A DNA stretch of 64,000 nucleotides from Polynucleobacter sp. TUM22923. Lineage in GTDB: Bacteria > Pseudomonadota > Gammaproteobacteria > Burkholderiales > Burkholderiaceae. The translations under genes and the position numbers were made by a program. A model generated the notes under the pieces. It ran no database searches. It saw only the letters and a program-made list of their open reading frames with translations, and was not told the origin of the DNA. The stretch covers positions 496,001-560,000 of the forward strand of contig NZ_AP027274.1 of NCBI RefSeq assembly GCF_030295705.1, written 5' to 3'. Position 1 is the first letter of the stretch, and every line of letters starts with the position of its first letter. Below are positions 1-64,000 of the stretch, in pieces.

Positions 1-1
1 A

Positions 2-1459
2 GGTCAGGCTAATTGGGTAATGGGTAGTCAAGGCCCTTTAGCCACTAATTTAGCAAGTAATAAGCAAGATGAGGCGCCCGCTAGTCAAAATAGTCTGATG
101 AATGTAGGTAATGTCATGATTGCCAATGCGAACGTGCATTACCTAGATCCAACGGGCTTAAGTTCGATATATCAAGTCCAGCGCTTATCGCTGACTAAAA
201 GCGGGGCTAAGACCTTGGTCGCGATTGATATAAAGTACAAAGCGCTAGCACTGGAGATACGAGGTAAAACAGATTCAGTTTTAGAATTAATGCAGCATTG
301 GAATGTATCGCCAGCGCAGTTTGCCCTAGATCTTAATGTAGGGATTAACGGTAAATCGATTCTCATCCAGGGCAATGTAGCTAAAAATCCAAAGACATTA
401 CCTTTGATCGATTTGGCAATCAATTCTGCAGCAGTGGATTGGCCATCAAGTGATGCAATAGGAAACCCCCCCGTTCAGCAGTCCACCAGATTGAGTGGCC
501 AGAACTTAAAGACAGCCTCAGCGGAGTCAGTTCAGCATTCTCCATCCACCTATTTTTTTAGTGATGCCAACTTGCCATTAGACCTCTTGCCTGAAGCTCG
601 GGGAAAGATTTCAATCGGCATTATTAAATTGGGCTTACCGGGCCGTCAACCCATTGAGAATCTCAATGCCACCATTGAGATGGATGGATCGCAGATTGCG
701 GTTCCGCAGCTTACTTTTGGGGTGGGGCAGGGCCAGGCTAATCTTGCACTTCACCTTACCAGGCTTGATGCAGCCTCGCCTGTGGTGACTGCTAAAGGAG
801 TGACAGCTAACTTTACTCTTGAAAGTTTGATGGCTAGGCTAGATCCGAACTCCAAGGTGGGTGGCGGTAAGATGAAGCTGGCGTTTAATTTACAGTCTGC
901 CGGAATGAGTGCGCATCAAATGGCATCAAATGCTAGCGGAAAAATTCAAATCCGCATTGACCAAGCAAAAACAGATTCCCTTTTTCTTAATAGCGGGGGC
1001 GATTTTGTCGTCACGCTTTTAGATGCTATTAATCCTTTGCGCAAAAAATCAAATCAAAATACGATAGAGTGTGCCGTGGCCTATTTACCCATTTCTCAGG
1101 GGCAGCTTAATATTGCCAATACTGTTGGGATGGAAACTGATCGTTTAAATGTTCTCTTGGGCGGCACAATTAATCTCAAGACTGAAGCAGTCAATCTGAT
1201 GGTTGAGCCTTACGAAAAATCAGGACTCACTACGGGGATTGATTTAGGGGGATTGGTTAAGATAGGGGGTACCTTACAGAACCCCAAACCGATGATTAAT
1301 CAGGCTGGCGTTATCAGCAGCGCCATTTCAGTTGGGCTTGGATTTTTGACCGGTGGCGCTAGCATTCTGGCGGAAAACGCCTTATCCCTTGGAAAAAAAG
1401 GTAGCCCCTGCAAAGATGTACTTCGCCCCTGGGCAGATATTTACCCTGGGGCTGAGTGA
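2..1459 (+). CDS. AsmA family protein, C-terminal part (cut by window edge)
   Basis: The reading frame is open to the left edge of the window, so only the last ~485 residues are visible; the first internal ATG is at 20 and need not be the true start. Long stretches of alternating polar and hydrophobic residues and a glycine-rich C-terminal segment (around ITTG-IDLGGLVKIGGTL, then LGFLTGGASILAENAL and a terminal Cys) resemble the C-terminal domain of AsmA-type proteins. These span from the inner membrane into the periplasm and are tied to lipid transport and outer-membrane assembly. Assignment to the family is by pattern only; the N-terminal membrane anchor would lie outside the window. A weak, disordered Ser/Gln-rich insert lies around 480-560. 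Confidence 0.6.
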   Translation, partial: GQANWVMGSQGPLATNLASNKQDEAPASQNSLMNVGNVMIANANVHYLDPTGLSSIYQVQRLSLTKSGAKTLVAIDIKYKALALEIRGKTDSVLELMQHWNVSPAQFALDLNVGINGKSILIQGNVAKNPKTLPLIDLAINSAAVDWPSSDAIGNPPVQQSTRLSGQNLKTASAESVQHSPSTYFFSDANLPLDLLPEARGKISIGIIKLGLPGRQPIENLNATIEMDGSQIAVPQLTFGVGQGQANLALHLTRLDAASPVVTAKGVTANFTLESLMARLDPNSKVGGGKMKLAFNLQSAGMSAHQMASNASGKIQIRIDQAKTDSLFLNSGGDFVVTLLDAINPLRKKSNQNTIECAVAYLPISQGQLNIANTVGMETDRLNVLLGGTINLKTEAVNLMVEPYEKSGLTTGIDLGGLVKIGGTLQNPKPMINQAGVISSAISVGLGFLTGGASILAENALSLGKKGSPCKDVLRPWADIYPGAE

Positions 1460-1474
1460 TTTTTTAGGGGGATC

Positions 1475-1822
1475 TTAAATTACTAGTCCGCTGATAAAAA
1501 GGCTAAACAAAGAAATAAAGATACTGGCAAAGAGTGCGGTCCAGAAGCTGGAAATCGTAAAGCCACTAACAACTGCCGACACCAGCATTAATACTAGAGC
1601 GTTGACTACCAGCAAGAAGAGGCCCATGGTGAGTACCGTGAGGGGGAGTGTCAACAGAATTAGCAGTGGTTTTACTACTGCGTTAGCAAATCCTAGTAAT
1701 AAAGCGGCAATCAACAGGGATCCGCCATCTGCAAAGCGTAAGCCACTAAATATATAGCTTGCCACCCAAAGCGATAGTGAGGTTAAGCCCCATTGGAGTA
1801 AAAAAGGCGTTAAGTTAACCAT
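1475..1822 (-). CDS. Small four-helix membrane protein, phage-holin-4 (YvlD/DUF360-like) family
   Basis: 115 residues, almost wholly hydrophobic, with about four membrane segments near residues 7-27, 30-50, 54-80 and 88-113. The middle motif GFANAVVKPLLILLTLP is typical of the family often annotated as phage holin family or mycobacterial 4-TM holin. Despite that name these are ordinary chromosomal inner-membrane proteins of unknown function. It is the third gene of a minus-strand row after the DUF1653-like gene and slyX, 56 bases after slyX. Nothing phage-like surrounds it. Confidence 0.75.
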   Translation of the reverse strand: MVNLTPFLLQWGLTSLSLWVASYIFSGLRFADGGSLLIAALLLGFANAVVKPLLILLTLPLTVLTMGLFLLVVNALVLMLVSAVVSGFTISSFWTALFASIFISLFSLFISGLVI

Positions 1823-1878
1823 CGTGTTTTTCCTTTTGTGTGATCTATATTCAATTTATTGTTGATATTAGCAGGAGC

Positions 1879-2082
1879 TTAATAGTGCGGAGGAATATCA
1901 TCCATCAGTGAGCCTCCACCAGCCCCATCTCCAGCGCTCGATTGCTCTTTGATCGACTTTAACTCTCGATATAGAAACTCAATTTGCTGCTGTTGTTTGT
2001 ATACCATTTGATTGAGCTTTTCGATTAAGTCTTCGGTAAAACTCAATTTAATTTCTAAATTAGTGATTCGTTCTTCGGGCAT
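1879..2082 (-). CDS. slyX: SlyX-like coiled-coil protein
   Basis: 67 residues. Residues 1-48 form a heptad-patterned amphipathic helix (EERITNLEIKLSFTEDLIEKL, then NQMVYKQQQQIEFLYREL), followed by a flexible Gly/Ser stretch and the characteristic acidic-Pro-His tail DDIPPHY. This matches SlyX in size and tail. SlyX function is unknown; in enteric bacteria it sits near the slyD prolyl isomerase gene, which is not present here. The gene starts 3 bases after the stop of the DUF1653-like gene, so the two are probably cotranscribed. Confidence 0.85.
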   Translation of the reverse strand: MPEERITNLEIKLSFTEDLIEKLNQMVYKQQQQIEFLYRELKSIKEQSSAGDGAGGGSLMDDIPPHY

Positions 2083-2085
2083 GAC

Positions 2086-2325
2086 TTACTCCTTTTCTGC
2101 TGCTGGGATTAGTTCAAAGCGACCATCTTCCATTTCAGCTTGAGGTCTGATCCAAAAATCATGTGATTGCATTGACTCATAAACGTATGCAGGCTCTAAG
2201 CTCGCCTCTACGTTTGCTAATAAAAGTACCTTATAAAATCCACCTGTTTTTCGGTGCTTTAGTTTGCTTCCGGGTTTAAAGAGGCCGCTATCAGCATCAG
2301 CCATTTTGGGTTTATTCATGCTCAA
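2086..2325 (-). CDS. DUF1653-like small protein
   Basis: 79 residues. The central part reads [16 protein letters not shown] followed by a segment with PAYVYES and [15 protein letters not shown]. This is the layout of DUF1653-type proteins (a small beta-barrel with a Tyr-Lys-Val strand, a VVY-like strand and an R-P-xx-F/M-x(n)-RF end). No function is established for the family. It is first in the minus-strand row with slyX and the four-helix membrane protein, and is divergent from the luciferase-like gene with only 40 bases between the starts. Confidence 0.6.
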
Positions 2326-2365
2326 TATAGGCTTTCTTAATATAGTTTGTCGGTATGATTGCGTG

Positions 2366-3382
2366 ATGGCAAATTCGGTTCCGTACTCTATTCTAGATAT
2401 ATCGCCGATTCCCCAGGGGTTTTCTGCTGGTGATGCGCTGCGAAACTCTCTTGAGCTTGCCCAGCATGCTGAACGTTGGGGTTACAAGCGCTATTGGGTT
2501 GCCGAGCATCACAATATGACTGGAAATGCGAGTTCGGCGCCCGCGGTCCTCATTGGATATATTGCTTCGGGCACTACTCACATTCGGCTAGGGTCTGGCG
2601 GCGTTATGTTGCCTAATCATGCGCCCTTAGTGATTGCTGAGCAATTTGGAACCTTAGCCTGTCTATATCCAGGCAGAATTGAATTGGGTCTTGGGCGCGC
2701 TCCAGGTACCGATCAGATGACGGCGAGGGCTTTACGCCGAGATCTACAGGGGAGTGATGACCGTTTTCCGCAGGATGTGATGGAGCTACAGCACTATTTC
2801 GGTCCGACGCAGGAGGGGCAGGCTGTCAAAGCGATTCCGGGTGCGGGTACCGAGGTGCCTATTTGGATTTTAGGTTCTAGTTTGTATGGCGCTCAATTAG
2901 CAGCTCACTTGGGATTGCCGTATGCCTTTGCGTCCCACTTTGCGCCCGAGCAATTGCTCGAGGCGATGACAATCTATCGCAATCAATTTAAGCCTTCTAC
3001 GCAATTGGCAAAGCCTTATTGCGCTTTTCTAATGAATGTAGTTGCTGCCCAGACAGATGAAGAGGCTATTTATCAATTTACTACCTTGCAGCAGCATGTG
3101 ATTCGGATGCGTCGCAACACGCGTGGCCAATTACCACCACCCATTGAAAACTTAGATGTATTTTGTGACCCTCATGAAAAAGCGACTACGGCCAATGCTC
3201 TACAATGCTCTGCGGTAGGGTCTTTAGAGACAGTCAGAGCTCGGATGCAGCATTGGCTTGATCTGACCGGAGCTGATGAGATTGTGATGACAGGTCAAAT
3301 CTATGATCATCAGGCGCGTTTGCAATCTTTTGAAATTGCTGCAGAAGCTGCCCAAGGGCTGCATTATCAATCTAGCGTATGA
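2366..3382 (+). CDS. LLM-class flavin-dependent oxidoreductase (luciferase-like)
   Basis: 338 residues from the ATG at 2366. An upstream in-frame start at 2264 would add a 34-residue hydrophobic leader that reads through the divergent DUF1653-like gene, so I reject it. The start [11 protein letters not shown], the early RYWVAEHHN motif and the later [10 protein letters not shown] segment are typical of the MsnO8/YhbW-like branch of bacterial luciferase-like monooxygenases. These are TIM-barrel enzymes using reduced FMN supplied by a partner reductase. The substrate cannot be told. It is convergent with the PIN-domain gene, overlapping it by 11 bases. Confidence 0.88.
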
Positions 3383-3788
3383 AAGCGTTATAGTCCGCCG
3401 TAATGATGATGCCGTCTTTAAGGGCATGGCCAGCAAGCTTGAGGAGTGCCTTATCTTTGCTAATTAAAATAGATGGCCTCAATTGATACGCCAGATTTAA
3501 AAAAATCTGATCATCTGGGTCCTCGCATTGCCAAGGTGCCATTGCTAGAAAGGTATCGTCATATTGTTCGGCGATCGACTGCCATTGATTCATGAAGCTC
3601 TGTTGCTGTGCGTCTGTCAGTTTGAAGAGCGGACGGGAAATTACGTCAGCAAATTCATCCAGTGTTTTTTGGCTAGCTATTGCTCGTATATCAAAGCTTA
3701 GAAGCGCCTGCTTTAAGTTGGCAGCTCTAGTATCTTCAAAGACAAAAATGTCGAGCAGGACATTGGTATCCAAAATATGACACTGCAT
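3372..3788 (-). CDS. PIN-domain putative ribonuclease (toxin-like, COG1569 type)
   Basis: 138 residues. The acidic residues expected for a Mg-dependent PIN nuclease are visible: D7 in [10 protein letters not shown]45 in LDEFADV, the cluster D90-D93 in CEDPDDQIF, and D112 in [10 protein letters not shown]. This ordering matches the family labelled putative toxin-antitoxin system toxin component, PIN family. No short antitoxin gene is adjacent. Instead it follows yaeQ on the same strand after 12 bases, which suggests cotranscription with yaeQ and not a classical toxin-antitoxin pair. The nuclease fold is well supported; a toxin role is not. Confidence 0.8.
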
Positions 3789-3800
3789 ACTATTGTGAGC

Positions 3801-4346
3801 TTATGTCTGACTACGCCAGATTTCTGGGGTGATGGTTACTTGCCCCATATCCGATGAGACATAAACCTCTTCATCTTGGACGTTGACATGGAGCACCATG
3901 CTTCGCTCAACTAGTTTGCTAAGCTCCTTCGCTTGCTCTGCTGGAATAGAGATAATCTGCAGGTTACGAGCGCGGGTGAGTTTATTGGCAATGCCATCCC
4001 ACCAAATCTTGCTGGTATGACCGCCATAGCAATAGACGATGACCTGATCGGATCGACCGCATGCTTTCAAAATACGGCGCTCATCAGGTTGCCCAACCTC
4101 AATCCAGAGCTTGATGGCATCAGTTAAGTCTTTCACCCAGATATCGGGCTCATCCGCATCACTCAAGCCTTTAGTAAAGACCAAATCTTCTTGGGCTTGT
4201 AGTGCAAATGCGATGATGCGGATCATCATGCGCTCTTCGGTTTCTGAAGGGTGCTTGGCGATGGTTAAAGGATGACTGCCGTAATAGTGGCGATCAGAAT
4301 CTGCGACGTGAAGGTCGGCTTTGTGGATAGTTGCGCGTAGAGCCAT
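3801..4346 (-). CDS. yaeQ: YaeQ family protein
   Basis: 181 residues, the normal length for YaeQ. It begins MALRATIHKADLHVAD and carries the hallmark HPSETEERMMIRI segment near residues 32-44 and DEPDIWVKD near 65-73. YaeQ has a variant restriction-endonuclease-like fold; its role is unsettled (linked in older work to RfaH-related transcription). The conserved E35/E36 and D66 positions are present, so the putative metal site looks intact. It lies upstream of the PIN-domain gene in what looks like a two-gene operon. Confidence 0.9.
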   Translation of the reverse strand: MALRATIHKADLHVADSDRHYYGSHPLTIAKHPSETEERMMIRIIAFALQAQEDLVFTKGLSDADEPDIWVKDLTDAIKLWIEVGQPDERRILKACGRSDQVIVYCYGGHTSKIWWDGIANKLTRARNLQIISIPAEQAKELSKLVERSMVLHVNVQDEEVYVSSDMGQVTITPEIWRSQT

Positions 4347-4435
4347 GGCGCATTATCGCCTCTAAAATGCTAATAACCGACTATCCCAGTATTATTGACC
4401 TTGTTGCCCTCATTTAGTGTGTATCGTAGAACGCC

Positions 4436-6058
4436 ATGATCCGAGTTACCGAACTTCGTCTGCCTATTAGTCATGCCCCAGAAGCACTGGAAGAGGCGAT
4501 TCTGAAGCGTTTAAATCTATCGCCGCAGGACTTGGTGCGCACAGAGGTCTTCAAGCGAAGTTACGATGCCAGAAAGAATGTTGCTCTGGCTTTCATCTAC
4601 ACAGTCGATCTCTCGGTCAAGAATGAGGAGCAGATCCTTCAGCAATTCTCAAGCGATATTCATGTGAGACCTTCCCCGGATACGAGTTATCACTTTGTAG
4701 CCAATGCGGCCCAAGTGAATACTCAAGTTCAGTCAGATCATTTTCAAAGACCCGTGGTGATTGGCTTTGGCCCTTGCGGAATTTTTGCGGCCTTGATTTT
4801 GGCTCAAATGGGACTCAAGCCTATTATTTTGGAGCGCGGTAAGGCTGTTCGAGAGCGCACTCAAGATACCTGGGGCTTGTGGCGTAAAAACGTGTTAAAT
4901 CCTGAGTCCAATGTACAGTTTGGTGAGGGTGGAGCAGGTACCTTTTCGGATGGCAAACTTTATAGTCAAATTAAAGACTCGAAGTTTTATGGCCGTAAAG
5001 TCATCCATGAATTTATTAGAGCGGGTGCACCAGAAGAGATTCGCTATGTGGCAAAGCCTCACATCGGCACCTTTCGTTTGGTTGGCGTGGTCGAAAAAAT
5101 GCGCAAAGAAATTATCGAGCTGGGTGGAGAGGTGCGATTCTCACAAAAAGTCACCGGCTTTGATATTGATAATGAGCGGATACAAGGCGTGAGGATAGAG
5201 GGGCATCCGGACCTTAAGGCGAATCATGTGATTATTGCTTTAGGCCATAGTGCACGTGACACCTTCCATGCACTGCATGATGCTGGGGTCTACATGGAAG
5301 CGAAGCCTTTCTCGGTAGGCTTTCGCATTGAGCACCCCCAGTCATTAATCGACAAGGCTCGCCTAGGGCCTCATGCAGGCAACGCGTTGATTGGCGCTGC
5401 AGATTACAAATTGGTTTATCACGCCAAGAATGGGCGCTCTGTCTACAGTTTTTGTATGTGCCCTGGCGGTACGGTGGTAGCCGCTGCATCAGAGCCTAAT
5501 CGTGTTGTAACCAACGGCATGAGCCAGTACTCTCGTAATGAACGCAATGCAAATGCCGGTATTGTTGTTGGTATCACGCCTGAGGACTACCCTGGCGGTC
5601 CTCTTGCTGGTATTGAGTTTCAAAGAATGCTGGAGTCTAAGGCATATGAAATGGGTGGCTCTACTTATGAGGCCCCAGGGCAATTGGTCGGGGATTTTTT
5701 AGCAGGCAGACCTTCTACTGAATTTGGTAGTGTGATTCCTTCCTATAAGCCCGGCGTTCATCTGACAGACCTGGTCGATAGTTTGCCGCTCTATGCGATT
5801 GAAGCTATTCGAGAGGCAATCCCGGCATTTGAAAAGCAAATAAAAGGATTTTCTCTAAAAGACGCAGTGCTCACTGGAGTGGAGACGAGAACCTCTTCTC
5901 CATTGCGGATTACTCGCGGTGCTAACTGTCAAAGTCTAAATATAAAGGGACTCTATCCCGCAGGGGAGGGGGCCGGTTATGCAGGGGGTATTTTATCTGC
6001 AGGCGTAGATGGTATTAAGGTAGCCGAAGCAGTTGCTTTGGATTATTTAGCCCACTAG
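4436..6058 (+). CDS. FAD-dependent dehydrogenase, COG2509 type
   Basis: 540 residues. A ~100-residue N-terminal domain precedes a Rossmann FAD-binding motif VVIGFGPCGIFAAL at about residues 107-120. This is followed by NVQFGEGGAGTFSDGKL near 160-176 and a C-terminal LYPAGEGAGYAGGILSAGVDG typical of the HI0933/BaiN-like and COG2509 flavoproteins. The biochemical substrate of COG2509 proteins is not known; they are uncharacterised NAD(P)/FAD-dependent oxidoreductases. The gene stands alone on the plus strand and its end overlaps the convergent kinase gene by 12 bases. Confidence 0.85.
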   Translation: MIRVTELRLPISHAPEALEEAILKRLNLSPQDLVRTEVFKRSYDARKNVALAFIYTVDLSVKNEEQILQQFSSDIHVRPSPDTSYHFVANAAQVNTQVQSDHFQRPVVIGFGPCGIFAALILAQMGLKPIILERGKAVRERTQDTWGLWRKNVLNPESNVQFGEGGAGTFSDGKLYSQIKDSKFYGRKVIHEFIRAGAPEEIRYVAKPHIGTFRLVGVVEKMRKEIIELGGEVRFSQKVTGFDIDNERIQGVRIEGHPDLKANHVIIALGHSARDTFHALHDAGVYMEAKPFSVGFRIEHPQSLIDKARLGPHAGNALIGAADYKLVYHAKNGRSVYSFCMCPGGTVVAAASEPNRVVTNGMSQYSRNERNANAGIVVGITPEDYPGGPLAGIEFQRMLESKAYEMGGSTYEAPGQLVGDFLAGRPSTEFGSVIPSYKPGVHLTDLVDSLPLYAIEAIREAIPAFEKQIKGFSLKDAVLTGVETRTSSPLRITRGANCQSLNIKGLYPAGEGAGYAGGILSAGVDGIKVAEAVALDYLAH

Positions 6059-6643
6059 ATAATCAATGAGATCTTCGAAGTTGGATTGATCAAAATGGAG
6101 ATTGTCAAAACGCTGTAGCAGCTCATGCTGGGGCGGATCAATTCTGCGTTGGCTATATTGCTCCCAATGGCTAAGCTTCCACTGATCCCTCGGGTCTGCG
6201 CGTTTTTCCATGCGATGCTTTGCTTCATCCTGATCTAAATCAATCCAAGCAACTTTGATCTGCGTTTCGAGTGGAATGCTCAAAGCTTCTGGTTTAAACA
6301 TCCTTCCAGATTGAATCTCACTAGAAAAAGGGCCTACTAGGATCACATTTACACCCAGTTGCAGATTTTCTTGGGCAATGGCAATCAGGCCAGAGTATTC
6401 CCAATCACGCAGGTTCTTTAGATAGTAGGGGCTGTCACGATCATGGGGATTATTGGTAGTGAGCGCCATAACATGGGCGCTAAAGGCTCCGTACACGGTA
6501 TCTTTATCCAAGAAAAAGAAGTCTTCGCCTGTTTTTTCAATAATGAGGGGTAGGGCCTTTTTCGCCAGCGTTGACTTGCCTGTACCTGCATGGCCTGCAA
6601 ATAGGATGAGGCGGGGCGCGAGGGGGCTTAATTTACAGGTCAT
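6047..6643 (-). CDS. P-loop kinase-like ATPase (AAA_33 type)
   Basis: 198 residues. Walker A GHAGTGKST lies at residues 17-25 and an acidic DKDTVYGAF lid/Walker-B-like segment near 45-53. The strand VNVILVGPF occurs around 97-105, and an Arg-rich lid region HRMEKRADPRDQWK near 147-160. This architecture is that of small nucleoside- or zeta-toxin-like kinases with a D-K-D phosphoacceptor pocket. The substrate is unknown. It is divergent from uup across about 100 bases and convergent with the flavoprotein gene. Confidence 0.7.
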   Translation of the reverse strand: MTCKLSPLAPRLILFAGHAGTGKSTLAKKALPLIIEKTGEDFFFLDKDTVYGAFSAHVMALTTNNPHDRDSPYYLKNLRDWEYSGLIAIAQENLQLGVNVILVGPFSSEIQSGRMFKPEALSIPLETQIKVAWIDLDQDEAKHRMEKRADPRDQWKLSHWEQYSQRRIDPPQHELLQRFDNLHFDQSNFEDLIDYLVG

Positions 6644-6744
6644 TACGCTCTTTATTCATAGTGGTGCTGAAATAAATTCTACCGCTCAATCCCCTTCTTT
6701 ATTGAAAATAGGACCGCTTTGACCGAAGAGACGATAATGTCGCC

Positions 6745-8676
6745 ATGGCTTTAATCGTACTCACTGATGCAAAACTGGCTTTTGGCCACGTTGACCTCCT
6801 CGCAAACACTGCTTTTTCCCTGGAATCTGGGGAGCGTGTCGGCTTAATTGGCCGTAATGGCACAGGAAAATCCTCTTTGTTGAAGATTTTGGCTGGCATA
6901 GAAAAATTAGATGACGGACTCTTGCAGTTTCAGCAAGGTCTTCGCATTTCTTATGTGCCGCAGGAGCCCATATTCGAGGCTGAGGAGAGTATCTTCGAAG
7001 CCGTTTCTCAAGGCGTGGCTTTGGCCAAAGCGCTTAGGGAAGAATATGAGGCGCTGAGCGTTGGTGATTGGGACGATGTTTCTCAGCATCGCATGGATGA
7101 AGTGCAGTCTCAACTCGAAGCCTTAAGCGGTTGGAATTGGGAGCAGCGTGTTTATGAAACTTTAGATCGATTGCATCTAGAGGCTGAACTCAAAATTAAT
7201 ACCTTGTCCGGCGGAACGAAGAAGCGGGTTGCGCTTGCAAGAGCTTTGGTAGAAATGCCAGACGTCCTTATCTTGGACGAACCTACCAACCATTTGGACT
7301 TGGATTCGATTGCCTGGCTAGAAGAGTTATTAAAAGAATATCAAGGCTCTGTGCTTTTGGTAACGCATGATCGCGCCTTTTTAGATAATGTGTGCACCCA
7401 AATTGTGGAGCTAGACCGCGGCATTTTACGTAGCTACCCAGGTAACTTTTCTGCCTATGAAGTGCTAAAGGATCAAGAGCTAAATTCAGAATCCCTGGCA
7501 AATGCGCGCGCCGATAAATTATTGGCACAAGAAGAAGTTTGGATACGTAAGGGTGTTGAAGCTAGACGTACCCGAAGTGTTGCCCGTATTGCTCGCTTAG
7601 AGGGTCTTCGGGATAGTCGCGCACAAAGGCGTGATGCGATGGGTCAGGTCAAGCTAGCTGTTTCTGCCGGAGACCGCAGTGGCAAAATTGTGGCGGACTT
7701 ACAGAATGTCTCTAAATCTTATGGCCGTCCGATTGTTCAGGATTTCACCGCTAGGATTTTACGGGGTGATAAGGTCGGGTTATTGGGTCCAAATGGTGCG
7801 GGTAAGACTACGCTGCTTAAGTTGATCTTAGGTACGATTGCACCTGACTCGGGTACAGCCACTATGGGAACTCGGATCGAAGTGGCTTATTTTGATCAGA
7901 TGCGAGAAGGTCTGGATCTCAATGCCTCTTTAGAGGATTACATTAGCCCAGGTAGTGAGTGGATTGAAATTAATGGCAATAAAAAGCACGTCAAGAGTTA
8001 CTTAAGTGACTTCTTGTTTTCACCTGAGCGAACCAATTCACCGGTAAGTACTTTATCGGGCGGTGAACGAAACCGTTTATTGTTGGCCCGTTTGTTTGCA
8101 AGGCCAGCAAACGTCTTGGTATTGGATGAGCCCACCAATGACCTAGATATTGATACTTTAGATTTGTTAGAGCAGTTGCTCCAAGAATATAAAGGCACAG
8201 TATTCCTGGTTAGTCATGATCGTTATTTCTTGGATAACGTAGTGACCAGCATTATTGCTAACGAAGGCGATGGTTTCTGGCGTGAGTATGAGGGTGGCTA
8301 CGAGGATTGGAAAATCCAAAAGGCCCGATCAGATAAGATTCGCACGGCTAATGGCAGCATGAAGTCTCCAGAAAAGAGTGAGGCTAAACCTGCGGCCAAG
8401 CTAGAGCCTAAGTCAGAATCCAAGCCAGTGGCAGCAAAGAGCGATGTTCTTAAGCTCAATGGCAAAGAGCGCCAAGAGCTCGAAGCTCTGCCTCTGCAGA
8501 TTGAAGCTTTAGAAACGGAGCAAGCTGACATCGGAATCGCCATGAGCAGCCCTGATCTCTACAAGAATGAGCCTGAACTAGCTGCTAGTATGCAAGCACG
8601 TCTATCGCAGATAACGGCTGACTTGGATATTAAACTGCAGCGCTGGGAATTTCTGCTAAGCCGTTCAGAATCCTAA
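6745..8676 (+). CDS. uup: ABC-F family ATPase Uup
   Basis: 643 residues with two ABC domains and no membrane segments. The first domain has Walker A GRNGTGKSS (36-44), signature LSGGTKKR and DEPTNHLDLD. The second has GPNGAGKTT, signature LSGGERNR and DEPTNDLDID. A Lys/Ala/Pro-rich linker (about 540-575) leads into a C-terminal coiled coil ending LQRWEFLLSRSES, the layout of Uup. ABC-F proteins act on the ribosome; Uup is also linked to branched DNA intermediates and transposon precise excision. The gene end overlaps the convergent permease gene by 4 bases. Confidence 0.93.
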   Translation: MALIVLTDAKLAFGHVDLLANTAFSLESGERVGLIGRNGTGKSSLLKILAGIEKLDDGLLQFQQGLRISYVPQEPIFEAEESIFEAVSQGVALAKALREEYEALSVGDWDDVSQHRMDEVQSQLEALSGWNWEQRVYETLDRLHLEAELKINTLSGGTKKRVALARALVEMPDVLILDEPTNHLDLDSIAWLEELLKEYQGSVLLVTHDRAFLDNVCTQIVELDRGILRSYPGNFSAYEVLKDQELNSESLANARADKLLAQEEVWIRKGVEARRTRSVARIARLEGLRDSRAQRRDAMGQVKLAVSAGDRSGKIVADLQNVSKSYGRPIVQDFTARILRGDKVGLLGPNGAGKTTLLKLILGTIAPDSGTATMGTRIEVAYFDQMREGLDLNASLEDYISPGSEWIEINGNKKHVKSYLSDFLFSPERTNSPVSTLSGGERNRLLLARLFARPANVLVLDEPTNDLDIDTLDLLEQLLQEYKGTVFLVSHDRYFLDNVVTSIIANEGDGFWREYEGGYEDWKIQKARSDKIRTANGSMKSPEKSEAKPAAKLEPKSESKPVAAKSDVLKLNGKERQELEALPLQIEALETEQADIGIAMSSPDLYKNEPELAASMQARLSQITADLDIKLQRWEFLLSRSES

Positions 8677-9980
8677 GTCGCTTTGTGATGGTTTGATTTA
8701 AGTCTAGAGAAAGCTTCAAAGCCAAAAGAGGCGACTAGGGCAATCAGTAGGGCAATGACGCTTGAAGGCGATGTTTGCGCTGTGCTGATGGTGAGTGCCG
8801 TGAACAGGATCATATTAATCACAATGGCGCACCAGAGGATTTTAGGGTTTGCACCGGTCTGTTGATAGATGCGAATGTGGCCATAAGTAATCACTGCGTA
8901 AACCAATAAAAAAGCTAAGCTAGCCATTTGCCCCACTTCGTTTAAAGGAAAAATCAGGGCTAAAAATATGACGCCAATGGATGAAATACTCAGGGCGCGA
9001 AACTTAGTTTTGAGAATAACGCTGCCAAGTGTATTGGAGATCATTTTCTTTTGAGCGACATCGGCTGCGATATTTGAGGCTGCGAAAATAGTAGCGTTAA
9101 CGGCTGCAGCGCAGGCTAGCAAGGCTGATATGCTAATGACCATCAGGCCGGCTTTGCCCGCAACAATTTGTGCGGCATCAGCTAAAACATGTCCATTATG
9201 GAGCTCTATCGCACCCAGAGGCATTAAGAACACAACGGCACTACTGACGGCTAGATAGGCGACCGTGACCAGTATTAGTGCGGAGAACATGGCTAAAGGA
9301 AGCTCTTTTTGCGGGGACTTCATGGCTGAAGAGGAGTTGGTAACCACCCCGAAACCTTGAAAATTAATATACAAAATTCCGGCAGCTACCGCGATGCCAC
9401 TGATAGAGCCGCTACTCATTTGAAAATTATTAAAATTTGCTTGATGAAATCCCATTGCTGAAAAAACTAAGAGACTAATGACGACTAGGGCGATGGCAGC
9501 CGCCTCGGCTTTACTAACCAAGCTAGGGCCCAGTAAGTTGATGAAGGTGCAAGTCAAAATAATGCCAGCAGTAATGCATTTGAGCAGTAGGGGAGAGAGG
9601 TCTCCACCAAACAGCGTATTGGTGTACTCGACAAATCCTGCGGCGTAAAGTGCGGCAGCAATCAAGTAGGCAATATATTGGAAGGTGTTAATTCCACCCG
9701 AAATAATGCCAGGCCCAAATCCCATAATCGTAAAAGTAGCTGCGCCCCCACTACTAGGAAATGCTGCGCCTAGCTTTGCATAAGAGTAGATGGAAAAAGA
9801 GGCTGCGATTGCTCCAATCAAAAAAGCTAGTGGGACATGTGAACCAGCATGTGAGCTTGCTAAGCCAAGTAATGAATATAAACCTGCACCCATCATGCCG
9901 CCAATACCTAGTGCCGTAGCGGAAAATAAACTTACGTCATCTACTTTCTTTTGAATATGGCTCAGTAAATCAATGCTCAT
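8673..9980 (-). CDS. APC-superfamily amino-acid permease
   Basis: 435 residues from the ATG at 9980; a longer in-frame start at 10049 would overlap cbpM by 80 bases and adds a non-membrane leader, so the shorter form is chosen. About 12 membrane segments are visible. The first carries the APC motif ALGIGGMMGAGLYSLLG (unwound helix that binds the substrate amino group), followed by GAAFPSSGGAATF in helix 3. The transported amino acid cannot be predicted. It overlaps the end of cbpM by 11 bases and so is probably the last gene of the cbpA-cbpM operon, which is an uncommon partnership. Confidence 0.85.
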   Translation of the reverse strand: MSIDLLSHIQKKVDDVSLFSATALGIGGMMGAGLYSLLGLASSHAGSHVPLAFLIGAIAASFSIYSYAKLGAAFPSSGGAATFTIMGFGPGIISGGINTFQYIAYLIAAALYAAGFVEYTNTLFGGDLSPLLLKCITAGIILTCTFINLLGPSLVSKAEAAAIALVVISLLVFSAMGFHQANFNNFQMSSGSISGIAVAAGILYINFQGFGVVTNSSSAMKSPQKELPLAMFSALILVTVAYLAVSSAVVFLMPLGAIELHNGHVLADAAQIVAGKAGLMVISISALLACAAAVNATIFAASNIAADVAQKKMISNTLGSVILKTKFRALSISSIGVIFLALIFPLNEVGQMASLAFLLVYAVITYGHIRIYQQTGANPKILWCAIVINMILFTALTISTAQTSPSSVIALLIALVASFGFEAFSRLKSNHHKAT

Positions 9981-10323
9981 CAGTGATGCTTTTAACGTGA
10001 ACGGGGGCTTGGGTATGAAGTTGATTGCGTAGGCGATTGATTTCATCAAGAAGGTCTAAAGCTAGTGCAACTCCAGGCGTATTCAGCTCTAGATCATGAC
10101 TTAAGTGAGCTGCAGTCTTGGCTCTTTGAAGAGAATCACCACTAAAGCGCCAGTCTTGTGCGCTTGTGCCGCTTGGGCTTAGAACACCCTCGGTAACCCA
10201 AGACATAATTAAATCCTCGGGGGTTCGTACCGCCTGAGAGAGTTCCACGATGCTCATGTGCAGCTCATCTTCTACGATGGCGCCTTCAATCCAAGTAACT
10301 ATAGTTTGTGTCATATTACTCAT
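9970..10323 (-). CDS. cbpM: CbpM-like chaperone modulator
   Basis: 117 residues. The start ATG overlaps the stop of cbpA as ATGA, which argues for translational coupling and for this start over the next Met at 10314. An MerR-like helix-turn-helix region (VELSQAVRTPEDLIMSWVTEG, residues ~26-46) is followed by a helix with ALDLLDEINRLRNQL. CbpM is a specific inhibitor of the DnaJ-like co-chaperone CbpA, binding its J domain. Position directly behind cbpA makes the assignment strong. Confidence 0.88.
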   Translation of the reverse strand: MSNMTQTIVTWIEGAIVEDELHMSIVELSQAVRTPEDLIMSWVTEGVLSPSGTSAQDWRFSGDSLQRAKTAAHLSHDLELNTPGVALALDLLDEINRLRNQLHTQAPVHVKSITDEH

Positions 10324-11309
10324 CCCTCTAAATGGTTTCTTGGTTTGAAATCAAATGCTTTTTCAAAAGCTTGATAAGCTTCTTTTTGTGAGTCAGTATC
10401 TGCACGAGGTAAAACAATGGTTGGCACTACATATAAATCACCGGCTTCCTTACTAGGGATACCTTTGCCTTTAAGCCGCATCTTGCGACCCGCTGCTGTG
10501 CCCGCAGGAATTGTCAACTCTAAGGTAGCGCCCGCAGGGGTTGGAATATTGACTGCAGTACCCAAGGCAGCTTCCCAAGGTGCGAGCGGTAGATCTAGGT
10601 AAACATCTTTACCATCGACCCGATAGATCGCATTTGGATGAAAATCAATTTCTAAATAGAGATCACCAGCAGGACCCGAACCCACTCCAGGAGCGCCTTG
10701 ACCAGACAGGCGAAGATTCTGCCCCGCTTTCATTCCTTTGGGAATGCTGACATCTAATTTTCGTTCTTGGGTTAGCACATGGCCGCTAGCATCTTGAACA
10801 GGCATGTGAAGCGTAATCGTACGCTTTGCGCCATTGTAGGTATCCGCTAAATCAATTAGGATTTTGGCGTGATGATCTTGCCCTTTAAAGTCCATGCCCT
10901 GGCGAGGATGACTGCTGCGGCCACCTTGTCGATGCCCGCCACGGCCGAAAAGAGATTCAAAGAACTCACTTTGATCTCCGTCATAGCCGCCACCAAATCC
11001 CGCATGGCCGCCGCTAAAATTATTGTCGGAATATTCAAAGCCTTCATTCCAATTGGGTGGGGGAGTGAAGTTCTGGCCATTTTTCCAGTCAGCGCCCACT
11101 CGATCGTATGCCGCACGCTTTTCCGTATCCTTTAAAACAGCATAGGCTTCACCAAGCTCTTTAAATTGATCTTCAGCACCAGCTTCTTTATTGACGTCCG
11201 GATGATATTTGCGCGCTAGCTTTCGGTATGCGGCTTTTATCTCTGCTTCACTTGCACCGCGAGCAACGCCAAGCGTTTCGTAATAATCTCTAAATTTCAT
11301 ATGCTTCAT
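10320..11309 (-). CDS. cbpA: DnaJ-like co-chaperone CbpA
   Basis: 329 residues. The J domain occupies residues ~7-72 with the HPD motif in KYHPDVNKEAG. A Gly/Phe-rich linker with SGGHAGFGGGYDGD and FFESLFGRGG follows, then two C-terminal substrate-binding beta domains. There is no zinc-finger CxxCxGxG region, so this is a type II J protein and not DnaJ. It stimulates DnaK and binds unfolded proteins; CbpA is also known as curved-DNA-binding protein. Two closely spaced ATGs (11309 and 11300) compete for an AGGA sequence; I keep the outer one, with the inner equally possible. Confidence 0.92.
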   Translation of the reverse strand: MKHMKFRDYYETLGVARGASEAEIKAAYRKLARKYHPDVNKEAGAEDQFKELGEAYAVLKDTEKRAAYDRVGADWKNGQNFTPPPNWNEGFEYSDNNFSGGHAGFGGGYDGDQSEFFESLFGRGGHRQGGRSSHPRQGMDFKGQDHHAKILIDLADTYNGAKRTITLHMPVQDASGHVLTQERKLDVSIPKGMKAGQNLRLSGQGAPGVGSGPAGDLYLEIDFHPNAIYRVDGKDVYLDLPLAPWEAALGTAVNIPTPAGATLELTIPAGTAAGRKMRLKGKGIPSKEAGDLYVVPTIVLPRADTDSQKEAYQAFEKAFDFKPRNHLEG

Positions 11310-11387
11310 GAGTCCTGTTGAATCAATTACTTTAATTCTACAGTTCTCAGAGCCTTTTTTCAGTCCTTTAAGTCTTTTTGGGTCAAG

Positions 11388-11409
11388 AAAAAGCGGGCAC
11401 TAAGCCCGC
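11388..11409 (-). terminator. Intrinsic terminator after the UxaA-type gene
   Basis: Read on the minus strand, GCGGGC-TTAGT-GCCCGC forms a perfect 6-bp GC stem followed directly by TTTTTCTT. It lies 30 bases beyond the stop of the dehydratase gene and before the promoter region of cbpA, so it separates the two minus-strand units. Confidence 0.8.
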
Positions 11410-11438
11410 CTGTCACTACCCAATCCTTAAGGAGGGGT

Positions 11439-12986
11439 TTAACTCATCACCCCAATTTGCCAGGGAACAAATTCATAGTCTCCTAAGCCTAGCAGCTCAC
11501 TCTTGGAGGATTTTCCAGATGCCGTTTCTAGGAAGAGCTCAAAAATCCGCTGCCCCATCTCCTGAACGGAAATCGTGCCATCTAAAATTTCCCCGCAATT
11601 GATGTCCATATCTTCGGTAAGGCGTTGGAACATGGGGGTATTAGTCGCTAACTTGATACAGGGTGCTGGTTTAGAGCCGAACATGGATCCCCGCCCAGTC
11701 GTGAAGGCCACTAGGGTTGCGCCACCCGCAATTTGACCGGTGGCAGAGACGGGGTCAAAGCCAGGCGTGTCCATAAATACAAAGCCTTTAGTTGTCACAG
11801 GCTCAGCATATCGATAAACCTCCATCAACGGGCCGGTACCACCCTTCATAGAGGAGCCTAGAGACTTTTCAAAAATATTGGCCAGGCCACCAATTTGGTT
11901 ACCTGGGGAAACTTGGCCATTGATCTGGACATCACGTCCAACCGAGTATTCATCTTTCCACCAGCGAATCCGTTTAATCAGCTTTTCACCGATCTCCTTA
12001 CTGACCGCACGGCGGGTGAGAGTATGTTCTACACCGTAGATCTCGGGCGTCTCAGAAAGAATGCCTGTGCCTCCATGACGCGCAAGAATATCAACAGCAG
12101 CACCCAGTGCTGGGTTTGCAGTGATAGACGAGAAGCCATCCGAGCCACCGCATTGCAAACCAACCGTAAGATGGCTAGCCGAGACTGTTTCTCGCTTTGC
12201 TTTATTTGCTTCAGGTAGCAATGCTTTAACCGCTTCGATGCCTGCTTCAATTGTTTTACGCGTTCCGCCCGTTTCTTGCATGATGAAGGTATGCAAGGTA
12301 GAGTTTTCTTGCAGTGCCTCTTGCTCCATTAATCCTTTGAGCTGATTTCGTTCGCATCCCAGGCCAATAATCAGTGCTGCTGCTAAGTTGGGGTGCTGGG
12401 CATATCCTGCCATGGTTCTGCGTAGTAGCTGCATTGGCTCGCCACTCATCTCCATACCACAGCCAATATCGTGACTAAAGGCAACAACACCATCAATGTT
12501 CGGAAAGTCTTTTAATTTTTCAGGGGTAAACCAAGCGGCGATTTTATTGACTACAGTGGCAGAGCAATTGACCGTAGATAAAATACCAATGAAATTGCGT
12601 GTACCTACTTTTCCATTGCTTCTGACGTAACCTTGAAAGGTAGCCCGTTCAGATTCAGGTAAAAGTGTAGTGGGCTTATATTCACTGGCATAAGCGTAGT
12701 CACGATCAAATTCTCGGAACTCGGTGTTATGGCTATGCACCATTGAGCCAGGTTCAATATCCGTGTTAGCAAACCCTACGGTGACGTTATATTTCAGAAT
12801 TGGATCACCTTTAGCAATTTTTTTTGTGGCGATCTTGTAGCCTGCCGGTACTTGGCTTCGACTCGTAAACCCCTCACTAGGAACGACTTCACCAATAGCA
12901 ACGTCAACTCGGGCAACTACGATGTTGTCATGAGGATGTAGGCGAATAATTGGCCCAGCTAATTTTTTTCCAGCAGTTTCAATCAT
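11439..12986 (-). CDS. UxaA/GarD-family sugar-acid dehydratase
   Basis: 515 residues. An N-terminal SAF-like domain (about 8-95, with HPHDNIVVARVDV) is followed by the large UxaA/GarD domain. That domain contains GYVRSNGKVGTRNFIGILSTVNCSA (broken here by position ~118-142), SHDIGCGM, GLGCERNQ and GLQCGGSDGFSS. These Cys/His-bearing motifs belong to the Fe-dependent altronate and galactarate dehydratases, which convert aldonic or aldaric acids to 2-keto-3-deoxy acids. I cannot separate altronate, galactarate or another hexarate as substrate. It is 25 bases downstream of a Bug-type binding protein on the same strand, and is part of the catabolic island that runs to 19972. Confidence 0.85.
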   Translation of the reverse strand: MIETAGKKLAGPIIRLHPHDNIVVARVDVAIGEVVPSEGFTSRSQVPAGYKIATKKIAKGDPILKYNVTVGFANTDIEPGSMVHSHNTEFREFDRDYAYASEYKPTTLLPESERATFQGYVRSNGKVGTRNFIGILSTVNCSATVVNKIAAWFTPEKLKDFPNIDGVVAFSHDIGCGMEMSGEPMQLLRRTMAGYAQHPNLAAALIIGLGCERNQLKGLMEQEALQENSTLHTFIMQETGGTRKTIEAGIEAVKALLPEANKAKRETVSASHLTVGLQCGGSDGFSSITANPALGAAVDILARHGGTGILSETPEIYGVEHTLTRRAVSKEIGEKLIKRIRWWKDEYSVGRDVQINGQVSPGNQIGGLANIFEKSLGSSMKGGTGPLMEVYRYAEPVTTKGFVFMDTPGFDPVSATGQIAGGATLVAFTTGRGSMFGSKPAPCIKLATNTPMFQRLTEDMDINCGEILDGTISVQEMGQRIFELFLETASGKSSKSELLGLGDYEFVPWQIGVMS

Positions 12987-13011
12987 TATTTTCTTTCAAT
13001 TTATCTGTTTT

Positions 13012-13974
13012 TTAGTCAGCAGTAACGCCAGATTTTTTAACTATAGGACGCCATTTAGCAACTTCAGATTTGATATAGTCCCCCAGTTGATTTGGGGTGC
13101 TTGTTATTACTTCAAAGCCTTTTGAGTTCAGTTGATTCTTAACCTCAGGATTATTTAAAGTGCTAATAAGCTGGGCATTTAGTTTATCAATAATTGCTTT
13201 AGGGGTGTTTGCAGGAGCGACAATCGCGTACACCAACTCCACCTCAAACTTAGGCAGGGTTTCAGATATGGCGGGAATTTCAGGCTCTGATGCAGAGCGT
13301 TTCAGACTAGTAACTCCTAGGGCCGTTAGCTTCCCAGATTTCACATAGGGTAGGGCAGCTGGCGTCCCAACAATAGCGGTTTGGATCTGCCCACCCAAAA
13401 CATCTGTTAGTGCTGGGGCTGCGCCCTTATAGGGGACATGCAAAATACTTGTTCCTGCCTGCGTATTAAACAATTCTCCAGCGAGGTGCAATGGAGTTCC
13501 GGCACCTGATGATCCAAAACTTACTTTTCCTGAGTTGGCTTTTTCATAAGCAATGAGTTCCGCAGCAGTTTTCACTGGAACAGATGGATTGGCGACTAGC
13601 ATTAATGATGATGAGGCAACAAGTGATACCGGGGAAAAATCCTTCAATAAGTTGTAGTTTAATTTCTTATATAGGGTTTCGTTTATTGCCTGCGTGCCAA
13701 CCATCATTAAGAAAAGCGTATGGCCGTCCGGTTTTGAGTTCGCTACATATTCAGCGGCTAGATTGCCTCCAGCACCAGGCTTATTTTCAATAATAATTGG
13801 CTGACCAAGACTTTCACCCAGCTTTGGTGTGAAGCTGCGCGCTAATACATCAGAAGGACCCCCGGCTGCAAAAGGAACGATTAACTTAATTGGCTGAGTT
13901 GGGTAGCTCTGCGCGCCGGATGCTGAGGGTAGTAACGCTCCCAAAACTGATAGTGTCAAGATGAATCTTCTCAT
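13012..13974 (-). CDS. Bug/TctC-family periplasmic binding protein 1
   Basis: 320 residues with a clear signal peptide (MRRFILTLSVLGALLPSASG then AQS). Mature hallmarks are PIKLIVPFAAGGPSDVLAR near the start, KPGAGGNLAAEYVA, and FGSSGAGTPLHLAGELF around 155-171. Bug proteins are the solute receptors of tripartite tricarboxylate transporters, but most are encoded away from tctAB, as here. It precedes the UxaA-type dehydratase gene (25-base gap), so its ligand is probably a sugar acid or related carboxylate. It diverges from the enolase-superfamily gene over 60 bases that hold a GTGAATCAC palindrome. Confidence 0.92.
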   Translation of the reverse strand: MRRFILTLSVLGALLPSASGAQSYPTQPIKLIVPFAAGGPSDVLARSFTPKLGESLGQPIIIENKPGAGGNLAAEYVANSKPDGHTLFLMMVGTQAINETLYKKLNYNLLKDFSPVSLVASSSLMLVANPSVPVKTAAELIAYEKANSGKVSFGSSGAGTPLHLAGELFNTQAGTSILHVPYKGAAPALTDVLGGQIQTAIVGTPAALPYVKSGKLTALGVTSLKRSASEPEIPAISETLPKFEVELVYAIVAPANTPKAIIDKLNAQLISTLNNPEVKNQLNSKGFEVITSTPNQLGDYIKSEVAKWRPIVKKSGVTAD

Positions 13975-14000
13975 GTATCGTTCTCCTTAATTATTAAAAT

Positions 14001-14009
14001 GTGAATCAC
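14001..14009. promoter_or_regulatory. Candidate operator GTGAATCAC between divergent genes
   Basis: A perfect 9-base palindrome with a central A sits in the 60-base divergent spacer between the Bug gene and the enolase-superfamily gene. The same core (GTGAATCAT) occurs in the other divergent promoter region of the island, at 16193-16201. Because a GntR/UTRA regulator is encoded in the island, these are the natural candidate binding sites. This is inferred from position and recurrence only. Confidence 0.45.
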
Positions 14010-14034
14010 TAGGTTAAATCCAATAAAGCAAAAA

Positions 14035-15180
14035 ATGAAAATTACAAGCGCCGAAATTTATCCCTTATCGATACCACTCATCGAGCCCATAAAAATGTCT
14101 CGAGAGAATATTGTTGATGCGAAGACTGTACTTTGTTGCATCACGGACGAGCGTGGAAGAAAGGGTTGGGGCGAAGCATCTGTTGCACCCTTGATGACAG
14201 GCGAGACTTTGGATAGTTTAGTAGGGAGCATCCAATATTTAATACGGGGCTCCATGGAGATTTGCTGGAAGGAGCCAAAAGATTTTATGGGGCTGTTTAA
14301 TCGTGTTTTATACTCAAATGCCTCTGCCAAATCATGTTTAGAAATGGCTTTACTGGACCTGTATACGCAAACACTTTCTGTGCCGCTGTGGCAATTTCTA
14401 CGAAGTGCAAACAATGCTACAAAAACCGAGCTACCCACCCCAATCCCGTTGCTGAGGATGCTTGGAGGTTCGCTAGACAAGGAGTTAAATGATGCCAAGG
14501 TATTTCGTGAGCTTGGGTTTAGGCACTGGAAAATAAAGATTGGCTCATTATCTTTGGATGAGGATCTACATAGAGTCAAGGTATTAAGCGATGCATTAGC
14601 TGGCGATGTTATTTCTGTTGATGCCAACTGTGCATTAAGCCTAGTCGACGCTATTCGATTTTGCGAATCAGAAGAGGCTAGCAAACTTGCTTTTGCAGAG
14701 CAGTTAGTCTCTACAGGGCTTCCTATGAGTGATTTTGCGCTTCTTAAGAATAAATCCCCTATTCCAATTTGTTTGGACGAGTCGATCCATGGTGCTGCAG
14801 AAATTAAACGGTTTATCGATGCCGATGTATTTGGTGGGGCAAGTTTAAAGCTCATTAAGACGGGTGGCGTTATGCCAGCTTTATCATGCGCCAATCTTCT
14901 CCATGCAGGTAATTTTAAATTAAATCTGGCCTGCAAAGTCGCCGAGACTTCCCTATCAGCCGCAGCAACTGCCTCCTTGGGATTTGCATTGGGTGAAGTG
15001 GATTGGGGCTTTAGCATGTCGAATCAATATTTACGGTTTGATATATGCGATGAGCCTCTGAAAGCGAGGCATGGGCATCTAGATGTTGCCCAGCTGGCAT
15101 CAATTGGCGTTGGCATTACACCTAATCTGGATCGAGTGAAAGAAGCCATTGCTAAGGGTTATGCAGCTATTCAATGTTGA
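14035..15180 (+). CDS. Enolase-superfamily enzyme, MLE-like subgroup
   Basis: 381 residues: N-terminal capping domain (1-125) and a barrel domain. The catalytic and metal residues are readable: KxK at K166-I-K168 in WKIKIG, metal ligands D196 (VDAN), E222 (FAEQ) and D248 (CLDES), and a second-face lysine at K272 in LKLIKTGG. A Lys on both faces, without a His-Asp dyad, points to the muconate-lactonizing subgroup (cycloisomerases, epimerases/racemases, OSBS). It argues against the sugar-acid dehydratases of the mandelate racemase subgroup. The reaction is therefore open. It overlaps the convergent dehydrogenase gene by 14 bases. Confidence 0.85.
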   Translation: MKITSAEIYPLSIPLIEPIKMSRENIVDAKTVLCCITDERGRKGWGEASVAPLMTGETLDSLVGSIQYLIRGSMEICWKEPKDFMGLFNRVLYSNASAKSCLEMALLDLYTQTLSVPLWQFLRSANNATKTELPTPIPLLRMLGGSLDKELNDAKVFRELGFRHWKIKIGSLSLDEDLHRVKVLSDALAGDVISVDANCALSLVDAIRFCESEEASKLAFAEQLVSTGLPMSDFALLKNKSPIPICLDESIHGAAEIKRFIDADVFGGASLKLIKTGGVMPALSCANLLHAGNFKLNLACKVAETSLSAAATASLGFALGEVDWGFSMSNQYLRFDICDEPLKARHGHLDVAQLASIGVGITPNLDRVKEAIAKGYAAIQC

Positions 15181-16102
15181 GAACATCAAAAGCTGCTTTA
15201 AGGCGCCTAGAGTACAAGTCAGAAACTGACTCAATCTCTTGCTTTGACCATTTTCTAAATCCTTCACCTGCTTTCATTCCCGTCTTACCTTCGCTCATTA
15301 GCTGAACTACCTTAGGTGGGAGCGTAGTAATGTTGGAGAGGGAGGGATAGATTTCCTTAGCTGCGTTAGCCATACCATCCCAACCAGAAATTTCCTTTTG
15401 AGTCATAGGGCCTACGGCTGCATAGCGAAAGCCAAAGCTATAACGTACTGCATCATCAATATCTTCAGGGCTTGCGATGCCTTGCTGAACAAGAGATAAG
15501 GCTTCACGCATCAAGGCATGCTGAATGCGATTGGCTAAAAACCCCGGAATATCTTTTTTAACTAGTACTGGCTTCTTGCTAATCTTTCGATAAAGCTGGC
15601 AGGCCTCTTCTGCGAATTTGGCATCCGTCTTCTCACCCATGACGATTTCAACCAAGGGGACAACTTCAGCTGGCATAAAGTAGTGCGCACCCATCATTCG
15701 ATTTGCCGTCTTTAATTGAGATGCAATTTTGGTGATTGGAAAGCCTGAACTATTGCTACCAATTGGAATATTTGCCGGTACTCTTTCATCAAGGTATTGA
15801 AAGATGGACTGTTTAAGCTCAAGATTTTCTGCAACGGTTTCAATAACCCACTCACATCCCTCCCAATCGAGCCAGTCTTCAAGTACCTCACTCTTCTGGG
15901 CAGCCTTCACTTGGGCTGCATTCATTTTGGCGTTAGCCCCAGTCATGCCAATCTTCGTTGCTAGAGTCAAAGACTTATCTAGGCAGGCATCTGCTTTTTC
16001 TTTCGTTCTACCTAGGATCACAACGGGAATGTTCTGAGAAATAAATCCTGCTGCAATGCCTGCGGCCATGATTCCCGTTCCAATTACAGCGACATAGTTC
16101 AT
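15167..16102 (-). CDS. 3-hydroxyacyl-CoA dehydrogenase-family NAD enzyme
   Basis: 311 residues. An N-terminal Rossmann motif VIGTGIMAAGIAAGF (6-20) binds NAD. The segment SNSSGFPITKIAS near 116-128 and GAHYFMPAEVVPLVEIV near 137-153 are the family's active-site region, and a helical 3HCDH C-terminal domain follows (FLANRIQHALMREAL, GFRYAAVGPM). This size class covers 3-hydroxybutyryl-CoA dehydrogenase, L-carnitine dehydrogenase and L-gulonate 3-dehydrogenase. In the setting of sugar-acid-type genes, a small hydroxy-acid substrate is more likely than an acyl-CoA, but this is inference. Its promoter faces the SMP-30 gene. Confidence 0.82.
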   Translation of the reverse strand: MNYVAVIGTGIMAAGIAAGFISQNIPVVILGRTKEKADACLDKSLTLATKIGMTGANAKMNAAQVKAAQKSEVLEDWLDWEGCEWVIETVAENLELKQSIFQYLDERVPANIPIGSNSSGFPITKIASQLKTANRMMGAHYFMPAEVVPLVEIVMGEKTDAKFAEEACQLYRKISKKPVLVKKDIPGFLANRIQHALMREALSLVQQGIASPEDIDDAVRYSFGFRYAAVGPMTQKEISGWDGMANAAKEIYPSLSNITTLPPKVVQLMSEGKTGMKAGEGFRKWSKQEIESVSDLYSRRLKAAFDVLNIE

Positions 16103-16192
16103 GATATTTCCAGCTTATGCGGTTAAGTTAAAAAAGAAGAATAATTTCTTAGATATTATTTACATCAGATTATCACTATTTATGTTTTAATT

Positions 16193-16201
16193 GTGAATCA
16201 T
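16193..16201. promoter_or_regulatory. Candidate operator GTGAATCAT in divergent promoter
   Basis: The core GTGAATCA lies inside a longer imperfect inverted repeat (TAAT-N13-ATTA, positions ~16188-16208). This sits in the 142-base spacer between the divergent dehydrogenase and SMP-30 genes. It matches the palindrome at 14001-14009 in the island's other divergent spacer. The likely ligand-responsive binder is the GntR/UTRA protein encoded at 17181. Confidence 0.45.
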
Positions 16202-16244
16202 TTGATTAAACTTATCCGTATAACTTAAGTAGAAAGCAAAAATT

Positions 16245-17177
16245 ATGACCATGCACAATCCCTTTCAGCCTGTAGAGAAAATTAAAGCTGAAGTCTTCAT
16301 GACGATGCCGGCAAAATTTCGCAAGAAGTCCCGCACCGGGTGGTCAGATCCTAACCGTCAGAATGCAGAAGTAGAGTGCTTCTTAGAAGGCCCCTCCTTT
16401 GATCGCGAAGGCAACCTCTGGTTTGTAGATATTCCCTTTGGTCGTATTTTTAGAATTACTCCTAAAGGGGATTGGGAGTTGGTAACGCAATATGACGGAT
16501 GGCCCAATGGCTTGAAGTTTCACAAGGATGGCCGTGCCTTTATTTGTGATTACAAGATGGGCTTGATTGCTCTGGATCCTAAGACTGGAAAAATTGAGAC
16601 TGTCTTAGGCTCTATGTACAGTGAAAACTTTAAAGGATTGAATGATCTACACTTCGCCTCAAATGGAGACTTGTACTTTACAGACCAGGGCCAGACTGGA
16701 ATTGCTGACCCAACAGGGCGTGTATTTAGATTACGTGAAAATGGTCAATTAGATCGTTTGGCTATTAATGTTCCAAGTCCTAACGGTATCACTTTGAATA
16801 CCCAAGAAAAGCATGTCTTCGTAGCTGCCACTAGATCTCAGCAAATCTGGAGAATGCCATTAATGGCGGATGGTTCAGTCTCCAAAACGGGGGTCGCTAT
16901 TCAGTTAACAGGTGGTGTTGCAGGACCGGATGGCATTGAGATGGATTCTGAGAACGGCCTTTTGGTATGTCATTTGGGAATTGGTATTTGGAGATTCGAT
17001 AACAATATGCTGCCAACCCATTTAATTTATTCTGATAATCCACATCACCACCATTTAGCTAATATGTGTTTTGGTGGTGCTGACGGAAGAGATTTATATA
17101 TCACTGAATCATTGTCTGGGGATATTCTGAAGGCACGTTTACCGGTAGCTGGTAAGAAAATGTTTGGCCTCTCCTAA
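16245..17177 (+). CDS. SMP-30/gluconolactonase-family protein
   Basis: 310 residues forming a six-bladed propeller by repeat pattern. Metal-binding residues of the family are present: E48 (FLEGPSFD), N133 (GLNDLHF), N180 (SPNGIT) and D229 (GPDGIEMD), so an active lactonase is expected. SMP-30 lactonases open sugar lactones to aldonic acids, which fits the dehydratase and oxidoreductase genes around it. There are two near starts, ATG at 16245 and 16251; no strong ribosome site separates them. The GntR regulator gene starts only 3 bases after its stop, so the two are cotranscribed. Confidence 0.88.
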   Translation: MTMHNPFQPVEKIKAEVFMTMPAKFRKKSRTGWSDPNRQNAEVECFLEGPSFDREGNLWFVDIPFGRIFRITPKGDWELVTQYDGWPNGLKFHKDGRAFICDYKMGLIALDPKTGKIETVLGSMYSENFKGLNDLHFASNGDLYFTDQGQTGIADPTGRVFRLRENGQLDRLAINVPSPNGITLNTQEKHVFVAATRSQQIWRMPLMADGSVSKTGVAIQLTGGVAGPDGIEMDSENGLLVCHLGIGIWRFDNNMLPTHLIYSDNPHHHHLANMCFGGADGRDLYITESLSGDILKARLPVAGKKMFGLS

Positions 17178-17180
17178 TTT

Positions 17181-17912
17181 ATGGAGAAGTTACCTTTATA
17201 TAAGACGCTGGCCAATACGCTTGGCCAGCGAATTTATGACGGTGATTGGCCCGTCGGAACTAATCTACCCTCTGAGACATCCCTTTGTACGCGTTTTAAG
17301 GCTAGTCGTCATACCTTAAGACATGCTCTTCAAACGCTTGAGACAGATGGCCTCGTCTTGAGAAGGCAGGGGGCTGCCACTCAGGTGATTTCAAGGCAAA
17401 AGCAGAGACGCTTTACCCAGAGCTTTAATTCTCCAATTGATATTTTGAGTTATCCCAGAAATACCTATCGGGTGAATCTGGTAGAGGAGTTTATTGAGCT
17501 AGATAAACCCATGAGTGATTTGATTGGTAGCTCAGTTGGCTCATCCTGGTATCACATTGGTGGTATTCGAAAGCAGCACGATACAGAGCAGACGATTGCT
17601 TGGACTGATATTTATATTCTCCCGCAATTTGCCTCTTTGACATCTGATCCAGAGCATACACAAGTGATGGTTTTTGAGCAGATTGAAAAAAAGTATGGCA
17701 CCCGTATTGTCCGTGCAGAAGTAGATGTGTCTGCTGTTAGCGCCTCCCCTTTAATTGCAAAGCGCTTAGATTTGAAACCCCATGCATCTTGCTTAGTTAT
17801 TACAAGACGCTATTTTGATGCTCAAGATAAATTGTTTGAAGTCACCTTTACCTATCACCCAGAAAATAAATATGTTTACAGCATGGAATTTAAAAGTAGT
17901 TCTAGTGCTTAA
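17181..17912 (+). CDS. GntR-family regulator with UTRA domain (HutC type)
   Basis: 243 residues. The N-terminal winged helix (about 8-72) contains IYDGDWPVGTNLPSETSLC and SRHTLRHALQTLETDGLVLRR in the expected order (recognition helix near residues 40-60). A UTRA ligand-binding domain fills residues ~90-235 and ends in YHPENKYVYSMEF. HutC-type GntR proteins are usually repressors released by a pathway metabolite or small carboxylate. It sits between the lactonase and the Ldh-family gene, in the middle of the island, and is likely its local regulator. Confidence 0.9.
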   Translation: MEKLPLYKTLANTLGQRIYDGDWPVGTNLPSETSLCTRFKASRHTLRHALQTLETDGLVLRRQGAATQVISRQKQRRFTQSFNSPIDILSYPRNTYRVNLVEEFIELDKPMSDLIGSSVGSSWYHIGGIRKQHDTEQTIAWTDIYILPQFASLTSDPEHTQVMVFEQIEKKYGTRIVRAEVDVSAVSASPLIAKRLDLKPHASCLVITRRYFDAQDKLFEVTFTYHPENKYVYSMEFKSSSSA

Positions 17913-17930
17913 TTTAAAAGGTTAACTCTG

Positions 17931-18980
17931 ATGCAATACTTGTCTATATCTGATTCCGAAAATTTCATTGCCAATGCGCTTCAGGCAGTTAATGTTCCCA
18001 GTGCTGATGCCAGAGTGGTTGCGCAGCTAATGGTGCAGTCTGACTTAGCGGGTGCAGATGGGCATGGCCTGTTTCGCCTACCGGCTTATATTAAGAGAAT
18101 TCGTGCGGGGGGCATCAATCTTCATCCAAATATTCATATTGAACGAGATCAGGGCGCAACTGCATTAGTTAATGGCGACAACGCCTTGGGCCATCTTGTA
18201 ATGAATAAGGCCGTAGAAATTGCTCTCGAGAAAGTTAAAAAGCATAGCGTTTGCTGGGTAGGGAGTCATTACGGCAATCACTCTGGTGCCGCTTCTGTCT
18301 ATGTTAGAAAACTAGCGGAGAAAGGTTACATCGGCATTTACATGGCAGTAGGCAATGCCAATCACATGGCCCCTTGGGGTGGTATCGATTTATTGCTATC
18401 TACTAATCCTATCGCAATTGCCGTTCCCGCGGGCAATAGCCCAATAGTGTTGTTAGATATAGCAACGACTGTTGCAGCTTACGGAAAAGTGAAGCTTGCT
18501 GCGCAAAAGGGAGAGTCCATTCCAGACGGCTGGATGATCGATCGCAAGGGCCAGCCTTTAACTGATCCCCAGAGATCTGGAGAAGGCTCATTACTCCCGA
18601 TCGGCGGCTATAAGGGCTATGGCTTAGCAGTAATGATTGGTTTATTGGCTGGAACATTAAATAATGCGGCGGTAGGCAAAGATACCGTTGACTTTAATGC
18701 ACATCACGACTTGATTACCAATACCGGTCAAACCATCATTGCGGTTGACCCCACCGCTTTTGGGGATCAAGAGCAATTTATTCAGAGAGTGATTACCCTA
18801 GTAGAGGATTTGAAGAATTCATCTAAGCTACCAGGAGTAAATCAAATTCGCGTACCAGGTGAGGGTGCTGCGAAGACGATGACAGAGAGAATGCTGACTG
18901 GCATTCCGATCTCAAATCAACTGTTAGATGCATTAAATGCTTGCGCTAAGGAGTGCGGCATTGCAACTTTAGATTTATAA
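17931..18980 (+). CDS. Malate/L-lactate dehydrogenase-family (Ldh_2) oxidoreductase
   Basis: 349 residues. Family landmarks are the early DLAGADGHGLFRLPAYIKRI (residues ~38-57), the central VGSHYGNHSGAASVYVRKL and STNPIAIAVPAG. The catalytic-loop region reads LPIGGYKGYGLAVMIGLLAG. This NAD(P)-dependent family includes YiaK (2,3-diketo-L-gulonate reductase), ureidoglycolate dehydrogenase, sulfolactate and malate dehydrogenases. The known substrates are 2-hydroxy/2-keto acids, which suits the island. It starts 18 bases after the regulator gene and is followed closely by the second Bug gene. Confidence 0.9.
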   Translation: MQYLSISDSENFIANALQAVNVPSADARVVAQLMVQSDLAGADGHGLFRLPAYIKRIRAGGINLHPNIHIERDQGATALVNGDNALGHLVMNKAVEIALEKVKKHSVCWVGSHYGNHSGAASVYVRKLAEKGYIGIYMAVGNANHMAPWGGIDLLLSTNPIAIAVPAGNSPIVLLDIATTVAAYGKVKLAAQKGESIPDGWMIDRKGQPLTDPQRSGEGSLLPIGGYKGYGLAVMIGLLAGTLNNAAVGKDTVDFNAHHDLITNTGQTIIAVDPTAFGDQEQFIQRVITLVEDLKNSSKLPGVNQIRVPGEGAAKTMTERMLTGIPISNQLLDALNACAKECGIATLDL

Positions 18981-19000
18981 AATTTACCGGAGGAGACAAA

Positions 19001-19972
19001 ATGATTAATCATTCAATAAAAAAAATAATACTAAGTGCATTTGCATTACCGCTCATCATAGGGTCAGCAGTTGCTGCCTACCCAGATAAGCCAATCAAGA
19101 TGTTAATTGGTTATGCGCCAGGTAGCTCAACTGACATTGTGGGAAGAATGATTGCCAATGATTTGAGCTTAGCCTTGAAGCAGCCGGTGATTGTTGAAAA
19201 TAGAGGGGGTGCCGCAGGGACGATAGCAGCAGACGCTGAAGCCAAAAGCCCTCCCGATGGCTACACCATTCTCTTTGCTCAAAATGGTCTGGCAATTAAT
19301 GTGGCGGCAAATCCTAAGCTACCATTTAATGGTCAGAAGGATTTACTCCCAGTTGTGGGGGTTGCCGCTACTCCACACATATTAATTGTGGGTAATAATT
19401 CAAAAGCCAAGACGGTAGCAGACTTACTGATGATGCTCAAAGCAGATCCAGGGAAGCTGAGTTTCGGATCTTCGGGCATCGGTAATTCAGATCACATGGC
19501 TGGAGAGTTATTTCTAGCCACCACAGGTACCCAAGCAATTCATATTCCATACAAGGGTGGATCACCTGCTGCTACTGATTTGGTAGGCGGTCAGATTGAT
19601 TTTTATTTTGCTGGCATGCCCGTTGGTTTACCGCTATACAAAGGGGACAAGGCAAAAGCACTGGCTGTTACGGGTAAAAACCGCTTTAGCGGTGCCCCTG
19701 AGCTCGTTACCATGCAAGAGGCGGGTATCAAGGGTTATGAAATGGCATTGTGGCAGGGTATGTTCGTCCCCGCTGGGACTCCTCCTGCAATTATTAGCGT
19801 CTTGAGCAGTACCGTTCTCAAAATTCTGGAAACACCTGAAATGAAAGATCGGTTTATTAAAGCGGGTGTTCAAATTGCTCCTATGAACACGCTTCAATTT
19901 ACTGATTTATATCTCTCTGATATTGCGAGATGGAAAGTAGTGATTGAGAAGGCAAAGATTAAATTAGACTAG
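19001..19972 (+). CDS. Bug/TctC-family periplasmic binding protein 2
   Basis: 323 residues. The start at ATG 19001 is set by a strong ribosome site GGAGGAGACAAA; an in-frame upstream start at 18953 lies inside the preceding gene and is rejected. A signal peptide is followed by AYPDKPIKMLIGYAPGSSTD, ENRGGAAGTIAADAEA and FGSSGIGNSDHMAGELF, the usual Bug landmarks. It closes the plus-strand unit lactonase-regulator-Ldh-Bug and ends before a strong terminator. The ligand is not known; with binding protein 1 it suggests two related substrates enter through one shared TctAB pair encoded elsewhere. Confidence 0.92.
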   Translation: MINHSIKKIILSAFALPLIIGSAVAAYPDKPIKMLIGYAPGSSTDIVGRMIANDLSLALKQPVIVENRGGAAGTIAADAEAKSPPDGYTILFAQNGLAINVAANPKLPFNGQKDLLPVVGVAATPHILIVGNNSKAKTVADLLMMLKADPGKLSFGSSGIGNSDHMAGELFLATTGTQAIHIPYKGGSPAATDLVGGQIDFYFAGMPVGLPLYKGDKAKALAVTGKNRFSGAPELVTMQEAGIKGYEMALWQGMFVPAGTPPAIISVLSSTVLKILETPEMKDRFIKAGVQIAPMNTLQFTDLYLSDIARWKVVIEKAKIKLD

Positions 19973-20013
19973 ATTGGATCTCGACTGATCCAGCTTTATT
20001 AAGTATTGCGACG

Positions 20014-20043
20014 GGAGTGCACATCAGTGCACTCCTTTTTTTT
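20014..20043 (+). terminator. Intrinsic terminator closing the catabolic island
   Basis: GGAGTGCAC-ATCA-GTGCACTCC forms a perfect 9-bp stem with a 4-base loop, followed by eight or more T residues. It lies 41 bases after the second Bug gene stop and ends the plus-strand unit; the pirin gene is on the other strand immediately after. Confidence 0.93.
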
Positions 20044-20051
20044 GAGATAAG

Positions 20052-20753
20052 TTACCGACTCAAATCAAAAACAAGTACTTCGGCATCAACGCCGTTGCAA
20101 AGGTCTAGCTGACTCTCATTTTCTATGAGAAGTGCATCTCCAGCCTCTAGGGCAACATGATTCACACTTAGGACGCCTTTGATAAGGTGGACATAGGCTT
20201 TACGCTGTGGATTAAGATGGAATGTTTCAGATTGTGCGCCATTAAATAGGCCTAAATAAATACGGGCATCGGCATGTATTTTGACGGCATTATGAAGTCC
20301 TTCTGGCGATGCAACTAAGCATAAGGCGCCTTCTTTACTTGCAGCAGGAATAGATTTCTGCTCATAGCCAGGCTCAATTTCAAGCGCATTAGGTTCAATC
20401 CAAATTTGTAAAAAATGGGTGGTTTGATCTTGTGCGTGATTAAATTCGCTATGAGTTACGCCGCTTCCAGCGCTCATGCGCTGAATATCGCCTGGAGGTA
20501 TGCTTTCTACATTGCCCATATCGTCTTCGTGCGCCAGGTTGCCGGAAAGAACGTAGCTAATAATTTCCATATTTCGATGGCTATGCTTGCCAAAGCCCAT
20601 ACCTGCAGCCACCCGATCTTCATTAATGACTCTGAGGTTGCCCCAGCCCATAAATTTTGGGTGATGATAGCCAGCAAAGGAGAAGGAATGGAAGCTTTTA
20701 AGCCATCCGTGATCAGCATAACCACGGTCTTGGGATTTTCTGAGGGTAAGCAT
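20052..20753 (-). CDS. Pirin family protein (cupin)
   Basis: 233 residues from ATG at 20753. A longer in-frame start at 21038 would add 95 residues antisense to the TAXI gene and is rejected. The beginning LRKSQDRGYADHGWLKSFHSFSFA and the run FGKHSHRNMEIISYVLSG (near residues 50-70) carry the His/Glu metal ligands of pirins, and SAGSGVTHSEFN supplies the second half of the metal motif (shown in pieces). Pirins are bicupins with Fe; some are quercetinases, others are redox-sensing regulators. No partner gene is adjacent. Confidence 0.92.
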   Translation of the reverse strand: MLTLRKSQDRGYADHGWLKSFHSFSFAGYHHPKFMGWGNLRVINEDRVAAGMGFGKHSHRNMEIISYVLSGNLAHEDDMGNVESIPPGDIQRMSAGSGVTHSEFNHAQDQTTHFLQIWIEPNALEIEPGYEQKSIPAASKEGALCLVASPEGLHNAVKIHADARIYLGLFNGAQSETFHLNPQRKAYVHLIKGVLSVNHVALEAGDALLIENESQLDLCNGVDAEVLVFDLSR

Positions 20754-20792
20754 AAATAACACTCTTTTCAAAAAAGGGATAAGCCCATTATC

Positions 20793-22232
20793 ATGGGTTC
20801 TGACCCTACGGATAACCAGGCTTTTATGGCAAGCATCAAGCAAGATATTAAAGAAACCTTTCTTGGCCTCTATGAGACTGCCCATGATAGATGGAATGAC
20901 TTTATTCAATTTCTGATGGAGGCTTGGCCACTGCTGGTTTCCCTTTTGATTATTTTGACAGGGGTGTGGCTGTATGCAGATCCCCCGCCTCCAAGGCATG
21001 TCATGATGGCCACCGGTGCCCCCGGGAGCTCTTATCATGATCTGGGAAAAAAATACGCTGAATTCTTCGCAAAAAAAGGGATTACTCTAGAGCTGGTCCA
21101 AACAAAAGGATCGCAAGAGGATATGGTGCGTTTAGCCAATCGTAAGGATCCTATTCAGGCGGCTTTTGTGCAGGCCGGGGTAGATATTCCTGAGGGTGTA
21201 AGCGGGATTGAATCCTTAGGGGCGATTAACTATGAGCCAATTTGGTTTTTCTACCGCGGACCCGAGTTGCGGGGGCATGACTTCCAGGCCTACCAAGCAC
21301 AATTCAAATTTTTTCACCAGGCCAGGATTTCAATGGGGGAGAAGGGGAGCGGTACCTATGTACAGGCAAGCAAAATCCTTCAAGTTAATGGCATTGGGGA
21401 AGGTCAAAAATTTGTTCATCTTCCACTTGCGCAATCTGTTGCTGCCTTAAAAAATGGTCAGATCGATGGTGCATTTATCGTAGATGCTTATGATGGCCCA
21501 AGTGTGCAGGCAATATTAGAGGACCCTAACATTCATTTGGCTGCCTTTGAGCGGGCTGAAGCCTATGCTCGCCTATTGCCTTATCTGCAGATTTTAAATG
21601 TACCGACTGGTGCATTTAGTCTCGTTCGCAACTATCCTGATTTTGATATGAAACTGATGTCAACGACTACCAATTTATTGATTGATAGCAATATGCATCC
21701 GGCAATTCAGTTTCTCTTCTTAGAAGCGGCACGCAAAATCAATGGCAAATCTACTTTTTTTGCAAAAAGTGGTCAATTTCCTTCATTTGAAAATCCCCTG
21801 TTTCCAGAAAGCGCAGTAGCATTGCACTTTGAGAAAAATGGCTCCCCCTTATTGATGACTTACCTCCCTTTTTGGGTGGCTGAATTAATTAATCGCCTTA
21901 CATTTGTTTTACTGCCATTTTTAGCTATCGCCTATCCCGTATTACTCACTTTGCCCGGCTATCGTGATAAACGTATTCGCCGAAAAATTAATAGGCTGTA
22001 CGGAATGCTAAGAGAATATGAGCAAGAGCTAACTCAAAGCTTTGACTCTGTGGATCAAGACGGGTATCTGAAGAAGTTAGACTTATTGGAATATGAGGCC
22101 TTGCAATTAAATATCCCAAAGGCAGTCTCGAGTGACTATTACGCCTTGCGAACGAGTATTGACTATGTTCGTAGTTGCCTCAATCGAGGTATTCGCCCGT
22201 ATCAGATTCAAGAGGAAGCCGTATGCCTTTGA
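20793..22232 (+). CDS. TAXI-family TRAP solute-binding protein with membrane anchors
   Basis: 479 residues. One membrane helix at about 44-62 (WPLLVSLLIILTGVWLYA) is followed by a TAXI binding domain with MMATGAPGSSYHDLGKKYAEFF and MGEKGSGTYVQASKIL. A second hydrophobic helix lies near 364-390, then a cytoplasmic-looking charged tail with RRKINRLYGMLREYEQEL. Unlike soluble TAXI proteins it appears membrane-anchored at both ends of the binding domain, with no TRAP permease nearby, so a sensing or assembly role is possible. An internal start at 20826 is also plausible. Confidence 0.8.
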   Translation: MGSDPTDNQAFMASIKQDIKETFLGLYETAHDRWNDFIQFLMEAWPLLVSLLIILTGVWLYADPPPPRHVMMATGAPGSSYHDLGKKYAEFFAKKGITLELVQTKGSQEDMVRLANRKDPIQAAFVQAGVDIPEGVSGIESLGAINYEPIWFFYRGPELRGHDFQAYQAQFKFFHQARISMGEKGSGTYVQASKILQVNGIGEGQKFVHLPLAQSVAALKNGQIDGAFIVDAYDGPSVQAILEDPNIHLAAFERAEAYARLLPYLQILNVPTGAFSLVRNYPDFDMKLMSTTTNLLIDSNMHPAIQFLFLEAARKINGKSTFFAKSGQFPSFENPLFPESAVALHFEKNGSPLLMTYLPFWVAELINRLTFVLLPFLAIAYPVLLTLPGYRDKRIRRKINRLYGMLREYEQELTQSFDSVDQDGYLKKLDLLEYEALQLNIPKAVSSDYYALRTSIDYVRSCLNRGIRPYQIQEEAVCL

Positions 22233-22289
22233 GCCAACTCATGCATCTTATTTCTACTAACGACACTGTGCACTAAAGACTGAAAACCT

Positions 22290-23645
22290 ATGAAATCATA
22301 TGATCATCCTTTGAGAAAGCAATTACACGAAGAGGTGCATGCGCGTCCCCCGATTGCACTATGGCCTAACGAGCGGGTTCTGTCCCAATCCTTTTTGCTT
22401 GATGCGAACTCTCGTCAGACACAAATTCAATGGATTCAGAAGTTGAGTGCCGCTCTAGGGATTTCGAATGACCTTGAGCAGGACCATTCTTTCAAGATGT
22501 TAAGTCTAGCTTCAGAGCCGGAGAGGGTGCTCATTAAGTGGGAGCTTCATGGGGAGTTCGCAACTATTGCGGCGATTGTTCATAACCCAGTCAAGATCAT
22601 CAAACCGTTGCTAGAGTCACGTCTCGAGCTTGAGCAAGAGCTTGACACTCTTTTTAAAGCGCTAGGCTGCCCCAAAATTGTAGAGGCGGGTGGAGAGAGA
22701 ATTTCTGCGCTCGATCTTGTCTTTGAGCAGCGACCTTTATTTGAGGATGCCTTAGAAGTTTCGACTATTTTTAATGGTAATACTGTTTTGGGTGCCTATA
22801 TTTTGGCGGGTAAGGCGGCTCAATTGTGGACGGATTTACGGTTGGATGTCGATGGCTATATTTCTTATTTCATTCCACATGATTCGCTGGGGTCTCGACA
22901 GGTGGGACGAGTAGCTAGAGCGCTTGCAGAGGCAGAAACTTACCGAATGGCAGCTATGCTAGCCTTTCCGGTCGCCAAAAGTCTTTCTCTTCCATTGAGG
23001 GGCGCTGAGTCTGAGTTATCCGAACTATCTCAGCTTATTGCCAAACTGCAAACAGAGCCAGGTATTCAGACTGAAAAAGATGGAAAGTTTTTAGGCGAAC
23101 TTTCTGGGCTTGCCTCAAGAGCGGAGCAGTGGATTTCAGGCTATGGCTTACGCTTTACTGCTGCTGAGGCTTATAGTCAATTACTCAATAAAAATTTATT
23201 GGAACTCGCCGAATCACCAATTCCGGGCGTGCAATCACTCTCTGAATTTATGGATAGGCGTTTTCAGCCAGCAATGGGGACTTGTATTTGGACGCAACGT
23301 AGACTCAAGGAATTGTCTGATCGCATCTCTAGAACAACTCAAACCTTAAGAACTCGAATTGAATTCGTCAATGAAGAGCAAACCCAGAAGTTATTGGCCA
23401 GCATGGACCAGCGTGCCCGACTACAGTTGCGCTTACAGCAAACTGTAGAAAGCTTATCTGTTTTGGTGCTGACCTATTATGCAGTCAGTTTGCTGGCCTA
23501 TATGGCTAAGGGTGGCAAGGAGGCCGGTTGGGATATTCATCCTGAAATCGTTGCCGCCGTTGCCGCTCCAGTGGTGGCTATTATTTTCTTTTTGATCAGC
23601 AGGTATAGGCGTAACCGAATTCTGACGATCGTTAAATCTTCTTAA
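22290..23645 (+). CDS. DUF3422 family membrane protein
   Basis: 451 residues. The opening HPLRKQLHEEVHARPP is the signature of the DUF3422 family. A long soluble part with amphipathic helices and several Arg-rich coils (LRTRIEFVNEEQTQKLLAS) leads to two C-terminal membrane helices near 385-407 and 420-440. The role is not known. It lies 57 bases after the TAXI gene on the same strand and shares the same terminator, so the two may form one unit. Confidence 0.88.
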   Translation: MKSYDHPLRKQLHEEVHARPPIALWPNERVLSQSFLLDANSRQTQIQWIQKLSAALGISNDLEQDHSFKMLSLASEPERVLIKWELHGEFATIAAIVHNPVKIIKPLLESRLELEQELDTLFKALGCPKIVEAGGERISALDLVFEQRPLFEDALEVSTIFNGNTVLGAYILAGKAAQLWTDLRLDVDGYISYFIPHDSLGSRQVGRVARALAEAETYRMAAMLAFPVAKSLSLPLRGAESELSELSQLIAKLQTEPGIQTEKDGKFLGELSGLASRAEQWISGYGLRFTAAEAYSQLLNKNLLELAESPIPGVQSLSEFMDRRFQPAMGTCIWTQRRLKELSDRISRTTQTLRTRIEFVNEEQTQKLLASMDQRARLQLRLQQTVESLSVLVLTYYAVSLLAYMAKGGKEAGWDIHPEIVAAVAAPVVAIIFFLISRYRRNRILTIVKSS

Positions 23646-23650
23646 GCATT

Positions 23651-23676
23651 AAAAAAGAGGCCTAGGCCTCTTTTTT
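23651..23676. terminator. Bidirectional intrinsic terminator
   Basis: The 14-base perfect palindrome GAGGCCTAGGCCTC is flanked by six A on the left and six T on the right. It can thus end transcription of the DUF3422 gene on the plus strand and of the sulfide-dehydrogenase gene on the minus strand. Confidence 0.93.
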
Positions 23677-23704
23677 AATGGTCGTCTTATCCGCCCTATT
23701 CAGT

Positions 23705-24979
23705 CTACGCCAAGCTATCCGCCCAAATATTGCGAGCCCAACCCCATGCATAAATGCCTTCTAAGACAGACGGTGCTGGAGAAAGCCCTCCAGAGCCCGG
23801 AACTGTTTTAAACGTTTTCTCGGCAGCGTTGTATTGATGAACGCTTGCTACGTGAACCACATCACGCTCATTTACAAAGCTATAGCAAGTATTCGTTAGT
23901 ACTGGTGCAGGGTTTATCTCCCAAGCACTGAGCTCAGCAATAATTGCAGCAGCAGCTACTTTGGCATGCTGGTTAGCCATATGACCCGACTTAGGCATAG
24001 CAGGAGCGACTTGAATAGAGTCACCCAGTACGTGAATGTCTTTACGAGCAGTAGATTCAAAATTGAGGAAGTTGACATTGACCCAGCGGCCGTTGGAATT
24101 GGCTAGCCCTGTCTTGACTGCAATATCGCCAGCACTCATTGCGGGCAATAAGTTCAATACATCCCCTTTAATATCATCCTGAACTTCTAGTTTCACTGTC
24201 TTAGTCTTCGCATCCACTCCGACTACATTGTGCTTTGGTAGATATTCAATCATTCCAGGATATTGTTCTGCCCAAACTTTTTTGAATAATCCACCCTTAG
24301 ATGTCACATCTTGATTGGCATCAAGAATGAGAACTTTAGATTTTGCTTTGTGCTGCTTTAGATAATTAGCTACTTGGCAAGCACGTTCATATGGCCCAGG
24401 AGGGCATCGATAGGGCGCCTCAGGAATACTGATTACAAAGGTCCCACCATCACGCATTGCTGCAATCTGATTGTGTAGGGCAGCTGTTTCAGGACCTGCT
24501 TTCCAAGCCTGCAAAGTAACGCCATTCTTATTTGCCTGCGCTAGGCCTTCAATACTATCCATCATCAGTGATACACCAGGAGACACTACTACTTTGTCAT
24601 AGCGCAAAGTTTTTCCAGATGCAAGCTTGACGGTTTTTTTGTCTGCATCGATATTGGCAACACTATCTTGAATAATCTTAATTCCATGTCGCTTACTCAG
24701 GCCATCATATGGAGAAGTGATGTCAGCCATGGTTTTTGACCCACCTACAACTAAGTTAGACATGGGGCACGATACGAAAGAGGTGTTGGGCTCAATCAAG
24801 GTAACGCGAGCAGTGTTGTTAGATAGTAGGCGAAGGTACTTGGCAGCAGTTGCACCACCGTAACCGCCACCAATTACCAGAATCTCTGCTTTAGGAAGGT
24901 TTGCTCTAGCTTGACTAGAAAAGCCGGCCAGCAAACCGAGTGCGGCTGCACTTTGACCCATAAAATGTCGACGATCCAT
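23705..24979 (-). CDS. FccB/SoxF-type sulfide dehydrogenase flavoprotein
   Basis: 424 residues. A twin-arginine signal (DRRHFMGQSAAALGLLAGF) targets it folded to the periplasm. FAD binding is by VIGGGYGG (35-42). C192 in YRCPPGPYERAC and C365 in NTCYSF correspond to the redox disulfide of flavocytochrome c; C71 in VSCPMSN is also typical of the family. The C-terminal FCSD domain is present. Such proteins oxidise sulfide and pass electrons to a bound cytochrome c, here the gene just upstream (9-base gap). No other sox genes are in the window. Confidence 0.9.
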   Translation of the reverse strand: MDRRHFMGQSAAALGLLAGFSSQARANLPKAEILVIGGGYGGATAAKYLRLLSNNTARVTLIEPNTSFVSCPMSNLVVGGSKTMADITSPYDGLSKRHGIKIIQDSVANIDADKKTVKLASGKTLRYDKVVVSPGVSLMMDSIEGLAQANKNGVTLQAWKAGPETAALHNQIAAMRDGGTFVISIPEAPYRCPPGPYERACQVANYLKQHKAKSKVLILDANQDVTSKGGLFKKVWAEQYPGMIEYLPKHNVVGVDAKTKTVKLEVQDDIKGDVLNLLPAMSAGDIAVKTGLANSNGRWVNVNFLNFESTARKDIHVLGDSIQVAPAMPKSGHMANQHAKVAAAAIIAELSAWEINPAPVLTNTCYSFVNERDVVHVASVHQYNAAEKTFKTVPGSGGLSPAPSVLEGIYAWGWARNIWADSLA

Positions 24980-24988
24980 ACTGCCTCC

Positions 24989-25318
24989 TTATTGTTTTTT
25001 GCCAAGTTGATTGGCAATAGTGATGAGCTGTTCGTCGGTGTAGCCCTTAGCTAACTGGGGCATGATAGTTCCCTCTAGCGCGCCAGACTTGTAGGCATTT
25101 AATTTAGCCAGCATTTGCTCGCTGGTAAGTTGGTTGATGAGTGGCATGCCACCATCAACAACGCCTTTACCATCGGTGCCATGGCAATTGGCGCAGGTTG
25201 CTGCCAATCCTCGTTTATAGAGTTGATCTGCGTTTTGAGTCATGCCTGGCAGACTCCATTGACTTAAGCCAATAAAGGCGCCAGTCACTAATATGGGTTT
25301 TAAATACTTGATGCGCAT
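24989..25318 (-). CDS. Monohaem cytochrome c, FccA/SoxE-like subunit
   Basis: 109 residues from the ATG at 25318, chosen because GGAG stands 9 bases before it; the outer ATG at 25333 would put that ribosome site inside the gene. A signal peptide is followed by one haem site CANCH (C42-H46), with M86 in TIMPQLAKG as sixth ligand. It precedes the flavoprotein gene by 9 bases on the same strand, so the pair should form a flavocytochrome c sulfide dehydrogenase in the periplasm. Confidence 0.9.
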   Translation of the reverse strand: MRIKYLKPILVTGAFIGLSQWSLPGMTQNADQLYKRGLAATCANCHGTDGKGVVDGGMPLINQLTSEQMLAKLNAYKSGALEGTIMPQLAKGYTDEQLITIANQLGKKQ

Positions 25319-25509
25319 AGAAAGAATCTCCATTGAACTAGGGCCTGTTTTAAAGGTTTTACTTAACTAGCTTGATCTTAGTCGGATGCTGCCGATATTA
25401 GTAGTTTTACTTAGATTGATTGTGAATAAGCTTAGATTAATTGTTGCTATTCAAGGGGCTAGGTAGTGGCACTTTAAGGAGTTTTTCTTAAGCCCTATAA
25501 ACTAGCTAT

Positions 25510-27243
25510 ATGCGAAGTCCTATTACTTACCGTAACGCCATATTTATCCTGATTTTAGGCATATTTACTTATTTATATGGCCTGGATAGTCGTTTTGCCC
25601 CAAAAAACGGGGATGAGTATCCCTACATGCATATCGTGCGCATGACAGCGGATGCTGGTGCATGGCTGCCCCTGCAGTCCGACATGATCGGCATTAAAAA
25701 TACCAAGCCTCCCCTAGTATTTTGGGAAGGTATTGCTAGTACACAGTGGGGTAGTGATTGGTCTTTGATTGCGTTGCGATGGCCTAGCGTGCTCTACACA
25801 GGCTTGACTGCTTTTTTCTTATTCTTGGCAGTGGGTCGTTTTAGCGGGAATAAGCAAACGGGCCTTCTGGCCGCTTTAGTTTGGCTTTCTTTCTTTGCTA
25901 CCTATCGTTATGGCCGACCTTTTTTAACGGATCCGCCGGAAGTGTTTTGGTTGAACCTGCCATTTTTAGCGCTTTTGTATTGGGGGCGTGCGGCGTTTGA
26001 CTCAAAACTGCTATTCCCATTACTGGCAGGGCTCTCCTTGGGCATGGCTTTACTTGCTAAATCTTTTGCTTATATTGTTCCGGCAGCGTTCGCGTTAGGT
26101 TTGTTCTACTGGCGTTGGCGTGAGTGGAGCCTTTCTAGGATGTTGGTAAAGGATCTATACAAAATCCTATTAACGGCAACGCTAGCCTTAGGCGTTTTCG
26201 CTCTATGGTTTGCATTGGATCCATTTCCAGAGGCTATTTGGAGGGAATTTATTCTCGGTGAAAACGCAGCGAAGTTTGAGGCGCGCAGTTCCCATTATTT
26301 TTTAGACTTAGTACGCGGTGGTGACAGTATTTGGATGCTCATTCTGACGAGCTTAGCGAATGCTGGATTATTCTTTTTTGTGTTGTTGTCCACCTTGCAT
26401 CAGTGCTGGCGGGAACGGCGCTTTCTGGTAATAGAGGAAAGTTTGCTTTTGCTGTTTGCTTTGGCTTTTTTGATTGTCTTTAGTTTGCCAAGCCAGCGTT
26501 CTGGGCGCTATCTTTTGCCCATCATGCCAGCACTGGCCGTCTTGATTGCCTTACATTGGGGACGTTTGCCTTTATGGGGCTTTCGGATAGCATTGCTGTT
26601 GCAATTGATTTTGCTATCTGCTCTTGCTTGGGTGGGAGGCAATTTACAGCTTTCTTACTTCTTAGGCGAGCCCGGAATATGGGATTATTCCTATTGGCAC
26701 TGGCTGTTGATGACATCCTCTCTGCTGTTGGTGATCTGGGGTTTAATGAGTGCTGCTCGTTGTAAAGCCATTGCATTAGCAGTCTGCTTTCTTTGTTATT
26801 GCGCATTGACAAGCAGTCTGTCCCCCTTAGAGGGAGCCTTGGGCCGATTTGATAGAGCCACTATTCAGGCGGTAGCGGCGCAAGATATTTGGATTCCCTG
26901 CGACTATCGGGCTAAAGATGAAGAGTATCGACTCTTATTGCCTGGGGCTCAATTACATGGTTACCCAGCTAAAGAAGCGGGTGATCTGCCGCTATTAATG
27001 GGGGCCTATCCTTTGGTCGCCGTACATTCCCCCATTGGGGTGGAACCCGTTATTTGCGACTCTTGCAAGATTGTTGGCAAGCGTATGGAAATGCGGGCTC
27101 GACATTCTGATGCCCAGATTCGGGAGATGCTGATGGGTCGGATTGGTGAGCATTTATTTGTGAACGAATATTTGGTTTCTACTCCTGCATTAGCTCAGTC
27201 TCCCATACTCAATTCCACAGCGAACAAGGATGCCTGTCGATGA
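25510..27243 (+). CDS. ArnT-like membrane glycosyltransferase (GT39/PMT superfamily)
   Basis: 577 residues with about 11-12 membrane helices. Catalytic acidic residues D35-E36 follow the first helix in PKNGDEYPY, and NTKPPLVFW (64-72) is the conserved lysine-proline motif of the ArnT branch. These enzymes transfer a sugar from a polyprenyl-phosphate carrier to lipid A, protein or other periplasmic acceptors. The acceptor is unknown. The last codons overlap the start of the sialidase-fold gene (ATGA), so the three genes to 29110 are translationally coupled. Confidence 0.88.
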   Translation: MRSPITYRNAIFILILGIFTYLYGLDSRFAPKNGDEYPYMHIVRMTADAGAWLPLQSDMIGIKNTKPPLVFWEGIASTQWGSDWSLIALRWPSVLYTGLTAFFLFLAVGRFSGNKQTGLLAALVWLSFFATYRYGRPFLTDPPEVFWLNLPFLALLYWGRAAFDSKLLFPLLAGLSLGMALLAKSFAYIVPAAFALGLFYWRWREWSLSRMLVKDLYKILLTATLALGVFALWFALDPFPEAIWREFILGENAAKFEARSSHYFLDLVRGGDSIWMLILTSLANAGLFFFVLLSTLHQCWRERRFLVIEESLLLLFALAFLIVFSLPSQRSGRYLLPIMPALAVLIALHWGRLPLWGFRIALLLQLILLSALAWVGGNLQLSYFLGEPGIWDYSYWHWLLMTSSLLLVIWGLMSAARCKAIALAVCFLCYCALTSSLSPLEGALGRFDRATIQAVAAQDIWIPCDYRAKDEEYRLLLPGAQLHGYPAKEAGDLPLLMGAYPLVAVHSPIGVEPVICDSCKIVGKRMEMRARHSDAQIREMLMGRIGEHLFVNEYLVSTPALAQSPILNSTANKDACR

Positions 27244-28487
27244 ATCGTGTTGTTGCTTTTTGTTTTTTACTGCTCGCCGCTGTTTTGGGGTACTTGCATA
27301 TTGACAGTCGCCCCACATGGGCACCGTTTGCTATTCCAAATACATCGATCGATCCTACAGAGCAGGAAAGGGCGCCGGAATTAGCTCAGGCCAATAAAAA
27401 TGTGCCGACCAATAGTAGATCTTCTATTAAAGCTTCTACTGCGCAAGTGAGCCCTGTTGTGGACTGGTTACCAGACTCGGGTGCACCATCTGTACATGCT
27501 GCATCGTTGATTGCTTTAAAGGACGGCGCAGTCCGTGCATTTTGGTTTGCCGGCAGTCGAGAAGGTGCTGCTGATGTTGTTATCAATACTGCTGTCTATG
27601 ATTCACGGTCTGCTCGATGGAGCGCCCCTACTGTAGTGATGGATCGAGTCAGTGCTGAGAAAGGCTTATCCCGCTATATCGCCAAACTAGGAAACCCGGT
27701 TCCTGCCAGGATGGCGGACGGCCGCATACAGTTATTTGTCGTAACGGTTTCTATCGGCGGCTGGGCTGGAAGTTCAATTTCTACGGTGATCTCAGATGAT
27801 GAGGGCTTGACCTGGAGTCAACCAGCCCGCTTGATTACGTCTCCGCTGATCAATTTGAGTACTTTGGTTAAGGCGCCACCTCTGCAGTTTTCTGATGGCA
27901 GTCTTGGGCTACCCGCCTATCATGAATGGATTGGGCGGTTCGGTGAGTTCTTGCGCTTAGATGTGCATCAGGTGATTGATAAGCGTCGCATGAGTTCTGG
28001 TCGAGGCGCTATTCAGCCAGTGGTGTTTGTAGACGATGCTCAAGAGGCAAGCGCTTTTTTTCGTCAAACAAGAGCGAGCTCGCAAGCAAAGAAAATACCA
28101 GTAAGTGAGACTAAAAATGCTGGTCAGTCTTGGCAGGTTACTGCCGATCTAGCGATCGCCAATCCAAATTCAGCGCTAGCATCATTGACTCTGGTCGATG
28201 GCACTCGCCTCATGGTTCTCAATGATATCGAAGTAGGACGTTATCGCTTGGTCATGCTAATGCGTAAACAGGGCTCAACTGAGTGGGAGCTCATTCAGGT
28301 ACTGGAAGATGATGAATCTTTAGCCAACGATCAACGTCGTGAGTACTCTTATCCGTATTTAATTACCGCTGATGGTAAGGACGCCCATTTAGCTTATACC
28401 TGGAACAGAAAAAAGATTCGGCATATTTATTTTCCTGCTGCGTGGTTTGAGCAAGCGCATGATCATGTGAAAGAGATTAAACAATGA
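27240..28487 (+). CDS. Sialidase-fold (BNR/Asp-box) exported protein
   Basis: 415 residues. An N-terminal signal-anchor (MNRVVAFCFLLLAAVLGYL) is followed by a low-complexity stretch (to ~75) and a propeller domain. Asp boxes are visible as SDDEGLTW (185-192) and a degenerate KNAGQSW near 293. FWFAGSREGAADV and the later YSYPYLITADG belong to the same exo-alpha-sialidase-like family. A true sialidase needs an Arg triad that I cannot confirm by eye, so activity on sialic acid is uncertain. Genes of this type often travel with GT39 transferases, as here, pointing to a surface-glycan task. Confidence 0.8.
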   Translation: MNRVVAFCFLLLAAVLGYLHIDSRPTWAPFAIPNTSIDPTEQERAPELAQANKNVPTNSRSSIKASTAQVSPVVDWLPDSGAPSVHAASLIALKDGAVRAFWFAGSREGAADVVINTAVYDSRSARWSAPTVVMDRVSAEKGLSRYIAKLGNPVPARMADGRIQLFVVTVSIGGWAGSSISTVISDDEGLTWSQPARLITSPLINLSTLVKAPPLQFSDGSLGLPAYHEWIGRFGEFLRLDVHQVIDKRRMSSGRGAIQPVVFVDDAQEASAFFRQTRASSQAKKIPVSETKNAGQSWQVTADLAIANPNSALASLTLVDGTRLMVLNDIEVGRYRLVMLMRKQGSTEWELIQVLEDDESLANDQRREYSYPYLITADGKDAHLAYTWNRKKIRHIYFPAAWFEQAHDHVKEIKQ

Positions 28488-29110
28488 TAACGAGCCAATA
28501 TTTACAATCAATTGCACTGGTCGAGATGTCTATCACCTGTGCAGTGGTGTTGATTTACTTGTGTCAAAAAGTATTTTCAATTGATATCCCTTTTATTGCG
28601 CGCCTCATCCTAGTGCTGATGTTAGGGAATGTATTGTTTTGGCCCCTAGGTATGTCTCTTGAGCTCCCCTTGGTTGCTTATGTTCGAGGAGTCACCGGTG
28701 AATTAAGTATCGTTACGATGCTTTTATTGTGGGCGAGTGTATTGCCATCAGCTAAAAAGATACCCATCGGATTGAAGTTGTCAGTCATTCTGATTGCGCT
28801 GATGTTCTACCCCCTAGCCTTAGGCTTTGGAATGTTTGATCCATATGCCTGGGGATATGGCTCCATTGCTTTTTTGGGCTCAGTGATTATTTTTGCAATT
28901 TGCTGCGGTCTTGCCGGGTGGATAAAGGGTATATGGATTCTGTCTTTAGCCGTGATTGCTTGGTCTGCCCATTGGCATGAATCGGCGAATTTATGGGATT
29001 ACTTAATTGACCCATTTTTAGTGGTGTGGGCCATCACTTCCATTATTCAAAGTATTTACAAAAGACGCCAAGAAAAAACGCAATCGGGCTACCTATTTAG
29101 GGCTGGTTAA
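28484..29110 (+). CDS. Polytopic membrane protein of unknown function
   Basis: 208 residues with six to seven membrane helices (starting near 10-28, 35-52, 68-86, 94-113, 121-145, 150-168, 172-190), short loops and a basic tail KRRQEKTQ. I do not recognise a family motif. The start overlaps the stop of the sialidase-fold gene by ATGA, so it is the third member of the coupled operon. It may supply or recycle the lipid-linked sugar, though this rests only on position. Confidence 0.7.
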   Translation: MITSQYLQSIALVEMSITCAVVLIYLCQKVFSIDIPFIARLILVLMLGNVLFWPLGMSLELPLVAYVRGVTGELSIVTMLLLWASVLPSAKKIPIGLKLSVILIALMFYPLALGFGMFDPYAWGYGSIAFLGSVIIFAICCGLAGWIKGIWILSLAVIAWSAHWHESANLWDYLIDPFLVVWAITSIIQSIYKRRQEKTQSGYLFRAG

Positions 29111-29121
29111 GCTAATTTAGT

Positions 29122-29212
29122 GTGCTTACTGAGTTGACCAACTGAGCTGACCAACTGAGCTGACGAAGTGAGTTCATGAAGTGAGTTAATGCAGTGAGTT
29201 AACGCAGTGAGT
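29122..29212. repeat. Tandem repeat, seven 13-bp units
   Basis: Seven adjoining 13-base units: GTGCTTACTGAGT, TGACCAACTGAGC twice, TGACGAAGTGAGT, TCATGAAGTGAGT, TAATGCAGTGAGT and TAACGCAGTGAGT. They share the end (A/C)(A/G)GTGAG or CTGAG. The array lies right after the membrane protein gene and before a bidirectional terminator. It is too short and too diverged for a CRISPR array and codes for nothing obvious. Confidence 0.88.
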
Positions 29213-29221
29213 AGGGGTAAC

Positions 29222-29250
29222 AAAAAAGCCAGCAGATCGCTGGCTTTTTT
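29222..29250. terminator. Bidirectional intrinsic terminator
   Basis: GCCAGC-AGATC-GCTGGC is flanked by A6 on the left and T6 on the right. It can end the glycosyltransferase operon on the plus strand and the convergent Bug-hydratase operon on the minus strand. Confidence 0.92.
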
Positions 29251-29269
29251 GTTGAAGACTATTCCAAGA

Positions 29270-30262
29270 TTAATCTGGAATATTGGCTTTACGAATGACT
29301 GGACCCCAGACGTTGATTTCACTGTCAAGGTGAGTTTTAAGTCCCTTGGCAGATACCTTCTCCATTGGAACAATATCAATGTTGGCATCTTCTAAACGTT
29401 TTTTGACGTCAGGACTATTAAGTGCCTTTTTCAATGCAGCATTAATCTTGTCAAGAATCGGCTGTGGAACTCCCTTAGGCGCGTAAACACCGTGCCATAC
29501 CTTCACCTCAAAGCCTTTGAGGCCTTGTTCGTTCAATGTTGGTACGTTTGGAATTGCTGGTAAACGCTTCATGGTAGTAGTACCAAATGCCTTCACACGA
29601 CCATCCTTGATGTAAGGAATCGTTTGGGTGGTTTGGTCACACAAAAGATCCACCTGACCGCCTAGAAGGTCAGTCAAAGCAGGGCCAGTTCCTTTGTAAG
29701 GAATGTTAGTTAGTCTTACACCCATACGACTCTGAAAGAGCAGACCGCAAAGCTGAGATACGGCTCCAGGTCCAGCATTGGCCATAGTGACTTTAGAGCC
29801 ATTGGCCTTAATGTAAGCCTCTAACTCTTTAAAGTTATTTGCTGGCAAATCTTTCTTGCCTAGCAATACCATTGGCACGTCAGCAACTTGGCCGATGTAC
29901 TCAAAGCTAGTCATTGGATCGTATGGCAATTTATCGTACAAAGCATTAGCAGTTGCCATACCCATGTGATGAATATAGATGGTGTATCCGTCTGGTGCAG
30001 CGCGTGCCACCTTGGTGGAAGCAATCGTGCCACCAGCACCAGGAACGTTTTCAACCACAACGGTTTGACCTAATGCTTGACCCATTGGAACAGCGATCAG
30101 GCGCGCAATGGTGTCAGTAGGTCCACCAGCCGCAAATGGAACAACCATTTGAATCGACTTGGTTGGCCAATCTTTTTGGGCAAATGCAGCATTACTGCCA
30201 ATCAAGGCGCCGGCGCTCAATACTGCAGCAATTCCAGCGAATATCGTTTTTTGTAGTTTCAT
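29270..30262 (-). CDS. Bug/TctC-family periplasmic binding protein 3
   Basis: 330 residues from ATG 30262, which has GGAG 6 bases upstream; an outer in-frame start at 30304 is rejected. Signal peptide to about residue 28 (ALIGSNAAFAQ), then WPTKSIQMVVPFAAGGPTD, ENVPGAGGTIASTKVA and LCGLLFQSRMGVRL. It is the last gene of a four-gene minus-strand operon with a hydratase, an MmgE/PrpD protein and a citramalyl-CoA-lyase-like aldolase. Its ligand is therefore likely a C4-C6 di- or tricarboxylate such as itaconate, mesaconate or citramalate (inference). Confidence 0.92.
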   Translation of the reverse strand: MKLQKTIFAGIAAVLSAGALIGSNAAFAQKDWPTKSIQMVVPFAAGGPTDTIARLIAVPMGQALGQTVVVENVPGAGGTIASTKVARAAPDGYTIYIHHMGMATANALYDKLPYDPMTSFEYIGQVADVPMVLLGKKDLPANNFKELEAYIKANGSKVTMANAGPGAVSQLCGLLFQSRMGVRLTNIPYKGTGPALTDLLGGQVDLLCDQTTQTIPYIKDGRVKAFGTTTMKRLPAIPNVPTLNEQGLKGFEVKVWHGVYAPKGVPQPILDKINAALKKALNSPDVKKRLEDANIDIVPMEKVSAKGLKTHLDSEINVWGPVIRKANIPD

Positions 30263-30319
30263 CAAAGTCTCCGTTAATTTAGTGCGCCTCAATTTTGCCA
30301 TCATTAAAAGTTTAGGGCC

Positions 30320-31165
30320 CTAGGGTTTACTCGCAGTAGCAAGGGTTCTTTGGGCCAGCAAAACTACAGGGCGGTCGATCATCCTGCCGTCTAGTTGGAC
30401 TGCACCCCCTTTTGATGCCTTGTCTGCTGCCACAACTCGCTGAGCCCACGCCAGCTCTGATGCCGATGGCATAAAGGCTAACGCCACTATGGGCACTTGT
30501 TTTGGGTGGATGCAAAGCTTGCCGCCAAACCCCATTCTTTTTGCCCGATCTGCATCATCGGTAATGCGATCAATATCGTCGGTTGAGGGAGTAACCCCAT
30601 CAATCGGAGGGGAAATTTGCGCCAACCGAGAGGCTAAAACAAGCTGAAAGCGAGCCGTTTGCAGTTCAGTTTCTTGGGCATCACAAACCATACCCAGGTC
30701 TGCCTGTAAATCTAAATTACCTAAAGCCAACCGTAGAACCTGTTCTGAGTTGGCTATTTCATTGAGGTGGTGTAGGCCAAGTGCGGTTTCAATCATGGGG
30801 ATGATGGCGGTATTAGGCAAAATCTGTGCAGCACCATTAACTTGGTCTAGGGACTCACATTTTGGAATAAGTAAGCAGGTGACATCAAGGCTCTCAGCCA
30901 GAATGAGATCGGCAGCATAAAACGCACTTCCTGGAGCGTTGCAACGGATTACAAGGCGATTTTTTTGCTTTGCAGTAAATGTAGACCAAGCTGCACGAAT
31001 GGCGGCGCGTGCGCTCTCTTTATCTTCCTGAGCAACCGCATCCTCTAAATCGATAATGACTACTTCAGCACTACTATCCAAGGCTTTAACAAAGCGATCA
31101 GGGCGGGTTCCCGGTACAAATAAGAAGCTACTACTTAAGCCAATGGGTGTGTGAAGCGGATTCAT
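30320..31165 (-). CDS. HpcH/HpaI aldolase, CitE/citramalyl-CoA-lyase-like
   Basis: 281 residues from ATG 31165, with GGAG 7 bases before it; an outer start at 31237 overlaps the MmgE/PrpD gene and is rejected. SFLFVPGTRPDRFVKAL (13-29), DLEDAV (39-44, with metal-binding acids), IRCNAPGS, IPMIETALGL and LCIHPKQVP are landmarks of CitE-like CoA-ester lyases. These cleave citramalyl-CoA, malyl-CoA or similar thioesters to pyruvate or glyoxylate plus an acyl-CoA. With the hydratase gene in the same operon, citramalyl-CoA cleavage is the favoured reaction. Confidence 0.88.
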   Translation of the reverse strand: MNPLHTPIGLSSSFLFVPGTRPDRFVKALDSSAEVVIIDLEDAVAQEDKESARAAIRAAWSTFTAKQKNRLVIRCNAPGSAFYAADLILAESLDVTCLLIPKCESLDQVNGAAQILPNTAIIPMIETALGLHHLNEIANSEQVLRLALGNLDLQADLGMVCDAQETELQTARFQLVLASRLAQISPPIDGVTPSTDDIDRITDDADRAKRMGFGGKLCIHPKQVPIVALAFMPSASELAWAQRVVAADKASKGGAVQLDGRMIDRPVVLLAQRTLATASKP

Positions 31166-31185
31166 ATTAAAGCTCCTAAAAAGTT

Positions 31186-32562
31186 TTATTGCGGTGGGAG
31201 TAAAAACCCCACCTTTGCTTGAGAGCGAATATTCCATAATTGTTCAAGGGCTAACTTCATTTCTGCTGGGGTAGCGCCTTTGCTGAAAGCCGCTAGACGC
31301 ATTGCTTTGTCAGTGATTTCAGCGCGACTTAAGGTGTTGCCTGGGTCGCCCTTGGGCTCATCTACGCGGGACTGTAGAACATCTCCCTTGTGTAAATACA
31401 CTTTGACTTTACCAATCCAGCGTTGTGGGTAAGCGGCATCGACCTCGGGATCTAGAACCATCGTCACTCGATCTCGGAAATCACAAATGGCCTGATCTTG
31501 AAAGTGCTGATCAAATTCTTGCAGACCGGCAAAATGATAGTGAGCAATAAGTGCCAACACCGTACCCATCGAGAACTTCGATTGATGAACGGTCGCAGGA
31601 TTAGTTACGGGCCCCAGAACATCGATTGCACCTTGATGAACGAGTGTTTCTACTTTAGCAATATCACTTGGTTTAAGTTGATGCTCTAGCATGACCTTTA
31701 ACAAAGCATCTGCAGCGGGATGCGTGTGTCGGCACGAGGCATGATACTTAAAGCTTGTTTCAGCGAGCGTCCAGCGACTACCGAGCTGATCTATTAACTT
31801 ACTAGGATCTGCGTCACTAGACATTCCAGCGGCTAAACCTTGCTTGCCTTCTAAAATTTGCTGTGCACCCGTAAAACCGGATTGCGCTAAGTAGGCCGAC
31901 ATCAGGCCGGCAGCTGATGCATGGGCAGTATGTAATTGTTTGGAGTCTGCGGCATCGCGAAGAAACTCCCAAAGACCAGCAGATTGCGTGCCGGCTGACC
32001 CAAAGGCATGTAGCATTTGCTCAGGGCTGAGTTTCAGTAAATGACCAACCGCAGCAGCAGCAGCTAAGGTGCCGGCAGTACCGGTTGTATGAAAGGTTTT
32101 GTAGTGAGAGCGGCCTAAAAATTCTCCTACACGAATGCCTACTTCATACCCCGCTATAGACGCCACCAAGAGGTCTTCGCCAGAAGCACCAATCGTTTGT
32201 GCAGTTGCTAGCGCCGCAGGAAACACCACCGTGGCCGGATGAAAGACGGAGCCGTTGTGGACATCATCCTGTTCTGCCACATGGGAGGCTGCGGCATTGG
32301 CCATGGCTGCCAAGAAAGGGCTAGAGCTTGAGCGTGTGATGAGAATTTCAGCGCTACCTCGATTGCTGCTGTTAAAGCCCCCCATTGTTTGTGCGAACTG
32401 GGTAATTGTTTCTACTGGGCGAGAGCCTTTGCCAGCGATCGCAGAGCCAAACCAATCGACCAATAAATCTTCAGCCCGATCCAGTACGTGCTTTGGAATA
32501 TCACCTAGAGTCAGTTGCGAGGCAAAGGAGGCTAATGCTTTGGATGGGTGGGATGAAGGCAT
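31186..32562 (-). CDS. MmgE/PrpD family protein
   Basis: 458 residues. Landmarks are DWFGSAIAGKGSRP, HVAEQDDVHNGSVFHPATVVFPAALA (positions ~92-117, given in part), and KYHASCRHTHPAADALL near 273-289. The family includes 2-methylcitrate dehydratase PrpD and cis-aconitate decarboxylase (itaconate-forming), and other hydro-lyases or isomerases of branched C5-C7 acids. The true substrate is unknown. It lies between the hotdog hydratase and the aldolase genes, with 20 bases to the latter, supporting a role in one pathway of branched dicarboxylates. Confidence 0.88.
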   Translation of the reverse strand: MPSSHPSKALASFASQLTLGDIPKHVLDRAEDLLVDWFGSAIAGKGSRPVETITQFAQTMGGFNSSNRGSAEILITRSSSSPFLAAMANAAASHVAEQDDVHNGSVFHPATVVFPAALATAQTIGASGEDLLVASIAGYEVGIRVGEFLGRSHYKTFHTTGTAGTLAAAAAVGHLLKLSPEQMLHAFGSAGTQSAGLWEFLRDAADSKQLHTAHASAAGLMSAYLAQSGFTGAQQILEGKQGLAAGMSSDADPSKLIDQLGSRWTLAETSFKYHASCRHTHPAADALLKVMLEHQLKPSDIAKVETLVHQGAIDVLGPVTNPATVHQSKFSMGTVLALIAHYHFAGLQEFDQHFQDQAICDFRDRVTMVLDPEVDAAYPQRWIGKVKVYLHKGDVLQSRVDEPKGDPGNTLSRAEITDKAMRLAAFSKGATPAEMKLALEQLWNIRSQAKVGFLLPPQ

Positions 32563-32623
32563 ATTTTTTATTTTCTGATGAAGGCTTTATGTAGGCTCAA
32601 TAGCGGCGCAATTGAGGCGCTGA

Positions 32624-33499
32624 CTAGGCCAGTACAGCAGTTGCTTGCATAGTGAGCCAGCCTTCATGATCCTGCGCCCAAATAGCAATCGTTTTTCCAG
32701 TAGGATCTTTTTCAAGATCGGGTTTAGCACTGACTTTAAAAATATGAATATCAAAGGTAGGGCGAATCGCCCTGAACTCAAATTGGCGCAACGTGCAGCC
32801 AGGAATGCTTTGGCGAACAAGATCAACCAATAGAGTAGCAATCAGTGGGCCGTGGACGATTAAGCCAGGATAGCCCTCCACCTCAGTTACATATTGACGA
32901 TCGTAATGAATGCGGTGACCATTAAATGTTAATGCGGAGTAGCGAAACAATAAAACATCATCTGCAGTAATAGTCTTTGACCACTGCGCATCGACGGGAG
33001 CGGGCGTCGGAGCGACGGGCTTATCCTCTGGGCTAGCCGCATCTCGATACACAATATCGTGCTCTTCAATCATGGTTAAACCTTGTTGATTCGAGATGCG
33101 ATGCTCTACTAATACAAAAATGAGATCACCAGTGCGCCCAGCCTTATGTGTGACAGAGAGAATCTGCGAAGTACGTTCTATCGAGTCACCAATGGCGAGG
33201 GGTGCCAGCCACTGCACTCGACTACCCGCCCACATTCGGCGTGGCAGGGGTACCGGCGGAAGAAACCCGCCGCGCTTGGGATGGCCATCAGGGCCAATAT
33301 CCGATTGAAGGGCATGAGGCAAAAAATAAAGCCAATGCCATAACTCAGGCAGAAAACTGCCGGTCGTTGGAAGTGGGTCAGGTCGATCAAGGGTTGCCGA
33401 TAGGGCTCGAACAGGAGCGGCAGTAACGGTGTCTTGCAATGTCTCGGTTTTGCCGAGCCATTCTTGGAGGTGAGAGATGGTTTGGGGTTCAATTCGCAT
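32624..33499 (-). CDS. MaoC-like hotdog hydratase (itaconyl/mesaconyl-C4-CoA hydratase type)
   Basis: 291 residues with two hotdog-like halves. The first carries LPRRMWAGSRVQWLAPL around 85-101. The second has the hydratase-2-type motif DDVLLFRYSALTFNGHRIHYD near 179-199 with its Asn and His, then VHGPLIATLLVDL. This arrangement is that of FAS1-like dehydratase/mesaconyl-C4-CoA hydratases. The likely reaction is hydration of itaconyl- or mesaconyl-CoA to citramalyl-CoA, the substrate of the neighbouring lyase. It is the first gene of the operon. Confidence 0.85.
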   Translation of the reverse strand: MRIEPQTISHLQEWLGKTETLQDTVTAAPVRALSATLDRPDPLPTTGSFLPELWHWLYFLPHALQSDIGPDGHPKRGGFLPPVPLPRRMWAGSRVQWLAPLAIGDSIERTSQILSVTHKAGRTGDLIFVLVEHRISNQQGLTMIEEHDIVYRDAASPEDKPVAPTPAPVDAQWSKTITADDVLLFRYSALTFNGHRIHYDRQYVTEVEGYPGLIVHGPLIATLLVDLVRQSIPGCTLRQFEFRAIRPTFDIHIFKVSAKPDLEKDPTGKTIAIWAQDHEGWLTMQATAVLA

Positions 33500-33539
33500 A
33501 ACTCATATTATGCCAATTTCAGTTACGCACCATGTCGAG

Positions 33540-34877
33540 TTAAGCCAGTAAATTACTCATCAAATAACTGAGTAAGCCCACCATTGCTGAGCCTGTCAAA
33601 ACGGTGAAAATCCCTTTATTGAACTTAAAGAGGGCAAGTCCAGCAAATAGGCTGATGAAGACTGAAATCCAAGAAATGGGACCGCTGATACCAAATGGAA
33701 AAAAGACGTGATAAGCAAAGAACAAGCCTAGATTGACAATAACGCCTACGACTGCTGCAGAAATTGCAGTGAGGGGCGCAGTAAAGCCCAGCTTGCCATG
33801 CGTACTTTCAATAAGAGGGCCGCCTACCAATACTAAAAAGAAAGAGGGTAAAAAAGTAAACCAAGTTGCCACGCAAGCACCCAGAACACCAAACCAGAAA
33901 GGATTACCGTGAGCAATGAGGTGCTGTATGTGTCCAGCGAGATAACCAACAAAAGCAACCACCATGATGAGCGGTCCAGGCGTCGTTTCTCCTAAAGCGA
34001 GGCCATCCATCATTTGCCCAGCACTGAGCCATTGAAACTGGTCTACCGCGCCTTGATAAACGTAGGGCAGCACTGCATAAGCGCCGCCAAAAGTCAGAAA
34101 AGCAGCCTTTGTAAAGAACCAGGCAATTTGGGGGTAGAGGGTTTTCCAACCAAATATCAAGATCAGGCCCAACAAGGGGGCAGACCACAAGACCAATACG
34201 ATCAGACTATGCCTTACGGTTTTCTTCAGTGAGAACTGAGCATGCGCGGGCGTGGGGGTGTGATCATCAATGAGGGCTTCACCACAATGTGGATCTCGTT
34301 CTTGATGGTGTGCATTGGTAATTTGAAAATATTTCGGGTAGCGCTTACCACCCCATGCACCTAGCAATGCTGCGCAGATGACGATGATCGGAAAGGATAA
34401 ATTGAGTACGAAAATAAGTAAAAAGGAGGTGATCGCAATCCACCGCAATACTGAATTATGTAGGGATCGCTTACCAATGCGATAGGCAGCATGAATAACA
34501 ATAGCGGTTACCGCTGGCTTGATGCCAAAGAAAATAGCTGCAATCCAGGGGACCTGTCCAAAGGTTAAGTAGACCCAAGAAAGTGCAATCAAAATCAAGA
34601 GTGAGGGCAGCACAAATAGAGTGCCCGCCAATATGCCACCCCAAGACCGATGCATCAGCCAGCCGATATAAGTCACCAGTTGCTGTGCCTCAGGCCCCGG
34701 CAGAAGCATGCAGTAGTTCAAGGCATGCAAAAAGCGCCGCTCAGAAATCCAGCGACGCTTCTCAACCAACTCTTGATGCAGGGTGGCGATTTGTCCCGCG
34801 GGACCGCCAAAACTAATAAAGCCTAGCTTAGCCCAGAATTTGAGGGCTTCGCGCAGCGATACAGCATTGACACTCAA
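33540..34877 (-). CDS. chrA: Chromate efflux transporter ChrA (long-chain CHR family)
   Basis: 445 residues with two CHR halves and about 10-12 membrane segments. The first half has KLGFISFGGPAGQIATLH (residues ~17-34) and LLPGPEAQQL. The second half repeats the pattern with AAFLTFGGAYAVLPYVY and GLALGETTPGPLIMVVAF. A His-rich loop (about 182-215) links them. ChrA proteins expel chromate by a proton-linked mechanism. The start overlaps the fabI stop (ATGA), an odd partnership with no regulatory chrB nearby. Confidence 0.92.
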   Translation of the reverse strand: MSVNAVSLREALKFWAKLGFISFGGPAGQIATLHQELVEKRRWISERRFLHALNYCMLLPGPEAQQLVTYIGWLMHRSWGGILAGTLFVLPSLLILIALSWVYLTFGQVPWIAAIFFGIKPAVTAIVIHAAYRIGKRSLHNSVLRWIAITSFLLIFVLNLSFPIIVICAALLGAWGGKRYPKYFQITNAHHQERDPHCGEALIDDHTPTPAHAQFSLKKTVRHSLIVLVLWSAPLLGLILIFGWKTLYPQIAWFFTKAAFLTFGGAYAVLPYVYQGAVDQFQWLSAGQMMDGLALGETTPGPLIMVVAFVGYLAGHIQHLIAHGNPFWFGVLGACVATWFTFLPSFFLVLVGGPLIESTHGKLGFTAPLTAISAAVVGVIVNLGLFFAYHVFFPFGISGPISWISVFISLFAGLALFKFNKGIFTVLTGSAMVGLLSYLMSNLLA

Positions 34878-35659
34878 ACCTCATCCATTCCACCAACCAC
34901 CTGACTAAAGCCATTGTCTACATAAATAATTTCTGCGGTAATACCGTTAGCCAAGTCAGACATCAAGAATGCTGCGGTATTGCCAACATCATCGATGGTG
35001 ACATTACGACGCAGTGGTGCGGTCGAAGCAACAGCCTCTAAAATTTTGCCAAACCCTTTAATACCCGAGGCGGCTAAGGTTTTAATTGGGCCGGCAGAGA
35101 TGCCGTTGGCACGAATACCTTTAGGGCCAACAGAGCCGGCAAGATAGCGTACCGATGCTTCTAGCGAAGCTTTGGCAAGGCCCATCGTGTTGTAGTTGGG
35201 AACGTTACGCAAACTGCCTAAATAGGTCAGCGTCAGTAAAGATGACTTATCACGCAGCATTGGTAAGGCAGCTTTGGCCATTGCGGGAAAGCTATATGCG
35301 GAAATATCATGTGCAATCTTGAAGCCTTCACGAGAGAGACCCTCTAAAAAGTCTCCGGCAATCGCCTCGCGGGGTGCAAAGCCAATTGCATGGACAAAAC
35401 CATCAAACTGGGGCCAAGACTTTGCTAAATCCGTAAATAAGGCGTTAATTTGCTCATCGCTGCCAACATCACAGTCAAAAATGAGTTCTGTATTGAATTC
35501 TTTCGCAAAATCCACAATTCGATCTTTAAAGCGCTCACCGACGTAGGTAAAGGCCAATTCAGCCCCTTCCCGATGACATGCCTTGGCGATGCCATAGGCG
35601 ATCGAGCGGCTGGAGAGCAGTCCAGTAATAAGAATTTTTTTGCCTGCGAGAAAGCCCAT
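34874..35659 (-). CDS. fabI: Enoyl-ACP reductase FabI
   Basis: 261 residues. The N-terminal GKKILITGLLSSRSIAYGIA (6-25) is the FabI-specific NADH-binding start. The active-site pair Y-x6-K is visible in YNTMGLAK near residues 156-163, with AYSFPAMAKAAL upstream. FabI performs the last reductive step of each round of type II fatty-acid synthesis and is the target of triclosan. It is transcribed into chrA with a 4-base overlap and diverges from yejA. Confidence 0.95.
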   Translation of the reverse strand: MGFLAGKKILITGLLSSRSIAYGIAKACHREGAELAFTYVGERFKDRIVDFAKEFNTELIFDCDVGSDEQINALFTDLAKSWPQFDGFVHAIGFAPREAIAGDFLEGLSREGFKIAHDISAYSFPAMAKAALPMLRDKSSLLTLTYLGSLRNVPNYNTMGLAKASLEASVRYLAGSVGPKGIRANGISAGPIKTLAASGIKGFGKILEAVASTAPLRRNVTIDDVGNTAAFLMSDLANGITAEIIYVDNGFSQVVGGMDEV

Positions 35660-35709
35660 AGTGTGTCCTTTGCCTCTAATATGATTTGCTATCTACAATT
35701 GTTGCATAT

Positions 35710-37620
35710 ATGCACTTAACAAACCCTATTCGCCAATTGGCTCAAAACTCTCGACGCCTTCTGTCAGTGCTGCCAGCGCTGTCAATGCTGCTATTGATGC
35801 TAATAGGCACTGTCGCTGTCTCGATCACGGCCAATGCTGCTCAAGGGATCGCGCAGTACGGTAAGCCCAAGTATGCCGATGGGTTTGCGCATTTTGATTA
35901 TGTCAATCCTCATGCGCCTAAGGGCGGGACACTCACCCTGCCTAATCCAGGCCAACGGACAAGTTTTGATAAATTTAATCCTTTCACGCTCCGCGGGGTA
36001 ACCGCGCCGGGTATTGAGTTGATGTTTGAGTCTCTGGCTGAGGGGAGTGCGGATGAAGTCTCTAGTATCTATGGATTATTGGCGGAAGACATTGCTATCG
36101 CACCCGACCGCTTATCCGTGACGTTTCGTATTCGTCCAGAGGCAAAATTTTCAGACGGTAGTGCTGTTTTAGCTGCTGATGTGAAACATAGCTTTGATGT
36201 GTTGATGAGCGGGTTGGCCCATCCCCGCTATAAAACTACCTTTGCAGATGTGAAGCAGGCAGTTGTCCTGTCTGAGCGTACGGTACGTTTTGATTTTAAG
36301 AACAACAACACTGAACTACCCATCATGGTGGGTACGCTCCCCATCTTTTCTCGTAACTGGGGTAAGCGACCCGACGGCTCAGTAATTGCATTTGATAAGC
36401 TGGCTTTTGAAGCGCCCCTGGGAAGTGGAACGTATTTAATCGAATCATTTAAAGCGGGTAAATCCATTGTGTACAAACGCAACCCACATTACTGGGCGAA
36501 TGATCTGAGTAAGCCCTTAAACGTTCGTGTAGGGTTTTATAACTTTGATCGTGTGTTGTACAAGTTGTATGGTGATGATGCGGTACGCCTCGAGGCCTTT
36601 AAGGCGGGGGAGTTTGATGCCATTGTTGAATATCGCGCCAAAATCTGGGCCAAAGGTTATGTTGGTTCTAAGTTTGAGGAGGGGCTCTTGCTCAAGAAAG
36701 CCTTCCAGAACCATAATGGTGCTGGTATGCAGGGCTTTGCTATGAATGTCCGACGTCCTCTTTTTAAAGATCCGAGAGTCCGAGAGGCTCTAGGTTATGC
36801 CCTCGATTTTCAATGGCTCAATCGCCAAATCTTTTATGATCAATATGGCCGTATTAATAGTTACTTTACTAATAGCGATCTGAGTGCCAATTTTGATGGC
36901 CCCAGTAAGCCAACAGAAGCAGAGCTCAAAATTCTCAAACCGCTAAAGGCAAAATATCCTCAATGGGTACCAGATGCCGTATTTGGTCCAATGCCTGCAG
37001 CGCCCTCCACAGCATCACCTTCGAGCTTGCGACAGAATTTGCGCAAAGCTCGAGAGCTGTTAATGCATGCAGGCTGGCAGTACCGTGATGGCGCCTTACG
37101 CAATGAGCAGGGCGAACCCTTTCGGTTTGAGATCGTTGAAGATGGCGGCTTTTTCTTAAGAGTGATTTCTTCTTACATGCGTAATCTTGAAAAGCTTGGT
37201 ATTGCGGTGGATGTGCGTACTAGCGATTTTGCGTTACATCAAAAGCGCATGAATGAATATGAGTTTGATATGACAACAGTGCGTTTCCCAGACTCCCAAA
37301 ATCCAGGAAACGAATTATGGGATCGCTTTGGTAGTCAGGCTGCCAAAGAAAAAGGTTCTGATAACGTAGTTGGTATTCAGTCACCCGTTGTCGACGCCTT
37401 AATTGATGCCGTAACCAAAGCGCAAAATCGGGATGAGTTGCGGGCTGCCACTCGGGCCTTAGATCGGGTTTTATGGAATAGTTACTATGTGATTCCACAG
37501 TGGTACAACCCAACCCATCGGGTGGCATATCGTAAGGAGATGCAATTTCCTGAGCCTCCCTTGTATTACTCAGCAGAGCCTTGGATCATGCAAAACTGGT
37601 GGAAAGTGGAGTCTAAATAA
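35710..37620 (+). CDS. yejA: YejA-type peptide/oligopeptide-binding protein
   Basis: 636 residues from ATG 35710; a TTG at 35686 would be in frame but adds only 8 residues. A long signal region (hydrophobic to about residue 44) is followed by the SBP_bac_5 fold. AQYGKPKYADGFAHFDYVNP and PKGGTLTLPNPGQRTSFDKFNPF are typical for YejA-like proteins. No ribosome site is clear. It opens a four-gene operon yejABEF, an ABC importer for peptides known to carry microcin C and to support tolerance of antimicrobial peptides in enteric relatives. Confidence 0.92.
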   Translation: MHLTNPIRQLAQNSRRLLSVLPALSMLLLMLIGTVAVSITANAAQGIAQYGKPKYADGFAHFDYVNPHAPKGGTLTLPNPGQRTSFDKFNPFTLRGVTAPGIELMFESLAEGSADEVSSIYGLLAEDIAIAPDRLSVTFRIRPEAKFSDGSAVLAADVKHSFDVLMSGLAHPRYKTTFADVKQAVVLSERTVRFDFKNNNTELPIMVGTLPIFSRNWGKRPDGSVIAFDKLAFEAPLGSGTYLIESFKAGKSIVYKRNPHYWANDLSKPLNVRVGFYNFDRVLYKLYGDDAVRLEAFKAGEFDAIVEYRAKIWAKGYVGSKFEEGLLLKKAFQNHNGAGMQGFAMNVRRPLFKDPRVREALGYALDFQWLNRQIFYDQYGRINSYFTNSDLSANFDGPSKPTEAELKILKPLKAKYPQWVPDAVFGPMPAAPSTASPSSLRQNLRKARELLMHAGWQYRDGALRNEQGEPFRFEIVEDGGFFLRVISSYMRNLEKLGIAVDVRTSDFALHQKRMNEYEFDMTTVRFPDSQNPGNELWDRFGSQAAKEKGSDNVVGIQSPVVDALIDAVTKAQNRDELRAATRALDRVLWNSYYVIPQWYNPTHRVAYRKEMQFPEPPLYYSAEPWIMQNWWKVESK

Positions 37621-38696
37621 TGCAAGGTCAAATGCGCGCTTACATTTTTAAACGCTTGCTTTTAATGATTCCTACCTTGCTAGGGGTTTTAACGCTGACC
37701 TTTGCCGTGGTCCAATTTGTTCCTGGTGGTCCAGTTGAACAAATGGTCTTAGAGTTAAAGGGCAAAGGCAATGCCGCAGTGGGTGGCTCTGAATCATCTG
37801 GTGCAGGAGCGACATATCGCGGTAGGCAAGGAGTTGATGCCCAGCGCTTAGAGGAAGTGAAGGCGCTGTATGGCTTTGATAAACCGCCACTAGAGCGCTA
37901 TTTTATGATGCTGGGCCGATTTGCTCGATTTGATTTGGGGCAGAGTTATTACCAGCACGAGAGTGTCTGGAGTTTAGTGGTTTCTAAATTACCCGTTTCG
38001 ATCAGTATTGGCCTATGGACTTTTTTCCTAACCTACTTAATTTCCATTCCATTAGGCATTGCAAAAGCAGTCAGGGACGGCTCTCGCTTTGATGCCGTTA
38101 CCAGCACGATGATCTTGGTAGGCTATGCCATACCGGGGTTTGTATTGGGTGTATTACTGCTAGTGTTATTTGGTGGAGGTAGTTTTTTGCAGCTTTTTCC
38201 GCTTCGAGGTTTAACTTCAGACAATTGGAGTGAGCTCAGCATGATGGGCAAAGTGATGGACTACCTATGGCACTTAGTCCTCCCCATTACGGCGTCTGCT
38301 TTGGGTAGCTTTGCAGTGGTGACGATGCTGACTAAAAATTCTTTTTTAGAGGAAATTCGCAAGCAGTATGTTCTTACCGCTAGAGCAAAGGGCTTGACTG
38401 AAAAACAGGTACTTTGGAAGCATGTATTTCGTAATGCACTCTTGCCCTTGGTGACAGGATTTCCAGCGGCCTTTATTGGCGCCTTTTTTACCGGCTCATT
38501 GCTGATCGAAACGCTGTTCTCCCTTGACGGGCTTGGTCTACTCTCTTATGAATCGGTAATGCGTCGCGACTATCCTGTGGTGTTTGGTACTTTGTACTTA
38601 TTCACTTTAATTGGTTTATTTACGAAGTTGATTTCTGATTTGTGCTACGTGTATATAGACCCCCGAATTCAGTTTGGTGCTGGAGGCGGTTCATGA
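37620..38696 (+). CDS. yejB: ABC transporter permease YejB
   Basis: 358 residues. Its start shares one base with the yejA stop (TAATG), arguing for tight coupling. Six membrane segments; the permease EAA loop is seen as VLTARAKGLTEKQVLWKHVFRNALLPL near residues ~256-282 (partly quoted). A glycine-rich periplasmic insert (KGKGNAAVGGSESSGAG) follows the first helix, usual for YejB. It forms the translocation pore with YejE. Confidence 0.93.
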   Translation: MQGQMRAYIFKRLLLMIPTLLGVLTLTFAVVQFVPGGPVEQMVLELKGKGNAAVGGSESSGAGATYRGRQGVDAQRLEEVKALYGFDKPPLERYFMMLGRFARFDLGQSYYQHESVWSLVVSKLPVSISIGLWTFFLTYLISIPLGIAKAVRDGSRFDAVTSTMILVGYAIPGFVLGVLLLVLFGGGSFLQLFPLRGLTSDNWSELSMMGKVMDYLWHLVLPITASALGSFAVVTMLTKNSFLEEIRKQYVLTARAKGLTEKQVLWKHVFRNALLPLVTGFPAAFIGAFFTGSLLIETLFSLDGLGLLSYESVMRRDYPVVFGTLYLFTLIGLFTKLISDLCYVYIDPRIQFGAGGGS

Positions 38697-39718
38697 GTCG
38701 GTGGCAGCGCTTTAAAAACAGTCGCCGAGGATATATTAGTCTTTGGATTTTCGTGGTGCTTTGCGGAGCTTCTTTTTGTGCGGAATTGATTGCCAACGAC
38801 AAGCCGCTGATCGTGCGCTATGAGGGACATTTTTACTTCCCCATCATTAAGAACCAGGCAGAAATCGTTTTTGGTGGCGATTTTGCGACCCCTACAGACT
38901 TCTTGGATCCAGACATACGTCGAAACATCACCAGCAATGGCAACTGGGCAATTTACCCCCCGATTACTTATAGTTATGAAACGCTGAATTACTTTTCAGC
39001 AGCGCCTAATCCTGCGCCACCTTCCCTTGAGAATTGGCTGGGTACCGATGATCGTGGACGCGATGTCTTATCGCGACTGATTTACGGCTTTCGCTTGTCG
39101 ATTCTATTTGGCCTGGCACTAACGATTATGGGCGTTAGTGTGGGCATTGTGACGGGTGCTTTGATGGGGTTTTTTGGTGGCAAGTTTGACTTGATCTCGC
39201 AGCGATTCATTGAAATCTGGTCAGCAATGCCAGAGCTCTATCTCCTCATTATTTTTGCCTCTATCTTTAACCCCAGTATTTCTTTGCTCATCATTTTGCT
39301 GGCAGCTTTTGGGTGGATGGGATTGTCTGACTATGTGCGGGCAGAGTTCTTTCGTAACCGGGCTCTGGAATATGTGCGCGCTGCGCGTGCTCTTGGCCTG
39401 AGTAATTTTCAAATTATGCGTCGCCATATATTGCCCAATAGCTTGACCCCGGTGATTACCTTTTTACCGTTTCGAATGAGTGCAGCTATTTTGTCACTCA
39501 CCAGTTTGGATTTTTTAGGATTAGGTGTTCCGCCCGGCACGCCTAGCCTAGGAGAATTGCTTTCTCAAGGTAAGGGTAATTTAGATGCCTGGTGGATCTC
39601 ACTATCAACCTTTGTGGTTTTAGTAACTACCTTGTTGTTATTAACTTTTATGGGCGAGGCTTTACGTGATGCATTTGATACTCGTAAGGCGGGCGTGATG
39701 AATGGAGGTCGCTCATGA
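38693..39718 (+). CDS. yejE: ABC transporter permease YejE
   Basis: 341 residues from ATG 38693, which overlaps the yejB stop as ATGA; the in-frame start at 38642 lies inside yejB and is rejected. Signature segments are GYISLWIFVVLCGASF (first helix), NWLGTDDRGRDVLSRLIYGF (near 117-136) and the EAA motif YVRAARALGLSNFQIMRRHI. The long periplasmic loop between helix 1 and 2 is typical of YejE. Confidence 0.93.
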   Translation: MSRWQRFKNSRRGYISLWIFVVLCGASFCAELIANDKPLIVRYEGHFYFPIIKNQAEIVFGGDFATPTDFLDPDIRRNITSNGNWAIYPPITYSYETLNYFSAAPNPAPPSLENWLGTDDRGRDVLSRLIYGFRLSILFGLALTIMGVSVGIVTGALMGFFGGKFDLISQRFIEIWSAMPELYLLIIFASIFNPSISLLIILLAAFGWMGLSDYVRAEFFRNRALEYVRAARALGLSNFQIMRRHILPNSLTPVITFLPFRMSAAILSLTSLDFLGLGVPPGTPSLGELLSQGKGNLDAWWISLSTFVVLVTTLLLLTFMGEALRDAFDTRKAGVMNGGRS

Positions 39719-41370
39719 GTTCCACGTTGATTTCTCCGCTACTGCGTTATGAAGATGTTTGTATTTCATTCGGAGCAGGGCGGCGTGAAAAATTTGCAGT
39801 AAGCCATCTGAATTTAGAAATTGGCGTAGGCGAGCGAGTTGCCTTAGTGGGTGAGTCTGGCTCAGGTAAGACCCTCACTGCTTTAGCACCACTGAGGCTT
39901 GAACCTGAGGGAGCTAAGGTCACTGGCCGGATTTTGTGGAACGCTAAGCAATCGAGTACATCAGTTGATTTAATTGGATTGCCCATGCAAGATATTCGGG
40001 ATATCCGGGGGCGCGAGATTGCAATGGTGTTTCAGGAGCCAATGACGGCGCTCAATCCGCTGTTTACGGTAGGCAATCAAATTGTAGAAGCGGTCCAGGT
40101 ATATCAGCCATTAATTTCTAAAGCAGATTCGATGTCTGCCGCGATTGAGTTACTCAAGAAGACAGGAATTTTGCAAGCAGAGAAACGGTTCCATTCGTAC
40201 CCCCATCAACTTTCTGGTGGACAGCGCCAACGCGCGATGATTGCGATGGCCTTAGCATGTAAACCCCGACTCCTCATTGCAGACGAGCCCACTACTGCCT
40301 TAGATGTGAGCTTGCGTCTGCAGATACTCGATTTGCTTAAAGAGTTGCAAGCAGAATCTCAGGATGATGGCGGCATGGCGATTTTGCTCATTACACATGA
40401 TTTAAATATGGTGAAGCATTTTGCTCAGCGCGTTGCGGTTTTGAATCAAGGCAATTTGATGGAGGTTGGATCTACAACGCAAGTATTCGAGCATCCTAGC
40501 GATGCATATACAAAATCCTTAGTGAATAGCAAGCCAATACGTGAGATTGCGCCAGTAATGCCCTTGGCGCCGGTGCTATTAAAGGCAGATCAATTATCCG
40601 TTTCTTATCCGGACGCTGAATCATCTACCTGGTTTCAAAAGCAGGCGCGTAATCTGGTGTTACGTAAGGTGGGTTTTGAGCTTAAGCAGGGGCAAACTAT
40701 TGGTGTGATTGGTGAGTCCGGTTCAGGTAAGACAACCTTAGGAATGGCGGTATTAGGTTTATTAGGAGATTCTGCTGCGCACATTACTGGTGATGTCAAT
40801 GTGCTGGGTGATGACTGGCAACAGTTAAAGCCAGCAGAGCGCCGTGCACTACGATCGAGTTTGCAAGTGATTTTTCAAGATCCATTTGGTTCTCTTTCTC
40901 CGCGCATGAATGTGATGCAAATTGTTTCGGAGGGGCTAGATATTCACTTTCCGGGCTTATCTTCGACTGAACGTGAATCTCGTGTGTTGGATATGTTGCG
41001 AGAGGTGGGGATTGATCGAACCGCTTTGCAGCGCTATCCCCATGAGTTTTCTGGCGGTCAAAGACAACGCATTGCGATTGCGCGCGCATTGATTCTCAAA
41101 CCCCAGATTTTGGTGTTGGACGAACCCACCTCCGCTTTAGATGTTTCCATTCAAAAGCAGGTGCTTGCGCTGTTGGCTGAGCTGCAAAAAAAGTACAACT
41201 TGGCCTATCTGCTCATTAGCCATGATTTAGCCGTAATCCGGGCAATGTCCCATGAAGTGATGGTGCTCAAAGAGGGTCGGGTAGTGGAGTTTGGGGATAC
41301 CGAGACCTTAATTTCGGATCCTCGCCAGATTTATACAAAAGAGTTATTTGCAGCAGCAGAGCTGGTTTAG
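39715..41370 (+). CDS. yejF: ABC transporter ATPase YejF (two nucleotide-binding domains)
   Basis: 551 residues with two complete ABC domains. Domain 1 has Walker A GESGSGKTL (near 43-51), signature LSGGQRQRAMIA and ADEPTTALD. Domain 2 has GESGSGKTT, signature FSGGQRQRIAIA and LDEPTSALD. It begins with ATGA overlap on yejE and powers the Yej peptide importer. The operon appears to end here; no strong terminator follows in the 136 bases to the next gene. Confidence 0.94.
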   Translation: MSSTLISPLLRYEDVCISFGAGRREKFAVSHLNLEIGVGERVALVGESGSGKTLTALAPLRLEPEGAKVTGRILWNAKQSSTSVDLIGLPMQDIRDIRGREIAMVFQEPMTALNPLFTVGNQIVEAVQVYQPLISKADSMSAAIELLKKTGILQAEKRFHSYPHQLSGGQRQRAMIAMALACKPRLLIADEPTTALDVSLRLQILDLLKELQAESQDDGGMAILLITHDLNMVKHFAQRVAVLNQGNLMEVGSTTQVFEHPSDAYTKSLVNSKPIREIAPVMPLAPVLLKADQLSVSYPDAESSTWFQKQARNLVLRKVGFELKQGQTIGVIGESGSGKTTLGMAVLGLLGDSAAHITGDVNVLGDDWQQLKPAERRALRSSLQVIFQDPFGSLSPRMNVMQIVSEGLDIHFPGLSSTERESRVLDMLREVGIDRTALQRYPHEFSGGQRQRIAIARALILKPQILVLDEPTSALDVSIQKQVLALLAELQKKYNLAYLLISHDLAVIRAMSHEVMVLKEGRVVEFGDTETLISDPRQIYTKELFAAAELV

Positions 41371-41471
41371 TAAGGCATTAAGCTTCACATTTGGGCTCTA
41401 ATTTGGTGCATAAATTGCGCTATATTTCAATTAGTCTAATTTAATCAATGACTTACATATAAATCAAGCGC

Positions 41472-41500
41472 TTGGTAAAACCAGGCTTCTTTGTTAAACT
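41472..41500 (+). promoter_or_regulatory. Candidate promoter, possibly giving a leaderless transcript
   Basis: TTGGTA (41472-41477) and TAAACT (41495-41500) stand 17 bases apart. The -10 box ends only 6 bases before the ATG of the NlpC/P60 gene, so transcription would start at or within a base or two of the start codon. Matches to consensus are moderate (4-5 of 6 each). Confidence 0.35.
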
Positions 41501-41506
41501 GACCGG

Positions 41507-42175
41507 ATGCATTTTTTTAAAGTAACTTTTAATCGAATAGTTAAGCAAGCGCCACTGGCCTTGGTGACTGCGCTAATCTTTTGCGCTAATCCGGTATTGG
41601 CGGCAGATCCCGTCACAGAGGCTCCCAAGGAGCTAGTTGAGATTCCAAAAGAAAGCATGTTTCAGGCTGGTAAGTCCTACTTCACCCGGGTGTCTGATCG
41701 CCTAGCGGATTCGGTAACGGGCAAGTCTGAAGAGCTGATCAATCGTGCCATGGTCGTTATTGGTGTGCGTTACCGCTGGGATGCTGAGTTACCCCAATCC
41801 GGTTTAGATGGCAGTAGTTTTGTTTCTTATGTCTTTAAAGACAAACTGGGATTCTTATTGCCACGCAAGTCAACTCAAATGAGTCGTGTAGGTAAGCCAA
41901 TTACCCGTGATGAGTTGCAGCCTGGCGACTTGGTGTTTTTTAACACCATGCGCTTAACTTTTTCACATGTCGGTATTTACGTTGGTGATAATAAATTCAT
42001 TCATTCACCTTCTAAAGGTACCAGCGTGCGAGTGGATGATCTCGGTAGTCTTTACTGGGACAAACGCTTTGATGGTGCCCGTCGCTTAGATGGTAGTGAT
42101 GATTTGGGTGATTCAGAGCGGCAAGAGCTATTTAATGAAGTCAATAAGCTTAAGCGCAAGTCTCGCAGCCTTTAA
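41507..42175 (+). CDS. NlpC/P60 (C40) family protein lacking the catalytic cysteine
   Basis: 222 residues with a signal peptide to about residue 32 (LALVTALIFCANPVLAA). The NlpC/P60 domain (about 75-185) is easy to place: VIGVRYRWDAELPQSGLDG, LLPRKSTQMSRVGK, LQPGDLVFFNT, SHVGIYVGD and FIHSPSKG. The usual DCSGF box, which holds the nucleophile cysteine, reads D101-G102-S103-S104-F105, while H154 and H166 are kept. Codon 102 is GGC, one base from TGC. The protein cannot be a normal cysteine endopeptidase; it may bind peptidoglycan or another partner instead. Confidence 0.9.
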   Translation: MHFFKVTFNRIVKQAPLALVTALIFCANPVLAADPVTEAPKELVEIPKESMFQAGKSYFTRVSDRLADSVTGKSEELINRAMVVIGVRYRWDAELPQSGLDGSSFVSYVFKDKLGFLLPRKSTQMSRVGKPITRDELQPGDLVFFNTMRLTFSHVGIYVGDNKFIHSPSKGTSVRVDDLGSLYWDKRFDGARRLDGSDDLGDSERQELFNEVNKLKRKSRSL

Positions 42176-42179
42176 TTAG

Positions 42180-43094
42180 CTAGCTCTTCAGCCTTTCTTT
42201 TAAGGCGGCCATTTGTTCTTGCGCAGCTACCTCACCGGCTAAAATTGCCGCATTTCTGGACTTAAAGTCACCGCTACTCATCTGCTTTAGGCGCGGCGTA
42301 ATAACAATATCCGCACTTTTTAATTCGTATTGATTGATGCTTCTTTGCATAATCGAAATGGTTTGCTGCAAGATGCCGAAAGTACCGCTGGCGTCTTGAT
42401 GTACCGGTTCCGAAGAAATATTGACTGCAATGACGAATGTGGCACCCATTTCTCTGGCATAACTTACAGGCACAGGAGCCACTAAGCCGCCATCAACATA
42501 TTCTTTTCCGCCAATGACTGCGGGCTGAAATACCCCGGGCACGCTACACGATGCCCTGACGGCCAAGCCGGTATTGCCCGAACGAAACAATATCCCCTTG
42601 CCGGACTGTAGTTCGGTGGCCACTATTCCCAAAGGCATGCGCATTTGTTCGATAGTCTTATTTTGAACTTCTCGATTCACCATCGCCTGTAGCGCGTCAC
42701 CTTTTATTAAGCCACCAAACTTACCCATAAAGGGCAGATCCCAGTCGGCGATGGTCGCCTCATCTAAATTGAGGGCTAGTCGATTCAGTGTGTTACCGGT
42801 GGCGCCCGAAGCCAGTAATGCTGCGATAACGCTGCCAGCACTGCTCCCAACAACGATATCTGGCCGAATACCTTGAGCCTCAAGTGCTTTAATTACGCCG
42901 ATATGGGCAAAACCACGGGCTGCACCCGCTCCCAAGACTAGGCCTACGATTGGCTTGCGATTTGATAAAAAACTGCATCCACCAAGGGTGGAGCCACCAG
43001 CTAAAGCACCCAAACCCAGACTTAAGCCCAGAAAGCGACGTCTTTTTAGGGTTTCAGGGGATGAAGGCGGGTGTAGGGCGTCATTTTTTTGCAT
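42180..43094 (-). CDS. Patatin-like phospholipase, predicted Tat lipoprotein (RssA-like)
   Basis: 304 residues from ATG 43094; a longer start at 43181 adds an unlikely leader. A twin-arginine-like signal KRRRFLGLSLGLGALAGG ends in a lipobox with C40. The patatin domain has the oxyanion loop GAGAARG (55-61), nucleophile S85 in GSSAG and the catalytic D201 in DGGLVAPVPV. It is thus a serine-aspartate lipid hydrolase tethered to a membrane. It converges with the NlpC/P60 gene (4-base gap) and diverges from scpB. Confidence 0.88.
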   Translation of the reverse strand: MQKNDALHPPSSPETLKRRRFLGLSLGLGALAGGSTLGGCSFLSNRKPIVGLVLGAGAARGFAHIGVIKALEAQGIRPDIVVGSSAGSVIAALLASGATGNTLNRLALNLDEATIADWDLPFMGKFGGLIKGDALQAMVNREVQNKTIEQMRMPLGIVATELQSGKGILFRSGNTGLAVRASCSVPGVFQPAVIGGKEYVDGGLVAPVPVSYAREMGATFVIAVNISSEPVHQDASGTFGILQQTISIMQRSINQYELKSADIVITPRLKQMSSGDFKSRNAAILAGEVAAQEQMAALKERLKS

Positions 43095-43298
43095 ATAGCT
43101 ATTGTATTGAGCCTCCCCTATAATGAGCCACGGTGAATGAAAAAAAGTTCGCTTCAGCGTAGGCGGCTCTCCAGTACCCATTAGGGAGATGAGTTGCCCA
43201 GTAGTAGCTAGAAGCTGTCACCAGAGAACACCACCAACCCACTTTTAAAATACTTTATTTAAAGCCTAATCAGGCCACCACCTGATAGCCCTAATTTT

Positions 43299-44039
43299 AT
43301 GGATGATCACAGCAAACGCGTAGTTGAAACAGCTCTCTTGTGCGCGCAAGAGCCACTGACCGTGGTAGATCTTTCTCGCTTATTTGTTGAAGAGACTGCC
43401 GCTACTGAGATTGAGGATGCGCTGCTGGAGCTCCAAAAAGCTTGGGGCGATAAAGGGATGGAGCTAGTACATATTGCTACTGGTTGGCGTTTTCAGAGTC
43501 GCTTGTCTATGCGCGAATATCTCGACCGGTTAACCCCTGAAAAACCACCAAAGTATTCTCGTGCAGTAATGGAGACCTTGGCTATTATTGCTTATCGTCA
43601 GCCAGTCACTCGTGGTGAGATTGAAGAGATTCGCGGCGTTGCAGTCAGTAGTAATGTGATGAAGCAGTTGGAAGATCGGGGCTGGGTCGAGGTCATTGGC
43701 CATAAAGAAACAGTGGGTCGTCCAGGCTTATATGCAACCACCAAACAATTCTTAGACGATTTGAGCTTAACCAACTTACAAAGTCTGCCAATGCTAGAAG
43801 ATGCAGCGCCAATGGCAGCGGCAGAGCATTTGGGTCAAGCGGTAATCCAGTTTGATCCCACAGCCACTGTAGAGAGCGTCATCCTTGCTGCAGATGAAGT
43901 CACGGTGGTAGAAATGGTCGAAGAGGCGCTCGATGAATTCAGCGGTGAGCAAAACAACGACTCAAACAACGAACCAAATAACGAACCAAACAACGAATCA
44001 ACCCCTGAATCTGAAAACCCATCAGATCACACTAAATAA
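43299..44039 (+). CDS. scpB: Segregation and condensation protein ScpB
   Basis: 246 residues. Two winged-helix domains cover residues ~5-165; the second contains [20 protein letters not shown] (about 84-103), then [12 protein letters not shown] and [17 protein letters not shown], all characteristic of ScpB. A long acidic C-terminal tail follows, ending in four Asn-Asn-Glu/Asp repeats made by 12-bp DNA units (43953-44000). ScpB binds ScpA and SMC to compact the chromosome. rluB begins 6 bases after its stop, a conserved pairing. Confidence 0.94.
43953..44000 (+). repeat. In-frame 12-bp tandem repeat in scpB tail (4 copies)
   Basis: Four units: AACAACGACTCA, AACAACGAACCA, AATAACGAACCA, AACAACGAATCA. 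Each adds Asn-Asn-(Asp/Glu)-(Ser/Pro) to the disordered C-terminus, so copy number can vary without a frameshift. Confidence 0.85.
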
Positions 44040-44045
44040 TTATTA

Positions 44046-45887
44046 ATGACAAGCCATAACGATAACGATTCCACTCCGATCAAGCCAGCATCGGATAACG
44101 CCGCAAACCAAAAATCTGCTACTGATACCCCAGCCGCTGATGGAGTGAAGACTGAGGGTCGCGAGGATCGCCCACGTCGCCCACGCCGTCAAGGTTCTAG
44201 CAACAGAGATGGTAACGGCAACAGCAATGGCAACAGTAACGGCAACAGCTCTGGCTCGGCCAGGCATGCGGCAAATAAAAAACGTCCACCAAACAAAGAT
44301 CGGCCTCGTAGAGAAGGTGGTGATGCTCAAGGTATCCGCGAGGGTGGAGCGCATTCCGCCGCTAAGCTTGCGCCTAATCCAGCTGAGAGTGAGGCTTTGT
44401 TTGCTTCGGTAGTTTCTGGTGAGTTTGATGCAGCCCTAGATGCGCCAGAAGCTGTGCAAGTTCAGAATCAAGACGGTGTGAATGAGAGTGAAATTTCTCA
44501 TCAAACGGGTGCTGAGCGTAATGCGCAACGTGTACGTCATGACGAAGATGCTGATGTTCCGAGCGATGATGAAATGAGTAGTTTGCAGTTTGCAAACATT
44601 GATGACTTGCCACTCAGTCTACGCAATGAAGTTTGGTCTGACCTAGATGGTCTAGATGATGAGGCTGACGACGAAGATACGGTCAAGCTGCATAAGGTCC
44701 TAGCGGATGTCGGTATGGGCTCGCGTCGCGACATGGAGGACTTGATTATTCAAGGGCGTGTCTCTGTTAATGGATTGCCTGCACACATCGGCCAACGTAT
44801 CGGACCAACTGATCAAGTTCGCATCAATGGCAAGCCCGTTCATCGCAAGATTCAAACTAAACCACCCCGTGTTATTTTGTATCACAAGCCTGCAGGCGAA
44901 ATCGTGAGTCAGTCCGATCCTGAAGGCCGCCCAACAGTATTTGACCGTTTACCTAAACCAAGGCAAGGCCGTTGGATTGCGGTTGGCCGTTTGGACTTCA
45001 ATACAGAAGGTTTGTTGTTATTTACTACTTCTGGTGAATTGGCTAACCGCTTAATGCATCCTCGCTATGGAGTTGAGCGCGAGTATGCCGTCCGAATTCT
45101 GGGTGAGTTAAGTCAAGAAAATACATCCTTATTAAAGACAGGCATTACTCTGGATGACGGCCAAGCGAAGTTTTTGCGCTTATCCATGGGTGGTGGCGAT
45201 GGTGCAAATCGCTGGTACCACGTTGCTTTGAACGAAGGACGTAACCGTGAGGTACGTCGTATGTTTGAGGCGGTTGGTCATACCGTGTCTCGTCTGCTAC
45301 GTACTCGCTATGGAATATTTTTATTGCCTCCTCGCTTAAGACGGGGAAAGTGGGAAGAGTTAGAAGCTGGTGGCATTTACAACTTAATGAAATCAGCGGG
45401 CTTGAGAATGCCTCAGCCAACGGATAAAGGGCGCAGTCCACATGCTCAAGGGCGTGATCGACAATCTGCCCCAGTGGGTGATTTCCAGCCAGATCCAATG
45501 CAAACCTCGGTTTCTTATTGGGGTTCTCGTGATGCTTTGACGATGGCCAGTGGACATCATGAGTTAACCCATCAAGGTCGAGGCGGCAAACCTGGTGGTG
45601 GTGTGCCGGCCGAAGGTCGTGGCCCGTTTAGGGGTCGTACTCAGGGCGGACGCCCCGGTTCCCCTGGTCGTGGAGGTCAGGGTGGCCAGGGTGGACGAAG
45701 TGCAGAAGGCGGCCAAGGTCAGAATCGTGGCAAGGGCGGAGGCGGTAAAGTGCATCATGGTCAGTCGGCTTTTGTGACTGCCAGCCCTCAAAATCCTGGA
45801 AATGGCCCTAAACGCGGAGCACCTAAGGGGCGAAAACCCTTTAATAAAGGGCCTCGAAAGCCTAGAAACCCAAGCGAAAGCTTCTGA
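44046..45887 (+). CDS. rluB: 23S rRNA pseudouridine synthase RluB with long disordered tails
   Basis: 613 residues, roughly twice the length of E. coli RluB. The catalytic core lies at about 215-455. It has an S4 domain ([20 protein letters not shown] and [12 protein letters not shown]) and the RsuA/RluB motif [13 protein letters not shown] with catalytic Asp near residue 317. The motif [19 protein letters not shown] also belongs to it. Residues 1-210 are low complexity, basic then acidic. Residues ~520-613 are Gly/Arg-rich with many RGG-like steps. RluB modifies U2605 in helix 93 of 23S rRNA. The tails probably bind RNA. Confidence 0.93.
44211..44246 (+). repeat. In-frame 12-bp tandem repeat in rluB N-terminal tail (3 copies)
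   Basis: Units GGTAACGGCAAC, AGCAATGGCAAC and AGTAACGGCAAC encode a Gly/Ser-Asn-Gly-Asn repeat in the disordered head of RluB, followed by a decayed partial unit. Confidence 0.8.
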
Positions 45888-45889
45888 TT

Positions 45890-45920
45890 TTGATGGGTTT
45901 TCCTCTAAATCAGCTATAAT
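45890..45920 (+). promoter_or_regulatory. Promoter upstream of rimP operon leader
   Basis: A perfect -10 box TATAAT stands at 45915-45920. A weak -35-like TTGATG at 45890-45895 lies 19 bases upstream, longer than the ideal 17. It starts 3 bases after the rluB stop codon. Transcription would begin near 45927 and run into the structured leader before rimP. Confidence 0.7.
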
Positions 45921-45926
45921 TTTGGT

Positions 45927-46036
45927 CTTGCAGCAGATGATTGCTGTTTTAAGTGTTTACCGACTGATGTTGCGATCAACGTAAGTCGGCCTGTTCTGAA
46001 TTTCGAGAATATGGGCTTCAAAGCCCATTTTTTTTT
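45927..46036 (+). ncRNA. Candidate structured leader / small RNA before rimP-nusA-infB
   Basis: About 110 nucleotides from the predicted start to the end of a T run. Stem 1: CAGCA-GATGAT-TGCTG (45931-45946). Stem 2: CCGACT-GAT-GTTG-CGAT-CAAC-GTA-AGTCGG (45960-45989), two helices around a 3x3 internal loop with a 4-base apical loop. Stem 3: ATGGGCTT-CA-AAGCCCAT (46011-46028) followed by nine T, an intrinsic terminator. It encodes no evident peptide. Either it is a free small RNA or an attenuator controlling the downstream operon. No known RNA family was recognised. Confidence 0.65.
46011..46036 (+). terminator. Intrinsic terminator upstream of rimP
   Basis: Perfect 8-bp stem with a minimal loop and a run of nine T, placed 24 bases before the TTG start of rimP and downstream of a TATAAT promoter. 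It must be read through for nusA-infB expression from that promoter. Confidence 0.9.
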
Positions 46037-46060
46037 GCCGTTTTGTATTGAAGGGTACTT

Positions 46061-46552
46061 TTGAAAGATCAGCGGATTATTTCTGCAGAGGTGGAAAACC
46101 TGGGTTACACGCTAGTGGAAATTGAGCGTGAAGCCGGTGGATTGCTGCGTGTGACGATCGAAAACCCAGATTACGAGCGCATGATTAATGTGTTGGATTG
46201 TGAAAAAGTGAGCCATCAACTGAGCTATACCTTGCCAGTTGAAAATATTCCTTTTGAGCGTTTAGAGATTTCTTCGCCAGGATTGGATCGTCCAGTTAAA
46301 TCTGCGGCGGACTTTGAGCGCTTTTCTGGTGCAGAGGTAGATTTAAAGTTGCGAGTTGCCGCTGGTGGCCGTAAGAATTTTCGTGGTGTGTTGCAAGGTT
46401 TGCTAAGCGGTGAATTAGATTCACCGGATGCCAAATTTGGTTTGTTGTTTGAAGGCGCTGATGGCGCTGAGTCTCAATTGGAGTTTTCTTTAGCCGAGGT
46501 CGATAAGACTCGGCTGGTCCCTGTTATTGATTTCAAAGGAAGAAAGTCATGA
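46061..46552 (+). CDS. rimP: Ribosome maturation factor RimP
   Basis: 163 residues, starting with TTG; the ribosome site GAAGGG lies 5 bases before it. RimP features are [20 protein letters not shown] near 12-31, [13 protein letters not shown] (46-58), and [20 protein letters not shown] (69-88). The C-terminal SH3-like domain ends [10 protein letters not shown]. RimP helps mature the 30S subunit. The stop overlaps the nusA start as ATGA, and a terminator lies just upstream, so both transcription and translation of this first gene look throttled. Confidence 0.95.
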
Positions 46553-48030
46553 GTCGAGAAGTTCTCATGTTGGCAGACGCCTTAGCGCGTGAAAAGAACG
46601 TTGATCGTGAAATTGTGTTCGAGGCGCTCGAAATGGCGTTGGCATCGGCCACTAAAAAGCGCTACACCACAGAGGATGTGGATATTCGTGTGGTGATTGA
46701 CCGTGAGTCAGGCGAATACGAATCTTTCCGTCGTTGGTTAGTTGTGCCTGACGAGGCTGGTCTTCAAGAGCCGGATAAGGAAATTCTTCATTTTGAAGCT
46801 CAAGAGCAATTTTCCGATATGGAAGTTGGCGAGTACATCGAAGAGCAAATCGAATCCTTAGCCTTTGGCCGGATTGGTGCGCAAGCAGCTAAGCAGGTGA
46901 TCTTGCAGCGCATTCGTGATGCTGAACGCGAACAAATCTTGAATGACTATCTTGAGCGTGGCGAAAAAGTCATGACCGGTACCGTCAAGCGTGCAGATAA
47001 GAATGGCTTGATTATTGAATCAGGTCGCGTAGAGGCATTATTGCGTCGCGACCAAATGATCCCTAAAGAGAATCTTCGTTCTGGCGACCGTGTGCGCGCA
47101 TACATCATGAAAGTGGATCGCGAAGTTCGTGGCCCACAGATTGAGCTTTCCCGTACTTGCCCAGAATTTTTAATTAAGTTATTTGAAAATGAAGTTCCAG
47201 AGATGGAGCAGGGCTTATTAGAGATTAAAGGCGCTGCCCGTGATCCTGGTATTCGCGCAAAAATTGCTGTAATCACTTATGACAAGCGCATCGATCCTAT
47301 CGGTACTTGTGTAGGTGTTCGTGGTACTCGTGTTACAGCGGTGCGTAATGAAGTTGCTGGCGAAGCAGTCGATATTGTGTTGTGGTCTGAAGATCCAGCG
47401 CAGTTTGTGATTGGTGCCTTAGCTCCTGCTCAAGTGTCCTCAATTGTGGTGGATGAAGAGCGCCATGCCATGGATGTAGTGGTGGATGAAGAGAATTTGG
47501 CAATTGCGATTGGCCGTAGTGGTCAGAACGTTCGCTTAGCGAGTGAGTTGACTGGATGGCAGATCAACATCATGACTCCAGAAGAGTCTGCTGAGAAAAC
47601 AGAAAAAGAAGCTTCCTCTGTACGCCAGTTATTTATGGATAAATTGGATGTGGACCAAGAAGTGGCCGATATTTTAATTGCAGAGGGTTTCAATACATTG
47701 GAAGAGGTTGCTTATGTACCACTTTCGGAGATATTAGAAATCGATTCCTTTGATGAAGATACTGTGAATGAGCTACGTACTCGTGCCCGCGATTCTCTCT
47801 TGACGATGCAGTTAGCCCAGGAAGAGCGTGTTGGTGAGGTTTCACAAGATTTACGCTCCCTAGAGGGAATGACTACGGAGTTGGTTGCCAAGCTTGCTGA
47901 CAATCAGGTTCATACCCGTGACGACTTAGCTGAACTGGCTGTTGATGAGCTAGTTGAGGCGACACAAATTGACGAAGAAACTGCGAAAACGCTCATCATG
48001 AAAGCGCGCGAACATTGGTTTACTTCATGA
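46549..48030 (+). CDS. nusA: Transcription factor NusA
   Basis: 493 residues with all expected domains: N-terminal RNA-polymerase-binding domain (1-130), S1 domain (~135-200, [20 protein letters not shown] in part), KH1-KH2 (~205-345, with [14 protein letters not shown] and [17 protein letters not shown]). Two C-terminal helical acidic repeats (~365-420 and ~440-490) follow, as in proteobacterial NusA. It controls pausing, termination and antitermination. It is coupled to rimP by ATGA and precedes infB by 13 bases. Confidence 0.97.
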
Positions 48031-48043
48031 GAGGAAGTAGTAC

Positions 48044-50875
48044 ATGGCAACAACAGTAAAAGTACTCGCTAAAGAATTAAAACGTACCGCACCAGATCTC
48101 TTGGAGCAGTTAAAAGCTGCTGGCGTTGAAAAAGGCTCTGAAGACGACAGCATTACCGAAAAAGACAAGATTGCCTTGCTTGAGCATTTGCAAAAAGAGC
48201 ATGGTAGTGTTGATGCAGGTAGTCGTAAAAAGATCACCTTGATCAAGCGTGAGAGCTCGGAGATTCGTCAGGCGGATTCCGCTGGTCGAACACGTACTGT
48301 TCAGGTAGAGGTTCGCAAAAAGCGCGTATTAGAAAAGAGTGGCGACTCGGTTGCTGAAGCTCCAGAGCCTGAGAAGGCTCCAGTTCAGACTGCGACTCCT
48401 GTAGAGTCAGCGCAGTCAGCACAATCCATTCTTTCCACTCAAGAGTTGGAAAAGCGGGCTGCTGAGGCAACTCGTCAAGCGGAGTTGCTTGCACGTCAAG
48501 AAGCTGAGATGAAAGCGGCAGTAGATGCCCGCCAAAAAGAAGCTGATGCTGCTGCTACTGCTGCTGCCACGATTGCTGTTGCAGATCCTGTTGTTGAAAA
48601 AGCAGGTAAATCTATTGAAGCAGCTTCTGTTGCAGCTGCTGATGCAATTGCTGCTGCAACCGCTGCTACTGAAAAGAAAGCAGCCTTAGAAAAAGCTGCC
48701 AAAGAGCTAGCTGATGTCAATAAGGCACAACTGGCGGATATTTCAAAACGTCGCGCTGCTGCAGAAGCAGAAGCACTAGCTATTCGCGACATGATGAGTG
48801 CTCCTGCGCGCGTCCTTAAGGCACCAAGTGAAATTGCTGCTGAAGAGGCGAAAAAGGGCACATTACACAAGCCTGCAAAAGTAGAGGGCGCGGACGACAA
48901 AAAGAAAGTCGCACCTAAGGTTGGCGGAAAAACGATTAAGTCTGCTGAAACATCGTCCACTTGGCAAGAAGAGGGCGCGAAGAAGTCAGTCGGCCTCAAG
49001 ACCCGCGGCGATAGTCCTGGCGGTGCAAACGGATGGCGTTCCGGCGGCGGCAGAAGAAAGCAGCGTCAAATTGCTGAAGCGAACGTCGACACCAACTTCC
49101 AAGTACCTACAGAAAAAGTGGTTCATGATGTTCAGGTTCCTGAGACGATTACGGTTGCTGACTTAGCGCACGCAATGGCTGTTAAGAGCGCTGAAGTGAT
49201 TAAGCTGCTTATGGGCATGGGACAGATGGTTACCATCAACCAAATTTTGGATCAAGATACTGCGATGATCATCGTAGAAGAGATGGGTCACGTAGCTCAT
49301 GCTGCGAAGTTAGATGATCCAGATTTAGATCTCGGTACCGACGGTCAAGATGCAGAATTGTTGCCACGTCCACCAGTAGTCACGGTGATGGGTCACGTTG
49401 ACCACGGTAAAACTTCCTTGCTTGATAAGATTCGTGCGGCAAAAGTAGCTACTGGTGAAGCGGGTGGTATCACCCAGCATATCGGTGCATACCATGTCGA
49501 GACTGCCCGTGGCATGATTACCTTCTTGGATACACCAGGCCATGAAGCATTTACGGCGATGCGTGCTCGCGGTGCCAAAGCAACCGATATCGTTATCTTG
49601 GTAGTGGCTGCAGATGATGGCGTGATGCCGCAGACCAAAGAAGCGATTCACCATGCGCAAGCTGCTGGTGTTCCTATCGTTGTGGCAATCAATAAAGTCG
49701 ACAAACCAGAGGCAAACTCAGAGCGCGTTAAAACGGAGTTAGTTGCTGAGCAAGTTGTTCCAGAGGAATACGGTGGCGACGTGCCATTTATCCCAGTCTC
49801 CGCCAAAACTGGTGAAGGCATTGATGCTTTGCTTGAGAACGTGCTTTTACAAGCAGAAATTCTTGAGCTCAAAGCAGCTAAGGATGCGCCAGCGCAAGGT
49901 CTTGTTATTGAGGCACGCTTAGATAAAGGTCGCGGTCCTGTTGCCACTATTCTGGTTCAGTCTGGAACACTCAAACGTGGTGATATGTTGTTAGCTGGAT
50001 CGACTTATGGTCGCGTGCGCGCAATGATGGATGAGAATGGCAAAGCGTGTAACGAAGCTGGACCATCTATTCCGGTAGAGATTCAAGGTTTATCTGAAGT
50101 TCCTGCAGCGGGCGAATCCGTCCAAGTGGTTCCAAATGAGCGTAAAGCCCGTGAGGTCGCATTGTTCCGTCAAGGTAAGTTCCGCGATGTGAAGCTAGCG
50201 AAGCAGCAAGCGTTCAAACTCGAAACCATGATGGAAAACATGGAAGAGGGTGCTATTGAGGCCAAGCTGTTGCCATTAATCATTAAGGCGGATGTTCAGG
50301 GCTCACAAGAAGCGCTATCTCAGTCGTTGCAAAAATTATCTACATCTGAAGTTAAGGTGCAAGTCGTTCACGCAGGAGTCGGTGGTATTACTGAAACTGA
50401 CGTGAACTTAGCGGTAGCTTCAAAAGCGGTCATTATTGGCTTTAACGCACGTGCAGATGGTGCGGCACGTAAGCTAGCTGAAAATAATGGTGTGGACATT
50501 CGTTATCACAACATTATTTATGACGCAGTGGATGAAGTGAAGGCTGCCTTAAGTGGTATGTTGACTCCAGATAAGAAAGAAGAAATCACCGGCATGGTTG
50601 AGATTCGTCAAGTCTTCTTGGTCTCTAAAGTGGGCGCGATTGCTGGTTGCTTAGTACTTGATGGTGTTGTGAAGCGCAATTCAAGTGTGCGCCTCTTGCG
50701 TAACAACGTAGTAGTTTGGTCGGGCGAGCTGGATTCTCTGAAGCGCTTTAAAGATGATGCAAAAGAAGTTCGTGCTGGTGTTGAGTGTGGTCTGTCATTA
50801 AAAGGCTACAACGACATTAAAGAAGGCGATCAACTGGAAGCATTTGAGGTGACTGAAGTGGCAAGAACGCTTTAG
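48044..50875 (+). CDS. infB: Translation initiation factor IF-2
   Basis: 943 residues. The small N-terminal subdomain (1-55, [19 protein letters not shown]) is followed by a long Ala/Lys/Glu-rich linker (~90-310) and a second IF2_N domain near 365-415. The GTPase domain has G1 GHVDHGKTS near residue 449, DTPGHEAF and NKVDKPEA. Domains II-IV follow with [11 protein letters not shown] and [19 protein letters not shown]-2 brings fMet-tRNA to the 30S subunit. It stands in the conserved nusA-infB-rbfA-truB order. Confidence 0.98.
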
Positions 50876-50889
50876 GAATTATTAAGTTA

Positions 50890-51264
50890 ATGCATAAAAC
50901 TAGTCCACATCGTAACCAGCGTCTCGCCGATCAAATTCAGCGAGACCTGGCCGAGCTTATTCCTCGTGAATTGCGTAGCCCAAGCTTGGGTTTAATTACC
51001 ATCCAAAGTATTGAACTCACGCCAGATTTAGCGCATGCAAAAGTATTTTTTACGGTATTAGGTGCCGAGCCAGCGGTTGCCTTGAAGGCGCTGCAAGATA
51101 AGGCGGGTTACTTGCACTCCTTATTATTTAAGCGTCTGCACATTCATACGGTTCCCACTTTACATTTTCACTTTGACAGTTCAATTGAGCATGGTATTGA
51201 AATGTCTCGCTTAATTGATGAGGCTGTGGATAGTGACCGCAAAGACGAGAGCGCACCACAGTGA
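50890..51264 (+). CDS. rbfA: 30S ribosome-binding factor RbfA
   Basis: 124 residues with the KH-like fold: [21 protein letters not shown] (about 7-27), [20 protein letters not shown], and a C-terminal [22 protein letters not shown], which closes the family pattern. RbfA assists the maturation of the 16S rRNA 5' end in cold and normal growth. The stop overlaps the truB GTG start. Confidence 0.96.
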
Positions 51265-52175
51265 AGTCAGTGCGGATCGATGGTGTGGTGTTGCTTGATA
51301 AACCGTCTGGCATGAGTTCTCAAGGAGCGGTGACTGCTGTCAAGCGCGCTCTTAATGCAGACAAAGCAGGTCATACAGGCACTCTAGATCCGATGGCTAC
51401 TGGACTACTCCCGATTTGTTTAGGGGAGGCTACTAAGTACTCTCAAGATTTATTGGATGCGGATAAGACATATATTGCGCAAGTTAAATTTGGTCAATGT
51501 ACTGATACTGGTGATGCCGAAGGTCTCGTTACCCAAGAGTTCCCGCTGCCGATATTTACTGATGAGGCAGCATTGAGGTTTGCCCTAGATGCGCTGCTAC
51601 CAGAATTTACTGGCCCTATAAGCCAGGTTCCTCCTATGTACTCGGCGCTAAAGCGCGACGGTAAACCTTTGTATGAATATGCACGTGCAGGTGTTGAGTT
51701 AGAGCGTGCTGCCCGAGAGATTACGATTCATGCGATTCGGTGGACCAATATTCAATGGCCAGAAGCCACTTTAGAAGTGAGTTGCAGCAAGGGAACTTAT
51801 ATTCGGGTTTTGGCCGAAGACCTCGGTAAGACTTTGGGTTGCGGGGCGCACTTAGTGGGCTTACGCCGCACTGAAGTAGGCCACTTAAATTTAGAGCAGT
51901 CTTTTACGATTGAGAATATTCAGCAGGGGCTGCAAGAGAGTTCAAGCTATATATTGCCTGTCGATGCCTTGCTTCAGACTTTGCCGCACCTGACAATTGA
52001 TGAGCAACAAGCTAAACGCCTTGGGCTAGGTCAACGGGTTCCGTTGAGTATTCCGTCCATTGAGGCTTTAGTGCGGATTTATCGCGCTACTGCTGCCCCT
52101 CACAACTTTATTGGTACAGCCGATTGGCGTTCAGGGGTTTTACACCCGAAGCGACTCATCTCACAGACCTCTTAA
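51261..52175 (+). CDS. truB: tRNA pseudouridine(55) synthase TruB
   Basis: 304 residues with a GTG start that overlaps the rbfA stop (GTGA). The motif [17 protein letters not shown] (8-24) and [23 protein letters not shown] (around 37-59, catalytic Asp in TLDP) are diagnostic. A PUA-like C-terminal extension follows. TruB makes pseudouridine 55 in the T loop of tRNAs and acts as a tRNA chaperone. Confidence 0.96.
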
Positions 52176-52245
52176 TACAGATTCAGATTCAGATTTATTT
52201 ACTTGTACTTTTATTAACCTTACTTTTAACTTTTAGAAGCTTCAC

Positions 52246-54060
52246 ATGACTAAACGCGCACTTCGTAACATCGCTATCATTGCCCACGTTGACCACGGTA
52301 AAACGACTTTGGTTGACCAGCTCCTACGCCAATCTGGTACTTTCCGCTCCAATGAAAAAATGACTGAACGTGTCATGGATTCAAACGATCTAGAAAAAGA
52401 GCGTGGCATTACTATTTTGTCCAAGAACTGCGCTGTTGAATATGATGGTACCCATATTAATATCGTCGACACACCAGGCCACGCCGACTTCGGTGGCGAA
52501 GTAGAGCGCGTGCTCTCGATGGTTGACGGTGTTTTATTGTTGGTGGACGCAGTTGAAGGCCCAATGCCACAAACCCGTTTCGTTACCAAGAAAGCCCTTG
52601 CACTTGGTTTGAAGCCTATTGTTGTGATCAACAAGGTAGATCGCCCAGGCGCACGTATTGATTATGTGATCAACGCAACCTTTGAGTTATTTGATAAGTT
52701 AGGCGCTACAGAAGAGCAGTTAGACTTCCCAGTCGTTTTTGCATCCGGTCTGAATGGCTATGCAGGTATGACTGATGATGTGCGCTCTGGTGACATGCGT
52801 CCATTATTTGATGCTGTACTGAAATACGTTCCAGTACGTGATGACGATGTAGATGGTCCTTTGCAGTTCCAGATCTCTTCGATTGATTACAACAGTTATG
52901 TTGGAAAAATTGGTGTTGGACGTATTAACCGCGGTAAGGTTAAAGCCGGCATGGAAGTAGTTTGTATGAATGGCCCTAATGGCGTTCCTTTTAAAGGTCG
53001 TATCAATCAAGTGCTGACCTTCAAAGGTTTAGAGCGCGAGATTGTTGAAGAGGCTTTTGCCGGTGACATCGCTCTGATCAATGGTATTGAAGACTTAGCC
53101 ATTGGTACAACCGTTTGTGCACCAGATAAACCAGATCCATTGCCAATGCTCAAGATTGATGAGCCTACCTTAACCATGAACTTCATGGTAAACACCAGCC
53201 CATTGGCAGGTCGTGAAGGTAAGTTTGTAACGAGCCGTCAGATTCGTGAGCGCTTAGATCGTGAACTAAAAGCCAATATGGCTTTACGTGTTCGTCAAAC
53301 AGATGATGACACCGTGTTTGAGGTGTCAGGACGTGGCGAGTTGCATTTAACGATCTTGGTGGAAACAATGCGTCGTGAGGGTTATGAGATGGCTGTATCC
53401 CGTCCACGCGTAGTATTCCATGAAGAAAATGGCGTAAAGATGGAGCCATATGAGAACCTAACGGTTGACTTAGAAGATGCTACTCAAGGTAGTGTGATGG
53501 AAGAGCTAGGCAAGCGTAAGGGTGAGTTGCTCGATATGGTCAGTGATGGCAAAGGCCGCACCCGTCTTGAATACCGTATTCCAGCACGGGGTTTGATCGG
53601 TTTCCAGGGTGACTTTTTAACAATGACTCGTGGTAACGGCTTACTTAGTCACACTTTTGATTGCTATGCACCTGCCAAAGACGGAGTTTTTGGTGAGCGT
53701 CATAACGGCGTATTAATTAGTCAAGATGATGGCGAGGCTGTTGCTTACGCGATCTGGAAGTTACAAGATCGTGGCCGTATGTTTGTCAAGCATGGCGACC
53801 CTGTATATGAAGGTATGGTGATTGGTATTCATAGTCGCGATAACGATTTAGTTGTTAACCCAATTAAAGGTAAACAATTAACTAACGTACGTTCATCAGG
53901 TACTGATGAAGCAGTGCGTTTGGTAACGCCAATTGACTTAACACTTGAGTACGCCGTCGAATTTATCAGTGATGATGAATTGGTTGAGGTCACTCCGAAG
54001 AGTGTCCGCGTACGTAAGCGTTACCTCAAAGAGCATGATCGCAAGAAAGCATCCCGCTAA
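52246..54060 (+). CDS. typA: Translational GTPase TypA/BipA
   Basis: 604 residues. GTPase motifs are [17 protein letters not shown] (11-27), [24 protein letters not shown] and INKVDRPGA. Domains II, III, V and the TypA-specific C-terminal domain follow, with [18 protein letters not shown] and the end [18 protein letters not shown]. BipA assists 50S assembly and stress or cold growth. It is 70 bases downstream of truB and ends in its own terminator. Confidence 0.97.
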
Positions 54061-54088
54061 TGTTCATTTGCGTTTGATGTGTTGATAG

Positions 54089-54112
54089 AGGCCACCTACG
54101 GGTGGCTTTTAT
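54089..54112 (+). terminator. Intrinsic terminator after typA
   Basis: GCCACC-TACG-GGTGGC forms a 6-bp stem (an extra A/G-T pair may extend it) with a stable 4-base loop, followed by TTTT. It lies about 30 bases past the typA stop. Confidence 0.82.
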
Positions 54113-54172
54113 CTAGGTATGAAGCTAAATACCTTTTGTTCTAAATTTACTTAACCTATCTAATTTAAAAAT

Positions 54173-56539
54173 ATGCTGCCATCAATCGAGCAACGGCTTG
54201 CCCAAGAGTTATCCGCTAAACCTGCCCAAGTGGCTGCAGCCATTGCATTAATGGATGAGGGTGCTACCGTCCCCTTTATTGCGCGTTATCGCAAAGAGGC
54301 TACTGGCGGCTTAGACGACACGCAATTACGCTTACTAGAAGAGCGCCTCAGTTATTTACGAGAGTTGGAAGATCGTCGCAAGGCGATTGTGTCCTCCATT
54401 GAAGAGCAGGGGAAGATGACGCCAGAGTTATTAAAGGCCATCATGTTGGCTGAGGATAAGACCCGCTTAGAGGACTTGTATCTTCCTTATAAGGTTAAGC
54501 GTAGGACAAAGGCGCAGATTGCCTTGGAGGCAGGTTTAGAGCCATTAGCAAATGATTTACTGGCGAACCCCTTACTAGTCCCTGAGGAAGAGGCAGTTCA
54601 GTATTTGCGGGAAGCTTTCACATCCGATCAAGGAGAAAATCCAGGGGTGGCTGACACTAAGGCTGCCCTGGAGGGTGCTCGTCAGATTCTGATGGAGCGT
54701 TTTGCAGAAGATGCCGGTTTAGTCCAGTCACTCAGAATCTATTTACAAGATCATGGTGTAGTGGAATCCAAAGTGATTGTAGGTAAAGAGCAAGAGGGTG
54801 AGAAGTTTGCAGATTATTTTGATTACTCCGAACCAATTAAAGCGATTCCATCTCATCGTGCCTTAGCACTGTTTAGAGGTCGCCGCGAGCAAATGCTGAT
54901 GGTTAATCTGCGATTAGATACGGAAGCGGAAAAGCCTAAATGGGATGCGCCACATAATCCCTGTGAGTCACGTATTGCCAATCAATTTAAGATTAAAAAT
55001 GAAGGCCGACCAGCAGATCAGTGGTTATCTGAAACGGTTCGTTGGACTTGGCGAATTAAATGCCCTATGCACCTAGAGTCTGAGCTGATGAGTGCCTTGC
55101 GCGAGCGTTCTGATGCTGAAGCTATTAATGTCTTTGCCCGTAATCTTAAAGCGCTGCTCTTAGCGGCTCCCGCTGGGCCTAAAGTTACTATTGGCTTAGA
55201 TCCCGGTATGCGTACCGGGGTAAAGGTTGCCGTAGTAGATGCAACCGGTAAAGTAGTTGATACCGAGGTCATTTACCCACATCAACCGAAAAATGACTGG
55301 GATGGCTCGCTTCATACCTTAGCGAAACTGGCGCAAAAACACCAAGCGACACTGATTTCTATTGGTAACGGAACGGCCTCTCGAGAGACCGATAAATTAG
55401 CCCAAGATTTAATTAAAGCAAGACCGGAATTAAATCTGACCAAGATTGTGGTTTCAGAGGCAGGGGCGTCCGTATATTCTGCATCAGAGTATGCGTCAAA
55501 AGAACTGCCAGGCATGGACGTATCACTTCGCGGCGCAGTATCGATTGCCCGTCGCCTGCAAGATCCGCTCGCAGAGTTAGTCAAAATCGACCCCAAGTCT
55601 ATCGGGGTAGGTCAATACCAGCATGATGTCATGCAAACGCAGCTTGCCAAGTCTTTAGTGGCGGTAGTAGAAGATTGCGTAAATGCAGTGGGTGTGGACG
55701 TCAATACTGCTTCTGCCCCATTGTTAGCCAGGGTTTCTGGCCTCAGCAGCACTGTTGCTGAGGGGATCGTGGCTTATCGTGATTTGCATGGCGCATTTGG
55801 ATCTAGAGCGGATTTACGTAGCGTACCGCGCTTAGGTGACAAGACTTTCGAGCAGGCAGCCGGTTTTCTACGAATTATGAATGGTGCCGATCCTTTAGAT
55901 GCTTCAGCCGTTCATCCAGAGTCCTACCCCTTGGTGGAAAAGATCCTGAAAGATATTAAAAAAGGAGTCAAGGAATTAATTGGTGATGCGGGAATACTCA
56001 ATAGCCTTAATCCAGAAAAATACGCCGATGAAAAATTTGGGGTGCCTACTGTTACCGACATTATTAAAGAGCTAGAAAAGCCAGGACGAGATCCAAGGCC
56101 CGAGTTCACAACCGCTACATTCAAAGACGGTGTTGAAAAAATCAGTGATCTCAAAGTAGACATGATCTTAGAAGGTGTTGTCACTAACGTTGCTGCGTTT
56201 GGCGCCTTTATTGACATCGGTGTTCACCAGGATGGCTTAGTCCATATCTCAGCTTTAGCAAATACCTTCGTTAAAGACCCTCATACCGTTGTGAAGGCAG
56301 GGCAGGTTGTGAAAGTTAAAGTGCTGGAAATAGATGAAAAGCGCAAACGGATTGCGCTGACCATGCGACTTTCTGATGAGGCACCTAAGACTTCTGCCGA
56401 GGAAAGGGCTAAGCAAGCGCCAAACAGATCGACCGTATCAAGAGGTAGCGAATCTAGAAGGCCTCAAGAAGATAAAAGAAGCGCTCCTCCAATAAACAAT
56501 GCCATGGCGAATGCATTTGGAAAATTAACTAAGAAATAA
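54173..56539 (+). CDS. tex: RNA-binding transcription accessory protein Tex
   Basis: 788 residues. The N-terminal Tex region includes [21 protein letters not shown] (about 35-55) and [19 protein letters not shown] YqgF/RNase-H-like domain holds [21 protein letters not shown] strands near 338-355. Helix-hairpin-helix modules ([22 protein letters not shown]) come next, and an S1 domain (~656-727, [18 protein letters not shown]). Tex binds nucleic acids and affects transcription and toxin expression in pathogens. Its last codons are part of a tandem repeat that runs past the stop. Confidence 0.96.
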
Positions 56540-56589
56540 GATTAACTAAGAAATAAAATTAACTAAGAAATAAAATTAACTACTAAATA
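56522..56589 (+). repeat. Tandem repeat, four 17-bp units across the tex stop codon
   Basis: Units AAAATTAACTAAGAAAT, AAGATTAACTAAGAAAT, AAAATTAACTAAGAAAT and AAAATTAACTACTAAAT abut. The first unit encodes the last residues of Tex (KLTKK); the stop comes at the start of the second. The other three copies are noncoding, consistent with local duplication of the gene end. Confidence 0.88.
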
Positions 56590-56679
56590 AATGTGTAGAT
56601 GAGCCTATCGCTATCTAGGCGGAATGGTTAAAAATGATTTATTGCTTATGCAGTAGTTATTAGCGAAGAAAAGGGCTGA

Positions 56680-56913
56680 TTACCGATAAGGTTGAATGAG
56701 TACCTCTAATCCAGATGGGTTATTGGAATTCTTGAGGGTTTCAATAGATTCTCGTAATACCCGAAGTTCTTTACACTTCAATTTTTGAAGCTTCTTACGG
56801 TTCAGGCCATAGGCATCTATTAAGTAGCGCGCTCTAGAGAGGCAAATTTGTAGTCGAATGAGCCAGTACAGACCAATGAGACCTGGAGCGAGTAGGAGAA
56901 GAAGGATGCTCAT
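56680..56913 (-). CDS. Small hypothetical membrane-anchored protein
   Basis: 77 residues. One strongly hydrophobic segment at the N-terminus (SILLLLLAPGLIGLYWLI, 2-19) is followed by a basic amphipathic region with LNRKKLQKLKCKELRVL and a short Pro-containing tail. I recognise no family. A terminator hairpin lies just upstream on the same strand, so it is probably expressed separately from the universal stress protein gene or by read-through. Coding status is plausible but not certain. Confidence 0.5.
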   Translation of the reverse strand: MSILLLLLAPGLIGLYWLIRLQICLSRARYLIDAYGLNRKKLQKLKCKELRVLRESIETLKNSNNPSGLEVLIQPYR

Positions 56914-56929
56914 TGGATTATCTATAAAA

Positions 56930-56948
56930 GACCGCCACTGAGGCGGCC
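56930..56948 (-). terminator. Intrinsic terminator after the universal stress protein gene
   Basis: On the minus strand GGCCGCC-TCAGT-GGCGGTC makes a 7-bp stem (one G-U pair) followed by TTTTA. It lies 25 bases beyond the stress-protein stop. Confidence 0.82.
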
Positions 56949-56973
56949 TTCAAAATTGAGGTGATCATCTTCA

Positions 56974-57399
56974 TTACTTGATCAAAAGAACGGGTTGCTT
57001 AGCAGTGTTGCAGACCCTTTGGGCAACCGATCCAATCAGGGCATCTATGATTCCAGATCTTCCTTTTGAGCCCATCACAATCATATCCACTTTTGTTTTA
57101 TTCGCTATATCGATAATTTCGCTAGCAATATGACCCCGCTTGATCGCAACACTATATTGAATGCCTGAGCCATCCAATACCTTTTGTGCCGTCTTGAGTT
57201 CTTTTTCACTAACCTCTCTGAGGTAATCGTTAATGACATTGTTGGCAACAAATTGCCTTACATGACCAAGGCCGACATCATCATGAACATTCACTAAGGT
57301 TACCGTACACTTGGCAGCGAGTTGCTTGGCTAGTTTTACAACAAATTTAGCGGCGTTGAGTGAAGATTTAGAGCCATCAACTGGGAGAAGTATTTTCAT
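56974..57399 (-). CDS. Universal stress protein (UspA family)
   Basis: 141 residues from ATG 57399; the longer in-frame start at 57468 adds a non-family leader. The start MKILLPVDGSKSSLNAAKF and the ATP-binding loop VMGSKGRSGIIDALIGSVAQ near 108-127 (G-2x-G-9x-G-S type) mark an ATP-binding Usp domain. It most likely acts in the cytoplasm during stress. Downstream (on its strand) is a terminator; upstream is the TauE-type transporter gene. Confidence 0.92.
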   Translation of the reverse strand: MKILLPVDGSKSSLNAAKFVVKLAKQLAAKCTVTLVNVHDDVGLGHVRQFVANNVINDYLREVSEKELKTAQKVLDGSGIQYSVAIKRGHIASEIIDIANKTKVDMIVMGSKGRSGIIDALIGSVAQRVCNTAKQPVLLIK

Positions 57400-57513
57400 T
57401 TTTTCCTCAAATATAAAAGTAGGTGAATTGCATCTCAACAACTTCAATCTACTCCGAAATTGGTTCAATAGCTATAAAAGCCTACCAATTTAGATGGCTA
57501 TTACTTACTTCCA

Positions 57514-58302
57514 TTATTTTAGGAAAGCATCATAGAATGTTTTGATAATCAAAACCGTTACCAAAATAAAGAAAGCTTTACGGATAAATGCATTTCCGTG
57601 TTTGATGGCAATTTTGCTACCTATTTGCCCGCCAATCAAATTAGCCACCGCCATCAGCAACGCTAACCTTAAATCAAAGTAGCCTAAGTAAATAAATACG
57701 CAGAGTGCCCCTAGGTTCGAGGCGATATTCAGAAACTTAGCGGGCGCTGCTGAGCGAAGAAAATCAAAGCCCAATACTCGGGTGTACAGCATTTTGTAAA
57801 AAGCACCTGCACCAGGCCCCAAGAATCCATCATAAAAACCAATTACTCCGGCACCAGTCGAGGCAATCGCTTTTTGTCTATGAGGAGGGTGCTTAGGTGC
57901 ATGAACTAAACCGGCATTCGATTTAATGCTAAAGACTAGTAAGGCAATTAATAGAAAAGGGAGGGTACTGCGAAGCCACTGAGTCGGTATCTGCGTTACT
58001 AAATAGGCGCCACATACCGAGGCTATAAAAGCGGCGATACACGAAATGATCACTAGTCCCCAAGGGCTTTTATTAGCACGCGCATATTGAATCGTCGCAC
58101 CAATGGTTCCGATCACGGAAGCAAACTTATTTACTGAAAGTAGTGTGGGCGGTGGAAAGCCTGGTAATACTGCAAAAAGGGCGGGAACTTGGATCATGCC
58201 GCCACCGCCCATAATGGAGTCGACTAAACCCGCTATTAAGGCACATGCCAGCAGGAGGCTGATATCAAATGCAGATAGATTCAATACAGAGAGTTCAAAC
58301 AT
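57514..58302 (-). CDS. TSUP/TauE-SafE family membrane transporter
   Basis: 262 residues with about eight membrane segments. The first helical repeat has LIAGLVDSIMGGGGMIQVPALF (residues ~22-43), and the second has GVIGFYDGFLGPGAGAFYKML (~150-170). These paired G/P-rich motifs define the TauE/SafE family, mostly exporters of sulfite or sulfoacetate and related organosulfur anions. The substrate is unknown here. It stands alone, divergent from dusA. Confidence 0.9.
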   Translation of the reverse strand: MFELSVLNLSAFDISLLLACALIAGLVDSIMGGGGMIQVPALFAVLPGFPPPTLLSVNKFASVIGTIGATIQYARANKSPWGLVIISCIAAFIASVCGAYLVTQIPTQWLRSTLPFLLIALLVFSIKSNAGLVHAPKHPPHRQKAIASTGAGVIGFYDGFLGPGAGAFYKMLYTRVLGFDFLRSAAPAKFLNIASNLGALCVFIYLGYFDLRLALLMAVANLIGGQIGSKIAIKHGNAFIRKAFFILVTVLIIKTFYDAFLK

Positions 58303-58436
58303 AGAAATTTTGCTGACGCATTTGAAAAGGTGGCCTCTATTTTAAGGCGGTTATAAGACTGGATTGATTTTGGCCTAAATTCTGAGGCCTCATTTAAAAT
58401 AACAATATCAAAGTCAATATAGAGATTCTGCCCAAA

Positions 58437-59522
58437 GTGGATGTCAAGTTAGCCCAAAAACGTTTAGCAGTAGCCCCTATGATGGAGTGGACCGATCGTC
58501 ACTGCCGCTCATTTCATCGCACGCTGACTAAAGAGGCGACCCTCTATACAGAAATGGTGACTACGGGTGCATTGATTCATGGTGACGTGCCGCGGCACTT
58601 AGATTACTCCCATGATCAACACCCAGTGGTTTTGCAGTTAGGCGGTAGCGATCCCAGTGAGTTGGCTCAAGCAGCAGTTCTAGCGCAGCAGTGGGGCTAC
58701 AACGAAGTCGATCTCAACTGCGGCTGTCCATCAGAGCGAGTGCAGCGCGGTGCTTTTGGTGCTTGTTTAATGGCAGAGCCAGAGTTAGTCGCGGACTGTG
58801 TAAGGGCGATGAAAAGTGCAGTTGATATTCCTATCTCTGTAAAACACCGTCTAGGCTTAGACAGCATGGATGCCGCTCATTCAGAAGTAGATTATCAATT
58901 TGCGCTCAATTTTATTCTGGCAGTGGCTGATGCTGGTGCTAGCCAGGTGACCATTCATGCACGCAATGCTGTACTGAAAGGTTTATCACCTAAAGAGAAT
59001 CGCAGTAAGCCACCACTACGCTATGAAGTCGCTGCTCAATTGCGACTTGATGCACAAAAGCAGTTTCCGCATATTCAGGTCTTACTTAATGGTGGCTTGG
59101 AGACAAACGAACAGATTGCAGGGCATTGGGATGACTTTGATGGCTTCATGGTGGGTAGAGCGGCATACCATTTCCCGGCAATGCTGTTGGGCTGGGATGA
59201 CTTGCTGGCAAGTAATGGCGAGGCTGCCGGTTATTTATTTAGTGAGACTGAGTGGCACCGTATTCAGATCGGTTTAGTTAGGCAGGTCCAAGCTTGGTTT
59301 GATGAGTGTCGCTCCAAAGACAAGCCTTTTTATATTGGCGCCTTCACAAGGCATATTTTGGGATTAGCCCATGGCAGGGCAGGGTCTCGCTATTGGCGCC
59401 AGCGCCTCTCGGATCATCATGCCTTGGCTAAAGTGCAGAGCAAAGCTGCCATTGGGGATTTCTTCTTGGATGCCAGTTTGACCTTAGGGGATTGGGCCGC
59501 TTTTGAGTTGGAGCCCGCTTAA
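58437..59522 (+). CDS. dusA: tRNA-dihydrouridine(20/20a) synthase DusA
   Basis: 361 residues with GTG start at 58437. The FMN barrel shows RLAVAPMMEWTDRHCRSF (9-26), VVLQLGGSDPSELAQAA, and the catalytic NCGCPSERVQRGAFGACLM (94-112, nucleophile C97). KHRLGLD and the DusA-specific SPKENRSKPPLRYE are also present, then VMVGRAAYHFPAML-type end. It reduces uridine 20/20a in tRNA D loops, and lies directly before a tRNA gene. Confidence 0.95.
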   Translation: MDVKLAQKRLAVAPMMEWTDRHCRSFHRTLTKEATLYTEMVTTGALIHGDVPRHLDYSHDQHPVVLQLGGSDPSELAQAAVLAQQWGYNEVDLNCGCPSERVQRGAFGACLMAEPELVADCVRAMKSAVDIPISVKHRLGLDSMDAAHSEVDYQFALNFILAVADAGASQVTIHARNAVLKGLSPKENRSKPPLRYEVAAQLRLDAQKQFPHIQVLLNGGLETNEQIAGHWDDFDGFMVGRAAYHFPAMLLGWDDLLASNGEAAGYLFSETEWHRIQIGLVRQVQAWFDECRSKDKPFYIGAFTRHILGLAHGRAGSRYWRQRLSDHHALAKVQSKAAIGDFFLDASLTLGDWAAFELEPA

Positions 59523-59541
59523 GGAGGTTGCTCAGGCTTTT

Positions 59542-59571
59542 TTGACAGAGTTTTAGCCTAAAAGCTATAAT
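59542..59571 (+). promoter_or_regulatory. Consensus promoter of tRNA-His
   Basis: Perfect boxes TTGACA (59542-59547) and TATAAT (59566-59571) stand 18 bases apart. Predicted transcription starts near 59578, 8 bases before the tRNA. It begins 19 bases after the dusA stop. Confidence 0.93.
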
Positions 59572-59585
59572 GTTGGCTCTACTGT

Positions 59586-59662
59586 GGCGGACGTAGCTCA
59601 GTTGGTAGAGTCCCAGATTGTGATTCTGGTTGTCGCGGGTTCGAGCCCCGTCGTTCGCCCCA
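59586..59662 (+). tRNA. tRNA-His (anticodon GTG)
   Basis: A full cloverleaf can be drawn: acceptor GCGGACG with CGTTCGC (one G-U), D arm with AGCTCAGTTGGTAGAG, anticodon stem CCAGA/TCTGG around TTGTGAT, T arm GCGGG-TTCGAGC-CCCGT. The anticodon GTG lies at 59620-59622. The extra G at position -1 (59586) opposite the discriminator C (59659) is the identity mark of tRNA-His. CCA is encoded at 59660-59662. Confidence 0.97.
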
Positions 59663-59674
59663 CCGTATACCCAT

Positions 59675-59719
59675 AAAAGCTCCTTTATGTTCCCCAGTGT
59701 TCTTTTGGAGCTTTTTATT
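59675..59719 (+). terminator. Intrinsic terminator after tRNA-His
   Basis: AAAAGCTCC pairs with GGAGCTTTT across a 23-base loop, ending in a T run (TTTTTATTT). It sits 12 bases after the encoded CCA and just before the SUMF1-like gene. Confidence 0.7.
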
Positions 59720-59733
59720 TAAGAGCAACCAGC

Positions 59734-60561
59734 ATGAAAAAGTTTGATATCTTGCCTATTGTTTTTGGCGTATTGCTCTCGGTAATTGCCCTTTACTTTA
59801 TGTTGCGACCTGCAGCTACAACTGCAGCTATAACTGCAGCTATAACTGCAGCTCCAGTCACAACTAGTATCCCAACTTCCACCATTCCTACCATCAGGAT
59901 CGGTGATGTTATTTGGGACCAGACTGAAATGACTGTAGCCGATACAAAAACGGCTGCCAATGCCACAGGGTTTGTCAGTCAGGCTGAAAAAAATGGTGGT
60001 GGCTTAAGTTATGAGGGCGGCTTTGTTAAAAAACCCGGCTGGTCTTGGCGGGCGCCTTATGGTGTTCCTGCGAAAGACCAAGAGCCAGCGGTGCATCTGA
60101 ATATGAAAGAGGCAGAATCGATTTGCCGCTTCTATAACAAGCGCTTACCTACTGATGCTGAATGGACAAGTGCTGCATTTTTAGAGCAAAGAAATAATCC
60201 ACCGATTGGTTTTGTAAAGGGGCAACGCTACCCCTATCCAGGCGGCAGTACGCCGATGGTTTCTCATTGTTTAAGTGCTTGTGGCGATTACAAAGGACTT
60301 GCTCCTGCTGGTGCATTAAATCGTGGCACCGGACATGTTCTTGCGGGCACTACTAAGCCGGGTGTCAATAATTTGTATGACATGGGTGGCAATGTCTGGG
60401 AGTGGACTGCAACAGAGCGCAATGGCGGATACATTACCAGAGGGGCTTCTTGGTGGTATGGCCCAGACAGGCAGCAAGAGTCGGATACGGAGTCAAAGTC
60501 AGGTGATATTGCTGTGGTCTACATCGGATTTCGGTGTGTATCCGACGCGCCAAAGTCATAG
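59734..60561 (+). CDS. SUMF1/FGE-fold protein without the catalytic cysteines, membrane-anchored
   Basis: 275 residues. A membrane helix at ~6-22 is followed by a Thr/Ala-rich stalk made by four 12-bp repeats (59812-59859). The SUMF1 domain has HLNMKEAESICRFYNKRLPTDAEW (in part, ~111-134), NNLYDMGGNVWEWT (near 211-224) and the closing YIGFRCV. In true formylglycine-generating enzymes the segment after RG-(G/A)-SW carries a Cys; here it reads RGASWWYGPDRQQ, with none. It is therefore likely a binding or structural SUMF1 protein. The helicase gene starts 3 bases on. Confidence 0.82.
   Translation: MKKFDILPIVFGVLLSVIALYFMLRPAATTAAITAAITAAPVTTSIPTSTIPTIRIGDVIWDQTEMTVADTKTAANATGFVSQAEKNGGGLSYEGGFVKKPGWSWRAPYGVPAKDQEPAVHLNMKEAESICRFYNKRLPTDAEWTSAAFLEQRNNPPIGFVKGQRYPYPGGSTPMVSHCLSACGDYKGLAPAGALNRGTGHVLAGTTKPGVNNLYDMGGNVWEWTATERNGGYITRGASWWYGPDRQQESDTESKSGDIAVVYIGFRCVSDAPKS
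59812..59859 (+). repeat. In-frame 12-bp tandem repeat in the SUMF1-like gene
   Basis: Units GCAGCTACAACT, GCAGCTATAACT twice, and a diverged GCAGCTCCAGTC encode Ala-Ala-(Thr/Ile)-Thr in the stalk after the membrane helix. Confidence 0.85.
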
Positions 60562-60564
60562 CGG

Positions 60565-61890
60565 ATGAATAGTCTTGCAGTAGACCCTTCTGCAATAGAA
60601 ATCACCCCTGAATACCAGGAGGTGATTGATGCTATTGAGCGCCATGATCCCTATATTTTTGTTAGCGGTAAAGCGGGTACGGGTAAAACTACCCTGATTG
60701 GTTATCTGCGTGAGCATATTCCGGGTAATGTTGTGGTGGTTGCTCCTACGGGAGTAGCAGCGCTGCAGGTGAAGGGTGTCACCATTCACTCGTTCTTTCG
60801 TTTGCCGCCACGCTTGATTTTTCCAGAAGAAGATATCAAGCCCCTAAAAGATAAGCGCCTTTATAAAGATATTCGCTTACTGATTATTGATGAGATCTCA
60901 ATGGTAAGGACCGATGTTGTAGACGCCATAGATCTATTTTTACGTGTCAATGGCCCTCATAAAAACCAGCCCTTCGGTGGTATTCAGGTGATGTTTGTGG
61001 GCGACTTGTTTCAGCTTCCGCCCGTTGTTTCTAATGCTGATATGCAAGTTTTAGCTGAGCGTGGTTATGAGGGCCCGTATTTTTTCTGTGCAAATGTACT
61101 GCACCGTAAAGATGTCACGATGGTAGAGCTCTCCAAGATATTCCGTCAAAAAGATGCCCACTTTGCTGGGCTATTAAATCAAATTCGGATTAATGAAGAT
61201 ATTGAAGGGGCCCTAGAGTTCCTCAATGACCAATGCTTTACTAATGCCCCAATAGTCGATGAGCAGACGATTACGCTCACCACTACTAATGCCCGAGCAG
61301 ATCAAATTAATGGCGCAGGCTTGCGTGCATTAACAACAGAGCCCAAGGTATATGCCGGCAATAGCACTGGTAAATTTAATGTGGATGAACGCAATCTACC
61401 ATCGCCTAATCACCTTAGCTTGAAGGTGGGGGCTAAGGTCATGTTCACTGCCACTGATACCAATTTTCCTAAACGTTGGGTTAATGGAACGATTGGAGTA
61501 GTGCGGGAGTTATTGACCAATACTGTCAAGGTGATGGTGCAGAACGGCCCTTATTCCAATACGGTAGAAGTCAAAGGGCATCAGTGGGAATCCTATCGCT
61601 ATGACCATGACATGATGTCAGGCAAGATCTCACCGAATGTGATTGGTACTTTTGTGCAGATCCCTCTGATGTTGGCTTGGGCGGTTACGATTCATAAGAG
61701 TCAGGGAAAAACTCTGGATAAGATCAAAGTTGACCTGTCATCAGGCGCGTTTGCTTCTGGCCAAGTCTATGTGGCACTAAGCCGTTGCACCTCAATTGAA
61801 GGCATTACCCTAGAGCGGCCAATACAGCCAAGAGATGTGAGTTGTGATCAAGAGGTAAAGCGGTTTTATCTGAATTGCCTACCTAATTAG
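60565..61890 (+). CDS. PIF1-like/RecD-like helicase
   Basis: 441 residues of a superfamily 1B helicase. Walker A GKAGTGKTT lies at 35-43, VVAPTGVAALQVKGVTIHSFF is the Ia region (in part), LLIIDEISMV is Walker B, and FVGDLFQLPPV is motif III. The C-terminal part has MLAWAVTIHKSQGKTLD and VYVALSRCTSIEGI, motifs V-VI. PIF1-like enzymes unwind DNA in the 5'-3' direction and act on G-quadruplex or stalled forks. It starts 3 bases after the SUMF1-like gene, an unexpected partner. Confidence 0.92.
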   Translation: MNSLAVDPSAIEITPEYQEVIDAIERHDPYIFVSGKAGTGKTTLIGYLREHIPGNVVVVAPTGVAALQVKGVTIHSFFRLPPRLIFPEEDIKPLKDKRLYKDIRLLIIDEISMVRTDVVDAIDLFLRVNGPHKNQPFGGIQVMFVGDLFQLPPVVSNADMQVLAERGYEGPYFFCANVLHRKDVTMVELSKIFRQKDAHFAGLLNQIRINEDIEGALEFLNDQCFTNAPIVDEQTITLTTTNARADQINGAGLRALTTEPKVYAGNSTGKFNVDERNLPSPNHLSLKVGAKVMFTATDTNFPKRWVNGTIGVVRELLTNTVKVMVQNGPYSNTVEVKGHQWESYRYDHDMMSGKISPNVIGTFVQIPLMLAWAVTIHKSQGKTLDKIKVDLSSGAFASGQVYVALSRCTSIEGITLERPIQPRDVSCDQEVKRFYLNCLPN

Positions 61891-62005
61891 AGCGCTCCCT
61901 GTGCCCTTTTAAAGTAGGCAGCAACCATAGGTAGATTGTCATACTGGAATTAGCTTAATCATTTTCTGAAGATGGTCATTAAAAAAGTGAATAAGTAAAT
62001 TCAAC

Positions 62006-62040
62006 TTGACTCCCCTTTGTGATTGTTATAACATTGTTAT
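62006..62040 (+). promoter_or_regulatory. mazEF promoter region with direct repeats
   Basis: TTGACT (62006-62011) and TATAAC (62027-62032) stand 15 bases apart, short of ideal. Two ATTGTTAT direct repeats (62022-62029 and 62033-62040) overlap the -10 and end 4 bases before the mazE ATG. They are candidate autoregulatory binding sites for the antitoxin. Confidence 0.45.
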
Positions 62041-62044
62041 CACT

Positions 62045-62305
62045 ATGAAAAAGCAGCTACATCTTCAAATTCGGCAAATTGGCAACTCTCGTGGGCTAGT
62101 CATACCCAAAGTTATTCTCGAGCAAGTGGGCTTTGATGAGGAGGTTGATTTGATAGTTGAAGGTAGCACGCTTATCCTGAGTAAACCTAATAAGAGTCTT
62201 CGTGAGGGTTGGGCGGAGCAGGCAAAAGCGATTGCGCAAGCTGGTGATGATGAGCTTCTATTGGGTGACTTTAATAACGATGAAGATGAGGATTGGGTTT
62301 GGTAA
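62045..62305 (+). CDS. mazE: MazE/AbrB-type antitoxin
   Basis: 86 residues from ATG 62045; the 62006 start would place its leader across the promoter. The SpoVT/AbrB DNA-binding fold is seen in LQIRQIGNSRGLVIPKVIL (6-24) and VDLIVEGSTLILSK. The C-terminal tail is acidic (ELLLGDFNNDEDEDW), the part expected to bind and block MazF. The next gene overlaps it. Confidence 0.92.
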   Translation: MKKQLHLQIRQIGNSRGLVIPKVILEQVGFDEEVDLIVEGSTLILSKPNKSLREGWAEQAKAIAQAGDDELLLGDFNNDEDEDWVW

Positions 62306-62631
62306 AGAGCATTATTTATCAAGGCGATATTTGGCTCATTAAATTAGATCCTACGCAGGGCAGTGAGATTAAAAAGACAAGACCATGTCTAGTAATTTCG
62401 CCGCCGGAGCTAAACAACAACTTGAGAACCATACTGGTGGCACCTTTGACTACGAAAGGTAAGACAGCTGATTTTCGAATTTCAGTGACGCATGCGGGAG
62501 AGAAAGGATTAATCATGCTTGATCAGATCCGAGTAATAGATAAATCTAGGCTAGTAAAAAAACTTGGGAAGGTCAATCCCAAGACACTCAATACCAGCTT
62601 AACTATTTTGCAGAATATGTTCGGGCACTAG
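62299..62631 (+). CDS. mazF: MazF/PemK-type endoribonuclease toxin
   Basis: 110 residues from TTG 62299, chosen because GAGGA lies 6 bases before it; another TTG at 62293 is also in frame. MazF landmarks are YQGDIWLIKLDPTQGSEI (~7-24), KKTRPCLVIS (25-34, catalytic Arg) and LRTILVAPLTTK, then LIMLDQIRVIDKSRL. The mazE stop overlaps its start, typical for antitoxin-toxin pairs. It should cut mRNA at short specific sites when freed from MazE. Confidence 0.93.
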   Translation: MVKSIIYQGDIWLIKLDPTQGSEIKKTRPCLVISPPELNNNLRTILVAPLTTKGKTADFRISVTHAGEKGLIMLDQIRVIDKSRLVKKLGKVNPKTLNTSLTILQNMFGH

Positions 62632-62645
62632 TAGCCCCCGAACAT
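62617..62645. terminator. Hairpin between mazF and gamma-glutamyltransferase gene
   Basis: ATGTTCGGG pairs with CCCGAACAT (9 bp) around an 11-base loop. It lies between convergent genes but has no strong T run on either side, so it is only a possible terminator. Confidence 0.4.
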
Positions 62646-62647
62646 GT

Positions 62648-64000
62648 TTAAAACCCGGCAGCCAAGCCATCCCGGCGATGATCGCTACCAGCGATGTACG
62701 CAAAATCAGCATCCTCATTAATAAGCGCAATCGCTTGAGCGCTACCAAAATCTAGACTATTAGCAGGCATCACCGTCACGTCATGCCCCATTGCTTTTAA
62801 GCCATCAACTACTGAGGTTGGCATAGAGGCTTCTACGGTGAGTTTTCCTACATCGTCAATTCTCCAGCGTGGCGCATCTGAGCATGCTTGGGGATTTAGA
62901 TGCTCATCGACAAAACGCATCACAAATTGCAGATGTCCTTGAGGCTGCATATTACCACCCATCACCCCAAATGCCATCGCGGGTTGATTGCCCTTAGTCA
63001 AAAATGCTGGAATGATAGTGTGGAAAGGGCGTTTACCGGGCGCCACTTGATTGGGATGACCATCAACCAAACTAAAGCTCATACCCCGATTATGAAAAGC
63101 AATGCCGCCTGGTGCGACTACACCTGAGCCAAAGCCTTTGAAGTTCGACTGAATATAAGAAATCATCATGCCAGACTCATCTGCAGCGCAAAGGTAAACC
63201 GTACCACCAGAATGGGGATCTCCCGCACCATAACTACCGGCCTGTTGATGATCAATTAAAGCGGCACGACTTGCCAAATAATCTTTCTCTAGCAAGGCGC
63301 TTGCAGGTATCTTCATCGTGCTGGCATCAGAAACATGAGCATAGGCATCGGCAAACGCCATACGCATAGCCTCTACTTGCAAATGAATGCGCTGCGCTGA
63401 GTTTGCAGGGTATTGCTTGGCGTTAGCAGCCTGCAAGATACCTAGGGCTATTTGCGCTGCGATACCAGAGCCATTAGGTGGAATTTCATGAAGGGTATAG
63501 TCACCGTAGTTGGAGGCTAAAGGCTCTACCCATTCAGGTTTGTTCGCAGCAAAATCAGCCATAGTGAAACAGCCGCCAGTGTGTTGAGCAAAGTCAACCA
63601 TGCCTTGCGCTAGGTCACCACGATAAAAAGACTCTCCTTCGGAAGAGGCGATCTCTCGCAGTGTTTTCGCTTGTGCTGGATAGCGCCATATTTGGCCAGC
63701 AGTAGGTGCTTTACCATCGACCAAAAATGATTCTGTAAACCCAGGCTGCATTTTCAGAATCGGGATCGCTTCGCGCCATTGACGTGCAATAACAGGGGAT
63801 ACCGGAAAACCATTCTCCGCATAATCAATTGCACGCTTAAAGAGTTGCGCAAAAGGAAGTTTGCCAAATTGACGGGATAGCTCAATCCAGCCCGCAACCA
63901 TTCCTGGTACGGTGACCGTATTCCAACCGATGAGATCCATGGCAGATTTGCCCTGAAAGAACTCTGGAGTCCAGGCTGCTGGTGCACGACCAGAGGCATT
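62648..64000 (-). CDS. Gamma-glutamyltransferase, 3' part (cut by window edge)
   Basis: About 451 residues are visible; the frame continues past the right edge (codons before the Met at 63940 read on as family-like sequence with WTPEFFQGK), so the start is outside. The large-subunit part has NTVTVPGMVAGWIEL and the segment PNGSGIAAQIAL. The autoprocessing and catalytic Thr is in HSGGTVYLCAAD, beginning the small subunit, followed by NDEF-like QSNFKGFGSGVV and FGVMGGNMQPQGHLQ. It hydrolyses or transfers gamma-glutamyl groups (glutathione family) in the periplasm. Confidence 0.9.
   Translation of the reverse strand, partial: NASGRAPAAWTPEFFQGKSAMDLIGWNTVTVPGMVAGWIELSRQFGKLPFAQLFKRAIDYAENGFPVSPVIARQWREAIPILKMQPGFTESFLVDGKAPTAGQIWRYPAQAKTLREIASSEGESFYRGDLAQGMVDFAQHTGGCFTMADFAANKPEWVEPLASNYGDYTLHEIPPNGSGIAAQIALGILQAANAKQYPANSAQRIHLQVEAMRMAFADAYAHVSDASTMKIPASALLEKDYLASRAALIDHQQAGSYGAGDPHSGGTVYLCAADESGMMISYIQSNFKGFGSGVVAPGGIAFHNRGMSFSLVDGHPNQVAPGKRPFHTIIPAFLTKGNQPAMAFGVMGGNMQPQGHLQFVMRFVDEHLNPQACSDAPRWRIDDVGKLTVEASMPTSVVDGLKAMGHDVTVMPANSLDFGSAQAIALINEDADFAYIAGSDHRRDGLAAGF

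Follow-up and report, generated by a model that had tools for sequence, protein, structure and literature searches.

The leader of the nusA operon of Bacillus subtilis, one of the closest described systems to the one treated here, was reportedly the subject of work by Mondal in 2016. In this bacterium NusA is autoregulated, through NusA-stimulated termination in its own leader, according to the account in PMC12288461. For Escherichia coli it is reported that two terminators, t1 and t2, precede rimP, and that the transcripts of the operon increase in mutants with reduced NusA termination (PMC6511841); a fusion to the rimP 5' UTR shows lower expression in a rho mutant (PMC7815308), so that other termination control may act there. 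From a broader perspective, rimP ranks first among the attenuator-bearing genes considered in PMC2965389, where NusA is the proposed sensor, and the rimP leader of Salmonella is listed among the ProQ-associated sRNAs derived from attenuators (PMC5391140). Other motifs of Polynucleobacter are in print, among them carA, icd-II and HRC-28-1 (PMC8632094); the term rimP is absent from the main text of that paper, whose supplement may list the region, and a literature search found no publication naming a rimP-leader element of Polynucleobacter.

The leader described here lies in a stretch of 64,000 nucleotides from Polynucleobacter sp. TUM22923 (contig NZ_AP027274.1), which is called the window and in which all positions are counted. 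It is probably a transcription attenuator of the rimP-nusA-infB-rbfA-truB operon, belonging to the known rimP-leader kind and extended by a lineage module of two hairpins, P2 and P3.

Genomic context and anatomy of the leader

The genome that contains the window comprises 1.86 Mb in one contig, and its RimP is nearest to those of named Polynucleobacter species (98% to P. brandtiae, among the best 80 of 92 relatives in the RimP search). The genes are arranged in the order scpB, rluB, leader, rimP, nusA, infB, rbfA, truB and typA, and the leader fills the interval between the last base of the rluB stop codon, at 45887, and the TTG start codon of rimP. A DNA search finds it in a single copy in its own genome. 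RluB itself (44046-45887) has long low-complexity N- and C-terminal extensions, which flank the pseudouridine synthase domain (residues 213-447 of 613).

Table 1. Features of the leader and of the first operon genes, in positions of the window.
Feature	Position	Strand	Basis or remark
-10 box TATAAT	45915..45920	+	Invariant in 67/67 aligned sequences; without a good -35
P1, 5'-most hairpin, variable in sequence	45930..45947	+	Window fold; lacking in L068 and L071
P2, nearly invariant hairpin: 6 pairs, 3x3 loop (GAU/GUA), 4 pairs, CGAU loop	45960..45989	+	Identical in 63/71
P2 internal loop, 5' side: GAU; GAA, AAA or GUU in divergent relatives	45966..45968	+	Alignment A4
P2 internal loop, 3' side: GUA, no variation	45981..45983	+	Alignment A4
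P3, short hairpin UGUUCU/AGAAUA adjoining the terminator	45992..46011 (45992-45997 with 46006-46011)	+	Paired in 100% of cells (five counted pairs)
Extended P3, candidate antiterminator, from the first base after P2 into the 5' base of the terminator stem	45990..46014	+	Folding without the terminator 3' arm
Intrinsic terminator, AUGGGCU UCAA AGCCCAU and nine T	46011..46036	+	Direct reading, scan, conservation
rimP, TTG start, first gene of the operon	46061..46552	+	NF000929 RimP, 189 bits, above cut-off
nusA	46549..48030	+	TIGR01953 NusA, 391.7 bits
infB (IF-2)	48044..50875	+	TIGR00487, 845.8 bits

A preliminary description of this interval, made from the sequence, had noted a TATAAT box, two stem-loops, of which the second contained a 3x3 internal loop, and a nine-T terminator whose end is separated from the rimP start by 24 bases. 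Direct reading and conservation bear out all these elements; the two hairpins counted there, P1 and P2, are present, and P3 had been missed. Transcription is expected to start at about 45927, some seven bases 3' of the TATAAT. The best -35 element available for this box in the window is TTGATG, at a distance of 19 bases, which is poor, and a simple scan of the 4 kb around the leader returned no -35/-10 pair at this TATAAT. The same 4 kb contains three terminator-like sites, against 4.6 in shuffled sequences. Because promoter and terminator scans of this region do not exceed the shuffled expectation, the case for the leader must rest on conservation.

Within the terminator, the stem is formed by 46011-46017 with 46022-46028, and the nine T occupy 46028-46036, the first of them pairing with A46011. 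The stretch 45925-46045 folds at -35.2 kcal/mol, compared with -25.7 (sd 3.2) in 200 shuffles, none of which is as low (z -2.97). P2 shows a single G.A mismatch in the minimum-energy fold of the window, and the 3x3 loop when divergent relatives are folded. A frame of 15 codons starting with ATG is present at 45937-45984, its start lying inside the variable P1, and is not common to the relatives in alignment A2. A leader peptide was rejected on this ground, in substantial agreement with the preliminary description, which saw no peptide in the interval.

Conservation and covariation

The best 80 of 92 relatives in the RimP search were taken as loci, and three of them that are cut at or inside rimP (L072, L073 and L078) were dropped, leaving 77 loci and the window. 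Among these 78 sequences, P2 is present in 71, an upstream TATAAT in 75 and the motif GGGC..GCCCA-T6 likewise in 75, and the order TATAAT, P2, terminator, rimP is unchanged in 71. The seven loci without P2 are L074-L077 and L079-L081; by eye, L079 and L080 have a variant terminator and none is seen in L081. The 30 bases of P2 are identical in 63 of the 71 sequences, and the cores that extend from P2 to the terminator fall into 20 distinct sequences.

Conservation was measured in an alignment of 67 sequences, in which the longer or P1-less leaders (L061, L063, L068 and L071) and the loci without P2 are left out. P2 has 27 invariant columns out of 30 and a mean identity of 0.994, against 0.79 at the third codon positions of rimP, 0.845 in the 24-base gap between terminator and rimP and 0.817 in P1. 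All six columns of the TATAAT are invariant, and in the stretch between P2 and the terminator 15 of 21 columns are, compared with 13 of the 163 third codon positions of rimP. To judge from these alignments, P2 appears to be under far stronger sequence constraint than a generic RNA stabiliser requires. The sequence of P1 drifts among relatives; its region folds with a z below -1 in 49 of 64 distinct sequences, the window's own P1 reaching only -0.43. The hairpin is wholly missing in L068 and L071, whose transcripts would therefore start almost at P2.

Compensatory change was sought in a wider alignment, A4, which joins the 20 distinct cores to 11 of 17 divergent loci (L119-L135, most of them with a rimP identity of about 63-65%) and thus contains 31 rows, 28 of them distinct. 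Standard pairs form in 97.2% of its cells, against 96.6 in shuffles, with none of 500 as high, and sliding the pairing partners by one to three columns lowers the figure to 25.5-50.3%. The covariation that the preliminary description had proposed to look for across relatives is present, barely: two pairs are changed on both sides, and 41 of 500 shuffles yield at least as many. Pair 7-30 of the P2 outer stem occurs as A-U, G-U or G-C, and pair 58-75 at the base of the terminator as A-U, or G-C once. Seven cells carry a two-sided change, which no shuffle of 500 reaches, and the number of pair types in A4 is no higher than in shuffles (493/500 reach it). All five counted pairs of P3 are kept in every sequence, five of the 12 pairs of P2 never change, and one pair of P2 (12-25) and one of the terminator (64-69) are each unpaired in seven of the 28. 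Since P2 hardly varies, the covariation evidence is modest. In the internal loop of P2 the 3' side is fixed and the 5' side takes the four forms given in Table 1; a wobble pair is lost where U.G becomes A.G, which speaks for a non-canonical 3x3 loop like the one in the preliminary description.

One divergent locus, L119, from a genome of 1.66 Mb (G051), has several pair-breaking changes in P2, as if the element were decaying in a small genome.

Distribution of the module

The occurrence of P2, P3 and the terminator together was surveyed with a covariance model, R1, at E 0.001, the large searches using stricter filters that lose some weak matches. R1 matches 161 of 186 genomes of the genus, 25 having no match. 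In a sample of the family it matches 40 of 299 genomes, every one in Polynucleobacter, and none of the 24 other sampled genera. A sample of the order gives nine matches in 300 genomes, four of them in the genus and five outside it at 26.8-31.7 bits; rimP lies just downstream of each of these five weak matches, which by eye are located at the terminator. Both rluB and rimP accompany the leader in 53 of the 55 matched loci examined, and in the remaining two (L126 and L135) rluB is present and the contig ends at the leader.

Twelve of the genus genomes without a match were searched again with laxer filters, which gave seven weak matches at a rimP terminator without P2 (L137-L143), three elsewhere and two genomes with none. 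L137-L143 come from genomes of 2.3-3.2 Mb, and in them the terminator before rimP is kept, P2 is absent and, by eye, other hairpins take its place. In G037, a genome of 1.7 Mb in one contig, the leader model is unmatched even at a lax threshold. Two further candidates were rejected. The four of the extra weak matches that were inspected as second copies (L146-L149) are by eye ordinary terminators elsewhere; and, as regards a phage origin, the single viral-contig match to the pattern lies at the end of its locus and has neither a rimP nor an rluB match.

Leaders of rimP in other genera of the family

For comparison, 82 rimP loci from other genera were assembled, two of them from one genome; L179, whose contig begins inside rimP, was excluded. 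Of the 82, 74 have a GGGC..GCCC-T5 motif at a distance of 59-261 bases upstream of the RimP domain, and six of the eight loci that lack it (L195-L200) have, by eye, a GGGC hairpin with a longer loop. These six, from genera g21 and g22, present at the rimP terminator a recurrent longer stem-loop, GGGC(G/A)CCA(C/U)..GUGG..GCCC, also seen by eye. A TATAAT-like box occurs in many of the leaders, and their upstream part varies from genus to genus.

The sequence AGUCG(C/A)U(G/A)GG, near the start, is common to 32 distinct leaders, identical ones being counted once (35 motif loci, seven genera), and is not found in L167, L205 and L210; the genera that carry it we take to be Burkholderia-like. When 27 of the 32 are aligned, the other five (L189, L194, L211, L223 and L227) being set aside for their long insertions, a common hairpin is obtained in which GUCGCUGGGC pairs with GCUC..GCGAC, with two compensated pairs. 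This alignment, A3 (L182:1822-1901, minus strand, and 26 further rows, from six genera), represents a structured leader of its own, with AGUCGCUGGGC paired to GCUC..GCGAC before the same terminator motif.

A resemblance between P2 and the leaders of other genera (UGCGAYCAMC-GUAA) was noticed by eye before the shuffle test, which supports it in some genera and not in all. Out of 1000 shuffles, its score is reached by six in g25, eight in g13, 17 in g12, 18 in g23 (one sequence) and 74 in g20, and by 112 in g8, 548 in g10, 753 in g3, 913 in g24 and 123 to 990 in the nine remaining genera. Because the resemblance is short and does not extend across all genera, homology was rejected as a claim and no common descent is proposed for P2.

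Overlap of P3 with the terminator

If folding is computed without the terminator's 3' arm, P3 gains two pairs that involve the 5' base of the terminator stem (AUGG), and this extended P3 is the lowest-energy fold in 27 of the 28 distinct sequences, L119 being the single exception. It begins at the base that follows P2, or one base later in L068. Its pairs are C-G around a bulged U in the main clade and a continuous C-G, A-U, U-A in the divergent clade, with the same overlap in both. The probability of pairing with the terminator arm is 0.66 in the window, a value that upstream shuffles reach in 31 of 200; the corresponding numbers are 26 to 31 of 200 in five main-clade sequences, 9, 16 and 20 in three divergent ones and 41 in L119. 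Pairing of this sort is no rarity among shuffled sequences.

Energetically, the core of the window prefers the terminated fold, by 6.2 kcal/mol at 37 °C and by 9.7 at 4 °C. In L120 the preference amounts to 4.9 and 10.6 kcal/mol, respectively, and the terminated fold is ahead at each of the four temperatures computed. That cold alone favours the antiterminator was rejected, as the folding energies point the opposite way. In these models the extended P3 could act as an antiterminator; since the terminated fold is energetically favoured and the nine-T terminator looks strong, a switch needs either a factor or kinetics.

Proposed regulation of the operon

The interpretation given in the preliminary description is supported in part: attenuation, which it raised, is backed by the position of the leader, its conservation and the published attenuator at the same place of the operon (PMC2965389). 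RNA polymerase would start downstream of the TATAAT, transcribe P1, P2 and P3 and then meet the terminator. Whether begun at this promoter or reading through from rluB, transcripts would have to cross the terminator before reaching rimP, so that the fraction passing would set rimP expression. P2 is a probable recognition site, both its 3x3 loop and its stem sequence being strongly constrained; the extended P3, and with it read-through by the polymerase, would be favoured if a factor bound there or if the terminator folded more slowly. As to the signal, the best guess is the level of NusA, acting in negative feedback as the preliminary description had suggested; the B. subtilis and E. coli cases make this plausible, and we give it about even chances. 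Cold or cold-shock proteins may provide a second input. A more specific proposal, which we put forward tentatively and with less than even expectation, would have P2 serve as a dedicated receptor: once NusA, RimP or some other factor is bound to it, the adjacent extended P3 would be stabilised as the antiterminator of a two-state switch.

A further reading, which we regard as doubtful, makes cold the main signal of the leader: cold-shock proteins would melt the terminator and thereby raise rimP at low temperature. At 4 °C, RimP of P. asymbioticus (Pnuc_1229) is among the strongest rises, with a log2 change of 5.46, and a cold-shock protein reaches 9.06 (PMC7522526); the window's genome has two cold-shock-domain genes above cut-off, and antitermination by CspA was earlier proposed for the E. 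coli operon, as cited in PMC6511841. The E. coli data of that same source are, however, inconsistent with CspA antitermination, and in P. asymbioticus the rise is shared by the pseudouridine synthase Pnuc_1230 (log2 3.36), ScpB (Pnuc_1231, 1.50) and TypA (Pnuc_1224, 2.11). Judging from the gene order of the window, Pnuc_1230 would be rluB and Pnuc_1225 to 1228 would be truB, rbfA, infB and nusA; the latter four are unmentioned in the main text of PMC7522526 and lie outside its top-50 list. Because RluB and ScpB, encoded upstream of the terminator, rose too, the leader alone cannot be credited for the rise of RimP at 4 °C. The magnitude itself is given differently within the source, as '+5.5 fold' in the body text and as log2 in the table, and RimP appears with 3.73 in a list C that the caption assigns to UV and the heading to 4 °C. 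On these protein data from P. asymbioticus, RimP responds to conditions. The odds of the readings overlap, and cold input and NusA feedback may both hold.

Alternatively, the terminator could be constitutive and leaky, providing a fixed low level of operon expression or simply the end of the rluB transcript, with P2 only protecting the RNA or stacking alongside. The preference for the terminated fold at all temperatures computed would agree with this, as would those relatives that have the terminator with other hairpins or without P2. We nevertheless think it unlikely, given that the sequence of P2 seems constrained beyond the needs of a generic stabiliser and that control at the same place has been published for E. 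coli and B. subtilis (PMC2965389, PMC12288461, PMC6511841).

The suggestion, also made in the preliminary description, of an sRNA of roughly 110 nt, produced from the leader's own promoter and terminator and acting in trans, perhaps with Hfq, fares worse and is in our judgement improbable. The promoter and U9 terminator would suit it, as would the hfq gene encoded in the genome, the Salmonella precedent cited above, the CGAU end loop of P2, retained by 69 of 71 close relatives, and the two C that follow P2, which are invariant in alignment A1 and unpaired in the terminated state. Across lineages, however, this end loop differs (CGAU, AAUA, ACAU, CGUU and CGAG) while stems and internal loop stay, P1 varies freely in sequence, and the conserved bases lie mostly in pairs or in the internal loop; that other parts are better conserved than the free loops weakens the idea. 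Furthermore, besides its single copy in its own genome, the leader adjoins rluB or rimP in 55 of 55 matched loci checked, and no ProQ domain is found in the window's genome at E 0.001.

The rimP operon encodes factors that bind 16S rRNA, and the GAU/GUA loop of P2 presumably resembles part of loop E of 5S rRNA, yet the least probable reading, in which P2 mimics an rRNA site of RimP, RbfA or a ribosomal protein and so allows autoregulation by that protein, was rejected, P2 being no more similar to stretches of the genome's own 16S and 23S genes than its shuffles are (181 and 256 of 300 score as high).

An attenuator thus remains the preferred interpretation of the leader. If P2 is indeed a receptor, Polynucleobacter would have made of a simple rimP-leader terminator a switch for ribosome assembly and for the supply of a termination factor. 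The near-frozen additional hairpin and the possible antiterminator that overlaps the terminator offer a defined RNA in which to look for binding of NusA, RimP or cold-shock proteins, and in a genus that can dominate fresh waters, and in which P. asymbioticus raises RimP strongly in the cold, the leader may help to explain how ribosome assembly is tuned to temperature.

Comparison with known leaders

An Rfam search, which the preliminary description had recommended, finds at gathering thresholds only a tRNA in the window and no family above cut-off in the leader; at relaxed thresholds the matches in the leader are weak, all of them resting on the terminator. The best sub-threshold match is RF02420, the Burkholderia sRNA Bp1_162, at 22 bits against 50 (E 0.12) on the opposite strand and 16.5 bits on the strand of the leader; the shared part is a UGGGC hairpin preceded by an A-rich stretch, and the match corresponds to the terminator. 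With the gammaproteobacterial rimP leader, RF01770, position and terminator motif are alike and the upstream structure is different, the score being 17.4 bits against a gathering value of 47 (E 1.5). The earlier impression that the element is unrelated to the enteric rimP leader therefore holds at the level of this family and has to be qualified for the terminator, which has the broader rimP-leader signature.

The leaders of the other family genera share with that of Polynucleobacter the terminator motif before rimP, and one of their types (AGUCGCUGGGC..) pairs over a longer range. The B. subtilis nusA-operon leader likewise has an intrinsic terminator before nusA, a likeness by description (PMC12288461). 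The closest correspondence is with the general rimP-leader of Naville and Gautheret (2010, PMC2965389), which is also located directly before the rimP-nusA-infB operon and consists of a GGGc..gCCC stem with a U tract, a signature that the AUGGGC..GCCCAU-U9 of Polynucleobacter bears, and by which its core is assigned to the known kind. The terminator of the general leader is placed 4-130 nt before the gene, a range that includes the 24 nt found here. As described in that source, the general rimP-leader has no larger conserved element and no visible antiterminator, whereas that of Polynucleobacter adds P2, P3 and a possible overlapping antiterminator; what is new is thus P2 and the extended P3, on a terminator of an already known type.
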